A stretch of DNA of 64,000 bases. Origin: Methanorbis furvi (lineage in GTDB: Archaea > Halobacteriota > Methanomicrobia > Methanomicrobiales > Methanocorpusculaceae). The DNA is taken from the NCBI RefSeq assembly GCF_032714615.1, contig NZ_JAWDKA010000007.1, positions 1-64,000 on the forward strand, given 5' to 3'. The position numbers and the translations under genes were made by a program. The notes beneath the pieces were generated by a model, which was given only the letters and a program-made list of their open reading frames with translations, searched no databases and was not told where the DNA came from. Each line of letters begins with the position of its first letter. The stretch's first letter is position 1. Positions 1-64,000 of this stretch are shown one piece after another.

Positions 1-113
1 GATGGGGACACGATTGCCGGCAGAGGTCGGGCGGCGAAGCCGCCTCAGACCGAGCATGACGCGAAAGCGGCATGCGAGACAATTCTACTCCCGTTCAAAT
101 CGGGAACTTGGCT
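1..113 (+). ncRNA. tRNA-Cys-like RNA with 54-nt insertion (5' truncated by window)
   Basis: This is the first of four tandem tRNA-Cys units; its acceptor 5' strand lies before the window. It differs from the next copy (164-289) at one base (position 6) over the shared 113 nt. A T arm (TCCCG, TTCAAAT, CGGGA), the acceptor 3' strand ACTTGGC and discriminator T are present. Between the anticodon region CGGCAGA and the 3' anticodon strand lies a 54-nt insertion that folds into two hairpins. It could be a functional structured RNA, an intron-bearing tRNA, or a duplicated tRNA invaded by a palindromic element. Confidence 0.6.
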
Positions 114-163
114 TTTCCTGAGAAATCAGGATACCAATGAATTAAACAAACAAAAAATAACAT

Positions 164-289
164 GCCAAGTTGGTGAGATGGAGACACGATTGCCGGCAGA
201 GGTCGGGCGGCGAAGCCGCCTCAGACCGAGCATGACGCGAAAGCGGCATGCGAGACAATTCTACTCCCGTTCAAATCGGGAACTTGGCT
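164..289 (+). ncRNA. tRNA-Cys-like RNA with 54-nt two-hairpin insertion (complete copy)
   Basis: The 7-bp acceptor stem (GCCAAGT with ACTTGGC) and discriminator T are identical to the normal tRNA-Cys genes at 340 and 463. The D arm (GTG/CAC with GG in the loop) and a 5-bp T arm are intact. The anticodon loop reads CGGCAGA instead of CTGCAGA, so GCA is kept but the universal U33 is G. Positions 201-254 are inserted. They fold into a GGTC/GACC stem capped by GGCGGC-GAA-GCCGCC (206-220) and a GCATG/CATGC stem with CGC-GAAA-GCG inside (230-251). The remaining anticodon stem is ATTG/CAAT with a C-A mismatch at 31-39. I could not find a good bulge-helix-bulge splice motif, so removal as an intron is not supported. 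Confidence 0.65.
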
Positions 290-339
290 TTTCCTGAGAA
301 ATCGGGATACCAATGAATTAAACAAACAAAAAATAACAT

Positions 340-411
340 GCCAAGTTGGCGGAGTGGCCACGCAATTGCCTGCAGAGCAATTTTACGCCTGTTCAAATCA
401 GGCACTTGGCT
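340..411 (+). tRNA. tRNA-Cys(GCA), copy 1
   Basis: The 72-nt cloverleaf is complete: acceptor GCCAAGT/ACTTGGC (7 bp), D stem GCG/CGC, anticodon stem ATTGC/GCAAT with loop CTGCAGA (anticodon GCA), 5-nt variable loop, T stem GCCTG/CAGGC with loop TTCAAAT, and discriminator T73 as expected for cysteine tRNA. CCA is not encoded. A downstream hairpin (CCTGA-GAAA-TCAGG) follows each unit. The gene lies upstream of SepCysS, the enzyme acting on its Sep-charged form. Confidence 0.95.
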
Positions 412-462
412 TTTCCTGAGAAATCAGGATACCAAATGAATCAAACAAACAAAAAATTACAT

Positions 463-534
463 GCCAAGTTGGCGGAGTGGCCACGCAATTGCCTGCAGAG
501 CAATTTTACGCCTGTTCAAATCAGGCACTTGGCT
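463..534 (+). tRNA. tRNA-Cys(GCA), copy 2
   Basis: This is identical in the cloverleaf to the copy at 340 and lies 123 nt further on. The spacer between copies is AT-rich and itself repeated (CCTGA-GAAA-TCAGG hairpin, then a run rich in AAACAAAC). Two identical tRNA-Cys genes in tandem are unusual for a compact archaeal genome and suggest recent tandem duplication. Confidence 0.95.
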
Positions 535-663
535 TTTCCTGAGAAATCAGGATACAGAAAAAATTCCAAGCACCAGACCACTCCCGAAAAACACGGGAAA
601 ATCGAAACCAGCCGCACTGTATCCATGCGGGATAGCAAATGAACCGGATATGCACCTGATACT

Positions 664-843
664 ATGTCACAAAGAGCTATTGATGCGGTGTTCACCGGTC
701 TGTATCAGCTGACCGACATCCGTGCCGTTCTTCGCAGAACCGCACCCCTGCATCAGCTGAACGATTCGGAGAAAGAAAGTACGAAGAAAGCGATCGAACA
801 GGTTCGAAAACAGCTCATCATTCTTGAGGAGGAGCTGTTATGA
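664..843 (+). CDS. 59-aa helical protein coupled to SepCysS (possible mini SepCysE-like partner)
   Basis: This short ORF ends in TGA overlapping the SepCysS start codon (ATGA, 840-843), so translation is probably coupled. The product begins MSQRAIDAVFTGLYQLTDIR and ends in a charged amphipathic helix (about residues 35-59: KESTKKAIEQ then a Glu-rich tail). There is no signal peptide or membrane segment. In class I methanogens a bridging protein, SepCysE, links SepRS and SepCysS. A small helical protein translationally coupled to SepCysS could play a comparable docking role, but that is inference from position and helical character, not from recognised homology. No Shine-Dalgarno sequence is evident, so it may be leaderless. 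Confidence 0.6.
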   Translation: MSQRAIDAVFTGLYQLTDIRAVLRRTAPLHQLNDSEKESTKKAIEQVRKQLIILEEELL

Positions 844-2024
844 CCGTCCGATGCGCAGCAGGAATTGAAACGCGAACCGTTGAAGAGGGATCGATTAACT
901 TAGACCCCATTCAGGCGGCAGGACGGCTTACCCCTGAAGCAATGAAGGCCGTTATTGCCTGGGGCGACGGCTACTCGGTCTGCGACCACTGCCACAAACC
1001 ATTCCGTTTAGACTATGTCACCAACCCGCCGATCGCAGACTTTCACACCGATCTCGCCCAGTGGCTCGGCATGGACAAATCCCAAGTGGTGCCGGGCGCA
1101 CGCCGTGCGTTTCAGGAGGTAACCGGAGCGCTCGTCGGCAAAGGCGAGCCGGTGATGATGACCGGTATGGGCCACTACACCGCATACCTCTCGGTCGAGG
1201 TGGTGAACGGTGTCGTCCGCGAAATTCCGCAGACACCGGATCATCACATCACCGCAGACACCGCCGCCGAACGAATCGAGGCAGCGGTCAGAGAGTTCGG
1301 ATACGCGCCCAAGCTGCTCTTCATTGATGCGGTGGACTTCATGTATGGAAATATGCATGATGTGAAGGGCGTTGCAAAGGTTGCGCACCAGTACGATATC
1401 CCGGTACTCTACAATGGTGTCTACACGGTAGGCGTTCTGCCGGTGAACGGCAGAGAGCTTGGCGTTGACTTTGTGGTCGGGTCCGGCCACAAGAGTATGG
1501 CAGCCCCTGCGCCGTCGGGTGTTCTTGCAACAACCGATGAGTACGCTGATGTTGTTCTGCGGACGACGAAGATCTCAGGCGACGTGACCGGCAGAAAATT
1601 CGGCATTAAGCAGGTGGGCATCCTCGGCTGCTCGCTGATGGGTGCGCCGATCGTGGGACTGATTGCGTCGTTTCCGGCGGTGAAGGAGCGGGTGAACCAC
1701 TGGGATGAGGAGCTGGCGAACCATAAGATTGTGATCGATGCATTACAGTCAATCGAAGGGACGAAGGTGGCTTCCGAGTTCCCGCGCCGTCATACGCTGA
1801 CGAGAATGGACACGGCTGGATCGTTTGATGTGGTTGCCCGCACGCATAAGAAACGCGGATTTTTCCTCTCAAGTGCTCTTGCAAAGCGTGGTATCACCGG
1901 TATTATGCCCGGGGTTACGAAGCAGTGGAAATTCAATACGTATGGTCTCACACGGGAACAGGCAGAGTATCTGGCTGATTCCTTTGTGGATATTGCAGAA
2001 GAGAACGGCCTGCGGGTTGGATAA
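840..2024 (+). CDS. pscS: O-phospho-L-seryl-tRNA:Cys-tRNA synthase (SepCysS)
   Basis: This PLP enzyme (394 aa) converts phosphoseryl-tRNA(Cys), made by SepRS, into Cys-tRNA(Cys) in the cytoplasm. It is the tRNA-dependent route to cysteine in methanogens and Archaeoglobus. The fold-type I core is clear: the Schiff-base lysine is K218 in GSGHKSMAAP, and the three cysteines typical of the family are seen at C48, C51 (SVCDHCHKPF) and about C264 (ILGCSLMG). Length is normal. The gene overlaps the upstream 59-codon ORF by 4 nt and lies about 300 nt downstream of two tRNA-Cys genes, so substrate tRNA and enzyme share one locus. The SepRS gene is not in the window. Confidence 0.93.
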   Translation: MTVRCAAGIETRTVEEGSINLDPIQAAGRLTPEAMKAVIAWGDGYSVCDHCHKPFRLDYVTNPPIADFHTDLAQWLGMDKSQVVPGARRAFQEVTGALVGKGEPVMMTGMGHYTAYLSVEVVNGVVREIPQTPDHHITADTAAERIEAAVREFGYAPKLLFIDAVDFMYGNMHDVKGVAKVAHQYDIPVLYNGVYTVGVLPVNGRELGVDFVVGSGHKSMAAPAPSGVLATTDEYADVVLRTTKISGDVTGRKFGIKQVGILGCSLMGAPIVGLIASFPAVKERVNHWDEELANHKIVIDALQSIEGTKVASEFPRRHTLTRMDTAGSFDVVARTHKKRGFFLSSALAKRGITGIMPGVTKQWKFNTYGLTREQAEYLADSFVDIAEENGLRVG

Positions 2025-2065
2025 ACCCTTGGACTATTTTTTTGTATGTGGTTTTGCTTGAGCCT

Positions 2066-2272
2066 CCCACGGAAAAACCGAACACGCAGAAAATCTCACG
2101 GAAAAAAAACATCACGGAGCAGACGTGAACATCACAGAAATATCGTTTCAAATCTGAGTTCCGTGATGTTCACGTCTGCTCTGCGATGTTTTTTTTCTGT
2201 GATATTTCAGTGTGGTCCTGCGAAGCAGTAAGCAGGCCGAAGGCATGCGTTCCGTGTTTTCCGTGGGCTGAA
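2066..2272. repeat. Intergenic palindromic element, family A (copy A1)
   Basis: Family A elements start CCCACGGAAAAACGGAAC and end with its reverse complement (CCGTGGG). Inside are arms containing ATCACGGAGCAGACGTGAAC and its inverse, so the whole transcript could fold into one long hairpin. A1 sits between SepCysS and cofE, which converge. Its right part (2216-2250) carries a truncated inverted copy of the GC-rich module (GCAGGCCGAAGGCATGCG) that is typical of family B, so the two families share parts. Other family A copies lie at 24195-24340, 27097-27484 (split) and 34432-34590. Confidence 0.85.
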
Positions 2273-2296
2273 TTTTGTTTAGAATAAAGCCGAAAA

Positions 2297-3067
2297 TCAC
2301 CCATTCCGCGAAAGGCTGCCAAGGAAAAGATCCTCTTCGGGAGCGATGGACTCGATCACCGCATGTTCGGAGAATGTGTAGCGGTAACCCCGGACCAGCA
2401 CGACCGGCACGCCCTCATTTGCTTCGCCCATGAGAAGCTCGGCGGTGGAGGCGAGCGAGTCGGCAATAGCACGGCGGGTGACCTGAAGCTCGTGACCGAA
2501 GAGGTCAGCCTTGCCGCGTTCGTCGGTGATTGGAAGAATGCCGGAACAGCCGATGGCAACACCGGAGACACCGAGCCGCATGGCATGTGTGCGGGAGTCG
2601 ATGATGATGACTGCGGTCTCTTTGCCGGTTCGTTCCCGTATTTCTTTTCGAATTCGCGCCGCACTTGCATCGGCGTCTTTGGGAAGGAGGGTGACCCAGC
2701 CGTCAGGAGCGTTGGACTCATCAACTCCTGCGTTTGGAAGCACGAGGTTGCCCCGCGATGCGAGTAAAAAACCGGGGATGCCGCCAAGGATGCGGTCGCT
2801 TTCATCGATAACAACCTGGGCAAGACGGGGGTCAAGCGAATATTTTTTTCCGAGCGTTTCAGCCTGCGACCCGGGCACGACGTCGGCGAGCCGGATGTTT
2901 CGTCCTTCGGTGGTGGACAGCGGAGACTCGGCGAAGAGGAGAATATCATTGTCGGCGATTGTTTGTGCGTCGGTTGCAGATAGTGCCGTAAGCACGCGGT
3001 CGACAATGTCGTCCCCCGGTTGCAGGAGGCCGGTGGATATCCCATAGACGGAAAAACCCGGATTCAT
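2297..3067 (-). CDS. cofE: Coenzyme F420-0:L-glutamate ligase
   Basis: CofE adds gamma-linked glutamates to F420-0 using GTP, finishing the deazaflavin hydride carrier of methanogenesis. The 256-aa protein has the family's N-terminal pattern (VYGISTGLLQPGDDIVDRVL, then a DILLFAES segment replacing the usual DILVVTSK) and the conserved central region (LVLPNAGVDESNAPDGWVTL) and C-terminal block (DSRTHAMRLGVSGVAIGCSG; DLFGHELQVTRRAIADSLAS). These match F420 ligases over their full length. It stands alone, convergent with SepCysS, with a repeat element on each side. Confidence 0.93.
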   Translation of the reverse strand: MNPGFSVYGISTGLLQPGDDIVDRVLTALSATDAQTIADNDILLFAESPLSTTEGRNIRLADVVPGSQAETLGKKYSLDPRLAQVVIDESDRILGGIPGFLLASRGNLVLPNAGVDESNAPDGWVTLLPKDADASAARIRKEIRERTGKETAVIIIDSRTHAMRLGVSGVAIGCSGILPITDERGKADLFGHELQVTRRAIADSLASTAELLMGEANEGVPVVLVRGYRYTFSEHAVIESIAPEEDLFLGSLSRNG

Positions 3068-3127
3068 TGTGATAATAATTGGCGCTGAATACCTATGTGG
3101 GTTGTGTTTGAGCGGTTGTGTGATCTT

Positions 3128-3397
3128 GAAACGCGAATAACGCGAATAGAACGCCTCCGGCCAAACGCGAATGGCGCGAATAGCGCGAATAGCATGCCTT
3201 CGGCCTGCTCACCGCTTTGCACGCCGTTCCGTCGTGCTCACTGCTTCGCAACTTCACGGAATAAAAAATTGCCAAAGGCGATTTTTAGAGGAAAAAAAGA
3301 CTTGGTATTTTATTTTAGATAGAAGCATCCAAAGAAACAAAAAAAATTGAAAAAAATCGCCATTGGCGATTTTTCATTCGCGTTATTCGCGTTTGAC
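3128..3397. repeat. Intergenic palindromic element, family B (copy B1)
   Basis: The left end (3129-3147) AAACGCGAATAACGCGAAT is exactly inverted at the right end (3376-3394). Just inside lie small palindromes of the type AAATCGCCATTGGCGATTT, and the left half holds the GC-rich module starting GCATGCCTTCGGCCTGCTCA. The right end overlaps the last codons of the dihydropteroate-synthase-like gene, giving its terminal KRE-stop. Other family B copies: 5561-5860, 11031-11256, 15311-15517, 22634-22690 (half) and 45755-45995. Confidence 0.88.
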
Positions 3398-4201
3398 CGA
3401 ACGCATCAGTTGCTCAAACACCGAAACAACATCCCGCACTGCCGCAACATCATGCACCCGGACAACATCCGCACCCTGCTCAAGAAGAAAAAACAGCACG
3501 CCAAGCGTACCATACAGCCGCTCTCCCGCAGGTTTTCCCACAGTATCTCCGATAAACGCCTTTCGAGAAACCGCCGCAAGCAGCGGACGGTCAAACTCCT
3601 GCAACAAAGAAAACCTCCGGCACAGCTCCCAGTCCGCATCAAATGACCGCTCCTCAACCCACTTCCCCACTCCGGGATCAAGAATCAGATCACAAATCCC
3701 AAACCGCTCCGCCCGCTCGCACACCAGCCGCAGTGCAGAAAACGTCTCAGAAAAATCAACCGGATCACCGGGCCTGTTCCCTGCCGCCATCGCAATCACC
3801 GGAAGGCCGGAATCAGCCGCAATTTTTGCATACAAAGGATTCCCAAGCCCGTTAATATCATTGATCGCAGCAATATCATACCGCAGCGCAGCATCCAGAA
3901 CCTCAGGATGCATCGTATCAAGCGACAGAACAGCTCCGCAGCCGCGAAGTTCCCGCAGCGCCGCAACAACCCGTTCACGCTCCTCAGAAACACTCAAGGG
4001 CGGAGCAGAAAGCGCAGTGCTCCGTGCACCAAGATCGATTACGTCCGCACCCTCCTGCAGCAGATCCAGCGCCCGCGTAACAATCCGGTCGCACGGAGTA
4101 AACGAGTCCGAAAAAAATGACTCGGGGCTGATGTTCAAAACCCCCATAATCTTTGGTGAACTCCCTGACCCGATCGTCACCCCCTTAACATTTACAACCA
4201 T
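3383..4201 (-). CDS. Dihydropteroate synthase-like protein (pterin biosynthesis)
   Basis: This TIM-barrel protein (272 aa) shows the dihydropteroate synthase signatures KIMGVLNISPESFFSDS near the N-terminus, EGADVIDLGARST, LSLDTMHPEV, AAINDINGL, and DLILDPGVGKW. In methanogens the pathway leads to tetrahydromethanopterin, where the aryl amine is a ribosylated aminobenzene intermediate, rather than folate, so the exact substrate is uncertain. It lies 18 nt downstream of glyA on the same strand, consistent with a one-carbon operon. Its last four codons (VKRE and stop) lie in repeat B1, so the C-terminal tail was probably remodelled by insertion of the element. Confidence 0.85.
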   Translation of the reverse strand: MVVNVKGVTIGSGSSPKIMGVLNISPESFFSDSFTPCDRIVTRALDLLQEGADVIDLGARSTALSAPPLSVSEERERVVAALRELRGCGAVLSLDTMHPEVLDAALRYDIAAINDINGLGNPLYAKIAADSGLPVIAMAAGNRPGDPVDFSETFSALRLVCERAERFGICDLILDPGVGKWVEERSFDADWELCRRFSLLQEFDRPLLAAVSRKAFIGDTVGKPAGERLYGTLGVLFFLLEQGADVVRVHDVAAVRDVVSVFEQLMRSVKRE

Positions 4202-4219
4202 CAGAACCGCCGGAAAACC

Positions 4220-5494
4220 TCACTCCCGAATCTCAGGGTAGAGAGGATAGCGCAGACAAAACGTCGTGACCTCCTCTTTTGTCTCCGCAAGAACCGCCGC
4301 ATCATTTACATTGTGCAGCACCCGTGAAATCCATGCGCCCACCTGCTTGCACTCCTCCTCACGCATGCCCCGTGTTGTGATCGTCGGCGTGCCAAGCCGC
4401 AGACCAGATGTCTCAAACGGTGAGAGGTGTTGACGAGGAATCGTATTTTTGTTCACCGTAATACCGGCGCGGCCGAGCGCAATCTCAGCCTGATGACCGG
4501 AGATTCCCTGTTCCGACAGATCCAGAAGGCATAAGTGATTGTCGGTTCCGCCGGTCACGAGTCTGAATCCTTCGTCCATCAGGGTTGCAGCAAGCACTTT
4601 ACAGTTTTTCACCACCTGATGTGCATACTCTTTGTACTCATTGCTCAGCGCTTCGCGGAAACAGACCGCTTTTGCTGCGATCACATGCATCAGCGGGCCG
4701 CCCTGAAGTCCGGGGAACACCGCTTTGTCAATCGGGTTCGCATACTCTTTGTTGCACATGATCACTCCGCCGCGGGGACCGCGAAGGGTTTTGTGCGTCG
4801 TGGACGTAACATACGTCGTAACGCCGACCGGTGAGTTGTGCAGGCCGGTGCAGCAGAGACCGGAGATATGAGCAATGTCGGCCATGGAGCGTGCGCCCAC
4901 ATCCTCGGCAATTTCGGCGAACGCCTTGAAGTCGATCTCACGCGGGTACGCAGAGGCTCCGCAGACGATGAGGTCAGGTTTTACTTTTCGTGCGGTTGCT
5001 TCGATTTCTGCGTAGTCCAAGAGTTCAGATTCAAGGTTCACGCCGTAGGGGGTGATGGTATAGTATTTGCCGGAGATGTTTGCCGGGTCGCCGTGCGAGA
5101 GGTGACCGCCGTTGTTTAAGCTCTGGCTCAAAATTTTGTCACCGGGTTTTAAAAACGAGAGGTAGACCGCTTCGTTTGCCTGACTGCCGGAGTGCGGCTG
5201 AACGTTGGCATGCTCTGCGCCGAAGAGCCGGCAGAGCCGGTCTCTGGCAATGTTTTCAATCTGGTCGTGATATTCGCATCCGCCGTAGTAGCGTTTGCCG
5301 GGATACCCTTCCGCGTATTTGTTGGTGAGAATAGTTCCCATCGCTTCCATGACTTCGCGGGCAACGACGTTTTCGGATGCAATGAGTTCCAGGCCTTCGA
5401 CCTGACGTTTGTACTCTTTGTTGATCAGATCTGTTATTTCAGGATCAAACTGCCGTAAGAATGACATATCAGTGGTCTGGGCAAGAAACGACAT
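4220..5494 (-). CDS. glyA: Serine hydroxymethyltransferase
   Basis: GlyA interconverts serine and glycine with transfer of a hydroxymethyl group to the pterin carrier, probably H4MPT here. Seen are the N-terminal block [24 protein letters not shown], the substrate and PLP regions ([17 protein letters not shown]), and the PLP lysine in [13 protein letters not shown]. Three in-frame ATGs are possible (5503, 5494, 5467). A TATA-like TTATAT (complement of 5518-5525) is placed about 26 bp from 5494, so I chose a leaderless start there. The N-terminus contains a duplicated MSFL, so 5467 remains an option. Upstream DNA is repeat B2. Confidence 0.95.
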
Positions 5495-5560
5495 ATCCCT
5501 CATATTTGTTACAGAATCATATAACCATCGCGGTCGCTATGAGGTTTGTTGAGGTATGTC

Positions 5561-5860
5561 GATCAAAAAACGCGAATCGCATGTCTTTGGTCAAATGCGA
5601 ATTGCATGCCATCGATCAAACGCGAATCGCATGCCTGCGGCCTGCTCACCGCTTTGCACGCCGTTCCGTCGTGCTCACTGCTTCGCAGCTTCGCGGAATA
5701 GCGCGAATAGCACGAATAAAAAATCACCAATGGCGATTTTTCAAAAAAAAATAATCTTGATTTTTTCCAAACGAAGAGATTTATCTAAAAAATACATTTA
5801 GTAATATCTCAAAAATCGCCATTGGCGATTTTTTATTCGCGTTATTCGCGTTTTTGACCA
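5561..5860. repeat. Intergenic palindromic element, family B (copy B2)
   Basis: The left half has words AACGCGAATCGCATG and CAAATGCGAATTGCATG, then the GC-rich module (about 5630-5695). The right end is ATTCGCGTTATTCGCGTTT, preceded by the palindrome AAATCGCCATTGGCGATTT (about 5812-5832). A second small copy, AAATCACCAATGGCGATTT, lies near 5722-5740. The right end runs into the flavoprotein gene ending at 5842 and encodes its last codons. Confidence 0.88.
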
Positions 5861-7167
5861 GACAAATGATCCTCAGCGAACCGGATCATCGAGTACAGAC
5901 CGTCAGAGATCGGATGAATCTCAAGCATCGGCGAAAACTCATGCACCGTAACACCTTTGCGCACCAGATATCCCAAATACGTCCCCACAAGACCCGTGCC
6001 CGGTCCGGAGCTTGAAAATCCCAAAATTCTACCATCCAAAGGATCCACATTCAGCTCCATCGTCCCGACCGACCCGTCCGACACATGCCACACTGAGCCG
6101 GGGCCTGCAATATTCGGCGACGCAAACGATGCTCCCTCCGCGTCCGCATCGCGGCAGACCGTATAATCAAGACCCAGCACCACGGTAAACGGAATCCGCG
6201 ACAGATCAACTGTTCGCGAAACCCCGAGAATCGCATCAGCCGCCGCAAATCCCTGAAGGCGCGACACCGGCGTAAAATACGGAGCACCAACCACATCCCC
6301 GCACGCATACACTCCCGGAACCGACGTCTCCATTTTCTCATTCACCGCAATCGACCCGTCCGCATTCTTCAACAATCCCCGCACATGCGGAGAGTGCGGC
6401 TGCACACCAGTTGCAAACAGCACCGCATCACACGCAGTCGTCACGCCGCCTGCAACCACCCCTTCCACATGATTCGACCCAAGAACCCGCTCGAGCGGCG
6501 CATTCTCATAAATATGAACCGATGAGAGATCTCTCTGAGCCGCTTTATGCATTCGCGTCGGCAGCATCGAAAGAAACGAGCTTCGCGCAAACACCGACAC
6601 CTCAACACCAAACGCAGAAAAAATATACGCAAACTCAGCCGCAGAAATACTGCCTCCCACAATCGCCATTCTTTTTGGCAGTTCAGGCATCGACCGGATC
6701 GACCGTGCCGTATACGTCCCGGGAAGAGAAACTCCCGGCACATCAGGCACATACATCTCTGCACCGGACGCAACAATCACCGCTTCAGCATCGTCATACA
6801 AAACGCCGTTCGCAATCACCGACCGCCCGTCAACCTCGGCAGTCACCCCGTACTCAATCTTCACTCCGGCATCCAGTGTCTCGCGTTCAAGAATCAGGGA
6901 TAGCCGTTCCTGAATTTTTTCCAGACTCCGCATCACCTCAGGATACCGCACACGCACATCGCCCTCGATGACGCCCGTCTTTTGCAAAAATTCGGTGCCG
7001 CGAATACTGCGGGCAACATCATTCAGCCCGCACACCAGCATACATCCGTCATGCACGCACTGGCCGCCCAGCGCACGCTTCTCAAAAAGAGTTACATCCC
7101 TGCCGGCAGAGGCAAGCCGCACAGCCGCCATCCTGCCGGCCGGCCCTCCACCGACAATATAGATCAT
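5842..7167 (-). CDS. FAD-dependent pyridine nucleotide-disulfide oxidoreductase (dihydrolipoamide dehydrogenase-like)
   Basis: The 441-aa flavoprotein opens with a Rossmann GGGPAGRMAA motif (residues 5-14) and a redox-active disulfide motif GGQCVHDGC (C-X4-C). An NAD(P)-binding segment (KRMAIVGGSISAAEFAYI) and the second FAD motif (PGVYACGDVVGAPYFTPV) follow. This is the order found in dihydrolipoamide dehydrogenase and mercuric reductase. The C-terminal His-Glu catalytic dyad of those enzymes is not obvious (LEIHPISDGLYS), so a different acceptor is likely. It begins immediately after the stop of the upstream gene (TAAATG), so the two form an operon. The last residues, QKRE and stop, are encoded by repeat B2. 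Confidence 0.85.
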   Translation of the reverse strand: MIYIVGGGPAGRMAAVRLASAGRDVTLFEKRALGGQCVHDGCMLVCGLNDVARSIRGTEFLQKTGVIEGDVRVRYPEVMRSLEKIQERLSLILERETLDAGVKIEYGVTAEVDGRSVIANGVLYDDAEAVIVASGAEMYVPDVPGVSLPGTYTARSIRSMPELPKRMAIVGGSISAAEFAYIFSAFGVEVSVFARSSFLSMLPTRMHKAAQRDLSSVHIYENAPLERVLGSNHVEGVVAGGVTTACDAVLFATGVQPHSPHVRGLLKNADGSIAVNEKMETSVPGVYACGDVVGAPYFTPVSRLQGFAAADAILGVSRTVDLSRIPFTVVLGLDYTVCRDADAEGASFASPNIAGPGSVWHVSDGSVGTMELNVDPLDGRILGFSSSGPGTGLVGTYLGYLVRKGVTVHEFSPMLEIHPISDGLYSMIRFAEDHLSGQKRE

Positions 7168-8118
7168 TTAGAACACTTCACAGCCTTCATCCGACGGAAC
7201 AGATAGCTCTTCGCCGGTATAGGCATTCACTTCAATGATATCCTTTTTCCCGCGAACCTGCCACACCGGCACATACACCTTCTCAACCGTAACCTCAATA
7301 TCCTCAGGTGCCGGCTTAAACTCCTTCTCCTCAGCAAAAATTGCGTCACCGGCAGTGGTCTTAATCCGCACACGCTTCGTTAACTTCTGCATCAGATCAG
7401 ACCGCACCTTCTCTTCGGTATCGGCTTTCGAGTTCACCGGATTCATCACATCAGCATCAGCCGGAACGGTTCCTGCCATCGGAACAACATCGCCGAAGTC
7501 AGCTTCAAGACCATTGATGGCATTGACCCATCCCGACCCTTCAGCATCAAAACTCACCATCTTGCCCTTGTAGCTTGCTTCACCCGAACTCACATACTGA
7601 TAATACCAGTACGGGATCATGCGGAGCACCGTCGGCCCCTCCTGATGAGCAATACGAACAGCGTCGCGGTCTGTGATACGAATTGGAAGCAGCTGGTCGC
7701 CGCTTGCACCGGGAATCGAACCAACCGGCGAACGGCTGAATGCGCTTGCCGCAGGAGCAGCTGCAACCTCATCCAGATCAAAATGCTCTGAATAGATACG
7801 TGCCATTGCAGATCGTGCAATATACTGCTCAAGCTGGTCGCGTGACCACATCTCCGCCTCTTTCGGACGGAAATACGCGTTGCCGGTAAAAATCAGCTTG
7901 TCACACCGGACCTTCGTCTCGCTGAGCATAATAGTGTACGGCGTCATATCGAACCGTTGAAGGAGATTGAGATCATCGGAACACAGGACAATGAGGCACT
8001 CTCGTCCCCGAACTGCCGAGAGATTAAACGCCCCGGTCTCCTCTTCCGTATCATAGCCTGCAGTCTCAAGAATGCGGCGGATCTCAATAACTGCATTTGC
8101 GTGTACAAGTTCAACCAT
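7168..8118 (-). CDS. Conserved hypothetical protein, operon with flavoprotein
   Basis: I do not recognise this 316-aa protein with certainty. The first 60 residues (EIRRILETAGYDTEEETGAF, then ECLIVLCSDD) resemble the small alpha/beta fold of restriction-endonuclease-like proteins. A Pro/Ala/Ser-rich linker follows at about 120-140. The C-terminal part (KVYVPVWQVRGKKDIIEVNA) has the YVPxWQVRG pattern seen in conserved methanogen proteins. No membrane segment or signal peptide is present. It is translationally abutted to the downstream disulfide oxidoreductase, suggesting a shared redox role (inference). A 17-bp palindrome lies directly upstream. Confidence 0.8.
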   Translation of the reverse strand: MVELVHANAVIEIRRILETAGYDTEEETGAFNLSAVRGRECLIVLCSDDLNLLQRFDMTPYTIMLSETKVRCDKLIFTGNAYFRPKEAEMWSRDQLEQYIARSAMARIYSEHFDLDEVAAAPAASAFSRSPVGSIPGASGDQLLPIRITDRDAVRIAHQEGPTVLRMIPYWYYQYVSSGEASYKGKMVSFDAEGSGWVNAINGLEADFGDVVPMAGTVPADADVMNPVNSKADTEEKVRSDLMQKLTKRVRIKTTAGDAIFAEEKEFKPAPEDIEVTVEKVYVPVWQVRGKKDIIEVNAYTGEELSVPSDEGCEVF

Positions 8119-8119
8119 A

Positions 8120-8136
8120 CTATAGTAGTACTATAG
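8120..8136. promoter_or_regulatory. 17-bp perfect palindrome next to start codon
   Basis: CTATAGTA-G-TACTATAG has two perfect 8-nt arms around one base. It lies 2 nt upstream of the ATG of the gene read leftwards (8118) and within the divergent intergenic region shared with the rightward gene at 8243. The placement fits a repressor operator, or a TATA-like element duplicated by symmetry. Confidence 0.45.
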
Positions 8137-8242
8137 CTTTGGATACCAAAAATACTTTGCAAAAAACCGGATTGGTCTCCAAGCAAGTATTTATGCACAT
8201 ATACTCATAAATTAGTTATAAGAACCAATTTAGGTGTTTTCT

Positions 8243-9547
8243 TTGAAACTTCGGAATTCAGCCCTGATAATTGCAGCATGTCTCATGCTCGTGCTCATTG
8301 CAGCACCGGTATCTGCGGCCCAGGTTTCCTATTCAACTGCGGGAATTGAATTTTTCACATCCGTAGACGGTGGAAACGAACTGGTCCCAGGAACCGAAAC
8401 AGACTTTACGATTAAACTCATGAATAATGCCCAGTACCAGGTAGTTGCTGCCGAGGCTGGGATGCAGCGTCAGTACGATGTTGCAACGCCATACCAGTTG
8501 CGCGTTTCTCTTGAGGATGCGGACGGAGTTACCGTAAAGACCGGCATGCAGACTGTTTCCCAGATCAGCCCGGGACAGAGTGCTACTCTGACCTACCGTG
8601 TGTCTGTTGATCAGTATGCAACCCCCGGACCGCGTACGATGACGGTGCATGTTGTTTATAATGAACTCTACTCTGTTGAAAACTACGGCGATGCTCTTGG
8701 ATACTACTGGGTCAACGATCGCGTGAAGGATGTACCTCTCGGCGTGTCGGTCAAATCCCAGGTAGCTCCTGAGGTTCTGTCGATTTCCGGCGATGATATT
8801 AGTGTAGGTACGTCTGGATTCCTGACTCTTGAGATCATGAACGCAGGCGGTATGAATGCAAAGAACGCCTACGGACGGCTCATTACTTCCACCGGATCGA
8901 CGACCTCGGTCATTGTCCCGGTTGAGAACAGTGTGTTCATCGGTGATTTCCCGGCAGGGTCGACCCAGTCGGTTACGTTCAAGATCTCTGTTGCAAGCAA
9001 TGCAGAAGTGAAGGAGTACCCGATCGGTCTGCAGATTGTCTATCAGGATGATTACGGTGTTGATCAGACCTCTTCCCCGGTTATCGTGGGAGTGCCGGTC
9101 AATGGAAAGGTTGAGTTCAAAGTAACGAATGTTGAGGCTGCTCTCGCACCGGGAGACAAGGGACTGGTAAAGGTTACGTATACGAATACCGGAAACACCA
9201 AGGTCTACAGTGCAACAGCACGTCTCAGCGCAGTTGATCCGTTCTCTTCCAATGATGATTCGGCATATTTAGGCGATATGGCACCGGGAGACTCGGTTGT
9301 CGGCAGTTATGAGGTGAGTGTGGATAAGGCGGCGACGGAGAAGGAGTACGGTCTTGATACCGAGATTCGCTACCGTGATGCAAATGATAACAGTATTCTT
9401 TCCAAGTCGATGAAGGCTGTTGTTGATGTAAAGGATCAGTCCGGACCGCTGTCATTCTTCACGAGTCCGCTCTTCATTATTATTGTGGTGGCAGTCATTT
9501 TAATCGGCGGCTACTATGTGTTCATGAAGCGCAAGGGTAAGGTTTAA
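8243..9547 (+). CDS. Exported membrane-anchored protein with COG1361-type beta domains
   Basis: The 434-aa protein has a signal peptide (about residues 1-26: MKLRNSALIIAACLMLVLIA then APVSAA), an extracellular region with three related beta-sandwich segments (for example VTYTNTGNTKVYSATARLSA and GFLTLEIMNAGGMNAKNAY), and a C-terminal membrane helix (SPLFIIIVVAVILIGGYYVF) followed by the basic tail MKRKGKV. This is the plan of archaeal S-layer-related COG1361 proteins. I prefer the TTG start at 8243 because AGGTG sits 6 nt upstream; GTG at 8234 is the alternative. No PGF-CTERM sorting motif is seen, so archaeosortase processing is unlikely. Confidence 0.85.
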   Translation: MKLRNSALIIAACLMLVLIAAPVSAAQVSYSTAGIEFFTSVDGGNELVPGTETDFTIKLMNNAQYQVVAAEAGMQRQYDVATPYQLRVSLEDADGVTVKTGMQTVSQISPGQSATLTYRVSVDQYATPGPRTMTVHVVYNELYSVENYGDALGYYWVNDRVKDVPLGVSVKSQVAPEVLSISGDDISVGTSGFLTLEIMNAGGMNAKNAYGRLITSTGSTTSVIVPVENSVFIGDFPAGSTQSVTFKISVASNAEVKEYPIGLQIVYQDDYGVDQTSSPVIVGVPVNGKVEFKVTNVEAALAPGDKGLVKVTYTNTGNTKVYSATARLSAVDPFSSNDDSAYLGDMAPGDSVVGSYEVSVDKAATEKEYGLDTEIRYRDANDNSILSKSMKAVVDVKDQSGPLSFFTSPLFIIIVVAVILIGGYYVFMKRKGKV

Positions 9548-9635
9548 TCCTCCCTTTTTTCTTTTTGCTTTTTTATTTCTGTGAGAATTTTTTTGTAGTG
9601 TGGTTATTCCAAGTGAGACCGAGGACAAAAAAAAG

Positions 9636-10376
9636 TTACAGTAAGTTTGCTGCCGGTGTTCGTTTATGGGAACTTTTCTTGACGAGTGCGAGCACGGTCT
9701 CTTCAAGCGGAGTTTCCGGGACGAAGTCGTGAGCCTCGAGGCTGATGAGGGCTGCATCAAGTTCGCAGTAGGTTATGCCAAGCTCTCTTTCATCACTCTG
9801 GCCGGGCCAGAATCCTGCACTGGGTGCTTTTTTTATGATTGATACAGGAATTCCAAGCTCTTCAGCAACTGCATAGACATCCTTTTTCCACAAGTGCAGG
9901 AGCGGCTGAACGTCTGCTGCTGAGTCGCCCCATTTGGTGGTGTAGCCGATCATGTACTCGGTTTTGTTGGAGGTTCCGCAGACGAGGGAGTCTCGTGACG
10001 CGGCGATGTTGTAGAGGGTTGCCATCCGCAGTCTTGCGGTATAGTTTCCGCGGAGCAGGGGGGTGTCGGTCATGCCGGGATGTTCAAATGCTGCGTCGAC
10101 GACCGTTCCAAGCGGAACGATGATCATTTCAATGCCAAGCGTTTCGCAGAGTTCGGCAGCGTCGATCTGATCCTGCGGGCTGCTTGTGGATGACGGCAGG
10201 TGAACGGCAAATACATGTTCTGGTCCGAGCGCTTTTACTGCAACTGCTGCGGCGACGGCTGAGTCGATGCCGCCGGAGACGCCGACGACGATGCCTTTGG
10301 CATGTGACGCCCAGAGTGTCTGGCGGATAAGGTCTTTTATGCGGGTGACGGCACACCCGATATCATTACACTGCAT
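9636..10376 (-). CDS. nadE: NH3-dependent NAD+ synthetase
   Basis: NadE amidates deamido-NAD+ with ammonia and ATP, the last step of NAD synthesis. The PP-loop SGGIDSA is at residues 34-40 of the 246-aa protein. Other family blocks are CGTSNKTEYMIGYTTKWGDS and KAPSAGFWPGQSDERELG. There is no glutaminase domain. I chose ATG at 10376: a longer open frame upstream overlaps the preceding gene and carries no family sequence. It overlaps the upstream gene by 11 nt. Confidence 0.95.
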   Translation of the reverse strand: MQCNDIGCAVTRIKDLIRQTLWASHAKGIVVGVSGGIDSAVAAAVAVKALGPEHVFAVHLPSSTSSPQDQIDAAELCETLGIEMIIVPLGTVVDAAFEHPGMTDTPLLRGNYTARLRMATLYNIAASRDSLVCGTSNKTEYMIGYTTKWGDSAADVQPLLHLWKKDVYAVAEELGIPVSIIKKAPSAGFWPGQSDERELGITYCELDAALISLEAHDFVPETPLEETVLALVKKSSHKRTPAANLL

Positions 10377-10956
10377 GATTCTGTCTCTCCAAATAAAGGT
10401 CCGGCAGCTGATCAGAGATCCGCTTGAGGGCATAGGCAGCTGACGGGTGGTCGGCGGAAAATGTTTTGAGGAACGCGGCGATGTCAGAGCAAAACGCGGA
10501 GCTGTCCTGCGTGGAACAGTCGCCGGTCCATCCGTGATGGCGGGCATAGAAGCAGACCTCGGTTCGCGGCACAACCGATAACGGACGAAGGGTTTTCTTT
10601 TCCGGTACCGCCAGAAGTTCGGCGGCGTCTCCACGGCATACCTGACAAAGAAGGTGTTCGGCGATGTCGTCAAGCGTGTCTGCGGTCACGACGGCGGTTG
10701 CAGATGCAACGTCGGTGGTAAACGTAACGTCGCGCCTGCCTGCAAGGATCACCGACAGCAGAGTTGAGAGGGCATGCGACTCGGCACTGCTTCCCCCCAT
10801 GATAAACAGTTTTTCGCCTGAGGCGATGCCGCCGCATTTGCGGACTTCACGTTTTGCTTTTGCTTCGATGTCGGCTGCGGCGTGGCGGGAACAGAGGGCA
10901 ACGCCTGCGTAATCCTGCACAATCACTGCATCGTTTCCGCACCGCGAGCATTTCAT
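10366..10956 (-). CDS. Degenerate PP-loop / zinc-ribbon protein related to tRNA thiolases
   Basis: The N-terminus MKCSRCGNDAVIVQDYAGVA then LCSRH has the CxxC...CxxH zinc motif that starts archaeal TtcA/Ncs6-type tRNA sulfurtransferases. The next segment (KREVRKCGGIASGEKLFIMG then GSSAESHAL) aligns with their PP-loop region, but the ATP-binding SGGKDS motif has become GGSSAES. The protein is short (196 aa) and lacks the usual catalytic CxxC. It may bind rather than modify tRNA, or act with nadE, which it overlaps by 11 nt. Family assignment is from motif memory, so moderate. Confidence 0.65.
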   Translation of the reverse strand: MKCSRCGNDAVIVQDYAGVALCSRHAAADIEAKAKREVRKCGGIASGEKLFIMGGSSAESHALSTLLSVILAGRRDVTFTTDVASATAVVTADTLDDIAEHLLCQVCRGDAAELLAVPEKKTLRPLSVVPRTEVCFYARHHGWTGDCSTQDSSAFCSDIAAFLKTFSADHPSAAYALKRISDQLPDLYLERQNHAV

Positions 10957-11030
10957 AGTACATCAATAGTTGGCGTTCGTCTGATATGTAGATTGCACTG
11001 GTTTGTGGCGAGTGGAGCACAACAAAAAGG

Positions 11031-11256
11031 AAAACGCGAATGGCGCGAATAGCGCGAATAAATAAATCGTAGCGTCATTTAAGTTTGGAGCGAACACTGA
11101 TTTCAAAAAATGAAATATATTTCTTCTTTGAAAAATCGCCATTGGCGATTTTTTATTCGCGTTATTCGCGCCATTCCGCGAAGCTGCGAAGCAGTGAGCA
11201 CGACGGAACGGCGTGCAAAGCGGTGAGCAGGCCGCAGGCATGCGATTCGCGTTTCA
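11031..11256. repeat. Intergenic palindromic element, family B (copy B3, inverted)
   Basis: The left end has AAAACGCGAATGGCGCGAAT and the right end ATTCGCGTTTC. An internal AAATCGCCATTGGCGATTTT palindrome lies at about 11132-11152. The GC-rich module lies on the opposite strand relative to B1/B2 (11170-11242, ending GCAGGCCGCAGGCATGCG). The element fills the gap between the zinc-ribbon gene and rio2. Confidence 0.87.
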
Positions 11257-11326
11257 AAATCTCATCCCACCCACACATCACGGATCATCATGATACTTTT
11301 ATCCCTACAAAGTCAATCAATACCTA

Positions 11327-12199
11327 ATGCCTTTGTCAGCCGATGACATCAAAAACCTTCACAAATACGAAATCCGCATCCTCAACGCCTTAGAGCGAAT
11401 GATGCGCCGCTACCGCTGGGTTCCCGAAGACGATCTCAGAACAGCCGTCCACCTCTCCGCCACCGAAACAAAATACCGTGTCGGTAATCTCATTCACCTT
11501 GACATGGTCAGATCCGACTCAGTCCCCTACAAAGGATACTCGCTTGTCTTCAAAGGCTACGACGCGCTCGCCCTCTCAGGCCTTGCCGCAAAAAAATCCA
11601 TATCAGCACTCGGCTCCATGATCGGTGTAGGCAAAGAATCTGAAATATACGAAGCGCTCGGCTTTGGCGTCGTCGTACTCAAACTCCACAAAATCGGCCA
11701 GCGCTCATTTCAGACTGTCCGCACCAACCGCGACTACATGCCTGAAGAAGGGCACTGCCCTTGGATATTTGCCTCCGCAAAATCCGCAGCCCGCGAGTAC
11801 GAAGCGCTCACCGCACTCAACGGAAAAGTCAACGTCCCGGTCCCGATCGATATCAACCGCCATGTAATCGTCATGTCCTTCATCCAAGGAGTGAACCTCA
11901 ACCGTTGTCAGCTCGAAAACCCGGACGCCGTCTGGCAGGAGATACTCGAACAGGTAAAAATTGCATACAGCGAAGGCTACATCCACGGCGACCTCTCCGA
12001 GTACAACATCATGTACGACGGAGCTGTTGTCTGGATCATCGACTGGCCGCAGTGGATTACTCCGGCTCACCAGAATGCGGATGCAGCACTCCGGCATGAC
12101 CTGGAAACCGTCGGCGCATTCTTCACCAAAAAGTACCAGAAAACCTACGACATCGATGAGGCAATCAGATTCGTAACCGCAGTTGGGAAGGAGGAATGA
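11327..12199 (+). CDS. rio2: RIO2 family serine protein kinase
   Basis: Archaeal Rio2 is an atypical protein kinase tied to small-subunit ribosome maturation. The 290-aa protein has an N-terminal winged helix (about 1-85), a P-loop-like GVGKESEIYEAL, the lysine strand VVVLKLHKIG, a catalytic loop HGDLSEYNIM, and a metal-binding IIDWPQ. The next gene starts within its stop codon (ATGA, 12196-12199), making a rio2-DUF460-thiL operon. Confidence 0.95.
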   Translation: MPLSADDIKNLHKYEIRILNALERMMRRYRWVPEDDLRTAVHLSATETKYRVGNLIHLDMVRSDSVPYKGYSLVFKGYDALALSGLAAKKSISALGSMIGVGKESEIYEALGFGVVVLKLHKIGQRSFQTVRTNRDYMPEEGHCPWIFASAKSAAREYEALTALNGKVNVPVPIDINRHVIVMSFIQGVNLNRCQLENPDAVWQEILEQVKIAYSEGYIHGDLSEYNIMYDGAVVWIIDWPQWITPAHQNADAALRHDLETVGAFFTKKYQKTYDIDEAIRFVTAVGKEE

Positions 12200-14439
12200 A
12201 CAGACTCATCTTTGGCATCGACATTATCAACGGCTCGGTCAGGTCGGGAACCGTGCGTCCCCATTACGCCCTCGTGCGCGTAGAAAACGGAGCCGTCGTT
12301 TCCGAAGAAAAAAACGTCACCCAGTACCGACTGATTCGGTATCTCAGAACCGAACGACCTGAGATACTCGCAGTCGACAGCATTCAGGAACTTGCAAGCA
12401 ACACCGCCGCACTCTATGCGTTTCTTGCAGAAATTCCAAACGACACAAAACTTGTACAGGTAACCGGCGACTGCGTTCACATGGAAAGTCTGCCGCGGGT
12501 TGCCGCACGATACAACCTCACGTTCGACAAGCAGAACCCGATCGAAGAGGCAAAAGCCTCGGCACTCCTTGCCTCCTTTGGCGCAGGATACGAGGTCCTC
12601 GCCTACGAAGGCGTCACCGACATCGTGGTCTCGCGGTGCAGATCGCCCGGTCGCGGCGGATGGAGTCAGAATCGTTATGTCCGCAAAATGCATGGAGCGG
12701 TTCGCAGCCATGCCCGCGAAATTGAGATGAAACTGGTCGCGGCAAACCTTGAGTACATGGTTTCTGTTCGTCGTGCGTTCGGCGGTGAAAGCCGTGCGGT
12801 GTTCACGGTGTATGCGCCCCGCCGCGACATTCCGATCTCGTCCTCCAAAGGAGGCGATACTCAGATACGCGTGAGTGGAAGGCGGCGGGAAAAACTTGAG
12901 TTCCGGCAGCTGACCCGCAAATCAAAGTATCTGATTCTGGGAATTGATCCAGGCACGACCATCGGCGTTGCAGCGCTCGACCTCGATGGAAATCTCGTGT
13001 ATCTCGCAAGTACAAGACTGTTCTCTGCGGCTGATCTTGTATCTGAGATTGCGGGCCTTGGAAGACCATTGGTGATTGCGTCCGACAAAGCTGAGATGCC
13101 GTTTGGTGTGGAAAAAATCCGGCGAGCGTTCTCTGCGGTTGCGTGGAGTCCGAAGAAGGACATCTTGGTGAAGGAAAAATATACGCTTGCAGGCGGTCAT
13201 GACTTCAAAAATGATCATGAACGTGACGCGCTGTCTGCTGCTATGTATGCTTACCGGACCTACAAAAATAAATTTGAGAGTATTCTCCGGCGTGCACCGG
13301 CAGGGTTTGACATCGATGAGCTGCGGGCACTGGTGGTCCGCGGCTGTTCACTCGAACAGGCTGTTGCGAAGCTGTCCGGCGAAGAGCCTGCGCCGCAGGC
13401 GAGGCCTCAACTCTCAGAGGCTGAGGTTGAAGCTGAAGCTGTCATCTTCGATGAGCGCGATGAAAAGATCACCCGACAGGAGGAGACGATTCGCAGACTG
13501 CGGACTCTTGTTGCGACGCTGTCACAGGAGTCGGCGGGAAAGGACAAGACGATCTCAGCTCTTCACCGGCGGCTGAATGCCGAGCGGGAGGAGCAGCGTG
13601 CAAAACTGCTTGCTTCATCCGAGATTATCGAGCGTGACAGTGAAATTTCGTCGGTGAAAAAACAGCTGCGAAAGGAGGAGAGGCGGTGTAAAAATCTGAG
13701 AACGCGGCTGGAGCGGATGAAGCTCTATATTTCTTTGCAGGCAGGAGAGGGATGCTCAGCACTGAAGGTTCTGCCGCTGCTTGCCCGCGATGCTGTTCGG
13801 AGTCTTGATGATGAGATGGGACTGTTTGCCGAGGATATTTTGTATGTTTTGCAGATTGACGGGTGGGGAAAATCTGTGATCCGCGATATTGCGGATGCGA
13901 AGGTGAAGGCGGTGATTCTGCCGAGGCATGTGTTTGCGCGTGCCCGCGAACAGCATCTGATTGAGGAGTTTCGGGAGGCTGGACTGCCGGTTCTCTCAGG
14001 GGCTGAGCTGTCGCCGCGGGTGAAGGGAAAAATCGGGGTTGTGGATACCGCGGCTCTTGATGCGGCGCTTGAGGCATGGATAGCGACGCAGACGGTGTAT
14101 CAGACAGAGCGGCAGAGCGAGGCGCTGGACTCGATGGTGAAGGAGTATCAGGTGGAGCGCGAACGCGAGGTGCGGGAGCAGGGAATCGATCCTGCAACAA
14201 TTCTGCCGGAGAAGTATCTGCGGACCGCACCGGAACAGAAGCCGATAGTGGTGGTGAAAAAACCGCCGAAGGTGTCTGAAGTGAAGGCGAAGGATGTTGT
14301 GCCGACAGTTTCGCCGGTTGCTGCGCCACAGAGCGAGCCACAGGTAATGGAGGTGCCTGCGGAAGAGAGGGATGTCCTTTCGTCGGTGCTGACTGCGTAC
14401 CGCAAGCAGAGAAAAAAGGAAATTTCAGGTGATGAGTAA
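12196..14439 (+). CDS. DUF460 (COG2433) protein with RNase H-like fold
   Basis: This 747-aa protein belongs to the archaeal DUF460 family of predicted nucleases. The N-terminal half ends in an RNase H-like/RuvC-like segment with ILGIDPGTTIGVAALDLDGN (about residues 250-270) and a matching acidic site in NDHERDALSAAMYAYR. A long coiled coil follows at about 425-500 (EKITRQEETIRRLRTLVATL and similar), then a C-terminal domain and a charged tail. The conserved DPGTT and the late Asp are typical metal ligands. The start has a GGAGG Shine-Dalgarno just upstream and overlaps rio2 by 4 nt. Its biochemical role is not established. Confidence 0.88.
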   Translation: MNRLIFGIDIINGSVRSGTVRPHYALVRVENGAVVSEEKNVTQYRLIRYLRTERPEILAVDSIQELASNTAALYAFLAEIPNDTKLVQVTGDCVHMESLPRVAARYNLTFDKQNPIEEAKASALLASFGAGYEVLAYEGVTDIVVSRCRSPGRGGWSQNRYVRKMHGAVRSHAREIEMKLVAANLEYMVSVRRAFGGESRAVFTVYAPRRDIPISSSKGGDTQIRVSGRRREKLEFRQLTRKSKYLILGIDPGTTIGVAALDLDGNLVYLASTRLFSAADLVSEIAGLGRPLVIASDKAEMPFGVEKIRRAFSAVAWSPKKDILVKEKYTLAGGHDFKNDHERDALSAAMYAYRTYKNKFESILRRAPAGFDIDELRALVVRGCSLEQAVAKLSGEEPAPQARPQLSEAEVEAEAVIFDERDEKITRQEETIRRLRTLVATLSQESAGKDKTISALHRRLNAEREEQRAKLLASSEIIERDSEISSVKKQLRKEERRCKNLRTRLERMKLYISLQAGEGCSALKVLPLLARDAVRSLDDEMGLFAEDILYVLQIDGWGKSVIRDIADAKVKAVILPRHVFARAREQHLIEEFREAGLPVLSGAELSPRVKGKIGVVDTAALDAALEAWIATQTVYQTERQSEALDSMVKEYQVEREREVREQGIDPATILPEKYLRTAPEQKPIVVVKKPPKVSEVKAKDVVPTVSPVAAPQSEPQVMEVPAEERDVLSSVLTAYRKQRKKEISGDE

Positions 14440-15296
14440 TGGATGACCGTGAGCTTTTGGAAACGATCCGAGATCTGATCGGACGCGACGAGACGGCTGA
14501 TGACTGTGCAGCGACCGCGTTTGAGGAAGGAAAAATACTTCAGGTTGCGACAACTGATATGCTGCATGAGACGACCGATTTTCCGAGCGGGATGACCGAG
14601 TGGGAGATGGGATGGATGAGTGTGGCGGTGAGTCTGTCGGATGTTGCAAGCTGCGGGGCACAACCAACACAGGTGCTGGTGGCGGTCGGTCTTGACCGGC
14701 CCGAGCGGTTGAGGCCGATCATGGAGGGAGCGGTTGCCTGTGCAGAGCGGTATGGGGCAAAAGTTGTCGGCGGAGATATTGACAGCCATACGGAGCTGAC
14801 GATTGTAACGACCGCACTCGGTCTCGTTCCGCAGGAGTTGTACCGCAGGCGGTCCGGAGCGAAGATTGGGGACAGAGTCTGCTGCACCGGAACGCCCGGT
14901 GCGGCGCAGGCAGGTCTTGACGGATTTACCAAGTACTGGAAAAATCTGGTGACGCCGGAGCCGCAGGTTTTCGAGGGACAAAAAATTGCCAGGGCCGGGG
15001 CAACGGCGATGATGGATGTCTCAGACGGCATTGCAGTCTCGCTGTATGATATGGGCGCTGCGTCAGGCGTCGGGTTTGTGCTGTATGATGAGCTGCCGAC
15101 GCTTGCGATCGCTGATGCAGAGAAGTACTTCTTGTACGGCGGGGGAGATTTTGGTCTGCTGTTTACCATTTCTCAGGAAAATCTGGCGCGGCTTGATGTG
15201 CCGGTGTCGGTCATCGGCGAGGTTGTTGAAGGAAACGGTGTTGTGCGGGGCGGCGAAGCGGTTGAAAACCGCGGGTATGCTCATGTGTGGGGATGA
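14439..15296 (+). CDS. thiL: Thiamine-monophosphate kinase (AIR synthase-like)
   Basis: ThiL phosphorylates thiamine monophosphate to thiamine diphosphate. The 285-aa protein has DDCAATAFEEGK, the TTDMLHETTDF motif, SDVASCGAQPTQVLVAVGLD, GGDIDSH, MMDVSDGIAVSLYDM and GGGDFGLLFT in the order of PurM/ThiL enzymes. Some ThiL motif positions differ (DDCAA rather than DDAA), so a related AIR-synthase-like kinase is possible. The start shares one base with the stop of the preceding gene (TAATG). A ThiN-domain protein at 56774 is a second thiamine-related gene in the window. Confidence 0.87.
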   Translation: MDDRELLETIRDLIGRDETADDCAATAFEEGKILQVATTDMLHETTDFPSGMTEWEMGWMSVAVSLSDVASCGAQPTQVLVAVGLDRPERLRPIMEGAVACAERYGAKVVGGDIDSHTELTIVTTALGLVPQELYRRRSGAKIGDRVCCTGTPGAAQAGLDGFTKYWKNLVTPEPQVFEGQKIARAGATAMMDVSDGIAVSLYDMGAASGVGFVLYDELPTLAIADAEKYFLYGGGDFGLLFTISQENLARLDVPVSVIGEVVEGNGVVRGGEAVENRGYAHVWG

Positions 15297-15310
15297 GTGT
15301 GGATGAAAAT

Positions 15311-15517
15311 CTGAAACGCGAATGGCGCGAATAAAAAAATCGCCAATGGCGATTTTTCAAAGAAGAAATATATTTCATTGTTTGAAGTCGGTGTTCGTTC
15401 CAAAATTATGTGATGCTATGATTTTTTTTATTCGTGTTTCAGAAAAAAACACAGACAACTTCTTTTTTTATTCGCGCTATTCGCGTTTGACCAGAGGCAT
15501 GCTATTCGCGTTTCAAA
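15311..15517. repeat. Intergenic palindromic element, family B (copy B4)
   Basis: It starts GAAACGCGAATGGCGCGAAT and ends ATTCGCGTTTC. The palindrome AAATCGCCAATGGCGATTT is at about 15336-15357. It lacks most of the GC-rich module, leaving only GGCATGC near the right end. It lies between convergent thiL and the second geranylgeranyl reductase. Confidence 0.85.
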
Positions 15518-15536
15518 ATAATAATTCAAAAAAAAA

Positions 15537-16730
15537 TTATTTCCGATGTAAAAGCAGCTTCGGAAACTTCACCGCAATCCAGGGATTATTCTTCAGCATC
15601 GCCGCAAGCACCGACGGCACCGTCACCTCACTCAGATGAAGATCCGGAACCGACTTGATGACCTCAGCAAGCATCGTATCATCCATACGGAAAAACACAT
15701 CCTTAATCAGATACGACCGCGACAAAAATTTCCCCATCCTGCTGGACCGCCACGCACCATCATACACCATCAGCGCACTCTTTGAACAGTCACCCGCAGC
15801 AACAGTCTCAGCAGCAGTACGACCCGCAAGCTGTCCTGAAAACAGCGCCTGATAAATTCCGCCGCCCGTAAACGGATCAGACATCCGGGCAGCATCGCCG
15901 CAGACGATCAAAGAATCCGCAACCGTACAGGAAAGTGGCCTACATGTTGAAACACCGCCGACAACCAGCTCGGTCACCTTACCGTTTGGAAAATGCTTCT
16001 CCATATACCGGTCAAGATAATCCTTCGCACGGTGACCGTCGCCTGACATCGTCCCGGGAATTCCAATACCAATGTTCGCCGTCCTTTGGCCTTTCGGAAA
16101 AATCCAGATATAACCGTGCGGGCACTCAGCATTACTCCAGAAAAAGACATTCATCTCAGGATCAATATCAATATCAGTCACCAGATACTGTGCACAGGAA
16201 TCAAGATCAGCGAGCGGCACCGTTGTATCAATACCCGCAGCCTTCGTAAACTTCGACTCAATACCATCCGCCGCAATCACGACCTTCGCACGAACCGTGT
16301 GCGAAACACCGTGCTGATGAATCACTGCTCCTGCAATGCGGTTCCCTTCAACAAACGGCACCGCCCGTGCATGCACCGCAACCTCAACACCCGCATCAGC
16401 CGCACGCATCACCAGCTCGCGATCAAAAATTTTCCGATCCAGCGTATACCCAAGCACCTCATCACCGGACTTGCCGGAGATAAGAAAACCGGTACCATCC
16501 GGACCCGTAAACTTCGCCCGTTTGATAACTGCGGAGACCCATTTCGGATCAGGCGTGACAAACTCCAAAAGATCCTTGGTCACAATCCCTTCCGCACACC
16601 GGACCGGAGATCCGACCGCCGGACGTTTCTCCACAAGAAGAACAGACGCTCCGCGTGCCGCCGCCTCCTTCGCAGCCATCGCACCCGCAGGCCCTGCGCC
16701 GACTACCACTACATCATACGCGTCGTTCAT
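15537..16730 (-). CDS. Geranylgeranyl reductase family flavoprotein (second copy)
   Basis: These FAD enzymes saturate the isoprenoid chains of archaeal membrane lipids. The 397-aa protein has DVVVVGAGPAGAMAAKEAAA at the N-terminus, the family signatures EKRPAVGSPVRCAEG and [16 protein letters not shown], and the second FAD motif VCGDAARMSDPFTGGGIYQA. It is about 60% alike by eye to the neighbour at 16755 and lies 24 nt downstream of it, so the pair arose by tandem duplication. The two copies may differ in substrate, such as lipid precursor against another polyprenyl. Confidence 0.92.
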   Translation of the reverse strand: MNDAYDVVVVGAGPAGAMAAKEAAARGASVLLVEKRPAVGSPVRCAEGIVTKDLLEFVTPDPKWVSAVIKRAKFTGPDGTGFLISGKSGDEVLGYTLDRKIFDRELVMRAADAGVEVAVHARAVPFVEGNRIAGAVIHQHGVSHTVRAKVVIAADGIESKFTKAAGIDTTVPLADLDSCAQYLVTDIDIDPEMNVFFWSNAECPHGYIWIFPKGQRTANIGIGIPGTMSGDGHRAKDYLDRYMEKHFPNGKVTELVVGGVSTCRPLSCTVADSLIVCGDAARMSDPFTGGGIYQALFSGQLAGRTAAETVAAGDCSKSALMVYDGAWRSSRMGKFLSRSYLIKDVFFRMDDTMLAEVIKSVPDLHLSEVTVPSVLAAMLKNNPWIAVKFPKLLLHRK

Positions 16731-16754
16731 CGTACCAGAAAAAAATAATTTTGG

Positions 16755-17948
16755 TTAGAGTGCTTTCAACAGATGCGGCAGCTCAAGAGCCAGCCACGGA
16801 TTTGCCTTGAAGATAGCAAGCACCAGCTTTTTCACGCTCAGATCATCAATCTTCAGATCCGACATCGAGTGAACAATCGAGTTCAGTTTCTTGTCATCCA
16901 TCTTGATGAACGACTCCTTCACCGCATAGTTGCGGGCAAGCGTCGTACCGACCGGACCATTGCGCCAGGTCTTATCATAGATCATCAGCGCTTTCTTGGA
17001 GGTATCGCCGTTCTTAATCGCAGTTGCCGCAATATTTCCGGCAAGGTTTCCGGTGTACATCGCATTATAGATACCGCCGCCCGTAATCGGATCAGACAGA
17101 CGTGCAGCGTCTCCAACAACAATCAGATTGTCAGCAACCGTACACTCAAGCGGCTTACAGACCGACACACCGCCGACAATCAACTCGGTGACTTTGCCGT
17201 TCGGGAACTCTTTTGCGAGATACTTGTCAAGATAATCCTTTGCACGGTGGCCTTCGCCGGACTTTGTTCCGGCAATACCGATACCAATGTTCGCACACCG
17301 GGGGCCTTTCGGGAAAATCCAGATATATCCCCAGGGACATGCTTCATTGGAGACATGGAACACATTTGCCTTACAGTCAAAGTCAATATCATTGACAATA
17401 TACTGGGCACAGGTTTCCAGTTCCCAGAGCGGAACGGTTGTATCAATGCCTGACCATTTCGCAAACTTCGACTCAACACCGTCAGCTGCAATCACAACCT
17501 TTGCACGCACCTCATAGGTCTTGCCGTGCTGGTGAATGATCGCGCCCGAAAGTTTTCCTTCGATAATAATTGGTGCAGACGCACGTGCATGTACCTGAAT
17601 CTCAGCACCTGCCTCAGCCGCACGCCAGATAAGTTCGCGGTCGAAGATTTTGCGGTCAAGTACATATCCAACTTTACCGCCGGCAGCCTCGCCGCCGATC
17701 GTGAACCTTGTTCCGTCCGGACCAACAAGCACTGCACGTTCAATATCAGCAGATATCCATTTCGGATCCGCAGCAATAAACTCAGCAAGAGCCTCCTTGC
17801 CGATACCCTCCGCACAGCGGACCGGGGCACCAATGGCAGGACGCTTCTCCACAAGGAGAACGGACAGTCCGGCTTCAGCTGCGGCCTTTGCCGCAAGAGC
17901 GCCGCCCGGACCTCCGCCCACAACCAAAACGTCGTATGTTTCCTTCAT
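16755..17948 (-). CDS. Digeranylgeranylglycerophospholipid reductase
   Basis: It hydrogenates geranylgeranyl chains of digeranylgeranyl glycerophospholipids. The 397-aa protein shows [35 protein letters not shown], the [11 protein letters not shown] core and [21 protein letters not shown] chose ATG at 17948 because GGTGGAG lies 5 nt upstream and the start overlaps the ferredoxin stop (ATGA); a second ATG at 17960 lies within the ferredoxin gene. In Methanosarcina a ferredoxin encoded next to the reductase is the electron donor; the same arrangement is seen here. Confidence 0.93.
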
Positions 17949-18124
17949 TTCTCCACCCATTCAATAGCACCAAGAGGACAGACGGTCGAACAGATTTTGC
18001 ATTTGTCTTTGCAGGTCTCGGTATCAACAGTCAGGTATGCGTCAATGAGTTCAAGCGAACCCTGCGGACACACGGACACACATGCACCGCAGTAGCCGCA
18101 AACGTCTCTACGAATATTGATCAT
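17945..18124 (-). CDS. 2[4Fe-4S] ferredoxin, electron donor for the adjacent reductases
   Basis: The 59-aa protein begins [20 protein letters not shown] and contains the second cluster motif [13 protein letters not shown]. An upstream in-frame ATG (18148) would add RPPNNRA with no family match. Its stop overlaps the start of the reductase gene. Position and size fit the ferredoxin-GGR pair described in Methanosarcina, so reduced ferredoxin probably feeds lipid saturation at the membrane. Confidence 0.9.
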
Positions 18125-18184
18125 TGCTCTATTATTTGGGGGGCGCAACGCATAAACTCTCTGGATGAGAGATAGATAAGGAGT

Positions 18185-18280
18185 ATGGAACAGGATACTC
18201 CAAAACCCGGACTGATGTACATTGTGTTGATGATCGTTGCGATCGCCTGCGTCATCTATGGTATATCACTGATGTTTTAA
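18185..18280 (+). CDS. 31-aa single-helix membrane peptide
   Basis: The ORF encodes MEQDTPKPGLMYIVLMIVAI and ends CVIYGISLMF: a short polar head and one membrane helix. AAGGAG precedes the start, but only one base separates it from the ATG, which is tight. It ends 4 nt into the convergent phosphate permease gene. It could be a small membrane subunit, but I cannot assign a role. Confidence 0.4.
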   Translation: MEQDTPKPGLMYIVLMIVAIACVIYGISLMF

Positions 18281-19479
18281 AATCCGAAGATTGCCTGAGC
18301 AACAACATAGCAGATTCCAGAGACTGCTGCTGCTGCAGGAATGGTTAGAACCCAGGCGGTTATCATCTGACGGACTGCTCCCCATCGCACCGCTCCGGTC
18401 CCGCGGGTCACGCCTGTTCCCATGATAGTTCCCGTTGCAACATGGGTGGTTGAAACCGGAACACCGAACATGGTCATAAACGACAGCACAAGACCGCCGG
18501 ACATCGATGCCGAAAATCCCTGATAGGGGCGAATCTTTGTGATGCCGGTACCCATTTTTTTGATAACCTTCCATCCTCCCGAGAGAATACCAAGCGATAT
18601 TGCCAGAGCCGAGAGGATGATTACCCATAACGGCAGTTCGCCGTCCGCGGCAATGAATCCTGCGGCGATCAGAATTGCCATGATGATACCCATGGCATTC
18701 TGGGCATCGTTTCCTCCAAGACTCATTGCCTGAAATCCTGAGCCGACAATCTGTGCACGCTGGAACCATTTGTTCATCTTGGACGGGTGGCGGCTGTTTG
18801 CCATGATTTTAGTGAGAATGGTGGTGAAAAAGTAGGATACGATCAGACCGAGCGCGGGCGAGACACAGATGAAGAGAAGAATTGCAAGCAGGCCTTTGAT
18901 CACGAACAGGTCGAGGATCATAAGGAGCGGTATTGCAATGATCGCGCCGGCGCATGCGCCAAGGATTGCAAAGGTTTTGATTTTGTCATGGGCGAGGAAA
19001 GCGACGAGCGTCATGATAAGTCCGCCGACCAGAGCGCCTGCGGCAAGATAGATGATCGTCCATGTGGTCATGGTCGGGTCAGGCCAGAAGACCGCAGAGA
19101 CTCCGCCAGCGGCAAGGCCGACACCGATCAGTCCGCCGACAAGCGCATGGGATGAAGAGACCGGAATGCCGTACTGAGAGCAGGAGTTAACCCAGAGCAC
19201 TGATCCAATAAGTCCGATGAAAAGTAAAACAGGTGTGAAAATTCCCGGGTCAATAATACCCTTACCAATCGTTTTTGCAACTGCGGTTGAGAAAATGAAG
19301 GGACCTGCAAGACAACAGACTGATGCGATAAGAATCGCGGTCCTTGGTGCGAGTGCACGCGTTGCTATGACGGTTGCTATGGTGTTTGATGCGTCGTTTC
19401 GTCCGTTCGAGAAGTTGAACGCGAGTGCGATCACAATGCCGAGGATGATGATTATGGTGTTGGCATCCATTGAATTCAC
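18277..19479 (-). CDS. pitA: PiT family inorganic phosphate transporter
   Basis: This membrane carrier (400 aa, about 10-12 helices) takes up phosphate with a coupling cation. The two inverted family signatures are present: NFSNGRNDASNTIATVIATR near the N-terminus and SLGGNDAQNAMGI in the second half, along with VSSSHALVGG and VSTTHVATGTIMG. A GTG start at 19479 overlaps the stop of the upstream PhoU-like gene (GTGA); ATG at 19470 is the alternative. The pairing of PiT with a DUF47 protein is common in bacteria and archaea. Confidence 0.95.
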   Translation of the reverse strand: MNSMDANTIIIILGIVIALAFNFSNGRNDASNTIATVIATRALAPRTAILIASVCCLAGPFIFSTAVAKTIGKGIIDPGIFTPVLLFIGLIGSVLWVNSCSQYGIPVSSSHALVGGLIGVGLAAGGVSAVFWPDPTMTTWTIIYLAAGALVGGLIMTLVAFLAHDKIKTFAILGACAGAIIAIPLLMILDLFVIKGLLAILLFICVSPALGLIVSYFFTTILTKIMANSRHPSKMNKWFQRAQIVGSGFQAMSLGGNDAQNAMGIIMAILIAAGFIAADGELPLWVIILSALAISLGILSGGWKVIKKMGTGITKIRPYQGFSASMSGGLVLSFMTMFGVPVSTTHVATGTIMGTGVTRGTGAVRWGAVRQMITAWVLTIPAAAAVSGICYVVAQAIFGF

Positions 19480-20105
19480 GTGTGGCGGATGAGAATCGAG
19501 GCGAAAACGTCAGCAACGTCTTCGCATTTGTCGGTCGCGATCTCAAAGTGTTCGTAGATGTCTTTGAGTTTGATGATTCGAACAGGGTCTTTTGTCTTGA
19601 ACAGATTCTGGAGGGCTTTGGACAGGATGTCGTCAGCCTGATTTTCTAATCTGTTGATCTCAATACAGCATCCTGTGATGGTTTCCGGGTCATTGAGTGT
19701 GCGAAGTCCGGCGACACCGGTTCTGATCTCTTCGGCTGCCTGACGGATGACCGAGGCGAACTCTACCATGAACTCGTCCGGCTGTTCGATCTCATAGATC
19801 AGGAGCATGTTGGTTCCCGAGTCGATGAAGTCGATTACGTCATCAAGGGCTGTTGCAAGACGGGAGATCTCTTCAGGTTCGATTGGGGTGATGAAGGTGC
19901 GGTTCAGTTCCTCGTAGACACGGTGCGCCATTGCGTCGCCACGGTGTTCGAGATCCTTCATTTGCCGGTATTTTTCCGGAATGTCGGTATAGTCGGTGAA
20001 AATTGTCTGTAGATGATCAGCTGCTTCGCAGACGATTTCCGCCTGTTCTTCGAAGAGCTCAAAAAAGATTTTATCCTGCGGGACAACCCAGCTTTTCAAC
20101 CCCAT
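19476..20105 (-). CDS. PhoU-like DUF47 phosphate transport accessory protein
   Basis: The 209-aa helical protein has repeated PhoU-type segments with acidic metal-binding patterns (MKDLEHRGDAMAHRVYEELN, RLENQADDILSKAL). It is thought to regulate the PiT permease encoded directly downstream with a 4-nt overlap. I set the start at ATG 20105 (MGLKSWVVPQDKIFF), where DUF47 proteins normally begin. The longer frame upstream adds 15 residues without similarity. Confidence 0.9.
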   Translation of the reverse strand: MGLKSWVVPQDKIFFELFEEQAEIVCEAADHLQTIFTDYTDIPEKYRQMKDLEHRGDAMAHRVYEELNRTFITPIEPEEISRLATALDDVIDFIDSGTNMLLIYEIEQPDEFMVEFASVIRQAAEEIRTGVAGLRTLNDPETITGCCIEINRLENQADDILSKALQNLFKTKDPVRIIKLKDIYEHFEIATDKCEDVADVFASILIRHT

Positions 20106-20427
20106 GAACACGTAACCTCTATACAAGATACATGGTAGGGTATCTGACATGAACCTTTGCCTTTGCCAGCTACGGGTTGCAATTCGTTAATCAACGCATA
20201 AAACTCGTCATTTGTCGTAGCACCCTCTCGCAAAAAAAATCGGATAGGGTGATGTCTGGGAAAATTTTTGCCGGATTTTGGGAAAAGTTGTGATGAGATA
20301 TTTTTAGAAAGGAGGTGGGCGGTGTAATTTTCAGACAGGGGATTTAGCCCAGACGAAACTTGAGGTCCCCAAAATTTCGTTCTGCCGAATAGTACTTATC
20401 TGAGTATGAGCATATGTGGAAAAAGAG
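20106..20427. other. Intergenic region, divergent promoters
   Basis: This stretch separates the divergently read PhoU-like and glycosylase genes. It is AT-rich (for example AGATATTTTTAGAAAGGAGG near 20298) and contains no convincing ORF, tRNA or repeat copy. Promoters of both genes must lie here; none stands out except TACTTATC near 20393 in front of the glycosylase. Confidence 0.5.
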
Positions 20428-21048
20428 ATGACCATGCAGTACTTTTCGTACGGAGAAAAAGAGATTGCCGTACTTGCGGCAGAGGATCCGGTACTCGGAG
20501 CTGCAATGGACCGGCTCGGACGCCCCGAACGCGTGATTTTTCCGGATCTGTTTTCTGCTTTGATCAGAAGTGTTGTCGGTCAGCAAATTTCAACCAAAGC
20601 CGCTGATACCATCTGGGGCAGGATGGAGGATGCGTACGGCGATGACATCACTCCTGAAGTGATTACCCGTGCCGGAGCTGATGAGATACAGCAGTTTGGC
20701 ATGTCAAAGAAAAAAGCAGGTTACATCTGCGGTATTGCTGATGCAGTCGTCACCAAAAAAGTTGACATATCCTCTTTTAGAGAAAAAAGCAATGAAGAGA
20801 TCATCAAAGAGCTGACCATACTGCCCGGAGTCGGGGTGTGGACTGCGGAGATGATGCTCCTTCTTTCACTGGAACGACCTGACGTGGTAAGCTGGAATGA
20901 TCTTGGGATCCGGAGAGGAATGATGCGGCTGTATAACCTTTCATCTCTGTCGAGAAATGAGTTTGAAATTTTACGCAGTCGTTACTCACCGTACGGGAGT
21001 GTTGCCTCCATCTATTTATGGGAGATAGCACACATTGATTCTTGGTAA
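20428..21048 (+). CDS. DNA-3-methyladenine glycosylase II (AlkA-like, HhH-GPD)
   Basis: This base-excision enzyme removes alkylated bases from DNA. The 206-aa protein carries the helix-hairpin-helix LPGVGVWTAEMMLLLSLERP and the catalytic aspartate in DVVSWNDLGIRRGMMRLYNL. The upstream core FSALIRSVVGQQISTKAADT is typical of the family. Possible starts are GTG 20416, ATG 20428 and ATG 20434; I favour one of the ATGs because the family begins shortly before YGEKEIAVLAAEDP. It stands alone. Confidence 0.9.
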   Translation: MTMQYFSYGEKEIAVLAAEDPVLGAAMDRLGRPERVIFPDLFSALIRSVVGQQISTKAADTIWGRMEDAYGDDITPEVITRAGADEIQQFGMSKKKAGYICGIADAVVTKKVDISSFREKSNEEIIKELTILPGVGVWTAEMMLLLSLERPDVVSWNDLGIRRGMMRLYNLSSLSRNEFEILRSRYSPYGSVASIYLWEIAHIDSW

Positions 21049-21116
21049 ATTTAACAAACATTGATATTTTTTCCAGTAACAACTCTCTTTAATACTACTC
21101 TGTCGTATTAGTATGT

Positions 21117-21581
21117 ATGAGACCGATGCGGCGCAAAGCCTCACAGCTTTCAGATGCTGATACCAGAGATATTCTCCAAAACGGAGTCTGGGGGACGCTT
21201 GCCACCGTGGACGGTGACGGGCAGCCGTATGCGGTTCCGCTCAATTATGTTCTTGTCGATACCACCCTCTACATTCACTCGGCTCACGAGGGACACAAAA
21301 TCGATAATCTTCGGGAGTGTCCGAAGGTGTCATTTGCCGTAGTTGCGTCAGAAAAGATGCTTGCAGATAAATTTGATACCCAGTACCGGTCTGCCATACT
21401 TTTCGGCACCGCCAGGCTCGTGACCGACCCTGAGGAAAAACAGGCTGCACTGGAGGCGCTGATGAATAAGTACTCTGCTTCGTTTCATGACAAGGCCATG
21501 GAGTACATCCGGAAAAACAGTGACCGGACAACGGTTGCTGCGATCAACGTGGTTCACGCGACCGGCAAGGAAGGAAAGTAG
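21117..21581 (+). CDS. Pyridoxamine 5'-phosphate oxidase-family (NimA-like) flavoprotein
   Basis: The 154-aa protein shows the split-barrel flavin fold: GVWGTLATVDGDGQPYAVPL, NYVLVDTTLYIHSAHEGHK and VSFAVV. It resembles the NimA-type group linked to nitroimidazole reduction and F420/FMN binding. A partly symmetric TAATACTAC-TCTGTC-GTATTAGTA stretch (about 21091-21114) lies just before the start and could be an operator. It is followed after 2 nt by another flavoprotein. Confidence 0.85.
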   Translation: MRPMRRKASQLSDADTRDILQNGVWGTLATVDGDGQPYAVPLNYVLVDTTLYIHSAHEGHKIDNLRECPKVSFAVVASEKMLADKFDTQYRSAILFGTARLVTDPEEKQAALEALMNKYSASFHDKAMEYIRKNSDRTTVAAINVVHATGKEGK

Positions 21582-21583
21582 CA

Positions 21584-22618
21584 TTGTATGACGTGATCAT
21601 CTCAGGAGCCGGGGCGGCGGGATGTGTTGCGGCAAAGATACTGGTTGATGCCGGATACTCGGTGCTGGTCGCAGAAAAGATGTCTTTACTGCGGGAAAAG
21701 TCCTGCAACGGAATTTTGATCAGAAAAGCGGTGGCAATTGCTGAGGATGTGTTTGGTCAAATTCCGCAGGCGGTCCGATGCGATCCCCAGATCAATATGG
21801 GGTATACCCTGCAGAACGAACGGCATGTGATGTTTACGATTGACGGGCTTGGGATGAATGTCTGGCGTAATCTTTTTGATTACTGGATGGCTGTTGAGAC
21901 GGATGAAGCGGGAGCCGAGATCAGGGAGAATACGGAAATAATCGGATTTCGCAATGAAGGGGATCATGTTGTGGTGAGTCTGCAAAACGAAATCGTTACA
22001 GAGGAGAAGGGGCGTGTTCTTGTCGGATGCGACGGGGTGGTGAGTGCTGTCCGACAGATACTGCGGAACGAAAAAAGAGAGTCTATTGTAACGTATCAAA
22101 CCTACAGTACGGGTTCAATCGATCTGGATCCAAACTATTTTCATGCCTATCTTCAGCCTGAGTTTTCCGAGCATGCGGCATGGTGCTGTATAAAGGATGA
22201 GTTTGTAATTGTGGCAGTGAGCGCGAAGGATCAGTCGATGCTGCCTGAGTATTACCAGAGGTTTAAGGAGTATCTGGTCAGGGAGCTTGGTGCAGAGTTT
22301 GGGGATCTGGAGCGGGAGGAGTACGGGCTGCTTCCGTCGGTGACCCCAACTGATATGGGAGAGGACAGAATTTTTCTTGCAGGGGACGCGGCAAATTTTC
22401 TGAGTCCGGTCTGCGAAGGGATTGCTCCGGCGTTTGTGAGTGCGTCTGCGTTTGCGGAGGCGTATAAGAGAGTCTGCACGCCGGGAAATAATCCTGACAC
22501 TGCCCTGCTGAGGAACGCATATGAGAATAATCTTGCATCAAGCAAGGAGTTCATGCGCCGGCAGTGGACGATGCTCGGACATGCGTCGCCGAAGTTTTCG
22601 TATATCACCAATGTCTGA
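21584..22618 (+). CDS. FAD-dependent oxidoreductase, geranylgeranyl reductase-like
   Basis: The 344-aa protein starts with the Rossmann motif VIISGAGAAGCVAAKILVDA and has VLVGCDGVVSAVRQIL and the second FAD motif DRIFLAGDAANFLSPVCEGI. It belongs to the broad GGR/flavin monooxygenase-like group, but lacks the [11 protein letters not shown] core of the lipid reductases at 15.5-17.9 kb, so its substrate is unknown. It starts with TTG at 21584, with AAGGAAAG about 8 nt upstream and 2 nt after the previous stop. Confidence 0.85.
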   Translation: MYDVIISGAGAAGCVAAKILVDAGYSVLVAEKMSLLREKSCNGILIRKAVAIAEDVFGQIPQAVRCDPQINMGYTLQNERHVMFTIDGLGMNVWRNLFDYWMAVETDEAGAEIRENTEIIGFRNEGDHVVVSLQNEIVTEEKGRVLVGCDGVVSAVRQILRNEKRESIVTYQTYSTGSIDLDPNYFHAYLQPEFSEHAAWCCIKDEFVIVAVSAKDQSMLPEYYQRFKEYLVRELGAEFGDLEREEYGLLPSVTPTDMGEDRIFLAGDAANFLSPVCEGIAPAFVSASAFAEAYKRVCTPGNNPDTALLRNAYENNLASSKEFMRRQWTMLGHASPKFSYITNV

Positions 22619-22633
22619 GCTTGGGCGTTGTGG

Positions 22634-22690
22634 AAAAACGCGAATGACGTGAATAGCGCGAATGAAAAATCGCCAAAGGCGATTTTTAAG
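22634..22690. repeat. Half copy of family B repeat (B5)
   Basis: The sequence AAAACGCGAATGACGTGAAT followed by GAAAAATCGCCAAAGGCGATTTTT matches the left half of family B. The right half and the GC-rich module are missing. It lies just after the flavoprotein stop. Confidence 0.75.
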
Positions 22691-22739
22691 ATAAAATAAC
22701 ATGGTTCGATTTTTTTTGGCAGAATAAATCATTTTGGTG

Positions 22740-22835
22740 TACCAAGCCCCGAGTCCCGCAGGGACGAGAGGTGCCGAGCCGGTTTAATTCTGTGGGGGTT
22801 CACCGCCTCAGGCGGTGAACCCCCACATGAGAATT
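22740..22835 (+). ncRNA. Strongly structured element upstream of fae-hps
   Basis: A perfect 16-bp stem GTGGGGGTTCACCGCC / GGCGGTGAACCCCCAC with a TCA loop lies at 22792-22826. It is extended, past a small bulge, by AATTCT/AGAATT (22786-22791 with 22830-22835). A smaller hairpin, GTCCC-GCA-GGGAC, precedes it (about 22753-22765). The element ends about 60 nt before the fae-hps start and upstream of its likely TATA box (CTTTATAG, 22852-22859), so it may be a separate small RNA or a DNA-level element rather than a leader riboswitch. The strand is not certain. Confidence 0.5.
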
Positions 22836-22894
22836 GGAGCGGGGCGGCTGTCTTTATAGGGTTACAAAACCAACGCTATTGCAGAGATTTTTCT

Positions 22895-24106
22895 ATGTTT
22901 TTGATTGGCGAAGCACTCGTTGGCGATGGGGCAGAACTAGCCCACATCGACCTCATGATCGGCGACAAAATGGGCCCGGTCGGAACGGCATTTGCAAACG
23001 GCCTGACCCAGCTTTCCGCAGGTCACACCCCGCTTCTCGGCGTTATCCGCCCGAACCTCCTCCCAAAACCGGCAGTCCTGATTGTGCCAAAAGTTACCCT
23101 TAAGCACACCGAACAGGTTACCCAGATCTTTGGCCCTGCACAGGCAGCAGTTTCCAAGGCTGTTGCCGATGCACTTGAAGACGGTGTCTTCACCGGCATG
23201 GACGTGGACGAGGTTGTTATTGTTGCAAGTGTTTTCATCTCTCCTGATGCAAAAGACTTCAACAAACTCTACCGCTTCAACTATGGTGCAACCCGCCTCG
23301 CACTTTCCCGTGCACTCGACAAGTTCCCGGACACCGCAACTGTCCTGAAGGAAAAAGACCGTGCAGCCCACGGTGTTATGGGATTCAAAGTTCAGCGGCT
23401 CTGGAACCCGCCCTACCTCCAGGTCGCCATGGACCTTGTCGATATGAGACAGGTGGAGCGTGTACTGCGTGAGGTTCCGCAGAACGATCACGTCATCTTT
23501 GAAGCAGGAACTCCGCTCATCAAACAGTTCGGCTTAAACGTCATCGGCGAAATTCGCAAGATCCGCCCGAACTGTTTCATCGTTGCAGACTTAAAGACCC
23601 TTGACACCGGCAACCTTGAAGCACGCATGGTGTCCAACGCAGGCGGCGACGCAGCAGTGGTATCAGGTCTTGCTCCGGTTGAGACGATTGCCGCATTCAT
23701 TAAAGAAGCAAAGAAGTGCGGAATTTATGCAATCATCGACATGCTGAATGTTGACGAGCCGGCAAAGCTGATCGAAAGCCTTGCAAAGATGGGCGGCGCA
23801 GCACTTCTCCCGCAGTATGTTGAGATGCACCGTGCAATCGACAAGGAAGCAAGCGGCGAGTACAGCTGGGGCGACATCAAGAAGATCAAGGCAGTCGCAG
23901 CAAAGTACAATGCAAAGATCCTTGTTGCAACCGCAGGTGGTATCCGTGTGCCGGTTGTAAAGAAGGCACTCACCGCAGGTGCGGATGTTGTTGTTGTCGG
24001 CCGCGCAATCACGGCAAGCAAAGACATCAAGAACGCGGCCGAGTCCTTCCTTGCAGAGCTTGACTCTGAAGAGATCGACCAGTTCCGTGTGATGACCGAT
24101 TTCTAA
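22895..24106 (+). CDS. fae-hps: Bifunctional formaldehyde-activating enzyme / 3-hexulose-6-phosphate synthase
   Basis: The N-terminal Fae domain (about 1-165) condenses formaldehyde with H4MPT; it begins MFLIGEALVGDGAELAHIDL, with the catalytic-type His17. The C-terminal Hps domain (about 170-403) is a TIM-barrel hexulose-6-phosphate synthase, seen from QVAMDLVDMRQVERVL, EAGTPLIKQFGL, IVADLKTLDTGN and VATAGGIRVP. In methanogens the fusion makes ribulose 5-phosphate from fructose 6-phosphate with release of formaldehyde. The leader is short. The codon pattern looks highly optimised, suggesting strong expression. Confidence 0.96.
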   Translation: MFLIGEALVGDGAELAHIDLMIGDKMGPVGTAFANGLTQLSAGHTPLLGVIRPNLLPKPAVLIVPKVTLKHTEQVTQIFGPAQAAVSKAVADALEDGVFTGMDVDEVVIVASVFISPDAKDFNKLYRFNYGATRLALSRALDKFPDTATVLKEKDRAAHGVMGFKVQRLWNPPYLQVAMDLVDMRQVERVLREVPQNDHVIFEAGTPLIKQFGLNVIGEIRKIRPNCFIVADLKTLDTGNLEARMVSNAGGDAAVVSGLAPVETIAAFIKEAKKCGIYAIIDMLNVDEPAKLIESLAKMGGAALLPQYVEMHRAIDKEASGEYSWGDIKKIKAVAAKYNAKILVATAGGIRVPVVKKALTAGADVVVVGRAITASKDIKNAAESFLAELDSEEIDQFRVMTDF

Positions 24107-24194
24107 ATCGGAATTCTTTTTATTTTTCTTTTTTTGTTTTGAATAGCACATCCTGTTTTCCCGTAAAAGAGATGTTGCCTATTACGTTCTGCCA

Positions 24195-24340
24195 CCCACG
24201 GAAAAGCGGAACACACGGAAAAATATCACGGAGCAGACGTGAACATCACAGAAATAGAATTTTAGAGTTCCGTGCTGTTCACGTCTGCTCCGTGATGTTT
24301 TTCTGTGAAATTTCCGTGTACTCCGTTTTTCCGTGGGCGG
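24195..24340. repeat. Intergenic palindromic element, family A (copy A2)
   Basis: It runs from CCCACGGAAAAGCGGAACAC to TTCCGTGGGCGG. The inner arms TCACGGAGCAGACGTGAACA and their inverse flank an AT-rich loop around 24258. The flank beyond the right end (GGAGTTACGA, then ATAAACGAATTTATGGGCAA) recurs after copy A4 at 34591-34640, so the repeated unit is longer than the palindrome. It lies between fae-hps and metX. Confidence 0.87.
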
Positions 24341-24420
24341 AGTTACGACGAACGTTAGTTGTCATAAACGAATTTATGGGCAAACCACAAAAACAGATAC
24401 TTTAAACACTGCCGTGCCCA

Positions 24421-24428
24421 ATATAATC
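24421..24428 (+). promoter_or_regulatory. TATA box of the metX transcript
   Basis: ATATAATC is a good archaeal TATA element. Transcription would start about 26 bp downstream, near 24450, giving an mRNA whose first ATG is the 14-codon ORF at 24458 rather than metX itself. Confidence 0.55.
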
Positions 24429-24457
24429 ACAGTGTGAATTTATCGAGTGAAGAGAAA

Positions 24458-24502
24458 ATGATCCCAATACTTACCAATACACTATCCGGAGAAAAGCCGT
24501 GA
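24458..24502 (+). CDS. 14-codon upstream ORF overlapping the metX start
   Basis: The ORF reads MIPILTNTLSGEKP and stops in GTGA, which overlaps the GTG start of metX. GAAGAG lies just before its ATG. Translation of this short ORF could deliver ribosomes to metX. It contains no run of methionine or other telling codons, so attenuation is not suggested. It may also be a chance ORF. Confidence 0.3.
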   Translation: MIPILTNTLSGEKP

Positions 24503-25962
24503 CCGGCGGATCAGTCGGCGACGTAGTAACCAGGTACCACACCCTGAGATCACCGCTGCATCTTGAATCAGGAGCGGTGCTCGGGAATGTCGTCATCGCC
24601 TACGAACAGTACGGCTGTTCGCCAGCGCCCGGAAACACCATCCTTGTCTGTCACGCACTTTCCGGCGATGCGCACGCAGCCGGCATGCACAAAGGAGACA
24701 AACATCCCGGATGGTGGGACGGTGTGATCGGCCCTGGCAAAGCTCTTGACACCGACCGGTACTGCGTTATCGCAACCAACGTGATCGGCGGCTGTAAAGG
24801 ATCGACCGGGCCTGCCTCAATCAATCCTGAAACAAAACTCCCGTACGGCCCTGACTTTCCGGTGATCACTATCCGCGACATGGTCGCAGCGCAGCACAGT
24901 TTCCTGACCGAACTGGGCATTCATGATCTCTACGCAGTGGTGGGCGGTTCCATGGGCGGCATGCAGTCTTTGCAGTGGAGCGTTGAGTACCCGGGATTTG
25001 CCCGCCGCATCGTCGTGATTGCCGCGGCCGGTTACTCAACACCGATGCATATCGCATTTGGCGCTGTGGGACGCGCTGCCATCATGACCGATCCCGCATG
25101 GAAGGGCGGCCGCTATCCAATGGACGAAAAACCCGACCACGGCCTCTCCCTCGCACGCATGATGGCTCACATCACCTATCTGTCGGATCAGTCGATGCAC
25201 AAAAAGTTCGGACGAAGGCTTCAGGAAAAAACCGAGTACGGTTACGGGTTTGAGACCGAGTTCAGTGTGGAAAGCTATCTGAAGCATCAGGGCAGAAGTT
25301 TTGTGCAGCGGTTTGATCCAAACTCCTATCTCTACATCACCAAAGCCATCGACTACTATGATCTGACCAGAAACGGATCTCTTGCCGAAGGGTTGGAGGG
25401 AGCTGATGCCAAGTTCCTGATTCTCTCAGTCTCCACCGACTGGCTGTACCCGCCGTACCTGTCTGAAGAGATCGTGATGGCTCTAAACAGCCTTGGAAAG
25501 GATGTGCAGTACACCGAAGTGATGTCAGGATTCGGGCACGACGGATTCCTGCTTGAGGATGATCAGATGAACTATCTGATCGGACGGTTCCTCACTCCGT
25601 TAACGGTTGAAGATATCATGAACCGTGACCCGCCGACCATCTGCGGATGTGCAACAATTCGTGCAGCGGCCGCGACAATGATAGAGCGTGAGGTCAATCA
25701 TCTGCCGGTCCTGCACACAGACGGAACACTGTGCGGAATTGTGACGTCATGGGACATTGCAAAGGCGGTTGCAGGCGAACATGTGAAGCTTGATGAGATT
25801 ATGACAAAGGATGTATTGAGCGTGTCGTCGAATGATACGCTTCGTGATGCGGCACGGATTTTGGATCAGCATCACATCTCAGCCCTGCCGGTTGTAACTG
25901 GGGGAAAAGTTGTCGGTATGCTGACCAGCGAACAACTTTCAAACATTGTGGAGAGGAGATAA
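24499..25962 (+). CDS. metX: Homoserine O-acetyltransferase with C-terminal CBS pair
   Basis: The alpha/beta-hydrolase part (1-365) transfers an acyl group to homoserine for methionine synthesis. Motifs are VCHALSGDAHA, NVIGGCKGSTGP, the nucleophile elbow GGSMGG (S151), and D314 and H347 of the triad (STDWLYPP; GFGHDG). Two CBS domains follow (about 370-487: LTVEDIMNRDPPTICGCATI and VKLDEIMTKDVLSVSSNDTL), which often sense adenosyl compounds such as AMP or SAM, so feedback control is likely. The start is GTG, overlapping the short upstream ORF. One nucleotide separates its stop from the next gene. Confidence 0.93.
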   Translation: MTGGSVGDVVTRYHTLRSPLHLESGAVLGNVVIAYEQYGCSPAPGNTILVCHALSGDAHAAGMHKGDKHPGWWDGVIGPGKALDTDRYCVIATNVIGGCKGSTGPASINPETKLPYGPDFPVITIRDMVAAQHSFLTELGIHDLYAVVGGSMGGMQSLQWSVEYPGFARRIVVIAAAGYSTPMHIAFGAVGRAAIMTDPAWKGGRYPMDEKPDHGLSLARMMAHITYLSDQSMHKKFGRRLQEKTEYGYGFETEFSVESYLKHQGRSFVQRFDPNSYLYITKAIDYYDLTRNGSLAEGLEGADAKFLILSVSTDWLYPPYLSEEIVMALNSLGKDVQYTEVMSGFGHDGFLLEDDQMNYLIGRFLTPLTVEDIMNRDPPTICGCATIRAAAATMIEREVNHLPVLHTDGTLCGIVTSWDIAKAVAGEHVKLDEIMTKDVLSVSSNDTLRDAARILDQHHISALPVVTGGKVVGMLTSEQLSNIVERR

Positions 25963-25963
25963 T

Positions 25964-26452
25964 ATGAAAATACTCGGCATTCATGCGGATCGTGTCTGGT
26001 ATAAGGTGACGAAAAAAACCAAGATGGCAGAGCCTGAACCAATCCCTGAGGATGAGATGCTGGACTGCGTTCTGCTGTTCTGTTGTGTGGAAAAGTCTGA
26101 TGAAGTGAATCCGGAGCTGACGGTGTCTGCAACAGTTGAGAGTATCTGCGTGCGGCTCGGGCGGCTGAAGGCAAAGAGGGTGATGCTGTTTCCTTATGCA
26201 CACCTTGCGTCCGATCTTGGTTGCCCCGGAATTTCGCAGTGGATTTTGAAAACGATTCAGGTGAGGCTGAGCGAAGAAGGGGTGGAGACCAAGCGTGCGG
26301 CGTTCGGCTGGTACAAGGAGTTTGAGATCAAGAGTAAAGGTCACCCGATGGCTGATTTTTCGATGTCGGTCTGTCCTTTCATCGGCGGTGCATGCGAGGG
26401 GGAGTGCTGCCCGAAAAAGCAGGAGCATCTGGAGATCATTGGTCAGTCATAA
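25964..26452 (+). CDS. Free-standing archaeal threonyl-tRNA synthetase editing domain
   Basis: The 162-aa protein matches the N-terminal editing domain of archaeal ThrRS, which hydrolyses Ser-tRNA(Thr). Blocks are MKILGIHADRVWYKVTKKTK, LFCCVEKSDE, RVMLFPYAHLASDLG and RAAFGWYKEFEIKSKGHPMA. No catalytic or anticodon-binding domain follows; instead the protein ends with a short cysteine cluster (CPFIGGACEGECCPKKQ). The start at 25964 has GGAGATAAT upstream. It is co-transcribed with metX, so it may be a trans-editing factor or a repurposed D-amino-acid/tRNA deacylase-like protein. Confidence 0.85.
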   Translation: MKILGIHADRVWYKVTKKTKMAEPEPIPEDEMLDCVLLFCCVEKSDEVNPELTVSATVESICVRLGRLKAKRVMLFPYAHLASDLGCPGISQWILKTIQVRLSEEGVETKRAAFGWYKEFEIKSKGHPMADFSMSVCPFIGGACEGECCPKKQEHLEIIGQS

Positions 26453-26572
26453 TTTTTTTCTGTTGTGGACGTACGCATCAGCCCACGGAACACACAGAAC
26501 ACACGGAAATTTCACAGAAAATGTACTCTCACAAAAAGATTTAGTAGATTTTTTTCTGAAAAAAGGAAATGG

Positions 26573-27040
26573 ATAAGTGGCGAATGGGCATGATGAGAAA
26601 AGGAAACCGCAAATCCACGCAAATCTCGCTCGCTGATGCTCGCTCCGCAAATCGCATTTGCGAACCGTCGCTCTCATCCCGCCGGATTCCGGCGGGCTCG
26701 TTGCTATCGCAACCGCGACTGCAAATGCTGGGCGGCGCCAGTCGGGCGCCGCCATGGGTTGAATGGATTGCATTCGAAGTGTAGGACAATCTGAAAATTT
26801 TCGACCCCACGACATTTTACGCAGTGACACACCATGAATATTATCGATAAACAATAGGCGGCGCCTGACTGGCGCCGTCCAGCGTTTGCCGTCGCGTTTG
26901 CGATAGCAACGAGCCCGCCGGAATCCGGCGGGATGAGAGCGACGAAAAGCAAACGCGATTTGCGGAGCGAGCGTTAGCGAGCGAGATTTGCGTGGATTTG
27001 CGGTTCCTTTTTCAAGCGAAACCACGCTCACCACTTACCC
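26573..27040. repeat. Large palindromic element, family C
   Basis: The left arm (about 26575-26754) and right arm (about 26853-27037) are inverted copies of each other. They hold words such as AACCGCAAATCCACGCAAAT, CCCGCCGGATTCCGGCGGG and GGCGGCGCC. A central loop of about 100 nt separates them. No ORF of note is inside. The ends (TAAGTGG..., ACCACTTACC) resemble those of the element at 41599-42129, so families C and D are related. Confidence 0.85.
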
Positions 27041-27087
27041 TCTTACTTTTCCCAGAAAAAATCGACTAAATCTTTTCGTGGTATCAC

Positions 27088-27484
27088 AAAATTTCACAGA
27101 AAAAAACATCACGGAGCAGACGTGAACATCACGGAAATATTTTTTCTAAATTGAAATTCCATTATGATGCCACAAAAAATTTCGTTGGTTTGCTTCAGGA
27201 AATTTTTCAAAAAAAATAATTGCAGAAAATATTTTCGTGATGCCGCATCAAAATATTTCATCACAAAATCTCAGAAAAAAAACCGTTGGTTTGCTCTTGA
27301 AAATTTTTCAAAAAATAATTGCAAAAAATATTTTTCGTGATGCCGCATGAAAATATTTCATCGCGAGATTTCTGAAAAAAAAACACCACGGAAATATTGT
27401 TTAAATTTATACTTCCGTGCAGTTCACATCTGCTCCGTGATGTTTTTCAGTGATATTTCCGTGTTTTCCGTTTTTCCGTGGGCG
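27088..27484. repeat. Split family A element (A3) interrupted by AT-rich direct repeats
   Basis: A left family A arm (AAAAACATCACGGAGCAGAC, about 27103-27143) and a right arm (TTCACATCTGCTCCGTGATG, ending TTCCGTGGGCGG at about 27484) are separated by some 230 nt. Within the gap a unit starting GTTGGTTTGCT is repeated at 27184 and 27295 (111-bp period), each copy holding AATATTT and GTGATGCCGCAT words. The element looks like a family A palindrome opened by tandem duplication of foreign or slipped sequence. Confidence 0.75.
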
Positions 27485-27494
27485 GCAAAAAAAA

Positions 27495-30400
27495 TCACAC
27501 AACAACCTTCACCGTACTGCCGTCAGGATTTTTCACAACCACGATTTTTTTCTCAATCCGCTGCCTGAGATCCTCCACATGGGAGATGATACCGATCAGC
27601 CGGCTGCCGGTCCTGGGCGCCGCAAGAGTTGCCAGTGTCTCGATCGCCTGATCCAGCGACACCGAGTCAAGAGACCCGAAGCCTTCGTCGATGAAAAGCG
27701 CGTCCAGCTCAATGCCGCCCGAGGTCTCCATGATAACATCCGACAGACCGAGGGCAAGAGACAGTGCCGCCTTAAACGACTCGCCGCCTGAAAGTGTTGA
27801 GGTCGGCCGCTGTTTTCCGGTGTAAAAGTCGATCACATCCATCTCAAGCCCCTCCTTTCTTCGCTGATCCGTTGCCGCACTCCGTTGCACAATTCTGAAC
27901 CGTCCGTCCGTCATCGCATGCAGACGGATGTTCGCCTTCTCAAGAATGCGGCCGAGGTATGCGGACTGCACGTACTCCTCAAACTTCATCCGAACCCCTG
28001 AGCCTGCCGCATCACCGTTCGCCGCACGCGAGAGATCAGACAGCTCTGTGTACCGCGCAGAGACCGCCGCATACTTTTCCAAAAATCCTGAGATCTCAGA
28101 CAGGGCCGCAGAATTCTGCATGATCCGGTAACCGAGATCTTTTTCCTCCTCCTGAAGCGCTGCATACCTGCGTTCCTCTTCGGCAAATTTTGCGGTAAGA
28201 GCAGGGATGTCAATTGCGGTACATCCTTCGGTCTTTTTCTGCAAAAGCACAATCTGACCGTCGGTCGAGGAGCGAAGTTCACGATACCGTTTCAGTTTCT
28301 CCTGCGCTGCGAGAACGTCGGCGTCACTCATCAGCGCACTGCGGTATCCGTCGCGGGTGAGACCGCGGGTGAGAAGCGCAGTGTTGAATGCCTCCTCGCT
28401 GGTGTTCTTGGTGCGCTCTGCATCGGCAAAGATCTCCTCAGCAGCGGTGCATGCCGAGGCCGCATCATATCTGGCGGATTTTATCTGTTCAAACGTTTTG
28501 ATCAGATCAGTCTCCCGCGTCCGGCGAAGAGACATCTCGGACTCACGTTTTCTGATGTCTTCGTTTAGTTCAGCAGCAGAAACGTAGCCGGGCAGAAGCT
28601 GGCCTTTCAACGTCTCGGCACGTGCCTTTGCGTACTCGGCACGCTGTTTGATATTGGCAGCTGTTTCGGCAAGCTCGGCAAGTTCCTCTTCGCGGCGCGG
28701 GAATGAGTCATGCATCTGGCGGAGCTCTGCATCCAATGATGATTTTTCGGTGAGTAAATTCTGAAGCCCGGCAATCTCCGCAGTGATCAGTTTCAGCTGC
28801 TCCTCAGACGTCTGCACCTCCTCACGAATCAGTCCGTCCAGAATTCTCGCCCAGTCGGAACGCTGTGGAAGAGTAAACAGCAGCTCAGCTGCAGTAAGGA
28901 GATGCTGTTCGCCTGCACGAAGCATGCTCCGTGCTCCTGAACATTCTGACGCGGCTTTGCTTCGTGCATTTTCTTTGGCGGCAAGCTCGGTCTTTGCAGC
29001 ATTCAGTTCCGCTTCGGTTGGAATGCCGGCAGGGAGGTTTGCGGGACGCGGATGAAGGGTTGAACCGCAGACCGGACAGGGAGAGCCTGCACGCAGACTT
29101 TTTGCCATGATGCCTGCCTGACCGTCGAAGAAGGCACGCTCTTTTTTTGCGACGATATCTCTGGTCTCCTCGTAGGCATCCGCTGCTCTGGTGTAGGCGA
29201 TCTCTTTGAAGGAACATTCCTTCACCGTTTTCTGATGCGTCTGAAGTTCTCTTGCAAGAGCGGTGAGGGATGCGAGCCGTGCGGTTGTCTTGGCTTCGCG
29301 ATGTTTTGCCTCGGCAAGTTTTTCAGGGACACTGCCCAGCTCGGAAAGCCGGTTCATGAGCCGGTCGCGCTGCACGTTCATCCGCTTCAGATCAGCCTTC
29401 CGCTCCGCAAGATCCTTTTCAATTCTCTCAAGCTCACTGCCGCCGCGCAGCTGCTGGCCCTTCACGGTCTCGTACTCGGTGAACTGAGTGACGAAACCTT
29501 TGAGTTTTCCAATCTCCTCCTGCATCAGCGGGAGGGAGAGATTGTCGCGCTGGGTTTTGGAAAGTTCAGCAGCCGCAGCCTCGGCTTTTTCCTGCGCAGC
29601 AGCAAGCCGGGCTTTTGCCTCCTCCAGCCCATTTCGTGCAGCACTCAACCGCTCAGCGGCTGAGTCCGCACGTTCTGCGTACGGCACAATCTCACGGACA
29701 CGCTGCGACATCTCAAGTTTTTTGCCAAGCTGTGCCATCTCCCCTTCCTGCTCCCGCAGTTGTTGTGCGATTGCTTTCGTCTCTGAGAGCCGGTCAAGGT
29801 CTGCATTGATCTGTTTTGCATTTTCGATTGATGCACCGATCTCTGCGGCACGGTTTCTTGCAGACTGGCAGTCTCCTTTGAGAACAGACGCATGAGTCCT
29901 GTCGTCGCGGAGCTGTTCGGCTGCGGCGGCGGAGAGGTCGCTGAGACGGAAAAATCCGTCGGGTGACCCCCGCACTTCAGCTAACAGATCAGCGAACGGT
30001 GTGTTAGGAACTGCAATAAACCGGTCAGCACGATCAGCACATGACTGCCGGATCGTTTCGGTTTCCTGTTTTGCAGCCCGTGCCTGTGCAGCGATTCTGT
30101 TTTGAAACTCCTCAAACCGTTCGGTTGCGAACAGTTTTCTGAGGATGTCGGCACGATCTTTGCTGGTGCTGAACAGAAATTTTTCAAAGTCGTTCTGGGC
30201 CAGCATCGCAACCTGACGAAACTGCTGGCTGTCCAGACCAAGGAGGAGGAGGACCTCTTCGCCGACATGTTTGGGGCCGGAGATCTCTGTTCCGGTCGGC
30301 AGGACAAGGCTTGCGGTTGCTTTTTTTTCGGTTCCCTGAACAGTGTAGGCAGGAGTGCGCCTGATGGTGTAGGTCTCCTTTCGGTGAAGAAACATCAGCT

Positions 30401-30638
30401 CCACAAAGGGAACAGTGTCCGGTGCGGCGAAGTCGCTTGCAAGAGTTTTTGCCTCGCGGATGCTGCCGCTTGCAACACCGTAGAGGGCGTAGGTGATCGC
30501 ATCAAAGATAGTGGTTTTTCCTGAACCGGTGTCGCCGGTGATCAGAAAAATTCCCGAGCCGTCAAATGCAGAAAAGTCGATCACCGTTTCTTTGGCATAC
30601 GGACCAAACGATGAGATCACCAGACGAATTGGTTTCAT
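27495..30638 (-). CDS. sbcC: SbcC-type exonuclease subunit (Rad50-like SMC ATPase)
   Basis: SbcC with SbcD cleaves hairpins and protein-blocked DNA ends. The 1047-aa protein has Walker A FLITGDTGSGKTTIFDAITY (about 30-48), long coiled coils, a zinc hook with CPVC (about residue 510), the signature LSGGESFKAALSLALG and Walker B ALFIDEGFGSLD. Sequence and order are of bacterial SbcC type (RLVISSFGPYAKETVIDFSA) rather than archaeal Rad50, which suggests transfer from bacteria. It overlaps sbcD by 4 nt. The local abundance of long palindromes is notable, because hairpin DNA is the known substrate of this nuclease. Confidence 0.92.
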   Translation of the reverse strand: MKPIRLVISSFGPYAKETVIDFSAFDGSGIFLITGDTGSGKTTIFDAITYALYGVASGSIREAKTLASDFAAPDTVPFVELMFLHRKETYTIRRTPAYTVQGTEKKATASLVLPTGTEISGPKHVGEEVLLLLGLDSQQFRQVAMLAQNDFEKFLFSTSKDRADILRKLFATERFEEFQNRIAAQARAAKQETETIRQSCADRADRFIAVPNTPFADLLAEVRGSPDGFFRLSDLSAAAAEQLRDDRTHASVLKGDCQSARNRAAEIGASIENAKQINADLDRLSETKAIAQQLREQEGEMAQLGKKLEMSQRVREIVPYAERADSAAERLSAARNGLEEAKARLAAAQEKAEAAAAELSKTQRDNLSLPLMQEEIGKLKGFVTQFTEYETVKGQQLRGGSELERIEKDLAERKADLKRMNVQRDRLMNRLSELGSVPEKLAEAKHREAKTTARLASLTALARELQTHQKTVKECSFKEIAYTRAADAYEETRDIVAKKERAFFDGQAGIMAKSLRAGSPCPVCGSTLHPRPANLPAGIPTEAELNAAKTELAAKENARSKAASECSGARSMLRAGEQHLLTAAELLFTLPQRSDWARILDGLIREEVQTSEEQLKLITAEIAGLQNLLTEKSSLDAELRQMHDSFPRREEELAELAETAANIKQRAEYAKARAETLKGQLLPGYVSAAELNEDIRKRESEMSLRRTRETDLIKTFEQIKSARYDAASACTAAEEIFADAERTKNTSEEAFNTALLTRGLTRDGYRSALMSDADVLAAQEKLKRYRELRSSTDGQIVLLQKKTEGCTAIDIPALTAKFAEEERRYAALQEEEKDLGYRIMQNSAALSEISGFLEKYAAVSARYTELSDLSRAANGDAAGSGVRMKFEEYVQSAYLGRILEKANIRLHAMTDGRFRIVQRSAATDQRRKEGLEMDVIDFYTGKQRPTSTLSGGESFKAALSLALGLSDVIMETSGGIELDALFIDEGFGSLDSVSLDQAIETLATLAAPRTGSRLIGIISHVEDLRQRIEKKIVVVKNPDGSTVKVVV

Positions 30639-31789
30639 TTCTCTCCACCCATCTCCTGTAAAATTTCCTGGACAACCGTTTCTTGCAAAGCGGTCATGGG
30701 TCTGCCGGAGACTTCTGAGAAAAATCCTGCGAAGAGATCCCGGTCTGATTTTTGCAGATCCTCCATCCGGGCACCGGCGGCGACCGCTGCCGGAGTAGAG
30801 TCGTTCACCCGTTCAACGCCGATGACCGCCGGATATTTTGCACGCAGTCTGGCCATGGTGTCTGCGGGCGGCAGCGGGTCGGTGAGTTGTACGAAAAAGA
30901 AGTCGTCGTGGGGCATTGGAACAGCGCCCGCAGTGGTGAGGTCGTCAACTGTTCCGCAGATGATGCGCAGATCGCGTAACGGTTTGAGCGGAATCTGGCG
31001 GATGGTGACGTTGCCTTTTTCAAAAAATTCCACGACGGTGACTGATTTTGCCGGGCCGCATTCGGATGGTGAGTACTTGAGGGGAGAGCCTGCGTAGCGG
31101 ATGGTGGCAAGGCCGACTTTCTGCGGTTTGTGCAGATGACCAAGAGCTGCATACTCAAACTCGGCGAAATGTTTTGCATCCACCTGTTCGATGCCGCCGA
31201 CGGTGATTCGTTCAGATTCGGATGACGCCGGCATCGTGCCAAATCCTGCAACGAACTGGTGCGCAACTACGGCGTAACGTTCGCCTGATTTGAGCGGGAT
31301 CGAGGCAATCACTGCGGCGACCGCTTCGTCAAAGGTTGTAACGGTGATGTCGCCGAATTTTCCCGAGCTGCGTACCATCGCAGGGTCGATGTACGGCAAA
31401 AGGCAGAGGTGCAGCGGCCCGAACTCGTCAGAGAGGTCGATGACTCGAACGTCGCGCTCGCTGTCGTAGATGCCGTTGATGTAAATGCCGCAGTTGTCCA
31501 TGATGCTGCTGCCGTAATGAATTCGTTCCGGCGAGTCATGATTACCGCTGATCATGAAGACGGTGATGTTTGATCGCTGAAGGTACGTGAGAAATTTGTT
31601 CAACAGATCAACTGCCGCACGTCCGGCAACCGGAGTGTCAAAAATATCTCCGGCAAGCAGTATGCCGTCTGCGTTTTCAGATACGGCAAGCTGTGCTATC
31701 CGGCGGAGAATGAATGCCTGATCCGCGAGAATATTGTATCCGTAAAACTGTTTTCCGAGGTGAAGGTCGGCGGTGTGGATGAATTTCAT
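30635..31789 (-). CDS. sbcD: SbcD-type exonuclease subunit (Mre11-like phosphoesterase)
   Basis: SbcD is the metallophosphoesterase partner of SbcC. The 384-aa protein has the metal-binding motifs HTADLHLGK, LLAGDIFD, ISGNHDSPERI, VVAHQFVAG and YAALGHLHKPQ, then a C-terminal capping domain. The bacterial-type opening MKFIHTADLHLGKQFYGYNI supports the same origin as sbcC. It is the first gene of the pair. Confidence 0.93.
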   Translation of the reverse strand: MKFIHTADLHLGKQFYGYNILADQAFILRRIAQLAVSENADGILLAGDIFDTPVAGRAAVDLLNKFLTYLQRSNITVFMISGNHDSPERIHYGSSIMDNCGIYINGIYDSERDVRVIDLSDEFGPLHLCLLPYIDPAMVRSSGKFGDITVTTFDEAVAAVIASIPLKSGERYAVVAHQFVAGFGTMPASSESERITVGGIEQVDAKHFAEFEYAALGHLHKPQKVGLATIRYAGSPLKYSPSECGPAKSVTVVEFFEKGNVTIRQIPLKPLRDLRIICGTVDDLTTAGAVPMPHDDFFFVQLTDPLPPADTMARLRAKYPAVIGVERVNDSTPAAVAAGARMEDLQKSDRDLFAGFFSEVSGRPMTALQETVVQEILQEMGGEK

Positions 31790-31951
31790 GAAGTGGTCAC
31801 GCCGGATTTTCGTTGGTATATTTTCGGTGTGTGAGTGATTAAAGATTTACCAGTGTCCTATGGAACAAAATCACGATCATGCTAATGTGCCACATGATAA
31901 CATACCACACTAATTTATATCCAAGAAACGGCAACATGGTAGGAGATTCAG

Positions 31952-32029
31952 ATGAACGAAAGCGACACCCATTCTTACAACGGTTGCCAGGCTGCGTTCA
32001 TCGTCTTTTTCTTCTTTAGCTTTAACTAA
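31952..32029 (+). CDS. 25-aa peptide upstream of symporter operon
   Basis: The ORF reads MNESDTHSYNGCQAAFIVFF and ends FFSFN. It has a good Shine-Dalgarno sequence (AGGAGA, 8 nt before the ATG) and a TATA-like TTTATATC at about 31913. Directly after its stop is a hairpin with a T-run (32036-32063). The layout of promoter, short ORF, terminator and transporter genes resembles a leader-peptide attenuator; it could also be a stand-alone small hydrophobic protein. Confidence 0.45.
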   Translation: MNESDTHSYNGCQAAFIVFFFFSFN

Positions 32030-32035
32030 GGAACG

Positions 32036-32063
32036 CCGTCACGCTTTCGTATGACGGTTTTTT
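32036..32063 (+). terminator. Hairpin plus T-run
   Basis: CCGTCA (32036-32041) pairs with TGACGG (32052-32057), and six T bases follow. This is a classical intrinsic terminator shape, between the 25-aa ORF and the symporter genes. Confidence 0.6.
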
Positions 32064-32133
32064 CAATGCTGTTTTACGAAACTGATGCTGCGCAAAAGAC
32101 GCGAGTCCTTCGATAAATTGGTGGATGCTCAAC

Positions 32134-32262
32134 ATGTTTGGAATTAGTGACCCGGGAGTGTGGATTACCTATGTTATCTGCATCGTCTCGTTGATTGGCT
32201 GCTTTATTTACGGATACTTCTACTGGAACAAGGATAGTGACGACGATGGCAGTAAGTACTGA
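32134..32262 (+). CDS. Symporter small accessory protein
   Basis: The 42-aa protein MFGISDPGVWITYVICIVSL continues through one membrane helix to YGYFYWNKDSDDDGSKY. It matches the small accessory proteins that precede many sodium/solute symporter genes in bacteria and methanogens. It overlaps the symporter gene by 17 nt in another frame, so the two are surely co-translated and probably form a membrane complex. Confidence 0.8.
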   Translation: MFGISDPGVWITYVICIVSLIGCFIYGYFYWNKDSDDDGSKY

Positions 32263-33820
32263 ACTCACAATTGTCATCGTGCTCTTCTATCTGGTGATGA
32301 TCCTTGGCCTTGGATACTACGGATACAAGAAGACGAAAAAGGTTGAAGACTACATGGTCGCGGGGCGCAACACGCATCCGATAATTATTGCCTTATCATA
32401 TGGTGCGACGTTCATCAGTACGTCTGCGATTGTAGGATTTGGTGGAACCGCTGCGCAGTATGGTATGAGTCTGATGTGGCTGACCGTTCTCTGTGTAGTT
32501 GTCGGTGTGATCATTGCTTTCCTGTTCATGGGAAAACGCATCCGGCGCGTGGGAAAAGAACTTGGTGCACTGACGTATCCTGAGCTGTTTGGAAAAATGT
32601 TCGGATCCAAGTTTTTGATCTATGCATCAGGTCTGATCTTTGTTGCAGCAATGCCGCTGTACACAGCAGCAGTTCTCATCGGCGGAGCACGGTTTATTGA
32701 GACGACGCTTGGGATCCCGTACATGACGGCACTGTTCGGGTTTGCAGTAATTGTTGCGCTCTATGTTGTCATCGGCGGTCTGATCGCAGTGATGTACACG
32801 GACGCTGTGCAGGGAGCGATCATGCTGGTGGGTATGGGACTCTTGCTTGTTTTGACCTACATCTATCTTGGAGGTGTTGTCACGGCAAACAGTGCACTGG
32901 AGGCAATGGCACCACTGGTTCCGGAGAATCTTGCGGCGGTTGGTATGACCGGCTGGACGTCGATGCCTGAGTTCGGCTCACCGGTATGGATGACGGTTAT
33001 CACAACGCTGGTGCTTGGTGTGGGTATTGGGGTACTTGCCCAGCCGCAGCTTGCAGTCAGATTCATGACGGCAAAGGACGGTAAGTCACTGAACCGCGCT
33101 ATTCCGATGGGGGCACTCTTTATTGTGATGATGACCGGTGTTGCGTTCACGGTTGGTCCGCTGACGAATGTCTACTTCATGGAGACGACCGGCCAGCTTG
33201 CTCTTGATGCAGCCGGAGGAAATGTTGACTCGGTGATTCCGCTCTACATCAACTCGGCAATGCCTGAGCTGTTTGTGATAATTTTCATGCTCACTCTGCT
33301 TTCTGCGGCGATGTCAACGCTTTCGTCGCTTCTGCATACGATGGGAACAACGCTCGGCGGCGATATGTTTGCACGACTGAAAGGAAAGAGATACTCGGTC
33401 CGGGCAAATCAGATCGGTATTATTGTGATGATGATTGTGAGTATTGCCATTGCGGTTGCAATGCCGGGTAGTATTATCGCCCGTGCCACGGCGATGTTTA
33501 TGGGGCTGTGTACGGCAGCACTGCTGCCTGCATTTATTCATGGTCTTGTGGCGAAACGTCCGTCACTTCTTGCGGCAAAGTGGAGTATGATTGCAGGAGC
33601 GGTAGGCTGGCTTCTCTGGACAGTGTTTGCCCATACCGCGGAGTCGAAGGCGCTTGGTATCTGTAATGCAATCTTCGGCGTTGATTCGCTGGTGTCAAGT
33701 CCCTGGAACTATCTGGATCCGCTGGTTGTCGGAACAGTTCTCTCAATCCTGGTGCTGGTTATCCTGATTCCTCTGGACAAACATCGTGTTACCCGCGAAC
33801 AACAGCACAGTTTTGTGTGA
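32246..33820 (+). CDS. Sodium:solute symporter family protein
   Basis: This SSS-family permease (524 aa, about 13 membrane helices) imports an unidentified solute with Na+. Family features are GLGYYGYKKTKKVEDYMVAG at the N-terminus, ATFISTSAIVGFGG, the sodium-site helix LLSAAMSTLSSLLHTMGTTL, and GVGIGVLAQPQLAVRFMTAK. The start is ATG 32246; the longer open frame upstream lies within the accessory gene. The substrate may be an amino acid or organic acid; the sequence does not decide. Confidence 0.92.
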   Translation: MAVSTELTIVIVLFYLVMILGLGYYGYKKTKKVEDYMVAGRNTHPIIIALSYGATFISTSAIVGFGGTAAQYGMSLMWLTVLCVVVGVIIAFLFMGKRIRRVGKELGALTYPELFGKMFGSKFLIYASGLIFVAAMPLYTAAVLIGGARFIETTLGIPYMTALFGFAVIVALYVVIGGLIAVMYTDAVQGAIMLVGMGLLLVLTYIYLGGVVTANSALEAMAPLVPENLAAVGMTGWTSMPEFGSPVWMTVITTLVLGVGIGVLAQPQLAVRFMTAKDGKSLNRAIPMGALFIVMMTGVAFTVGPLTNVYFMETTGQLALDAAGGNVDSVIPLYINSAMPELFVIIFMLTLLSAAMSTLSSLLHTMGTTLGGDMFARLKGKRYSVRANQIGIIVMMIVSIAIAVAMPGSIIARATAMFMGLCTAALLPAFIHGLVAKRPSLLAAKWSMIAGAVGWLLWTVFAHTAESKALGICNAIFGVDSLVSSPWNYLDPLVVGTVLSILVLVILIPLDKHRVTREQQHSFV

Positions 33821-34137
33821 AAAACTTTCAATACTTTTTTTTTGAAAATAGATTTTTCCCTGACTCAAGCAGACGGATTTTCAAAACTGGCTTTTTGTTG
33901 TGCCCTGTCAGTAGAGAAAACTGATGTCTGAAAAATATTCTCAAAAAATGAAAATATATTTTGGACAGAGAGAGATTAACGAAAAATCGAATTAGGGGAA
34001 AACATCTGAATGGCACTCCAATATATGGCGGTAAAACTGCGAATATTTTGCATTTATGAGTATTTTTGAAGTGTATCTCAATCAATAGGTTTACGGGGAC
34101 CCAGAAATATTTATTAACAAATGTACACTATTATAGT
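33821..34137. other. AT-rich intergenic region
   Basis: The region is rich in A/T runs (for example TTTTTTTTTGAAAATAG after the symporter stop, which could terminate it). Open frames are short and lack codon bias or starts. A TATA-like AAATATTTATTA lies at 34106-34117 in front of the small ORF at 34138. Nothing else is recognisable. Confidence 0.5.
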
Positions 34138-34251
34138 ATGCTGAGAGAATGTAAAACCTGCATGTGCAATTACGAGCCGCATGCAGTTCATTCGTTCCGG
34201 CGACATTCGGACTCCATGCGACACTCTGAAATTGCGGAAAACCGCAACTAA
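34138..34251 (+). CDS. 37-aa cysteine/histidine-containing small protein
   Basis: The ORF reads MLRECKTCMCNYEPHAVHSF, then RRHSDSMRHSEIAENRN. The CxxCxC start and several His residues could bind a metal. AAATATTTATTA lies 21-32 nt upstream, a distance that fits a leaderless transcript. There is no Shine-Dalgarno and no recognised family, so it may be spurious. Confidence 0.35.
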   Translation: MLRECKTCMCNYEPHAVHSFRRHSDSMRHSEIAENRN

Positions 34252-34431
34252 TCTTCAGATTACGTGGGTCATCGCATAATTACGCTCTCGTAAATATATT
34301 TGCATGAAGCCGGTCGACACCGGAAATATTTTTTAAGATTTTGTCATGAGAATATTTTTTGGTTTTTTTTGAGATGACATTGCCATCTTCATTTTCCAAA
34401 AAAATAGGTGTTGTCTATTAATTCCTAGCCT

Positions 34432-34590
34432 CCCACGGAAAAACGGAACATACAGAATAAAAAAACATCACGGAACAGACGTGAACACCGCGGAACTCCT
34501 ATCAGAAAAAATCTTGACGAAAAATTTCCGTGATGTTCACGTCTGCTCCGTGATGTTTTTTTTATTCTGTGTGTTCCGTTTTTCCGTGGG
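34432..34590. repeat. Intergenic palindromic element, family A (copy A4)
   Basis: It runs from CCCACGGAAAAACGGAACAT to TTCCGTTTTTCCGTGGG. The arms AACATCACGGAACAGACGTG and TCACGTCTGCTCCGTGATGT are almost perfectly complementary. The right flank to about 34645 (GGAGCTACGA, then ATAAACGATTTTATGGGCAA) matches the flank of A2. It lies after the 37-aa ORF, at the 3' end of the MFS gene. Confidence 0.88.
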
Positions 34591-34690
34591 CGGAGCTACG
34601 ATCAATGCCGAACAGTGTGTGCTAATAAACGATTTTATGGGCAAAGCCAAAAAAATAAAAAAAAATAAAAAAAATATTTTTGAAAAAAAA

Positions 34691-36259
34691 TTACGCGGAT
34701 TTTGTATCCGCAGTCCATGAAAGGATCATGCCGACAACCAAAACAATGATCGCTGCAATGACCGTTGCATGCATCATGACAAGGAACACATCCACATAAT
34801 CCACACTCATCTTCGTACCGGCACCAAGGACAAGATTCGTCAGAACGGTCATCATGCCGATTGAGATAGCCATGCCAAGCATCCGTGTGGTCGAAAGCGT
34901 TCCTGACGCCATGCCGTACTCCTGCTCGGTGACCGAGTTCATGATAGCGGTGCTGTTCGGCGTCACAAAAATTGCAATGCCCACACCGAAAAGTCCCTGT
35001 ACCGCAATCATCGTCCAGATCGCCTGCTCTGATCCGCAGGTCAGCAGCAAGACCATACCGAGTGCAATGATCGCGAGGCCCGTCGTTGTCGCGTACTTTG
35101 GTGGAGCGTTTGCAACAAATCTGTCGATGATCGCAAGAACAATCGAGCCGCATCCAAATGCCGCAACACTTGCCGCAACCACTGCCATCGCCAGCCATGA
35201 AGGATCAGCGGACGGAGCTCCGAGAAGAAATGCTGCCGCACCACCGACAACAGCAAGCACAATGCCTGGGAACAGCAGCCACTTCGGCAGAAGATGATCG
35301 TAAAATTTTCCTGCAACAATCGTAAACAGCACAAGGACCAGTCCCTGCGTGGTGACCACAAGTGCTCTGTCGAGTGCGGAAAATCCCCATGCATGCGTCA
35401 TGTACATCGACACAAGCGAACCCATCGCATAAATTGCCACATAATACAACAGGTTCGCCGAGTTGTTGAAGGTGAATCCCCGATTTTCCAGAATCAGCCG
35501 CACCGGAATGAGAGGGTTTGCCGCAGTCTTTTCGTACCGGAAAAATAACCCGAGAAGGATCAGACCGGCAATCAGCAGTACGAGAGCAAGTGCGTCAGGC
35601 ATCTTGGAAAATCCGTACAACCCGAGTGTCATACCGACCGTGAAAAGAACAGCGCCGGTCCAGTCATAGGGCTTGGTGTCCGTCGGCTTGTCACGCGGAA
35701 TAAATGGTACCGCAAGGATGAACGAAAGGAGAGCTATCGGCACGAGAATCAGATACACCATCTGCCATCCCCAGACATCAGTTAAGGCTCCGGCAAGCAG
35801 CGGACCTGCGAGCTGACCGAGGAACACACCGGTCATCGCAATACCGATTGCAGTTCCGCGAAGTTCGACCTTCACTGCTGAGGTCACCAGAGCAATCGCG
35901 GTTCCAAACATCAGCGCATTGCCGACGCCTTCAATCGCCCGCATCAAAAGAACCATCTCACCGGTCGTCGAAAGACCGATACCAAGCGAGCCAATGCCGA
36001 GCAGCAGAACGCCGATCGTGAAAAATAATTTTTTGCTGATCTTGTCCGCGTACCGTGCGGCAGGAATCAGAAATATCGTCGAGGTCAACAGATAGATCGT
36101 CAGTATCCAGCCGAACATGCCCATCGGCAGCTGGAGATCGGCAATCAGTGACGGCAGTGCAATGTTGGTTGCCTCGCCAATGAACGGCGGCAGAAAACAT
36201 GCAATCGCAACAGTTATCGCCACCAGATACTGTTGACGATTCAGGCGCAGGGATTCCAT
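34691..36259 (-). CDS. MFS transporter, DHA2 (14-helix) family
   Basis: This drug/proton antiporter-like protein (522 aa) has about 14 membrane helices. The motif A region is AARYADKISKKLFFTIGVLL, and motif C is seen as GVFLGQLAGPLLAGAL. N-terminal IGEATNIALPSLIADLQL is typical of EmrB/QacA relatives. It stands alone, so the substrate cannot be inferred. Confidence 0.9.
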   Translation of the reverse strand: MESLRLNRQQYLVAITVAIACFLPPFIGEATNIALPSLIADLQLPMGMFGWILTIYLLTSTIFLIPAARYADKISKKLFFTIGVLLLGIGSLGIGLSTTGEMVLLMRAIEGVGNALMFGTAIALVTSAVKVELRGTAIGIAMTGVFLGQLAGPLLAGALTDVWGWQMVYLILVPIALLSFILAVPFIPRDKPTDTKPYDWTGAVLFTVGMTLGLYGFSKMPDALALVLLIAGLILLGLFFRYEKTAANPLIPVRLILENRGFTFNNSANLLYYVAIYAMGSLVSMYMTHAWGFSALDRALVVTTQGLVLVLFTIVAGKFYDHLLPKWLLFPGIVLAVVGGAAAFLLGAPSADPSWLAMAVVAASVAAFGCGSIVLAIIDRFVANAPPKYATTTGLAIIALGMVLLLTCGSEQAIWTMIAVQGLFGVGIAIFVTPNSTAIMNSVTEQEYGMASGTLSTTRMLGMAISIGMMTVLTNLVLGAGTKMSVDYVDVFLVMMHATVIAAIIVLVVGMILSWTADTKSA

Positions 36260-36489
36260 ACTATTCCATTGGCAGGAGCTATCGTATTAAGATGCCGGAA
36301 TGATTAGCAACTCAATTGTGAGTTATTGATTTGAGTGAGAATTACGCGGTGCGGTTCTAAGACCGATTACAGAAAAATTCCAAACAATGGAACTCATCAC
36401 CACATAACTTTTTCAAAAAAAAATGAACGAAATTTTTTGCGGCATCACGCAGCGTTGCGGTTCAAAAATATGCAACCACAGAACTTCGG

Positions 36490-37389
36490 TCAGGAGTTTC
36501 TCCGTCCCTCTTCGATCACGGCATCGGCACGATCCGAATCAAGATGCGGGCAGAGAGTATACCACTCGGTTTTGATCTCACGCTCATCAGCGGGATCGCG
36601 GAATTTTATCAGTGTGGTAACAGCACGCTGACAGGTACGGCAGAGCGGAACCGGATGTGTACTGCCAAACATCGGGAGATCAGTCGAAGAAGAAGCACCG
36701 CAGAGGTAGCAACTGCGAAGCGAGGGGGAAGGAGATGATGAGGAATCCTGCATCTGTCGAACTCCTGACGGCGGCGGAGGAGGAGCAACGGTTTTCACGG
36801 GCGCGTGATCAGGAGCCGGGCGCGGTGCAGGTTTTCGGACCGGCGGTGTTACAACCTCCTCCTCCTCAAAGAGATCCTCCGTTTCCTCGCGGGAAATCTC
36901 AGGCACTGCTTCGCTGTACTGCGGCTCATCATACTCGTATGCATCATACTCATACGTATCAGACTCGAACTCGGCATCAGCCATCCGGTCAGCGATACCG
37001 GTCTCCATAACACCGTCGCGAATACTAAGCTCAGGATCACGGACATGCTTTGGAACATAGGACTCGGGCATTTCCTCTGAATCTGCCGCAGACTGTCTCT
37101 TCCCTTTTGCCGGCTGTTTCTTCTTGCCTCCTCCAAAGAGTGAGGAGAAAAATCCCTTCTTCTTTGGTTTGGATTTTGTGGATGAACCGCCGGTCTCCAT
37201 CAGAAAATCAGATGATTCGCCAAACGAGGTATCGGCATACGTATCAAACGACTCCTTTTCCACCGTATGTTCTCCGCCGAATCCTCCGCCAAGGACATCA
37301 AAAGATTTTCCTTTGGATTTTTTCTTTCTCGATCCGCTGCCGCCTATCGAACCTCCAAGCGGATCAAACTCCTGTTTTTTCCGTGCCAT
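36490..37389 (-). CDS. Low-complexity protein with C-terminal zinc ribbon
   Basis: The 299-aa protein has a Gly/Ser/Lys-rich N-terminal half (DPLGGSIGGSGSRKKKSKGK, KKKGFFSSLFGGGKKK), an acidic tyrosine-rich stretch (FESDTYEYDAYEYDEPQY), a proline-rich linker (about 205-235) and a zinc ribbon near the C-terminus (CYLCGASSS... CRTC). The ribbon is followed by a short conserved-looking tail. No family is recognised. The start at 37389 (MARKKQEFDPLGG) is preferred to a longer frame. It is divergent from the TPR gene at 37469. Confidence 0.75.
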   Translation of the reverse strand: MARKKQEFDPLGGSIGGSGSRKKKSKGKSFDVLGGGFGGEHTVEKESFDTYADTSFGESSDFLMETGGSSTKSKPKKKGFFSSLFGGGKKKQPAKGKRQSAADSEEMPESYVPKHVRDPELSIRDGVMETGIADRMADAEFESDTYEYDAYEYDEPQYSEAVPEISREETEDLFEEEEVVTPPVRKPAPRPAPDHAPVKTVAPPPPPSGVRQMQDSSSSPSPSLRSCYLCGASSSTDLPMFGSTHPVPLCRTCQRAVTTLIKFRDPADEREIKTEWYTLCPHLDSDRADAVIEEGRRNS

Positions 37390-37468
37390 AATGATGCTTC
37401 GCCGTATTTTTCTACTTTCATATGCAACGCCCATCTATTAATACCTCTTGAGTGAACTCTTACTATAG

Positions 37469-38023
37469 ATGAGTGGCAGTGCTGAGATGAATGATGACGC
37501 CTACTGGTTTTCCCGCGGTGAAATGGAACGGGACGCGGGAAACCTCCGGCAGGCACGCCTGTGTTTTGAACGGGCGGCCGAACTGAACAAAACCATTGCA
37601 AAGTACTGGGCAGAGCTTGGTCTTGTGCTGAGCGAAGAAGGCGAAGACGTTGAGGCGGTCAGATGTCTGCGGCGGGCAACCGAAGTTGATCCGAAGTGTG
37701 CGGAGAGCTGGTGCGGCCGCGGAGTTGTCTGCTGTAGATCAGGCGACGTTGATGCGGCACTGTTTGCATTTGATCGTGCGGTGCGGCTGAACCCTGAGGT
37801 GTCGGACTACTGGCTGAACCTTGGTCTGATGTTTGCCGAACAAAACGAGTTTACCAAAGCAGTGACTGCATTTGAATGCGGTCTTGAGATCAATCTCTAT
37901 GATGAGGAGCTGTGGAAGCAGAAGGCAAAGTGCCTGATGAAGCTTGGCGAGGATGTTCGGGCACGGCACTGCTTTGAACGGGCCGGAGAGATTGAGATGG
38001 AGCGGGCAACTCGCCCCTATTGA
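37469..38023 (+). CDS. Tetratricopeptide repeat protein
   Basis: The 184-aa protein is built almost wholly from TPR units of 34 residues, for example AKYWAELGLVLSEEGEDVEA, AESWCGRGVVCCRSGDVDAA and SDYWLNLGLMFAEQNEFTKA, about five in all. TPRs act as protein-binding scaffolds. There is no signal peptide or membrane helix, so the protein is cytoplasmic. Neighbours give no clue to partners. Confidence 0.9.
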   Translation: MSGSAEMNDDAYWFSRGEMERDAGNLRQARLCFERAAELNKTIAKYWAELGLVLSEEGEDVEAVRCLRRATEVDPKCAESWCGRGVVCCRSGDVDAALFAFDRAVRLNPEVSDYWLNLGLMFAEQNEFTKAVTAFECGLEINLYDEELWKQKAKCLMKLGEDVRARHCFERAGEIEMERATRPY

Positions 38024-38102
38024 ATTATGAAAAAAATACTGTACGCCCTGAGCTCATCGCTGCTGTAGAAAAACAGTAATAAAAACGAAGAGAAAAATTG
38101 AG

Positions 38103-38176
38103 TGGACCCGCAGGGATTCGAACCCCGGACCTCCAGCATGTAAGGCTGGCGTCATGACCAGCTAGACCACGAGTCC
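38103..38176 (-). tRNA. tRNA-Val(TAC)
   Basis: On the minus strand the cloverleaf has acceptor GGACTCG/CGGGTCC with one G-U pair, anticodon stem CCAGC/GCTGG with loop CTTACAT (anticodon TAC), T arm with TTCGAAT, and discriminator A. No intron and no encoded CCA. It lies between the TPR gene and mch. Confidence 0.95.
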
Positions 38177-38269
38177 AGTAATGCCTTAATCTATTCTCGC
38201 TGCAGAGTAATTAACTCTGCGAAACAGCCCCAAAAGGATTGGGGGAGAAATCCCCCTGCATTTGGTATA

Positions 38270-39214
38270 TTATGCAAGACCGAAGGACTTGAGCGTGACT
38301 TCGGTGTTGACTTTTCCGACCTGGTAAACCTTGCCGGAAGAGATCTCATTGATGATGACTTCAGCTGGAGAGAAGAGGCTCTTGTCGATCTTGTAAAAGT
38401 CGTAGCCTGCTTCCTTGAAGATATCATTGAACGGCTTGCCGTATCCGTTGGATGAGCAGCTCGGGATCTTTTCCAGATAGTCAACGATCTCCGGAGCATT
38501 CATCGTCAGATTGATCTGTCCGTGGTAGATCGTTGCGTCGTTGGTGACTCCCATGGCAAGCTTTGCGCCGCGGACCGGCGGAATTGGTGCGGTACCTGCT
38601 GCTGCAAGAATCTTGCGGGTGTCAAAGCCAAGCTCGTTTAACTTGTACACAGCGGTCTCAACACAACGTCCGGCAACCTGAATGGAGCCGACAATAGAAG
38701 AGGTCGGTGCAACAAGTGCACAGACATTGGCAACGTCAACCTTACACTTCTCTGCAATCTTTTCCATCACAGCACCGTTCGGCAGGTGGTCTGCCTCAAG
38801 ACAGATGACTGCTGCGTCGCACTCATCCTCGTAGCCGATGACTTCATAAGTGTGTTTCGGCTGCAGGGACAGAGCACGTGCGGGCCCAGAACCCATTGCG
38901 AAGAAGTTTTCGTGCTTCACGGTCCAGCCTGCTTTCTGTGCACCAAGGCAGGAGATTGCCGGGAAGTCGGTGTTTACATCAATGAAGGTCATCGGGAACT
39001 TGCCAACCATGCCCTGGCGGAATGCAATATCGCCAAGACCGCCCATGCAGATACGGGTGAAGTAGTCGCCGGCGCCGAAGCCTCCCGGAACAGCCACACC
39101 ACAGTCCACGATACGGGCGCCGTTGTCAAGCTCATGATATGCTACATTGAATAAGTCTGCATTCTCTACGAGTTCTTCGAAGAGATCGAGTCCGAGTTCA
39201 TTTACACTAACCAA
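38270..39214 (-). CDS. mch: Methenyltetrahydromethanopterin cyclohydrolase
   Basis: Mch hydrolyses methenyl-H4MPT+ to formyl-H4MPT (reversibly), the third step of CO2 reduction to methane. The 314-aa protein matches the family over its length: VPGGFGAGDYFTRICMGGLG, VNTDFPAISCLGAQKAGW, FFAMGSGPARAL, VALVAPTSSIVGSIQVAGRC and MGVTNDATIYHGQINL. The start is TTG at 39214, with GGGGGAT about 6 nt upstream; no in-frame ATG fits better. It is monocistronic. Confidence 0.97.
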   Translation of the reverse strand: MVSVNELGLDLFEELVENADLFNVAYHELDNGARIVDCGVAVPGGFGAGDYFTRICMGGLGDIAFRQGMVGKFPMTFIDVNTDFPAISCLGAQKAGWTVKHENFFAMGSGPARALSLQPKHTYEVIGYEDECDAAVICLEADHLPNGAVMEKIAEKCKVDVANVCALVAPTSSIVGSIQVAGRCVETAVYKLNELGFDTRKILAAAGTAPIPPVRGAKLAMGVTNDATIYHGQINLTMNAPEIVDYLEKIPSCSSNGYGKPFNDIFKEAGYDFYKIDKSLFSPAEVIINEISSGKVYQVGKVNTEVTLKSFGLA

Positions 39215-39604
39215 GATTATCCCCCTTAGGAATATGATTCAGATATGGGTGAGGAACATAGATAATTGTTATGTGTTAGGGTTTTGCATTTTTAATCCAG
39301 AGCCGTGTTAATCACGTGTCGCCCACGAAAAAAACATCAGTGAGAGTGAAACATCATGAAAATATTTCTGATACATCGTGTCAAGTCTCTGAATGAAATG
39401 GGATGGGGATTTTATTTTCGTACCGAATGAACTCTTTTCTGACTCAGTGATATTTTTTCTTCAGTGCACCTTGTATTTTTCTGGGGAATATGGCGAGTAA
39501 CGATTACTCGAAGTTAGTATGCGAATAAAAATTAATTCATCCCCGGTCGAAACCTATTTTTGGTTTCGATTGAAATAAGGTAAGAAGAATTTGAGGTATT
39601 TGAA
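39215..39604. other. Intergenic region between mch and ferredoxin
   Basis: This holds the divergent promoters of mch and the ferredoxin. A weak trace of family A words is present (CGCCCACGAAAAAAACATCA, about 39319-39339) without the opposite arm. A small inverted repeat, CGAAACC-TATTTTT-GGTTTCG (about 39548-39568), lies 40 nt before the ferredoxin start. No gene is seen. Confidence 0.5.
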
Positions 39605-39778
39605 ATGGTAGCAGTAGTTGATAAAGACAAATGTACTGGTTGTGCAACATGCGTGGATATCTGCCCGGCAGCAGCAATTGAACTGGAAAACGATATCGCA
39701 GTTGTGGACGCAAGCGGATGCGTTGACTGTGAGACCTGTGTTGATGAGTGCCCGGAAAGCGCCATCCACATGGAATAA
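39605..39778 (+). CDS. 2[4Fe-4S] ferredoxin
   Basis: The 57-aa protein has two cluster-binding motifs, CTGCATCVDICP and CVDCETCVDECP, in the compact clostridial-type arrangement. It starts MVAVVDKDKCTGCATCVDIC, with GAGGT about 8 nt upstream of the ATG. It is a soluble one-electron carrier. It stands alone near mch, so a role in methanogenic electron transfer is likely but not shown. Confidence 0.92.
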   Translation: MVAVVDKDKCTGCATCVDICPAAAIELENDIAVVDASGCVDCETCVDECPESAIHME

Positions 39779-39877
39779 ATCAAAAATTTGTTTTCTTTTC
39801 TTTTTTAAAACTTGATCCGGTTCTTTTGGGTTCGCTATACCAAGACTTTTTGTCTACCGCGTCAAACTAATACTACT

Positions 39878-40393
39878 ATGTTACCGCAGAGAAACGAGTA
39901 TTCCAATGAGATAGAATATCTCTATCACAAATCGCTTATTCTCGAAAATCCATCAGAGATGGACCCGGTGTTATACTTTTATTTTATTGATACGATCGCC
40001 CACCTTGACTACACCTTAAGTGCGCTTGCCTACAATATCGACTCAATACGCTGTACCATGACCGCAGAGTACCTCAGGCATCGTGTGGATCTCGCAAAAG
40101 ACGGGGACAACGCTCTCTTCCCTGAGTTCATGATCTGGCTTCGCGACACCAATCAGGAGATGTTTGAGAGTACGCCAATCCTCTGGCAGCTGGTCTACGA
40201 CCCTGACGACCCGGCGCGGTATGCCGGATTCAGAATTGTGATGGACCCTGCCTCAAGAATTCCGCTGCCGCCGACATTTTTCCGTGATATGACTGATGAT
40301 CTGTTTGCCATGCCGCTTTTGCGCAGTCTGTATCCGGCAGGTGCTCTTGGAAAACTCTTTGCCGAGTTCAAAGAAAAGCGCTGCACGAGGTAA
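39878..40393 (+). CDS. Conserved hypothetical protein
   Basis: I do not recognise this 171-aa protein. It starts MLPQRNEYSNEIEYLYHKSL, is largely helical and acidic, and has no membrane segment or cysteine motif. It ends directly before the M20 peptidase gene (stop 40391-40393, next ATG 40397), so the two are probably co-transcribed. A longer open frame starting at 39812 has no support. Confidence 0.75.
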   Translation: MLPQRNEYSNEIEYLYHKSLILENPSEMDPVLYFYFIDTIAHLDYTLSALAYNIDSIRCTMTAEYLRHRVDLAKDGDNALFPEFMIWLRDTNQEMFESTPILWQLVYDPDDPARYAGFRIVMDPASRIPLPPTFFRDMTDDLFAMPLLRSLYPAGALGKLFAEFKEKRCTR

Positions 40394-40396
40394 GTG

Positions 40397-41578
40397 ATGG
40401 ATGTCGCACGCGTCTGTTCGGATCTGGTAAAGATCAAAAGCGAAAATCCCCCCGGCGACACGAGGGAGGCGGCCGAGTACATTGCCCTGCTCCTTGACTC
40501 AATGGGAATCCGTTCTGACATTACGGAGGGAACGCCCGGTCACTGCAATGTTATTTCCCGGGAACAGAACCGTACGCTGATGCTGTCCGGCCACATCGAT
40601 GTGGTGCCGGCAATGGAGGAGGGCTGGGATATACCTCCATATGCAGGCGTCATCGATGACACGTATGTGCACGGCCGCGGCAGTACTGATATGAAGGGCG
40701 GATGCGCAGCAGTACTTACTGCGGTTGAACGTGCGATCAGTGAGTTTGGTGAGGTTCCTGTCTCTCTTGCGTTTGTGTGCGATGAGGAGGGAGGAGGCCG
40801 GTCAGGGACGCGGTATCTGATTGAAAAACAACTGATTCATCCGTGCGATGTACTGATTGCAGAACCAACTCCTGCATTTGCTCCGTCGGTTGGTCAGAAA
40901 GGAATCTGCCGGTTCGAGGTGGAGTTCACGGGAACGCCCGGACACTCCTCGCTGTTTCCGATTGTAGGGGACAGTGCGATCATGCAGGCATTTTCGTTCA
41001 TGAAGCTGATGGATGAGCTGCACAATCGTGTGTATCCGCAGTCCGAACAGCTTGAACAGCTGATCGATCACTCCATCTCCATCAGCGATGTTGGCGGGGG
41101 ACAGAATCTTGCACCGATTTTCCGACAGATTATGTACAATCCCGGTTTGATCTCAGGCGGGGAGCGGGTGAATATTGTTGCGCAAAAATGTCTGCTCACA
41201 ATGGACATGCGGCTGCCGTGGGGATGCGACTGCGAGACGATACTTGCTGAGATCTGCAGATCTGTGCCGAAGTCAGCGAAGGTAACACCGATTACGAGGG
41301 CGAACGCTTCACTTACGGATCCTGAGTCATTCCTTGTGCAGAGTACGTGTGATGCGATCAGCAGCGTGTATGATGTTTCGTCAAAACCCATGGTGCAGTG
41401 GGCGGCATCTGATGCAAGGGCACTGCGAAAAGCCGGCTTTCGGGCAATTGAGTACGGGCCCGGAGAGTTGTCGTGCCTTCACGGACTGAATGAACGGGTG
41501 AGAATTGATCAGCTGCGTTTCGTTGAAGAAATTTACTTCCGGCTGATTGATACTTACCGCAAACGTTACGGATTGTAA
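40397..41578 (+). CDS. M20-family amidohydrolase (DapE/ArgE-like)
   Basis: These zinc enzymes deacylate succinyl-diaminopimelate, acetylornithine or related N-acyl amino acids. The 393-aa protein has the metal motifs LSGHIDVVPA, GRGSTDMKGG, CDEEGGGRSG and a late His in ELSCLHGLNERV, with the dimerisation domain between. A GAGGT Shine-Dalgarno favours ATG 40397; GTG 40394 is also in frame. Because dapA and dapB are at 54.7-56.4 kb, a lysine role is possible, but ArgE-like or generic M20 function cannot be excluded. Confidence 0.87.
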   Translation: MDVARVCSDLVKIKSENPPGDTREAAEYIALLLDSMGIRSDITEGTPGHCNVISREQNRTLMLSGHIDVVPAMEEGWDIPPYAGVIDDTYVHGRGSTDMKGGCAAVLTAVERAISEFGEVPVSLAFVCDEEGGGRSGTRYLIEKQLIHPCDVLIAEPTPAFAPSVGQKGICRFEVEFTGTPGHSSLFPIVGDSAIMQAFSFMKLMDELHNRVYPQSEQLEQLIDHSISISDVGGGQNLAPIFRQIMYNPGLISGGERVNIVAQKCLLTMDMRLPWGCDCETILAEICRSVPKSAKVTPITRANASLTDPESFLVQSTCDAISSVYDVSSKPMVQWAASDARALRKAGFRAIEYGPGELSCLHGLNERVRIDQLRFVEEIYFRLIDTYRKRYGL

Positions 41579-41598
41579 ACTCACCAACTTTTTTTTAG

Positions 41599-42129
41599 AA
41601 TAGGAGTTACGCGGTGTACTGTTGAGTGGTGAGATCTCGCCTCGTGAGAAAAAACCGCCACGGATTCACACGGATTCCAAATTTGCCAATCGTCATTATC
41701 TTGCGTTCGGTCGGGACTCCGGCTAATCGCCTGCGTCCTTTTCGACCTCACTGGATAATGACTGGCAAATTTTTTTCGGTTTTTTGTTGAGTGGTACATG
41801 TGGTTTTGCTTGGAAAAATCAATAACATAATCACACAGATTGCATTTTCGGAAAAAAATGTGCGTGAGTACGATGCAAAAAACATACTCATCATTTCAAC
41901 AAAAAATCGAAAAATTTGCCAGCTGGTATCCAGTGAGGTCGAAAAGGACGCAGGCGATTAGCCGGAGTCCCGACCGAGCGCAAGATAACAGCGATTGGCA
42001 AATTAAATATCTGTGTGAATCCGTGGCGGTTTTTTTCACACGAGACCACGTTCATCAGTTACCTGCTTACAATTTTCAGAAAAAAGGAACTGAGATCTTT
42101 TTGCAATATCACACCGCGTAACTCCTATT
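41599..42129. mobile_element. 531-bp MITE-like palindromic element with 19-bp terminal inverted repeats, family D
   Basis: The ends are perfect inverted repeats: AATAGGAGTTACGCGGTGT at 41599-41617 and its complement at 42111-42129. Inside, long arms are also inverted (41645-41775 against 41926-42040), with words CCACGGATTCACACGGATTC, AGGACGCAGGCGATTAGCC and ATTTGCCA. No ORF encodes a transposase. Size and TIRs fit a non-autonomous mobile element, but no target-site duplication is clear. The right-hand inner sequence resembles the end of family C (26573-27040). Confidence 0.7.
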
Positions 42130-42559
42130 AGAAAAAGAAACTCAATCGTGTTGCGGTAATGCAATCGTAAAACACAGAAAAATAGTGTGATTGGTTTCTC
42201 TTGGGAATGGGATCTATTTGCGGCTCCAAGTTTATCGGATCAAATCCGATGCCATTACCAAAAGGAAACAATCCTTCTATTTCGCAGGCACAATTTTCAG
42301 GGGAGCTGGCATGCCATTTTATGGGTACACACTTCTGACAGTTCCCAGAAACACCTGAAACTGTCAGAACCATCACCAGAATCCACCTACGCCAACAGAA
42401 CTCCCCAGCTCTGACGTATAGGTTCTATTCGACACTGGTCTCGCATTATGCGAGCTAGTACCAGGGTATAACCCTGATATATTGTAGGGCAGGGTCCTAT
42501 ATAAATATTTTAGAAGTGTCAATATACCGATGAAGTACTAAATCTGCTGATGATATATT
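42130..42559. other. Intergenic region with imperfect inverted repeats
   Basis: Two imperfect inverted repeats are seen: GATTGGTTTCTCTTGGGAAT (from 42189) against a diverged complement near 42255-42280, and CTGACAGTT/AACTGTCAG (about 42336-42368). No open frame has codon bias. This may be the decayed remains of an element adjoining the MITE-like copy. Confidence 0.45.
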
Positions 42560-43753
42560 TTATGCATCGATAATTTTTTGGAAAACCTCTCCATCTCTTG
42601 CAATCCAAAGCTCGGCTGTTGCGGCTGCGGCTTCGATAAGATCTGATAGATTCAGTTTTGCTTCCTGTGCCTCAATCAGATCAACATCAGATCTGGTAGC
42701 AGGCTTTTTTGGAACTGCACGGCATCCGGTATCTCCCGGGCACTCATGGAACGTTCCGATTTTTCGGGCGATAGCAACCGTGTCCTCCTTATCATACGTG
42801 AGAATCGGCCGGAGAATCGGCGTCTTTACCGATGCCGTAATCACTCCCATATTCTGAATTGTCTGGGACGCAACCTGTCCGAGATTTTCTCCTGACGCAA
42901 GAGCATCGTACTTTCCATGGAGCGCGAGCCGGTCTGCAACCCGCATCATAAACCGTTTGCAGTAGATGCAGGTGTAATGCGTCTCGCATGCGGATGAGAC
43001 CGCATCAAAAAACGGCTCCATGTTCACAACCCACACCGGAAAATTTCTGCCGGGCGACCAGGTCGAGAGAATTCTTGCATTGTCAAGCGCGAGTCCCTTC
43101 GTTGCAGGACCCGCCCATCGTCCGCCGTCCATGAACACACCTGAGAGTACAACACCGCGCCGCATCAGAAGCCATGCCGCAACCGGCGAGTCGATACCTG
43201 CTGAAAGCAGTAGCATTGCACGGCCGGCCGTTCCAAGCGGCAGACCGCCCTGACCCTGGATGCGTTCATCATACACAATTCCGCCGTACTCGCGTGCCTC
43301 AACAAAGAGCTCGTACTCAGGATTGTCGAGGTCCACCACAAAGTCAGGAACTTTTTCCCAGACCGCGTCTGCAACAATTCGTGCAAGCTCCTGACTGGTG
43401 ATCCCTTTCACCTGCTGACGTCTTGCACGCACCGCAAACCGCATGCCGGGTTTGAGTTTTTTCTCTGCAAGCGCAACGGCTGCTGAACAGATCTCCTCAG
43501 GACTGTTGCCGCAGGTTGTACAGATACTGACGTCCACAATTCCAAAGATCCGTGCAACCTCGGGAGCGATTTTTTCTGCGTCCCCATAGATCAGAACCCG
43601 TCCGCGATACTCCTCGGTCTGGTATGCAATGTCTTTTGCATCAAGAGCCGCACGAATGTTTCGCATGAGGGCTGTCATGAACTGTTTTTTTACCGGCTCA
43701 CTCTTCAGCCAGAGCTCACCGATTCTCACCATTACTGCTGTGTTTGTTTCCAT
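42560..43753 (-). CDS. thiI: tRNA 4-thiouridine synthase ThiI (no rhodanese domain)
   Basis: ThiI makes s4U8 in tRNA and can serve thiazole synthesis. The 397-aa protein has an N-terminal ferredoxin-like plus THUMP region (about 1-165, with EYRGRVLIYGDAEKIAPEVA), the PP-loop LLSAGIDSPVAAWLLMRRG, and the CxxC-bearing CIYCKRFMMRVAD. The C-terminal rhodanese domain of enterobacterial ThiI is absent, as in other methanogens. It overlaps the upstream LarE-like gene by 22 nt, linking two sulfur-transfer enzymes. Confidence 0.92.
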   Translation of the reverse strand: METNTAVMVRIGELWLKSEPVKKQFMTALMRNIRAALDAKDIAYQTEEYRGRVLIYGDAEKIAPEVARIFGIVDVSICTTCGNSPEEICSAAVALAEKKLKPGMRFAVRARRQQVKGITSQELARIVADAVWEKVPDFVVDLDNPEYELFVEAREYGGIVYDERIQGQGGLPLGTAGRAMLLLSAGIDSPVAAWLLMRRGVVLSGVFMDGGRWAGPATKGLALDNARILSTWSPGRNFPVWVVNMEPFFDAVSSACETHYTCIYCKRFMMRVADRLALHGKYDALASGENLGQVASQTIQNMGVITASVKTPILRPILTYDKEDTVAIARKIGTFHECPGDTGCRAVPKKPATRSDVDLIEAQEAKLNLSDLIEAAAATAELWIARDGEVFQKIIDA

Positions 43754-44508
43754 CGAGTAACACCTCCCGAAATATAGCCCGCAACCCTTACCCGCGAGAA
43801 ACCAAATCTCTCAAGCTCTGCTGCATGTTTTGATGCAAGCTGCATTTCTCCTGCCTCAACCTCCACAACCGCCTCATCGCCGATCAGCCGCACGCGAAGG
43901 ATGCCGGCAATTCCCTGTTCATGAAGAAATGTCTCTGCTGCTGCAACACGGTTGAGTTTTTCCTCGGTGATCACAACTCCAAAAGGAATCCTGGTCGCAA
44001 GACATGATGAGGGAGGAATTATCGGAACGCCGAGAGTTTCTGCAAGTGACAGAACCTCTTCTTTGTCAATCCCTGCCTCGGCAAACGGACTGCAGACGCC
44101 AAGTTCCAGAAGGGCCGCGTGTCCAGGCCGGTCTTCAGGCATATCATCCGCATGCGTGCCGTCACAGATTTTGCAGCCTTGTGCTTTCGCGAGGTCAGCA
44201 AGTGATCCCATGATCTTTTTCTTGCACAAATAACAGCGGTCCACCGGGTTTGCGGCAATGGATCTATCCTCCAGAATTTTGATCTGAATTGAATGCCATG
44301 GAACTCCGAGTTTTTTGCAGAACTTTTCCGCACGTTCTGTTTCGCCGGGCACCTCGAACTCCGAGACGACGGTTGCGGCGATTACTGAAATGTTCACCGC
44401 TTTCGCTGCGGCGAGAAGGGTCAGACTGTCCTGCCCTCCCGAGAGTGCGATCAGTATCGGGGAGTTTTTCTGCAAAATCCCGGAAAGTTTTGAAGGAACT
44501 GTTTTCAT
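43732..44508 (-). CDS. LarE-like ATP-dependent sulfurtransferase
   Basis: The 258-aa protein carries the PP-loop ALSGGQDSLTLLAAAK and the LarE-family blocks VDRCYLCKKKIMGSLADLAK, CDGTHADDMPEDRPG and PPSSCLATRIPFG. LarE adenylates a pyridinium carboxylate and donates sulfur, sometimes from its own cysteine; here the Cys in SSCLATR is present. In methanogens without lactate racemase the role may instead be in tRNA or cofactor thiolation, as its overlap with thiI suggests. Start 44508 is chosen; a further ATG is at 44520. Confidence 0.87.
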   Translation of the reverse strand: MKTVPSKLSGILQKNSPILIALSGGQDSLTLLAAAKAVNISVIAATVVSEFEVPGETERAEKFCKKLGVPWHSIQIKILEDRSIAANPVDRCYLCKKKIMGSLADLAKAQGCKICDGTHADDMPEDRPGHAALLELGVCSPFAEAGIDKEEVLSLAETLGVPIIPPSSCLATRIPFGVVITEEKLNRVAAAETFLHEQGIAGILRVRLIGDEAVVEVEAGEMQLASKHAAELERFGFSRVRVAGYISGGVTRWKQTQQ

Positions 44509-44666
44509 GATAAAATTCACTGTGTGAATTAGGTCTCTTTATCAGTATATGCTCTAACCTGATAAATATGCGGCGGCTTTACCTGAGGATTTTGTGGATG
44601 ATGATCTGTGCTGCCTTGTATCACAACATCTATAACAATCAGGACTGAACTTATTAAGAGTGAGAA

Positions 44667-45311
44667 ATGGCTGCAAAGAAATCCTCCAAAAAAAGTGAAG
44701 AACCAGAAGCATCAGCAAAGCTCTTCTATATCTTCTATAATCAGGAGCGTTGGGACAACTGGCTGAACACCCTTGCGGAAGCGGACTTCTCGGGCGATGA
44801 TGAGAGTGAAGAGATGCCGGAAGGATACCGCATTCTTGACGGTTTTTCCGATGACATTACTCTTGCGACAATAAAGATCATCAGACTTTTCCAGAACGGA
44901 AGAATATCTCTGGAGGACGCGAGGGCCAAACTCCGCGGCGTGGAAGAGATCGTCATGAGTGAGGTGCAGAACGAGGATGTTGCTGAGATTATCGGGTCCA
45001 TGCAGGTCTCCATGCTGGTGCTCTTTGCAGCAGGACAGAAATATCTTGAGCAGGCTTATCCTCCGTCTGAAGAGGTCAAAAATCTTGTCAAGGACGGACG
45101 CAAGGTCTTTGACAAAGATCCGGAAAAGGCTCTTGACATGGCATCGTCGATTGGTGCTGCTGTGATTAATGGTGCAAGCTGCTGCGGCAAATATGTGAAG
45201 GACACGGATGAGCCGACGCTTTTTGATGAGTGGCTGGTGGAGGTCGAACGCATTGCCGATGCGATGAAATCTCTGAAGAACTTCGACGAGGAAGCCGGAG
45301 AAGCCCAGTGA
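44667..45311 (+). CDS. DUF2150 family protein
   Basis: This 214-aa acidic helical protein matches the archaeal DUF2150 family (FYNQERWDNWLNTLAEADFS; DGFSDDITLATIKIIRLFQN; GAAVINGASCCGKYV). Function is unknown. The N-terminus is Lys-rich (MAAKKSSKKSEE). Its stop overlaps the GTG start of the next gene, so the two act together or are at least co-translated. Confidence 0.8.
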   Translation: MAAKKSSKKSEEPEASAKLFYIFYNQERWDNWLNTLAEADFSGDDESEEMPEGYRILDGFSDDITLATIKIIRLFQNGRISLEDARAKLRGVEEIVMSEVQNEDVAEIIGSMQVSMLVLFAAGQKYLEQAYPPSEEVKNLVKDGRKVFDKDPEKALDMASSIGAAVINGASCCGKYVKDTDEPTLFDEWLVEVERIADAMKSLKNFDEEAGEAQ

Positions 45312-45760
45312 TTGCAGGCCGCGCAAGATTTCGTTACATCAAAAAGTTGCAGCGAGCGGCAGGCTACCGGTTGCCGGACGGGGCATTTCATCCGGCGAAC
45401 CTTGAGGCGATTACCGGTTCGATGAATATTGACAGTCTTGATCCCGGAACAAGGGATCAGGTCATGCGGTTTTACAAGGATTTTCTTGAGTGCAGCTGTC
45501 GCGACTCGCCGCTCTGCGGATGTCCGGAGCGCAAGTTTGTTATTGCGATTCTGGAGCTGCGCGAGATGGGACTCAGTCACCGTGAGATCCACAACCATCT
45601 GATCGATGAGTACGGTGTTGATCTTTTTCCAGCAGATATCCTGAGTTTTCTTGAGGACTCTGTTCATCTGCTGGAAGCAATCCGCAGTGTTGCCAATCTT
45701 GCGGAACAAAAAGAGCTGGTTGAGTTATCGGATGAACATATCCGTCAGATCGCACGATGA
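45308..45760 (+). CDS. Conserved hypothetical protein with cysteine cluster
   Basis: The 150-aa protein starts at GTG 45308 (GTGA overlap with the DUF2150 stop). A cluster CSCRDSPLCGCPERKF (about residues 60-75) could bind a metal or Fe-S centre. The surrounding sequence (KFVIAILELREMGLSHREIH then NHLIDEYGVD) looks like a helix-turn-helix or helical domain. No family name comes to mind with certainty. The stop codon lies at the edge of repeat B6. Confidence 0.75.
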   Translation: MIAGRARFRYIKKLQRAAGYRLPDGAFHPANLEAITGSMNIDSLDPGTRDQVMRFYKDFLECSCRDSPLCGCPERKFVIAILELREMGLSHREIHNHLIDEYGVDLFPADILSFLEDSVHLLEAIRSVANLAEQKELVELSDEHIRQIAR

Positions 45761-45995
45761 GATTTTGAAACGCGAATCGCAGGTCTTCCACACGACGTTC
45801 CGTCGTGTTTAACTCCTCCCTTCGGGAGTCGTTTCGGCCTGCTCACCGCTTCGCGGAATAGCGCGAATAAAAAAATTATTTGTATTTTTTCTGAGCAGAG
45901 ATGTTCGTCTAAAAATATATGATTCAGGCCCTTCCTTAAAAATCGCCATTGACGATTTTTTTTATTCGTGCTATTCGCGTTTCAAAATCTCATCG
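45755..45995. repeat. Intergenic palindromic element, family B (copy B6)
   Basis: This copy has the longest perfect terminal inverted repeat: 22 bp at 45755-45776 against 45974-45995, beginning CGATGAGATTTTGAAACGCG. The left arm includes the stop codon of the upstream gene. Inside are parts of the GC-rich module (CGTTCCGTCGTG; CGGCCTGCTCACCGCTTCGC, about 45793-45858) and an AAAATCGCCATTGACGATTT palindrome (about 45939-45958). Confidence 0.88.
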
Positions 45996-46056
45996 TGTCC
46001 ACAGAACATTTTCTGAAAAAATCTATTTTTCCAGACCGCATACATACTCAGCAGAA

Positions 46057-46593
46057 ATGGCGAGGTTGTTTATTGCGGTGGAACCCTCTTTGGAGATCCG
46101 GAAAAATCTTGAGAGTACAGCACAATCACTTCTGGAAACCTCTGCACGCCTGACAATCGTGCAGGCTTCCCAGATGCATATCACGCTCAAGTTTATTGGC
46201 GAGGTCCCTGACACAAAAATTCCAAAAATCACCGATGCATTCTCCAAACTCTCCGGAGAACCGTATCAGTTTTCCGCATCAGGCGTCAGTGTCTTCGGCA
46301 GACCGCCGCGGGTGATCAAAGCTGATGTTTTGGATGGCGGAGTTTCAAAAGAGCTTGCCGCACAGATTGATGCACTCCTGTCTTTAGTCGGCATCCCAAA
46401 AGATCCAAAACCGTTTTCCCCTCACCTCACCCTCGCCCGCGTGAAGCTCTACTCGCCGGATCTTCTTCCAAAAATTGCCGCAGTGAAGGATACAGAGTTC
46501 GGCTCCTGCATAATTGACTCGGTCGCACTCAAAAAGAGTACATTAACCCCCAGTGGACCCATATATGAAACAGTTGCCGAGGTAAAACTGTGA
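46057..46593 (+). CDS. thpR: RNA 2',3'-cyclic phosphodiesterase
   Basis: This 2H phosphoesterase (178 aa) opens 2',3'-cyclic phosphates on RNA. Its two His motifs are HITLKF (residue 41) and HLTLARV (about 128). It starts MARLFIAVEPSLEIRKNLES. The CCA-adding enzyme gene overlaps its end by 4 nt, a pairing known in archaea that points to tRNA 3'-end metabolism. Confidence 0.93.
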   Translation: MARLFIAVEPSLEIRKNLESTAQSLLETSARLTIVQASQMHITLKFIGEVPDTKIPKITDAFSKLSGEPYQFSASGVSVFGRPPRVIKADVLDGGVSKELAAQIDALLSLVGIPKDPKPFSPHLTLARVKLYSPDLLPKIAAVKDTEFGSCIIDSVALKKSTLTPSGPIYETVAEVKL

Positions 46594-47996
46594 CAAGAAG
46601 TATCATAGAACAGGAGGTCTTGGACCGCGTGCTGCCAACCGACGCGGAACGTTCCGCAGCACAGGAGATGGGAAACAAACTGATCGCCGCAGTCTACGAA
46701 GTTGCAGGCGTTCCTGCAATGATGACCGGCTCGGTTGCCCGGGGCACCTGGGTTCGCGGTGACAAGGACATCGACATATTCATGCTGTTTCCACCGGAGA
46801 TCTCCCGCGAGGAGCTGCAGGAGAAAGGACTTGCCGCAGCGTATGCGGTGGTCGAAAAGTTTTCAGGAACAGCTGAGGAAAAGTATGCCGAGCATCCGTA
46901 TCTCAACGCGGTCATCGAAGGATTCGATGTGGATCTCGTCCCCTGTTATCATGTCAGCTCCACTGCTGAGATGCAGTGCGCTGTGGACCGGACGCCGTTT
47001 CACACCCGCTACCTTCTCCCTAAAATCGGAAATCTTCGTGAGGATGTTTTGCTGCTCAAACAGTTTGCCAAAGGCGGAGGCGTGTACGGCTCAGATCATA
47101 TGACCGGCGGTTTTTCCGGATATCTTTGCGAGCTTCTTGTGTTGGCCTACGGAGGATTTTCAGAGTTCATGCAGGCCGCGTCAGAGTTCCGGTACGGCGA
47201 GGTTGTTGACATCGAAAAATATTATGCAGATACAAAAATCGTGAGAGGAAAATTTTCCGAGCCGCTTATTGTCATCGACCCAACCGATAAGGACCGAAAT
47301 GTTGCAGCAGCCCTGACCCCGACGCGGTTTGCCGAGTTCATGGAGCTTGCCCGCGACTACTGTGCCTCTCCCAGTCCGCAGTACTTTGTTGCGGATCCTC
47401 CAACTCAGATGGGGATGAACGAGTTTGCCGCAACGCTTCAGAAGCGCGGGACGGCAATGCTTGCGGTACGGATGAAAACTCCTCCATATGTTGCGGACAC
47501 GGTTGTTCCTCAGCTGCGGAAAACCATGGAGTCTATGAAGGCCATGCTTGTTGCCGAGGATTTTCAGATTCACCGTGCTGAAGTTTCCATGGGTGCGGAA
47601 AATTCTCTGATTCTTTTTGAGCTTCTCATTGCCCGGCTGCCGGAGATTGTTGTACGCTCTGGCCCTCCGGTCTGGAATCATGAAAATGCGGACCGGTTTG
47701 TGGAAAAATATCTGATGCAGGAGCAGTTTGCCGGCCCCTGGATTGAGGAGGATCGCTACTACACCGAGGTGCTCCGCAAGTACACGACTGCTGAGTCTCT
47801 GCTTTCGGATAAGTCGAAGATTTTGTCAGGTTCACTTGGAAAACATGTGCGGCAGGTGATGGAGGAGGACGGTTATGAGGTTCTCGCGGGCGTTGATGTC
47901 TGGTCGCTGGAGTTTTCGTTTTTCCTTTCGGCATTTTTTGCCAGGTCTTCGCATGCGATCCGCAAGCTCAGGGAGATCAGAGGCGGGCAGGAATGA
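46590..47996 (+). CDS. cca: CCA tRNA nucleotidyltransferase (archaeal class I)
   Basis: The enzyme adds CCA to tRNA 3' ends, needed here because none of the visible tRNAs encodes CCA. The 468-aa protein has the nucleotidyltransferase motif TGSVARGTW with D60 and D62 (GDKDIDIFM), a third acidic residue in EGFDVDLVPCY, and the archaeal central and tail domains. The start is GTG, overlapping thpR by 4 nt. Confidence 0.95.
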   Translation: MTRSIIEQEVLDRVLPTDAERSAAQEMGNKLIAAVYEVAGVPAMMTGSVARGTWVRGDKDIDIFMLFPPEISREELQEKGLAAAYAVVEKFSGTAEEKYAEHPYLNAVIEGFDVDLVPCYHVSSTAEMQCAVDRTPFHTRYLLPKIGNLREDVLLLKQFAKGGGVYGSDHMTGGFSGYLCELLVLAYGGFSEFMQAASEFRYGEVVDIEKYYADTKIVRGKFSEPLIVIDPTDKDRNVAAALTPTRFAEFMELARDYCASPSPQYFVADPPTQMGMNEFAATLQKRGTAMLAVRMKTPPYVADTVVPQLRKTMESMKAMLVAEDFQIHRAEVSMGAENSLILFELLIARLPEIVVRSGPPVWNHENADRFVEKYLMQEQFAGPWIEEDRYYTEVLRKYTTAESLLSDKSKILSGSLGKHVRQVMEEDGYEVLAGVDVWSLEFSFFLSAFFARSSHAIRKLREIRGGQE

Positions 47997-48353
47997 GTTA
48001 TGACTGGATATTTTTCTGAACACTGATTCTGCTGCTGCCTCTGGTTCTCATTGTCGGTGCGGTCGGGCTTTTGAAGTATCCGCCGGAAAAAAAATTCCCG
48101 AGTGATCGGGTACCGAACACGACGATCCAAAAAATCTCCGGAGGCATGGGATGCAGCGCAGAAAATGTTTGGAAAATATTCTTTCGTCTATGGAATTTTT
48201 CTTCTGATAGCTGTTCCACTTGTGGCTCTCTGTGTTGGAACGAGGATTAATCCGTACACTCTTCTGGTAATGATCGTTGTCGCTGAACTCATTCTCTTGG
48301 CGCTCCCGATTCTTGGTGTTGAGTGTCAGCTGAAAAAACAGTTTTCAAAATAA
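47993..48353 (+). pseudogene. Broken SdpI-like membrane protein gene
   Basis: An ATG overlaps the cca stop (ATGA). Reading starts MSYDWIFF and meets an in-frame TGA at 48017-48019. Past it the same frame encodes a membrane helix (TLILLLPLVLIVGAVGLLKY) and PPEKK, then runs into an A8 tract (about 48086-48094). After a shift of one base the frame continues IGYRTRRSKKSPEAWDAAQK and two more helices to 48353. The IGYRTxxSxKSxEAW motif is typical of SdpI-type proteins. One nonsense change (probably TGG to TGA) and one homopolymer frameshift fit a pseudogene. The second part alone (GTG 48102) might still be expressed. Confidence 0.65.
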
Positions 48354-48360
48354 AAAAAAT

Positions 48361-48765
48361 TTATGCGATCTTTTCTCCTGCAGCTGGTCCCGGCATGCAG
48401 GTGTAGATCTCTTTTACTACAAGTTTCAGCAGTTCTTTTTTGGGAAGTCCCGGCTTTTTTGCTTCCATTAACTCCCGCATCTTTTTGTAGTCCTCGGTGT
48501 CGGACTCAAGGCTTGCCGTTCCCTTTAGCTGAATACAGTTGCCGAGCTCTTTACTCCAGACAAGCAGAGCTGCCTGGGGGTTTTCGTGAACATTTTGCGC
48601 CGTCTTGTTCATGAAGTTGTTGGAGATCCAGATGGTGTCGTTGTCCATTACCCACAGACCGCCCATCGGTGCTGCGTTTGGAACGCCGGTCTTTGAAGCG
48701 GTGATCAGATGACAGACCCCGACTTTTGCGATCTGTTCTTTTATCTCGCTGGTAATTAGTGCCAT
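48361..48765 (-). CDS. Pyridoxamine 5'-phosphate oxidase-family protein
   Basis: The 134-aa protein has the flavin split-barrel pattern: VGVCHLITASKTGVPNAAPM, DTIWISNNFMNKTAQNVHEN and PQAALLVWSKELGNCIQLKG. Many such small proteins in methanogens bind FMN or F420. The C-terminus (IYTCMPGPAAGEKIA) is typical of the subgroup. It converges with the broken SdpI-like gene. Confidence 0.85.
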   Translation of the reverse strand: MALITSEIKEQIAKVGVCHLITASKTGVPNAAPMGGLWVMDNDTIWISNNFMNKTAQNVHENPQAALLVWSKELGNCIQLKGTASLESDTEDYKKMRELMEAKKPGLPKKELLKLVVKEIYTCMPGPAAGEKIA

Positions 48766-49102
48766 AGAGATAACTTGGGCTTACTGTTATGTCTACTTTG
48801 CGGAGTTCCCCAACAACAAAATTGTTTGTAATAGGAGGTATGTGGTTTCTGTTTCAAAAAATCGTAATGCAGTACCCTACTGAAGAATTTGACTCATCAC
48901 TAATTTCATGTTTCAGACCTCTCACTACCTTGCAGCATCACCCTCACATAACTCTTCTTGTAAAAAAAACAGCCAATACATGCGAGTGCCGGAGAACAAC
49001 TCCGGTCAACGCATGATATTTGTGGCAGGCGGATGTCCGGGAAAAATTCCGGACAAGGGTGTCACACATTCAACAATCTGTACCTTTCTACGGGAAAGAA
49101 AT
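48766..49102. other. Intergenic region with two hairpins
   Basis: No gene is convincing. Two clear hairpins lie close together: CCGGAG-AACAA-CTCCGG (48989-49005), inside a longer TGCG.../...CGCA pairing, and TGTCCGG/CCGGACA (49034-49055). They could belong to an untranslated RNA or to terminators of the flanking genes. Confidence 0.4.
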
Positions 49103-49210
49103 TTAGTTCTTTTTTGCGCTCTTGGGTGCTGCCTTCGGTGCCTCAGTTTTTACTGCTGCTTTCGGTGCTGCCTTTGGGGCTTCTGTCTTTTTTGCCTCTT
49201 TGTGTGACAT
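49103..49210 (-). CDS. 35-aa Lys/Ala/Pro-rich mini protein
   Basis: The peptide is MSHKEAKKTEAPKAAPKAAV followed by KTEAPKAAPKSAKKN. The unit KTEAPKAAPK occurs twice. Composition recalls the tails of histone H1-like and other DNA-binding proteins. A TATA box TTTATACA (complement of 49233-49240) lies so that transcription would start at about 49210, the A of the ATG, so a leaderless mRNA is likely. No Shine-Dalgarno is needed in that case. DNA or RNA binding is inference from charge only. Confidence 0.6.
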   Translation of the reverse strand: MSHKEAKKTEAPKAAPKAAVKTEAPKAAPKSAKKN

Positions 49211-49232
49211 AATCTTAGATCTGATTCTTCGG

Positions 49233-49240
49233 TGTATAAA
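49233..49240 (-). promoter_or_regulatory. TATA box for the Lys/Ala/Pro-rich gene
   Basis: TTTATACA on the minus strand is centred about 26 bp before the ATG at 49210, the expected distance for a leaderless archaeal transcript. Confidence 0.5.
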
Positions 49241-49426
49241 CCTGTCTGTCATGACAGAAAAAATGCGGCTCAGATCACGTCAATTGGAAAATAACCAAAA
49301 ATACGGCGATAAATCCTGACTGAAAAAGCCCCGGATTTTCTCACGCGCAAAATATTTTGAAAACGCGGCATTTTGCGCGAAATTTCTCTGTTGAACTAAG
49401 GAGATGCCGCAAAAAAATGAGATGCT

Positions 49427-49885
49427 TCAGAAGTGAAGCGTTGACTCAAGACTGCCGAAGGCAATCGTCTTGCCGTCGCGGAACTCTGCAATAACCTCAT
49501 CCATTTTCGCATCCGGAGAGATCACAATGCGCTCAGCCCGACCGAACACGTGGAAGAGCATTCTCTCATCACTTCCGAGTTTCGGCTCAGGTCCGTGCCA
49601 GCCATGCTCGCCGAAATCGTTGAGACCCTGAATCGCAGGGAACGGGAAGTTTGGTACCGGGCCTGCTTCATATCCCGGCGGGACATGCCCGACCGACGGA
49701 ATATTCCAGATTGACCAGATACACTGAGTTTTTCCGTCGCCGGATTTGTTCTGCACAATGACGGCGATATACTTTACCTCGGGAGGGATGCCGGAGAGAT
49801 CAATTTTTGGCGAGATATTTCCACCGGAGAATGTACTCGAAGGGGTAATACCATTTTTTCCAAGATGAATGGTAATCTTTTCCAT
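49427..49885 (-). CDS. YbhB/YbcL-type PEBP (Raf kinase inhibitor-like) protein
   Basis: The 152-aa protein has the phosphatidylethanolamine-binding fold pattern: GGNISPKIDLSGIPPEVKYI, the CIWSIWNIPSVGHVPPGY ligand region (replacing the usual FTHWVLWNIP) and GWHGPEPKLGSDERMLFHVF. Bacterial and archaeal members have no firm role. The start MEKITIHLGKNG at 49885 is preferred to the upstream ATG at 49906. Confidence 0.88.
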   Translation of the reverse strand: MEKITIHLGKNGITPSSTFSGGNISPKIDLSGIPPEVKYIAVIVQNKSGDGKTQCIWSIWNIPSVGHVPPGYEAGPVPNFPFPAIQGLNDFGEHGWHGPEPKLGSDERMLFHVFGRAERIVISPDAKMDEVIAEFRDGKTIAFGSLESTLHF

Positions 49886-49991
49886 AGTACATACCCTCTG
49901 CCCCAAAATATTATAGATGTATAGATTGAGGATAATGTCTCTGTCAGTTCAAACCTCATCCATAAATAGGGTGAAAGGCAACACAACTCAC

Positions 49992-50852
49992 ATGGACTGC
50001 CTGACAATATATACGGACGGGGCAAGCCGAGGAAACCCGGGCGAAGCCGCTGCTGCATGGCTGATTCTTCGTGGGACCGACGTTCTTGAGTCTGATGTAC
50101 TTGTTCTTGGAAAACAGACGAACAATGTCGCCGAGTACACCGCACTCATTCATGCCATCCGCTCGGCGAAAAAATTTGCTGAACCAAAAACAACCGAACT
50201 GATCATCTACTCGGACAGCGAACTCATGATATCACAGATGAACGGGACCTACAAAGTTCGCTCAGCCTCACTTCAGCCGCTGCATCAGGAGGCAAAGGAG
50301 AGTGCTTCAGCATTTGCGAAGGTCACGTATCATCATGTCCCGCGGGAAAATCCGTACATCGGATCATGTGACTGGCTGTGCAACAATGCTCTTGACAAAC
50401 GTTCCGCCGCGGATCTGATCGATGACCTTCGCAAGGGTAGAGAGCCAATTGAGTGTAAGCCCATTGGAGTTGTTCACTCACCCTTTAAGGAACGCGGAAG
50501 TGCGCCGAATCAGGGCAGAAATACTCAGGAGATTAGTCGCATCGAAATTTTTCCCGAGTACCGCGACGGCCTCACCGGACTTTCCGCAGGGAACGCAGTC
50601 TTCATCCTCTGCTGGTTTGACCGTTCCGAACGTGATATTTTACAGGTTGTTCCGCACGGCAGAAAGGAACTCACCGGCGTTTTTGCAACCCGTGCGCCGG
50701 TCCGCCCGAATCCCATCTCACTGACTCTGGTAACCATCGAATCAATAGAAGGAACCACCCTGACCGTCCGGGGACTCGAAGCCTTTGACAACACGCCGGT
50801 GCTTGACATAAAACCCTACCATGCAGGGATAGATACTCCGGAAAACGAGTGA
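49992..50852 (+). CDS. RNase HI - TrmO (TsaA) fusion protein
   Basis: The N-terminal domain (1-135) is RNase HI: IYTDGASRGNPGEAAAAWLI with D9, E48 (NNVAEYTALI), D75 (IIYSDSELMI) and D127. It cuts RNA in RNA/DNA hybrids. The C-terminal domain (about 155-286) is TsaA/TrmO-like, which methylates t6A37 of tRNA-Thr with SAM: PIGVVHSPFKERGSAPNQ, GRKELTGVFATRAPVRPNPI and DIKPYHAGID. The two are normally separate proteins. Start ATG 49992 begins the RNase H domain; the upstream open frame has no family sequence. The frame runs through both domains with no break. Confidence 0.9.
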   Translation: MDCLTIYTDGASRGNPGEAAAAWLILRGTDVLESDVLVLGKQTNNVAEYTALIHAIRSAKKFAEPKTTELIIYSDSELMISQMNGTYKVRSASLQPLHQEAKESASAFAKVTYHHVPRENPYIGSCDWLCNNALDKRSAADLIDDLRKGREPIECKPIGVVHSPFKERGSAPNQGRNTQEISRIEIFPEYRDGLTGLSAGNAVFILCWFDRSERDILQVVPHGRKELTGVFATRAPVRPNPISLTLVTIESIEGTTLTVRGLEAFDNTPVLDIKPYHAGIDTPENE

Positions 50853-50886
50853 TATGTGTGATTACACTTAAAGCCGGTACAAACAG

Positions 50887-51582
50887 ATGAGAATTGACAC
50901 AAATTACAATTTTTACACTGATGCGAGGGGTGGAGATCCCGATTCTACCAGCCCCACTCTTCGAAAATATCATAAGAAATTATGGAGCAAACCATTACCC
51001 AATGGAAAACATTTCGAATTGTATGACGATAAAAATGGGATTTATTTATACCATAAATCAGAATTAGGGGAGTTTCGTTTTGGGAGCGATGCTATTACAC
51101 ACTCATACAAAAATCAGAAACGAAAACAATGGATTGTAGAACAAATTCCCAGTGAAGTAAATGAACTTTTTGATGCAGGTTCCACTATCGGGGCCTATAT
51201 TATTTTTCCAAATAACAGAATTAACGGCAACCACACAATCAATCAGGCACGCGGAATTAATCATTTCATTGACGACCGATTTGACTTGACCCTCGAATGT
51301 ATCCGCCGATTTTATTTAGATCAAGACAGTCCTCTTTATGATACTTTATTGAGATATAAGGATTTTTTCGATTTATTTGATAACTTTATTGGCTATGTCA
51401 ATTTCTTTTTATTGGAGGATCTGATTGAAGAAAATCACGAAATTAAATTTTATTCACCGTTCGATGAGTTCAAAACTCCTCCAAGGTTTTCTGACACAGA
51501 CGAATATCTGGGATATAAAAAAGAAGTTATGAATTTCATTCGGAAAAGAAATCAAAGAATTGATGATTGCCAATTAATATGA
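50887..51582 (+). CDS. DUF6994-like protein, AT-rich likely acquired gene
   Basis: The 231-aa protein starts MRIDTNYNFYTDARGGDPDS and has the block SPTLRKYHKKLWSKPLPNGK that I recall from the DUF6994 family of mostly bacterial proteins (moderate certainty). Function is unknown. Base use differs sharply from neighbours: A/T-ending codons dominate (AAA, GAT, TTT, ATT), whereas flanking genes favour C/G. This points to recent transfer. It is intact, with no mobile element next to it. Confidence 0.75.
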   Translation: MRIDTNYNFYTDARGGDPDSTSPTLRKYHKKLWSKPLPNGKHFELYDDKNGIYLYHKSELGEFRFGSDAITHSYKNQKRKQWIVEQIPSEVNELFDAGSTIGAYIIFPNNRINGNHTINQARGINHFIDDRFDLTLECIRRFYLDQDSPLYDTLLRYKDFFDLFDNFIGYVNFFLLEDLIEENHEIKFYSPFDEFKTPPRFSDTDEYLGYKKEVMNFIRKRNQRIDDCQLI

Positions 51583-51727
51583 CTGAAAAGTGCCAGCCCA
51601 TTGGGCGTTAGCAGCAGAATCCTTGCATTACGCGCAACACCGCCCAATACACAAAGACTATACTCTCTACCGTGCAACAGAATAGGCAATACATTATATA
51701 GACTTACATTACAGGTGAAATGAAAAC

Positions 51728-52591
51728 ATGTCAGACAAACCAGAAGGATGTGACGGACACTGCGACGGATGCTCGCAGAAGACCGATACCTGCCAGCAGC
51801 CGGCAAAAGCTGATATCAGTGTAAAGCATGTGATCCTTGTTCTCTCCGGCAAGGGAGGCGTCGGCAAGAGTACGGTCTCGGTAAACCTTTCCTATGCACT
51901 TGCCAACCATGGATACCAGACCGGTCTGCTTGACCTTGATATTCACGGCCCAAGCATTGCCAAGATGCTCGGTATTGAGGATCTGAAACTTCAGGCGCTC
52001 GGCAACAAAATGATGCCGGTGAAAGTGACCGGCTCACTGAAAGTCGTCTCAATGGCTCTTCTTCTCAACACCACCGACAGTCCGATTGTGTGGCGCGGAC
52101 CCATGAAGGCTGCGGCCATCAAACAGTTCCTCGGCGATGTCGACTGGGGAGACCTTGACTATCTCGTCGTCGACCTTCCACCGGGAACGGGCGATGAGGC
52201 ACTCAACATCGTACAGTTTGCACCAAACGTTGAAGGAGCGGTAATCGTTACGACCCCGCAGGATGTTGCAGTGCTTGACTCCACGAAGGCAATCAAGTTC
52301 GTTGAGATGATGGACCTCCCGGTGCTTGGTATCATTGAGAATATGTCCGGCATGATCTGTCCGCACTGCGGCGAGGTTGTTGATCTCTTCGGCAAGGGCG
52401 GCGGAGAAAAGGTGGCAACCCAATACAATATTCCGTATCTTGGTGCTATTCCGATTGATATTGAGATGCGCAAGGCAGGCGATGAAGGCAGACCGTTCAT
52501 CGTCAAGAGAACGAACGAAAAGAATCCGACCAGAGATGCGGTCGACAAGGTTATGGAAAACCTGATCGCAGAAGTCGAGAAAAGAGAATAA
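51728..52591 (+). CDS. Mrp/NBP35-type Fe-S carrier ATPase
   Basis: This P-loop ATPase (287 aa) carries and delivers [4Fe-4S] clusters. The Walker motif is LSGKGGVGKSTVSVNLSYAL, with DLDIHGPSIAKMLG and VVDLPPGTGDEALNI. It also has CPHCG near residue 215, where a cluster bridges the dimer. The N-terminus has an extra cysteine-rich stretch (EGCDGHCDGCSQKTDTCQQ). A clear gap before the ATG holds its promoter (about 51690). Confidence 0.93.
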   Translation: MSDKPEGCDGHCDGCSQKTDTCQQPAKADISVKHVILVLSGKGGVGKSTVSVNLSYALANHGYQTGLLDLDIHGPSIAKMLGIEDLKLQALGNKMMPVKVTGSLKVVSMALLLNTTDSPIVWRGPMKAAAIKQFLGDVDWGDLDYLVVDLPPGTGDEALNIVQFAPNVEGAVIVTTPQDVAVLDSTKAIKFVEMMDLPVLGIIENMSGMICPHCGEVVDLFGKGGGEKVATQYNIPYLGAIPIDIEMRKAGDEGRPFIVKRTNEKNPTRDAVDKVMENLIAEVEKRE

Positions 52592-52824
52592 CTTCTAAAT
52601 TTTTTTTAGTTGGCATCAGACCCCTGCGTCATCATAACCTTGCGGCTCAGCGGGGGTAACTATCATCATCTGCCGTTTTGTATGATAATATCTATTGCAG
52701 AATCAGAGTATGAGCCTTTCGTTCCGGTGGGTGTTGTTTTACCATTTCTGAGCTGCCCGCAAATGAGAAGTGCCGCAGGGACACGCATCATTAATTCCGC
52801 AAAGCACCAAATACTATAGTAACT

Positions 52825-53421
52825 ATGTCAGAGAAGAGGACACTGACAATCGGTGTGGCAATCAACTTGGGCAACTACGAAAGTCTTCGCCTGGAAGTGA
52901 GCGACGTGGTACAGAACGAGGAGGAGGCCGCCGAACTCGCCGCGTATCTGAACAGAGTGCTGGACGGCTACGGCCAGAATGATGCCTCAACCCGTGCCTC
53001 GGTTGACAAATACCGCGCGAGAGTTCTGGAAAAATATGCGGAGGCTGAATCGCCCGTTCCTGCGGCTGACCCGCTCGATGAACTCTTCGGTCCTGCTCCA
53101 ACTGCTGACGACATAACCGCGGACGAAGAAGTGCCGGCACCAGTCACAGAAATTCTCTTCGTAGAAGAGGAGTGCATCTCTGAAATATCTCCTGAACCAG
53201 TTATTACTGAGCAGGTTTTTGTGCCTGAGCCAGAACCAGAGCCGGTAAAGATCGAACCGGTCCAACCAGAACCTGAGCAGCCGCTCCCCGCCGCAGAGAA
53301 AACCGCTGAAGAACCCGTGGTCTACACCTGCGAAAAATGCGGAGCAACAGTTTCCAAAGTCCAGCGCGACGTGTCCAACCTCTTCATGGGCAAAACGCTC
53401 TGCAAAGCCTGCATGAAATAA
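52825..53421 (+). CDS. Acidic linker protein with C-terminal zinc ribbon, upstream of orc1/cdc6
   Basis: The 198-aa protein has an N-terminal domain of about 80 residues (TLTIGVAINLGNYESLRLEV), a long Pro/Glu-rich linker (EPEPEPVKIEPVQPEPEQPL) and a C-terminal ribbon (YTCEKCGATVSKVQRDVSNL ... CKACMK, two CxxC pairs). The orc1/cdc6 gene starts 14 nt downstream, so it may take part in replication initiation, which is an inference. No family is recognised. Confidence 0.8.
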   Translation: MSEKRTLTIGVAINLGNYESLRLEVSDVVQNEEEAAELAAYLNRVLDGYGQNDASTRASVDKYRARVLEKYAEAESPVPAADPLDELFGPAPTADDITADEEVPAPVTEILFVEEECISEISPEPVITEQVFVPEPEPEPVKIEPVQPEPEQPLPAAEKTAEEPVVYTCEKCGATVSKVQRDVSNLFMGKTLCKACMK

Positions 53422-53435
53422 GGAGAAAAAACATC

Positions 53436-54581
53436 ATGAAAAAAAATCTGCTCATGTGGGATCAGACCCTCTTCAAAGACATCGAAGTCTTTGACATCGA
53501 CTATGTTCCCGAACAGTTTGAGTACCGTGATGAACAGATTCAGGAGCTCGCCTACGCAGTCCGGCCGGCCCTTGCCGGCGGCCGCATCTTAAACACGGTC
53601 TGCCGCGGAGTGCCCGGCACCGGCAAGACCACATCCGTAAAAAAACTCTTTGAAGAGATCGAAGGAACCACCAAAAAGATCATTCCCATTCACATCAACT
53701 GCCAGATTGACGGCTCAGAGTATGCGATCTTTTCCCGCATCTACACAAAGCTCACCAAAAACCGCCAGCCGCCAACCGGCACCTCCTTTAAGATGCTCTT
53801 TGACATGATCGCCAAGTACATCGAGAACGAATCGGTCGTTCCGATCATCTGTCTTGACGATGCCAACTACCTTGTCTATGAAAAGGAGCTGAACAAAGTT
53901 CTCTACGCACTCCTCAGATCGCATGAGGCGTACGAAAATGTCAGAATCGGGGTGATCGTTATCATCAGCGATCCGGACGTGGATCTGGAGTCCTCGCTTG
54001 ATGCCCGCGTAGCATCAGTTTTCCGTCCGCAGATCATTCACTTTGCACCCTACACCGCGTCCGAGGTTGCAGGCATTCTCTCCCAGCGTGTGGTGCAGGG
54101 ACTGTATCCGAACGTGCTCGGCAGCGAACTCTTCGACCGCATCGTAGACCGCACCATGAAATGCGGCGATATCCGCATCGGTCTTGATCTGATCAAACGC
54201 TCTGTGATGAACGCAGAAAAGTCTGCACGAATGAACGTCTCTGACGATGACGTCACCGCGGCATTCTCCGTCTCCCGTGATCTCCGTCTTGCAGATATCG
54301 TGCGGGTACTTTCCGATGACGAGGCAGCCGTTTTGTTCCAGCTTGCCGAGATGACCAATGACGCAGATATCGTCACCACCAAAGAGGTCCACACAGCTCT
54401 TGGCGAGAGAGCAACAGGCTACACAACGTTTGTACAGATTATTGAAAAACTCGACCATCTCAGACTGGTCACCCTCAGTTATCAGAATGCAGGAAAGGGC
54501 CGCCTGCGTATTATCAGTCTCAGATATGATCCAAAACGTGTTTTAGCCTTCCGAAAAGTTCAGAGCGGATGTAAACCCTAA
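53436..54581 (+). CDS. Orc1/Cdc6-type DNA replication initiator
   Basis: The 381-aa AAA+ protein shows Walker A RGVPGTGKTTSVKKLFEEIE, Walker B VPIICLDDANYLVYEKELNK (Asp-Asp in place of Asp-Glu), sensor 1 IGVIVIISDPD, an arginine-finger region and a C-terminal winged helix (about 300-381) for origin binding. The start at 53436 has GGAG 12 nt upstream. I did not see origin recognition boxes in the flanks, so whether an origin lies near is undecided. Confidence 0.9.
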   Translation: MKKNLLMWDQTLFKDIEVFDIDYVPEQFEYRDEQIQELAYAVRPALAGGRILNTVCRGVPGTGKTTSVKKLFEEIEGTTKKIIPIHINCQIDGSEYAIFSRIYTKLTKNRQPPTGTSFKMLFDMIAKYIENESVVPIICLDDANYLVYEKELNKVLYALLRSHEAYENVRIGVIVIISDPDVDLESSLDARVASVFRPQIIHFAPYTASEVAGILSQRVVQGLYPNVLGSELFDRIVDRTMKCGDIRIGLDLIKRSVMNAEKSARMNVSDDDVTAAFSVSRDLRLADIVRVLSDDEAAVLFQLAEMTNDADIVTTKEVHTALGERATGYTTFVQIIEKLDHLRLVTLSYQNAGKGRLRIISLRYDPKRVLAFRKVQSGCKP

Positions 54582-54739
54582 CACGGATCATCGTTCGTTC
54601 CGTCGTGTTCACCGCTTCGCAGGAACACATGGAAAAACATCACGAAAAAAATCATTTGGTATGAAAATTAAATTTCAATTCCATTTTCATTGTGGCCGGC
54701 TCAGCATAAATTCGCAGAGCCGACCTGACAACATTCAGA
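54582..54739. repeat. Degenerate remnant of family A/B repeat words
   Basis: The gap between the convergent orc1/cdc6 and dapB genes has CGTTCCGTCGTGTTCACCGC then TTCGCAGGAACACATGGAAAAACATCACG (about 54597-54645): the family B module followed by family A words. No second arm is present, so it is a remnant. Confidence 0.55.
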
Positions 54740-55495
54740 TTATAAATTAAGAACTTCTTTCATCGTGTAGACGGCAGGAGTTTTTCCCGGCACCCATGCT
54801 GCTGCACGGACAGCACCGCGGGCAAACACCGCACGATCATATGCACGGTGAGTCAGTTCGATCGTTTCATAATTCTGATGGAACTGTACGGTGTGATCGC
54901 CGACAACATCGCCGCCGCGAATTACGTGAACACCGATCTCGTTCTTGCGCTCGGTCATACCGCAGCGGCCGTACATCTCATCACGCACGCCGACCTCTTC
55001 TTCGATCACTTTCAGAATGGTCTTCGCGGTTCCGCTCGGTGCATCCTTCTTGTGGCGGTGGTGGGCTTCGATCACTTCGATGTCATAGTCGCCGAGACGC
55101 TTTGCTGCTTCGCGGACCAGCTCCCAGAAAATGTTGACGCCGACACTGAAGTTGGTTGTTTTCACGACAGGCACATTTTTGATCGCATGCAAAAGCTCTG
55201 CATCCTCGGCCGGAGTGAAACCGGTCGTGCCGATCACCAGTGCAACACCTTTGGCTGCTGCAATTTTTGCGTTCACCATCGTTGCCGCGGCAACCGTGAA
55301 GTCGATCATCACATCAGGCTTGTGTTCATCAATGAACGATGCAAGGCTGGTCGAGTCAACGACCGGTTTACCAAGTACGGTACCGGAGCGGACATCCACA
55401 CCGCCAACCAGTTCGAGCTCCGGATTTTCGACAACCATACCTGCGATGGTCGTACCCATACGCCCCATCGCTCCGCAGATCATAACTTTAGTCAT
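54740..55495 (-). CDS. dapB: 4-hydroxy-tetrahydrodipicolinate reductase
   Basis: DapB reduces the product of DapA with NAD(P)H on the way to diaminopimelate and lysine. The 251-aa protein has the nucleotide-binding [38 protein letters not shown] and the catalytic [15 protein letters not shown]. It overlaps dapA by 8 nt, so the two are one operon. Confidence 0.96.
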
Positions 55496-56381
55496 AGTTT
55501 GACAACACTTCCCGTAATTTATTGGTCATCTCCGCTGACAGGGAGTCCAGCGGCAGCCGGACATTTCCTGATGCGATGTGCCCGCGGATTTCTGCGGCAC
55601 GTTTTACCGGCACCGGATTTACATCCATGAACAGGGATTTGGAGAGCTCCATCAGTTCATAATGTATTTTTCTTGCACCATCCATATCGCCTTTGACGAA
55701 TGCATCGTACATCGCAACCATTCGTTTTGGTTCGATGTTTGCCGTGACTGAGATGCAGCCTTTGCCGCCGATGGAAAGCACCGGAAGCATGAGTGAGTCA
55801 TCACCTGATGTCAGCACAAACGGGAGTTCGCGGTCCACTCCCTCAAGTCCGTGAATGATCGCCATCATCTGATCGATGTTGCCGCTCGCCTCTTTGACCG
55901 CCACAATATTCGGGATGGTTTTTGCCATCTCGATGATCAGATCAGGCGGCAGGTTCTGACCGGTCCTGCCCGGAATGTTGTATACTACGACCGGAAGACC
56001 AATCTCTGCGACTTTTCTGTAATGTTTTAAGAGACCGCTGCGGTTCGGCTTGTTGTAGTACGGACTGATCAGAAGAGCACCGTCAGCCCCGGCAGCTTTT
56101 GCTGCACGGGTCATCAGCAGTGCTTCTTCGGTGTTGTTGGAACCGGTTCCGGCAATGACTGGTATCCGGTTGTTTGCTGCGGAAACTGCCTCTTCGATGA
56201 CTTTGATGTGTTCTGCATGCGTCATTGTTGCAGACTCGCCGGTCGAACCGCAGGGGAGAAGACCATGCACTCCTCCGCGGATAACATGCTCGATACAGGC
56301 TCGAAGACCCTCGATATCAAGCGATTGGGATGCATCATCACGGAACGGAGTGATGAGTGCGGGTATCACACCTTCGAACAT
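55488..56381 (-). CDS. dapA: 4-hydroxy-tetrahydrodipicolinate synthase
   Basis: DapA condenses pyruvate and aspartate semialdehyde. The 297-aa TIM-barrel protein has [50 protein letters not shown] and the Schiff-base lysine in [10 protein letters not shown]. Start ATG 56381 ([13 protein letters not shown]) agrees with the family; the longer open frame adds 43 residues without similarity. It is the first gene of the dapA-dapB operon. Confidence 0.96.
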
Positions 56382-56537
56382 AGTACTTATACGTAAGGCG
56401 CGCCTGATACATGTATCTTCGCTTAGGTTTTGCATTATTATTTCTGAGTCGCCCAGAGAAAACACAGGATGCATGCCTTCAGCTACTAACGAAAAAAATC
56501 CAACGCTCAATAATGAAAAAAGTATTTACCCATAAAA

Positions 56538-56557
56538 CCCCGGTCTCGTGACCGGGG
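56538..56557 (-). terminator. Terminator hairpin after rps17e
   Basis: CCCCGGTC and GACCGGGG pair over 8 bp with a 4-nt loop. On the minus strand, TTTT follows. It lies 11 nt after the S17e stop, ending the HD-ThiN-S17e transcript. Confidence 0.65.
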
Positions 56558-56568
56558 GCTCTGGGATT

Positions 56569-56763
56569 TTACCTGCGGCGGTTGTTGGTATTGACCTTGC
56601 GGGTAATGAATCCGGCAACGCGGTTACGGATACTCTTACTCTCAATAGTGGTGATCTCGGAAACAACTTTTTTGTTGTCGTCAAAGTTGTTGTTGAAGCT
56701 CTTTCCGTGCTGTTCCATAAGGGCGACGCCCATTGACTTGATATAGCTTGGCTTAATTCCCAT
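56569..56763 (-). CDS. rps17e: 30S ribosomal protein S17e
   Basis: This small eukaryote-like ribosomal protein (64 aa) starts MGIKPSYIKSMGVALMEQHG and has the conserved block FNNNFDDNKKVVSEITTIES followed by the basic tail NRVAGFITRKVNTNNRRR. The ATG at 56763 is the family start; the longer frame overlaps the upstream gene. It is cotranscribed with the ThiN-domain gene 10 nt upstream. Confidence 0.95.
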   Translation of the reverse strand: MGIKPSYIKSMGVALMEQHGKSFNNNFDDNKKVVSEITTIESKSIRNRVAGFITRKVNTNNRRR

Positions 56764-56773
56764 GAGATATTCC

Positions 56774-57286
56774 TCAGATGTCTGTATATGTAAGTCGTTC
56801 CGATATGATAAGCATTCTGTTTGCCACTTCGTCAGGGTTTGCACCAAGAAAACGGATCAACGGCTCGGAATTTTTCGATTCTGCACTGATAATTGCCAGA
56901 GGAACACCGTCCCTGCAGCAGGAGGCAACGCCCCAGTCCATGCTGACAATGCCGGCCGGAAACTTTGCCGGATCATACTCGGCAACATCACGAATAGTTT
57001 CTCTGACAACCTGGGCAATCTCTTCAGTGTACCGAATGGTACCGACCGCACGACAGGAGGGATCAAATCTGGTCATCGTTAACAGTACGCGGACAAGGGG
57101 GTCGTCGGTACCGAATCCGATTCCGGTTCCTCGGATCACTGCCACATCCCTGATGTCACGGGGATTTTTGATCCCGTATGCGAGGGACACACCTCCCGAA
57201 GGCTGGAGATAGCGGGACAGGTTCATGACTTTTCCATGTGCCTGCTGCAATGCCTTGAGGACTAAGGACTGATCTGCTGCTGACAT
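56774..57286 (-). CDS. ThiN-domain (thiamine-phosphate synthase family) protein
   Basis: The 170-aa protein matches the archaeal ThiN domain: LVRVLLTMTRFDPSCRAVGT, DWGVASCCRDGVPLAII and EPLIRFLGANPDEVANRML. ThiN makes thiamine phosphate and is often fused to ThiD or to a DNA-binding domain; here it stands alone. A GTG at 57295 overlaps the HD gene stop (GTGA) and is an alternative start to ATG 57286. With thiL at 14.4 kb this is the second thiamine-pathway gene. Confidence 0.82.
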   Translation of the reverse strand: MSAADQSLVLKALQQAHGKVMNLSRYLQPSGGVSLAYGIKNPRDIRDVAVIRGTGIGFGTDDPLVRVLLTMTRFDPSCRAVGTIRYTEEIAQVVRETIRDVAEYDPAKFPAGIVSMDWGVASCCRDGVPLAIISAESKNSEPLIRFLGANPDEVANRMLIISERLTYTDI

Positions 57287-57291
57287 GAGTA

Positions 57292-57843
57292 TCACGCAAG
57301 CCCCAGCTGATCTTTTACAAGAGTGATCTCACGAATGGCAATCTCATACATCCGGTCGCGGGGAACGAGTTCATCACCAAGAGCAATGCGGCCGCGGTCA
57401 CAGCCTGCGGCAAAGGATGCGGTTTTGTATTTTTTTGCAACAGTTTTGGAAGAGACCTCGGTGATGTTTCCGCCTTTCACATATGCGCAGGCAATCACAA
57501 GACCCGAGACACTGTCGGCCACCTGCAGACAGATCTCAACAGGGGTAGTGTAATCAGCTCCAAACAGCATGTGGTTGTGGCGGCGGATGGGCTCTGCGAT
57601 CTCATCATCGACTCCAGCATTTTTGAGAATTTCATAACCTCTGAGTCCGTGCCGCATCATGTCCTCATCTATTTCCTCAAAGTCAATATCATGCAGAATG
57701 CCTATCGACTCCCAGAGCCTGACGTCCTCGCCAAGCTCTTCGGCAAGTCCTTTCATTACGGCAGCTGTTGCAATGCAGTGGCCGCGAAGAGAGTCTGACG
57801 TCACGTGCGACTGCATGAGAACAAGAGCCTCATCTTTTTCCAT
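57292..57843 (-). CDS. HD-domain (HDIG) phosphohydrolase-like protein
   Basis: The 183-aa protein has the metal-binding pattern of HD hydrolases: RGHCIATAAVMKGLAEELGE, ESIGILHDIDFEE, HGLRGYEIL and RRHNHMLFG. Such proteins cleave phosphomonoesters or nucleotides; the substrate is not known. ATG 57843 (MEKDEALVLMQSH) is chosen because TTTTATGA lies at a TATA-like distance upstream. It heads the HD-ThiN-S17e operon. Confidence 0.85.
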   Translation of the reverse strand: MEKDEALVLMQSHVTSDSLRGHCIATAAVMKGLAEELGEDVRLWESIGILHDIDFEEIDEDMMRHGLRGYEILKNAGVDDEIAEPIRRHNHMLFGADYTTPVEICLQVADSVSGLVIACAYVKGGNITEVSSKTVAKKYKTASFAAGCDRGRIALGDELVPRDRMYEIAIREITLVKDQLGLA

Positions 57844-57898
57844 GCATATACTTGCGTTATCAAAACTCATAAAAGCACACACGCCAATTCATATAATC

Positions 57899-58078
57899 AT
57901 GAAAGACTGGCTTCTGGATATCATTGTCGGGGTATCGTCCCTGATAGTGTTCGGCATTCTGCTGTTTGTCCTGCCGATGGTGATGCCTGCGGCATATGGA
58001 TATATCGGTGCACTAATCCTCTTTATCGCATACCTTGCGGTTGCGGGTCTCACGGTTATCAAAAACTCAATCACCTGA
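57899..58078 (+). CDS. 59-aa protein with two membrane helices
   Basis: The ORF encodes MKDWLLDIIVGVSSLIVFGI, then a hydrophobic loop (LLFVLPMVMPAAYGY) and a second helix ending in VIKNSIT. It is divergent from the HD gene, with 55 nt between the start codons. A TATA-like CATATAATC lies just before the ATG. No family is recognised, but codon use looks genuine. Confidence 0.6.
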   Translation: MKDWLLDIIVGVSSLIVFGILLFVLPMVMPAAYGYIGALILFIAYLAVAGLTVIKNSIT

Positions 58079-58120
58079 AAATATTTTCAGGAAAAATAAT
58101 TTTTTTGTTTTGGTTCGCCC

Positions 58121-59809
58121 TTATCGGGACATGTTTTTCTTTGATTCCAGTTCTTCGAGAGCCCGGTAATCGGTTTTTTCCATTTTGGTTCTGGGAAGTG
58201 CGGCAACAACTTCGACAACAGCCGGAACGCTCCACCGGTTGAGTCTGGCAACTGCGTACTCGATCAGTTTCCGTTCAGCATCAGCCGGATCCATCTTATG
58301 TTTCAGCGTAACATACAGCTTGATTCTCGTGTCCCGCTTCCAGGGGATACCGATCGCACAGACCTCCTTGACATCCGGATGCGTCTGCATCACCTCTTCG
58401 ATCATCATGGGGTAGACATTGTAGCCGTTGACCTTTACCATCCGCTTGTGCCGCGACCGGAAACAGATGTTGCCGGTTGGAGGATCAATTTTGACGATGT
58501 CACCGGTGTGCAGCCAGATGCGGCCGTCATCATGAAGTTTCAGCACTGCATCGGTTGCCTCCTTGTTGCGGTAGTAGCCGGTCATGGTTGCATCGCTGAA
58601 GAGACAGAGCTCTCCTTCCACACCGTCGGGAACAACCGTAGTCGTCCCCGGCTCAACCGTACAGATACGGTTGCCCTGCAAAGGAACGCCGACGCACCCG
58701 GTAGGAATTGTCTGGTACTCGGCACTGGTCAGAGCACAGACACTGCATGCCTCGGTCAGGCCGTAGCCAGGCCTGAACTTTGCGGTGCAGTTTCCCTGCC
58801 GCAGAAGCTGGTTGTACCGGTTGATCAGACTGCCGCTCACACTGTCACCGCCGGCGACGATCAGTTTGATGAAGGAGAGATCCTTTCCATCAAACTCGGT
58901 GTACATCCGCTCATACATCGCAGGAACTCCGGCGATGAACGCGGTCTTTTCTTTCAGAATGGTGTGGGCACATTCCTTCGCATCAAACCGCGGCAGAAGG
59001 ACAACCTTGAGACCGGCAGAGAGCGGGGTGTGGGCGGTGACCGCAAGGCCGAACGCATGAAACATCGGAAGGATTGCAAGAAACGCGTCGCCAACCTTGA
59101 TCAGCTCGGCACCGACACCAACAACCAGCTGCACGGCAACGGTGTTGACCGCAAAGTTGGAGAGCATGACACCTTTGGACGTGCCGGTCGTTCCGCCGGT
59201 GTACATGATAACAGCTGTGTCCTCAGGTTCGCCTGCATGAATCGGAAGCCCGTCGTTTGCAATAGCAGCTCTGCCGTCATCCAACAGACTCTCCCACTCG
59301 GTTATTTTCTTGACGTTTTCTCCGGTGAGATATTTTCTGACAGCACGGCGGTAGACCCATCCCATCAGATATCCTTTCGGTGATTTGGGGAAGTAGGACG
59401 GAGTCCTGCATCTGATGATCTCCACATCCATTCCTGAACAGAGACCTTCGTTTATCTCGCAGGTCAGAACAATTTTGCTCTGGGTCAGGTCCACGGCATA
59501 ACCGATCTCACCGGTGGTTGAGAGCGGGTGCACCATGTTTGAGACAGCACCAATCATGTTTACCGCATATACGGCGACGACACACTGGGGAATGTTTGGA
59601 AGAAAAACCGTTACATGATCCCCCGCACGCACTCCGTGAGCACGGAGTCCTGCAGCGCATGCATGAACTTCATCCAGAAGTTCACCGTAGGTGATAGAGT
59701 GGCCGTAGTAAGCGATAGCTGGACCGTTCGGTCCAGCCTGCTCCGCGCCGAATTTGAGCATTGTATAAAGGGACTTTTTGACGTCCTCCAAATAAGTTAC
59801 CACTGCCAA
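58121..59809 (-). CDS. AMP-dependent acyl-CoA synthetase (long-chain fatty acid-CoA ligase-like)
   Basis: The enzyme activates a carboxylic acid with ATP and CoA. The 562-aa protein has the AMP-binding motif VIMYTGGTTGTSKGVML, GYGLTEACSVCALT, LHTGDIVKIDPPTG and the C-terminal lysine in PRTKMEKTDYRAL. I chose the TTG start at 59809 because GGAGGAATAAC precedes it; the ATG at 59833 lies before that Shine-Dalgarno. Substrate may be a fatty acid from the environment or a biotin/lipoate-like acid; unknown. Confidence 0.88.
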   Translation of the reverse strand: MAVVTYLEDVKKSLYTMLKFGAEQAGPNGPAIAYYGHSITYGELLDEVHACAAGLRAHGVRAGDHVTVFLPNIPQCVVAVYAVNMIGAVSNMVHPLSTTGEIGYAVDLTQSKIVLTCEINEGLCSGMDVEIIRCRTPSYFPKSPKGYLMGWVYRRAVRKYLTGENVKKITEWESLLDDGRAAIANDGLPIHAGEPEDTAVIMYTGGTTGTSKGVMLSNFAVNTVAVQLVVGVGAELIKVGDAFLAILPMFHAFGLAVTAHTPLSAGLKVVLLPRFDAKECAHTILKEKTAFIAGVPAMYERMYTEFDGKDLSFIKLIVAGGDSVSGSLINRYNQLLRQGNCTAKFRPGYGLTEACSVCALTSAEYQTIPTGCVGVPLQGNRICTVEPGTTTVVPDGVEGELCLFSDATMTGYYRNKEATDAVLKLHDDGRIWLHTGDIVKIDPPTGNICFRSRHKRMVKVNGYNVYPMMIEEVMQTHPDVKEVCAIGIPWKRDTRIKLYVTLKHKMDPADAERKLIEYAVARLNRWSVPAVVEVVAALPRTKMEKTDYRALEELESKKNMSR

Positions 59810-59884
59810 GTTATTCCTCCATGCACCACACAATTCACTATAATTAATTCAGGCTGAGTCTATAAATATTTACGGAAAATGCGT

Positions 59885-60934
59885 TTAATCGTTCGGATTT
59901 TCCGCAGGGATATTTTCAGCTGCGACCTTTGCGGCAGCTTCTGCCCGAAGACGTTTTCGCTCAAGCAGTTTTTTCTTTGCCCGGTAATAATTCAGCGGAT
60001 GAGACACTTTGTCGCACTGTGCGTCGCGATTAACGCAGATGCCGTGAGTGAGCATCGTCTGGCAGGCAGGCGTTGTGTACTCATGTGTGGTGATATGATC
60101 CACTTGATATATGGTCATGTCAGGATTAAAATCTGGGCTTCGTGCGAAAATTCCTGCAACCTGTGCAGGCGTCATGCCGATGTTGTTCAAAAACGCGGTC
60201 ATGGCAAACCGTCCCGAGTGAGTGAGGTTGACGCCTGCTGCAGCTCCTGCAATCAGCGCCTGAATGCAGGGAGGATATGCAGACTCATCGATTGCACCGA
60301 ACTCGGCAAGGGTCCTCTCCTGCAGGGACGCGGATATCTTTTCGCACCATGGTGCAAACTCGTGTTCCATCGAAGGCGGGATGGAGAGGGGGAGCTGGGA
60401 AGAAAATACTTTTCTGATCCGTTCGCGAAGCAGAATGTCCTGCTCATCATCAGAGATTTTCACCGTTCCCGCTTCCACCTCACGGTTGATCAGCCGCCAC
60501 TTGGGTTCGCGGACTGCTGAGGCAAGCTCCACGTACCTGATGACCGGCATTGCGCCTGTGCCGAAACTGATGCCGAGAGTCTCACAGACATGGTTTTTCA
60601 GTTTGGCATTCTCCTCCTCCTGCAAGTAATAGTAGGCACGTTTTGCTTCCATTCTTGCAAGACGGTCGGTGAGACTGCGGTCTTTGATACAGGAAACTAA
60701 AACACGGGCAAGCACATAAGTGGCAATGTCTGCGACAAAGTCCTGGGATTCGGGATACATCTCTTTGCCGTCGATTGCATACTTTACCCGCTCAACTGCT
60801 GAGTCAAGATACTTTCGTCCAAGGACTGATGAGGCGAGCTCGTTCATCTTGATGCCGCGTGCGGCAAGGAACTCCTGGGACTCTTTCAAAAAAGGATAGT
60901 GGGTTAAGTCGCGCGGCTCGACGGCGAGACGCAT
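59885..60934 (-). CDS. priL: DNA primase large subunit PriL
   Basis: PriL supports primer synthesis by PriS and holds a [4Fe-4S] cluster. The 349-aa protein has the four cysteines C223, C291, C300 and C307 (AYPPCIQAL, PACQTM, GICVN, AQCDK) and the family start DLTHYPFLKESQEFL. It follows pcn with a 2-nt gap, the usual archaeal replication pair. Confidence 0.94.
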   Translation of the reverse strand: MRLAVEPRDLTHYPFLKESQEFLAARGIKMNELASSVLGRKYLDSAVERVKYAIDGKEMYPESQDFVADIATYVLARVLVSCIKDRSLTDRLARMEAKRAYYYLQEEENAKLKNHVCETLGISFGTGAMPVIRYVELASAVREPKWRLINREVEAGTVKISDDEQDILLRERIRKVFSSQLPLSIPPSMEHEFAPWCEKISASLQERTLAEFGAIDESAYPPCIQALIAGAAAGVNLTHSGRFAMTAFLNNIGMTPAQVAGIFARSPDFNPDMTIYQVDHITTHEYTTPACQTMLTHGICVNRDAQCDKVSHPLNYYRAKKKLLERKRLRAEAAAKVAAENIPAENPND

Positions 60935-60936
60935 GG

Positions 60937-61680
60937 TCAGTCTGCCTCGATTCTCGGGGCGAGGAGGTAGCCGATTTTTCCTTTGCCGTCAGCGTAGACA
61001 AAGGAGAACTGTACCGGGTGATCGTTGCCGAGACGGATCTGGACTTTGTCTGCTCTGCCGATCGACTTGCCCATGTCTTTTAAGTAGTCGAGGGAGAAGA
61101 GAGAGCGTGCAGCTGCACAGGTGATGTAGTGGACATCGTCTCCGACGAGCTCGCGTTTGATTCTGTCGCTGTCGCCTTCTGCGTTTAAGGTGAAGACTTT
61201 GGTGTCCGGGTTGACGGAAAGGGAGATTTTGTCGGAGACCATTGCGGCAGCTTTTATGGAGTCGTTGAACATTGCTCCGGAGATCTCAAAGGTTGCCGGC
61301 AGTTCAAGGTTGGGTGCGTTCGGATCTTTTCTGATGGTCTTGGTGTCCAGCAGCGTTATTGAGTATTCGTATCCGCCGAAACTGATCTTCAGTTTTTTGC
61401 CTGAGTCGTCGAGTTCGAGTGCGACGATATCGGATTTGCCGATCATTCCCATCATGGAGCGGATCTTTTCGATGTCGAGTCCGAGCTCTGCCGGTTCTGC
61501 GGCATAGGTGGTAAATGCTCCAGCCTCCAGTTCAAGGGAGACCATGGCAACATTGGAGGTATCAACCGTGATTGTACGGATGCCGCTTTCGGTGACATGA
61601 AGTCGGCATTCGTTCACCAGTGCAGAGACTGCGTCAATTGTCTCCCGGAAAATATCTGCTTCGATTGTTGCTTTTAACAT
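60937..61680 (-). CDS. pcn: DNA polymerase sliding clamp (PCNA)
   Basis: PCNA is the homotrimeric ring that tethers polymerases and other factors to DNA. The 247-aa protein starts MLKATIEADIFRETIDAVSA and has the family's MVSLELEAGAFTTYAAEPAE, LGLDIEKIRSM and the C-terminal MGKSIGRADKVQIRLGNDHP then VQFSFV. Length is standard. It precedes priL in one operon. An inverted repeat lies just upstream. Confidence 0.96.
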   Translation of the reverse strand: MLKATIEADIFRETIDAVSALVNECRLHVTESGIRTITVDTSNVAMVSLELEAGAFTTYAAEPAELGLDIEKIRSMMGMIGKSDIVALELDDSGKKLKISFGGYEYSITLLDTKTIRKDPNAPNLELPATFEISGAMFNDSIKAAAMVSDKISLSVNPDTKVFTLNAEGDSDRIKRELVGDDVHYITCAAARSLFSLDYLKDMGKSIGRADKVQIRLGNDHPVQFSFVYADGKGKIGYLLAPRIEAD

Positions 61681-61718
61681 CAGTGTATACCCCTTGACAC
61701 ACTGAAAAATGCAGTGTG
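61681..61718. promoter_or_regulatory. CAGTGT inverted repeat before pcn
   Basis: CACACTG (61698-61704) and CAGTGTG (61712-61718) are perfect inverted halves 7 nt apart. A third CAGTGT half-site lies at 61681-61686, next to the pcn start codon. The group sits in the pcn promoter/leader and could be an operator for cell-cycle or damage control of replication genes. Confidence 0.4.
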
Positions 61719-61799
61719 ACGGTCCTTAGTGGTAATATTATGTGTTTTATGTACATATATATTGCCGGTATCTTTGGGTGTTGCAGCATTATTCATCAG

Positions 61800-61905
61800 C
61801 AGCCACGAAAAACACACGACGCATGCCTTTCACACGCCGTTGTGTGATGCTCACTGCTTAGCAGCCTCGCAGGGACACACGAAAATTTCACCGAAAAAAA
61901 ATCAC
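61800..61905. repeat. Degenerate family A/B repeat remnant
   Basis: Family B module words (GCATGCCTTTCACACGCCGT, GCTCACTGCTTAGCAGC) are flanked by family A-like CAGCCACGAAAAACACACG and ACACACGAAAATTTCACCG. The pairing arms are weak. It lies between the pcn promoter and the tbp 3' end. Confidence 0.6.
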
Positions 61906-61953
61906 GGAATCTGAAAAAAATAGAGAGCTGATGAATCTTTGTCAGGAAAATTT

Positions 61954-62514
61954 TCAGAGCATCTTCATTTCAGAGAGATCTTTGTAAATTTTCTGTACCG
62001 CACGTTTTGCATCCTCGGGCTTTTTGCCGCCGGTGATGATCAGTTTGCCTGACCCGAACAGTAACACGACAACTTTTGGATCATCGAGCCGGTAGACGAG
62101 ACCCGGGAACTGCTCAGGTTCGTACTCGATTTTGTCGAGATTGAAGCTCATCGCAATTTTATTGAGATTGATGCGCGAGCCGAGATCGGCTGAGGTGACA
62201 ATATTCTGAATGCTGTAGGTCGGGTTGTCGACGATTTCAATATTGAGGTCGCGCAAAAGACCGACCAGATATTCAAGGCCTTTGTTGAGGCTGTCAATAC
62301 TTTTTGCACCGGTCAGTACAACTTTTCCTGAGCCAAAAACCAGTGCGGCAATTTTTGGATTCTGCATTCGCAGAACAACTCCCGGAAACCGTTGTTTATT
62401 GTACTCTGCACCGGGAATTTGCGCTGCTAATACAAGGAGATCCAGCTTATCGTTTACCTTTGTCGATGCGACCACATTTTCGATCTTCAAAGATTCATCG
62501 GGCAGGCCTGACAT
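61954..62514 (-). CDS. tbp: TATA-box-binding protein
   Basis: TBP nucleates archaeal transcription initiation. The 186-aa protein has two pseudo-repeats (IENVVASTKVNDKLDLLVLA and IQNIVTSADLGSRINLNKIA, each followed by a FPGVVLRM/FPGLVYRL and VFGSGKVVLTG/LFGSGKLIITG block). ATG 62514 (MSGLPDESLKI) is chosen because TATTTAAATA lies 26 bp upstream, giving a leaderless transcript; a GTG at 62529 is also in frame. Confidence 0.96.
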   Translation of the reverse strand: MSGLPDESLKIENVVASTKVNDKLDLLVLAAQIPGAEYNKQRFPGVVLRMQNPKIAALVFGSGKVVLTGAKSIDSLNKGLEYLVGLLRDLNIEIVDNPTYSIQNIVTSADLGSRINLNKIAMSFNLDKIEYEPEQFPGLVYRLDDPKVVVLLFGSGKLIITGGKKPEDAKRAVQKIYKDLSEMKML

Positions 62515-62534
62515 ATTTATATCTAACACAAGTA

Positions 62535-62547
62535 ACTATTTAAATAC
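62535..62547 (-). promoter_or_regulatory. TATA box of tbp
   Basis: TATTTAAATA on the minus strand lies about 26 bp before the ATG at 62514, the spacing for a leaderless archaeal mRNA. Confidence 0.6.
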
Positions 62548-62605
62548 TCGGTTGATGGGTACCGGAAAAAAAGGTACGGAGATACTGCTCCGCAAATTTA
62601 TCGTA

Positions 62606-62926
62606 TTAATCGTATTCACGCCAGGTGTGTTTGCATTTGGTGCAGCGGAAAAACCGGACCTCGGACTCATCAGCACTGCGGAGCTGACGAAGCCACCACT
62701 CGGCAACACCGTGGCCACAGTTCGGGCACTTGACTGCGCAGGTGGGTTTTGTCTCTATGGACATGTCATCATCGACGATCAGGATATCATTTTCCTGCAT
62801 GTAGGCAACTTTTTTCATCTGTTCCTTTTCAGTGGAGCTGATCTCTTCCACATATCCGCACTGTGCACAGCATAGTTTCCCTTCCTTGGACTTCATTAAT
62901 TTCCCGCAATTCGGACAGAACATCAT
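62606..62926 (-). CDS. tfs: Transcription factor S (TFIIS/RPB9-like)
   Basis: TFS rescues stalled RNA polymerase by stimulating RNA cleavage. The 106-aa protein has an N-terminal ribbon (FCPNCGKLM ... CCAQCGYVEE) and a C-terminal ribbon (KCPNCGHGVAEWWLRQLRSA then DESEVRFFRCTKCKH). The acidic DE in SADESE is the catalytic tip. Tandem ATGs at 62926/62923 lie about 26 bp after a TATATAT element (about 62952-62958), so the ORF's upstream ATG at 62953 is probably within the promoter. Confidence 0.93.
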   Translation of the reverse strand: MMFCPNCGKLMKSKEGKLCCAQCGYVEEISSTEKEQMKKVAYMQENDILIVDDDMSIETKPTCAVKCPNCGHGVAEWWLRQLRSADESEVRFFRCTKCKHTWREYD

Positions 62927-63093
62927 AGAGTTAAATTTTGGTTTTGCAACCATATATATCCTTGACCTGTCCGGGTGCTGCCCGTGGTCTCCGGCTTATG
63001 TTGATTTTTGTTTTTGGTACCGTTTGGAGTTCCTACAGAATTCCCGCAACAAAACCATATTTATCCATCAGGGAAAATATATACCAGGTTCTT

Positions 63094-63957
63094 ATGCTGG
63101 AGCAATTGATCGAAGTTGTTGTCATCTTATCCTGTATTGCGTTCCTGCTGTTCCTGATTCCCGGGAGACATCAGAACTATGTGGCAATTGTCGGATGGGT
63201 TGCAATGGAAGCGGTGCTCCTGCTCATGCTGCCTGAGTTTTATGCAGAAGGCAACTTTGTGTATCCGCTGATTGCAATAGTAGTCATTCCCTGTATCTAT
63301 ATTACCGTAAAGCGGCTTCTTGCAAACGATTACAATATCCGGAGGCTCACGTATGCGGCCTCGATCGCATATCTGATCTATGCACCGTTTGCGTTTATTC
63401 CGGCTCTGGGGAACTGGCTCATCAGTGTGGTCGTGGCTCTGGTGGCCGATGTTCTGACTGCGATCGGAACACCGTATACGATGTACAACTGGAACACGTT
63501 TATGGGAGAGGTGATTCCTGGCCTTGACTTTGGTTTCCGGGTTGAGGTGGTTCTCGGCTGTACCGGCATTCAGGCGATCGCCATTCTTCTTGGTGTGGTT
63601 GCAATTATTCCGTCCAGCTGGAAAAGAAAAATCGGTCTGTTCTTTTTGGTGACGGTGCCGATTTTTGCGGTGAATATTTTCCGTAATGCCTATGTTATTA
63701 CGGCATACACGCAGCAGTGGTATCCGTGGTTCCAGGAATGGTTCCCGGAACCTGAGATGTACGGGTATGCAAGTTTCTTCTGGGCACACAATGTGTTCTG
63801 CGAGCTTCTTGCGCTTGCGGTTCTGGTGGGTGTTGCGTTCGCTCTCTTCAAACTCAATCCGATGATGGTGACAACACTCCGTGATATCGGCGAGGTGTAT
63901 TATTATGATCTGATCGCTCTCCGAGACAACATCTTCGGACGGAAAAAATCCGAATAA
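63094..63957 (+). CDS. artA: Archaeosortase A
   Basis: This membrane transpeptidase (287 aa, about 8 helices) processes PGF-CTERM surface proteins and links them to lipid. The catalytic triad is visible: C156 (VVLGCTGIQAIAI), R197 (VNIFRNAYVI) and H232 (FFWAHNVFCE). The start MLEQLIEVVVILSCIAFLLF at 63094 follows a TATATA element (63077-63082). Upstream in-frame extension lacks homology. The geranylgeranyl reductases at 15.5-17.9 kb supply the type of lipid on which it acts. Confidence 0.92.
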   Translation: MLEQLIEVVVILSCIAFLLFLIPGRHQNYVAIVGWVAMEAVLLLMLPEFYAEGNFVYPLIAIVVIPCIYITVKRLLANDYNIRRLTYAASIAYLIYAPFAFIPALGNWLISVVVALVADVLTAIGTPYTMYNWNTFMGEVIPGLDFGFRVEVVLGCTGIQAIAILLGVVAIIPSSWKRKIGLFFLVTVPIFAVNIFRNAYVITAYTQQWYPWFQEWFPEPEMYGYASFFWAHNVFCELLALAVLVGVAFALFKLNPMMVTTLRDIGEVYYYDLIALRDNIFGRKKSE

Positions 63958-64000
63958 CTTTTTTTATGTGCGACTGTCCGTTCTGTGATCCTGATGAGAT

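Follow-up and report, generated by a model that had tools for sequence, protein, structure and literature searches.

The tRNA-Cys Array

The window analysed here, 64,000 nucleotides of contig C7 from G000, an archaeal genome of 1.85 Mb, starts inside a derivative of tRNA-Cys that carries an insert. This unit, ins1, occupies positions 1–113 on the + strand (bases 14–126 of 126, the first 13 bases lying on contig C13) and is followed by a complete 126-nt unit of the same kind, ins2, at 164–289 (+). Two normal tRNA-Cys(GCA) genes come next, at 340–411 and 463–534 (both +). Downstream are a 59-aa open reading frame (664–843, +) and SepCysS (pscS), the tRNA-linked paralog, at 840–2024 (+). An earlier note on this DNA had described two tandem tRNA-Cys-like units of 126 nt, 54 nt longer than normal, beside normal tRNA-Cys and SepCysS, and all of these were located. 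The note had the two copies differing at one base. The full-length G000 copies differ at two, the second outside the window.

A further normal tRNA-Cys is found on contig C13 (C13:24246-24317), and C13 ends in the same 30 bases with which the window begins. The order of the five-unit array depends on the C13–C7 join, which this 30-nt overlap supports; it is likely to be tRNA-Cys (C13), ins1, ins2, tRNA-Cys, tRNA-Cys, the 59-aa ORF and SepCysS. In a sister species of the genus (G019), whose SepCysS is 98% identical, the arrangement tRNA-Cys, tRNA-Cys, ins1, ins2, small ORF, SepCysS lies on one unbroken contig. Since the ins1-ins2 pair is intact there, it is not an assembly error of a single genome. 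Elsewhere in the genus, G023 has three normal tRNA-Cys copies arrayed before SepCysS (L044 979-1252), and more copies are present at L005 145-216 and L009 1501-1572, adjoining what was judged by eye to be 5S rRNA.

Operon and Candidate Promoter

A tRNA-Cys lies just before SepCysS in 14 of the 14 genus genomes fetched that have the tRNA-linked paralog. Each has a TATA-like box before tRNA-Cys, with TTCACNNNGTGAA about 20 nt further on. Twin exact TTCACNNNGTGAA sites are present in G000, G019, G008, G001 and G004, and one exact site with one near-match in G013, G020, G012, G015, G003, G017 and G014; G016 and G023 have degenerate versions only. The motif occurs seven times in the G000 genome (reversed control, one), three of these at the tRNA-Cys/SepCysS locus. 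Upstream of the array the candidate operator spans C13:24209-24235; it is often in tandem one base apart, and it occupies the same place in genus loci L033-L044. A MetY-like gene, its family assigned from the G019 protein, is divergent from the operon in G000, G019, G008 and G004.

Between the array start and pscS, neither G000 nor G019 has a T run of at least five or a TATA box, and a T7–T8 run follows pscS in both species. In the window this is the T7 run at 2037–2043 (+), the first terminator-like T run past the array. These features make a single transcript from the array through pscS likely. Across the genus, tRNA-Cys and SepCysS appear to be under one candidate regulated promoter, and the cysteine-making operon that holds the insert units is probably regulated.

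The 59-aa ORF is conserved and overlaps the start of SepCysS. Its position, size and conservation fit SepCysSn; searches of Pfam, NCBIfam and PDB gave no match, and the PDB profile no link to SepCysE. It is therefore named a candidate SepCysSn by position and size only.

Fold and Identity of the Insert-Bearing Units

Each insert unit has 54 nt in excess of a normal tRNA-Cys, at 26–79 in ins1 and 202–255 in ins2 (both +), so that the junction reads GCAGAG-(54 nt)-CAATT compared with GCAGAGCAATT in the normal gene. As the earlier note had proposed, the insert folds into two hairpins, and none of 200 shuffled sequences was as stable. In ins2, hairpin 1 has a GAA loop (201–227, +) and hairpin 2 a GAAA loop (230–251, +; 54–75 in ins1).

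A covariance-model check had been suggested for these units. When ARAGORN and the Rfam tRNA model were applied, the normal genes were found and the insert units were not recognised; the window stretch did not appear even at E up to 1. T33 is absent from all four insert copies of the two species. The change of U33 to G described earlier is correct for the G000 copies, but one G019 copy has A. The D arm is changed in 4/4 copies and differs much from that of the normal gene, contrary to the claim that it was kept exactly; the D stem is broken in three copies and complete in G000_ins2 only. GCA-G and T73 are present as described, and the acceptor arm equals that of the normal copies. The T arm does not match that of the genes at 340 and 463 (GCCTG/CAGGC), but it equals that of the normal tRNA on C13 (TCCCG/CGGGA).

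In place of the D and anticodon arms, unit positions 8–32 (171–195 in ins2, +) are predicted to form a single 5′ hairpin. Units folded with this hairpin are computed to be more stable, by 6 to 20 kcal/mol in 4/4 copies, than the same units with D and anticodon arms, as in a cloverleaf. G019_ins2 differs from ins1 by five substitutions in this region (12, 13, 14, 15 and 32), every one of which keeps or improves the hairpin, and its loop becomes GAGA. Two of the five also match the normal tRNA, and these may have come from gene conversion. With four sequences only, the observed pair counts are not decisive; they were reached by 29/500 shuffles for the hairpin model and 36/500 for the cloverleaf. 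Each of the four copies can still pair ATTG with CAAT, the letters of the anticodon stem, and therefore a cloverleaf remnant is possible.

According to published work, SepRS identifies its tRNA by the GCA anticodon, m1G37 and U73 (PMC8762117). The insert units have these letters, but in the predicted fold they have no anticodon loop, and normal charging is thus not expected. They are probably no longer ordinary decoding tRNAs.

The retention of every cysteine identity base had been taken to favour function. The acceptor and T arms of the insert units are identical to those of normal copies, and in G019_ins1 the T-arm variant has switched as a block. Homogenisation by gene conversion could explain both observations, so the argument from identity bases loses most of its weight; the D arm and position 33, moreover, are changed.

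Distribution and Conservation

Of 33 family genomes, only G000 and G019 carry the insert. The search of relatives for the insert near pscS, advised in the earlier note, thus succeeded in G019 and found it absent from the other 31. Family-wide patterns for tRNA-Cys units, which assume the acceptor letters GCCARGTTGG, gave longer units in G000 and G019 only, and none of intermediate length. When the GTDB genome collection and viral contigs, from which near relatives may be missing, were scanned for exact patterns, there was no match, and no report of such insert-bearing tRNAs was recognised in the open-access literature.

Both ins2 copies have A19 and both ins1 copies G19. This sharing suggests that the ins1-ins2 pair predates the separation of G000 and G019. 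Between the two species the insert differs at 1 of 54 nt. Fourfold-site divergence between the two species averages 30.5% over 26 genes and is 13.4% in pscS; the binomial probability of so little change in the insert is 0.004 at the pscS rate and 7e-8 at the mean fourfold rate. Aligned intergenic DNA has diverged by 15%, and 185 of 5,679 overlapping 54-column intergenic windows (3.3%) are conserved as well as the insert. Of these, 94 lie immediately 3′ of pscS, and slow evolution of the entire locus is therefore possible. Taken together, these comparisons provide moderate evidence that the insert is under constraint.

Relation to Palindromic Repeats

Hairpin 2 has the form GAGCATGACGCG-NN-AGCGGCATGCGA. 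It recurs at G000 C8:75106, with a loop one base shorter, at G000 C9:3459 and at G019 C3:146160. These sites are intergenic, inside strings of small hairpins, and the recurring modules fold like hairpin 2, down to the A.G mismatch in the stem. Searches of the 23 remaining genus genomes did not find the module. For the core of hairpin 1, GTCGGGCG..CCGCCT, the counterpart is GTCGGGCGCCGCCT, which occurs in three intergenic palindromes of G000 and three of G019; this likeness spans only 14 bases. By pattern search, the means by which the palindromic repeats were sampled, the same palindromes are thus found at several intergenic sites, as in a dispersed repeat: three further sites for hairpin 2, and six for the hairpin-1 core.

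Outside the insert units, no occurrence of the exact 54 nt was found, and the match to a donor is at the level of the modules. There is no clear target-site duplication; the junction GCAGAG/...GCGAGA/CAATT gives at most an ambiguous GAG repeat. The likeliest origin of the insert is the entry of a REP-like palindrome into one copy of the array before G000 and G019 diverged. The earlier note had listed among its options that a palindromic module had invaded a tRNA duplicate, and it is this option that the hairpin modules in the intergenic repeats of both genomes support.

Many strings of intergenic palindromic repeats, e.g., AAAAATCGCCATTGGCGATTTTT and GAGCACGACGGAACGGCGTGC, are present in the window at 3068-3383, 5504-5841, 10548-11326 and 26453-27494, and they differ greatly in length between G000 and G019. 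The region 3′ of SepCysS (2025-2298) contains long palindromes; its aligned part is 98% identical in the two species, above most other intergenic DNA.

History and Fate of the Insert Units

We think it somewhat probable that the insert units descend from a palindrome-invaded, tandemly duplicated tRNA-Cys copy, and that they now yield a transcribed and processed string of hairpins that is not expected to decode. On this account a REP-like repeat of the lineage would have landed in the anticodon arm of one tRNA-Cys copy, at unit positions 38/39, before the two species separated, and the invaded copy would then have been duplicated in tandem. Each unit would probably be transcribed with the operon from the TATA and twin-site promoter. 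RNase P and RNase Z would probably excise it, thanks to its intact acceptor-T half. The product would be a closed string of hairpins of roughly 126 nt, made up of the 5′ hairpin, insert hairpins 1 and 2, and the T arm, from which no decoding of cysteine codons is expected. Several observations count against this explanation: no exact 54-nt donor was found, the likeness of hairpin 1 is limited to 14 bases, there is no clear target-site duplication, and an insert that was simply carried along would be expected to change more between species than this one has.

The same origin may have led to a different fate for the RNA. The units could be decaying pseudogenes, maintained by recombination within the array, and either untranscribed or degraded at once. 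The loss of T33, the damaged D stem and unit ends identical to those of normal copies agree with this, as does the expansion of tandem arrays elsewhere, in G023 with its three normal copies. The insert, however, has hardly changed between species, and the order of the pair is conserved; we regard decay as a credible but unlikely outcome. The units may instead have been co-opted by the cysteine operon for regulation, as a tRNA-like RNA whose acceptor-T arm (with U73) and GCAG linker, exposed between hairpins, bind a protein that handles tRNA-Cys, such as SepRS, SepCysS or a modification enzyme, or tune the processing of the pscS transcript. Both copies have been retained in two species, as a pair that the A19/G19 pattern suggests is older than their split. 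The low rate of change in the insert relative to fourfold sites and to most intergenic DNA, and the five hairpin-preserving substitutions in G019_ins2, are in keeping with such a function, as is the position of the units, downstream of a candidate regulated promoter and upstream of SepCysS. Yet only two species have them, half of the intergenic windows that match the insert in conservation lie immediately 3′ of pscS in a locus that may be slow overall, and hairpin 1 has one pair fewer in G019. In addition, GCA is no longer inside an anticodon loop, and the pair counts from four sequences were matched by 29 of 500 shuffles. Co-option of this kind is rather improbable on present evidence.

An unusual intron was also considered earlier, in which the 54 nt are removed from a precursor to give a working tRNA-Cys. 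The insert does lie in the anticodon arm near the usual site of archaeal introns, and its removal restores the GCAAT 3′ strand. The earlier note could build no bulge-helix-bulge, and enumeration likewise found no 3-nt bulge, 4-bp helix and 3-nt bulge with flanking helices in the registers covered. A spliced product would carry G33 or A33 in place of T, together with a damaged D stem in three of the four copies, and the array also contains normal copies. Splicing to a functional tRNA is thus very improbable.

The palindrome-invaded, processed hairpin string remains the preferred explanation, and any present role would be secondary to the insertion. The retention of the insert units in both species makes such a secondary role possible. 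A more speculative extension, which we hold to be doubtful, is that a selfish palindrome was captured by a tRNA-Cys gene, which thereby became the source of a new hairpin RNA with tRNA ends; this RNA, since retained, would sense or sequester part of the tRNA-dependent cysteine machinery in its own operon.

Comparison with Known Systems

The association of tRNA-Cys, SepCysSn and SepCysS has been published (Mukai et al., 2017; PMC5424206). In the passages of that paper that describe these operons, as here, a small ORF and SepCysS follow directly after tRNA-Cys, and some genomes have a MetY-like sulfur-metabolism gene next to them. The G000 array differs in having five units, two of them with inserts, and insert-bearing tRNAs are not mentioned in those passages. 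Unlike this operon linkage, the TTCACNNNGTGAA sites are an observation of the present analysis, and the candidate regulated promoter that tRNA-Cys and SepCysS appear to share across the genus makes the control of tRNA-dependent cysteine synthesis testable.

Archaeal tRNA introns resemble the insert in their position in the anticodon arm; the difference is that no bulge-helix-bulge was found and that T33 is lost in the insert units. Rickettsia palindromic elements (RPE) are also palindromic repeats inserted within genes and carried in the gene sequence (PMC6649704). The likeness concerns the mode of insertion. Proteins encoded by genes with an RPE are reported to stay active, whereas in the insert units the fold of the host tRNA appears to be lost. 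On a small scale, the locus illustrates how a repeat may enter a tRNA gene. One genome contains the uninterrupted gene as well as the invaded copies and repeat modules akin to the insert, and the sister species shows what followed. REP and other short palindromic intergenic repeats have similar short GC-rich stems between genes, and one hairpin of the insert is common to repeats of the same genomes. In contrast to these repeats, the insert lies within a tRNA gene, where G000 and G019 have both conserved it.
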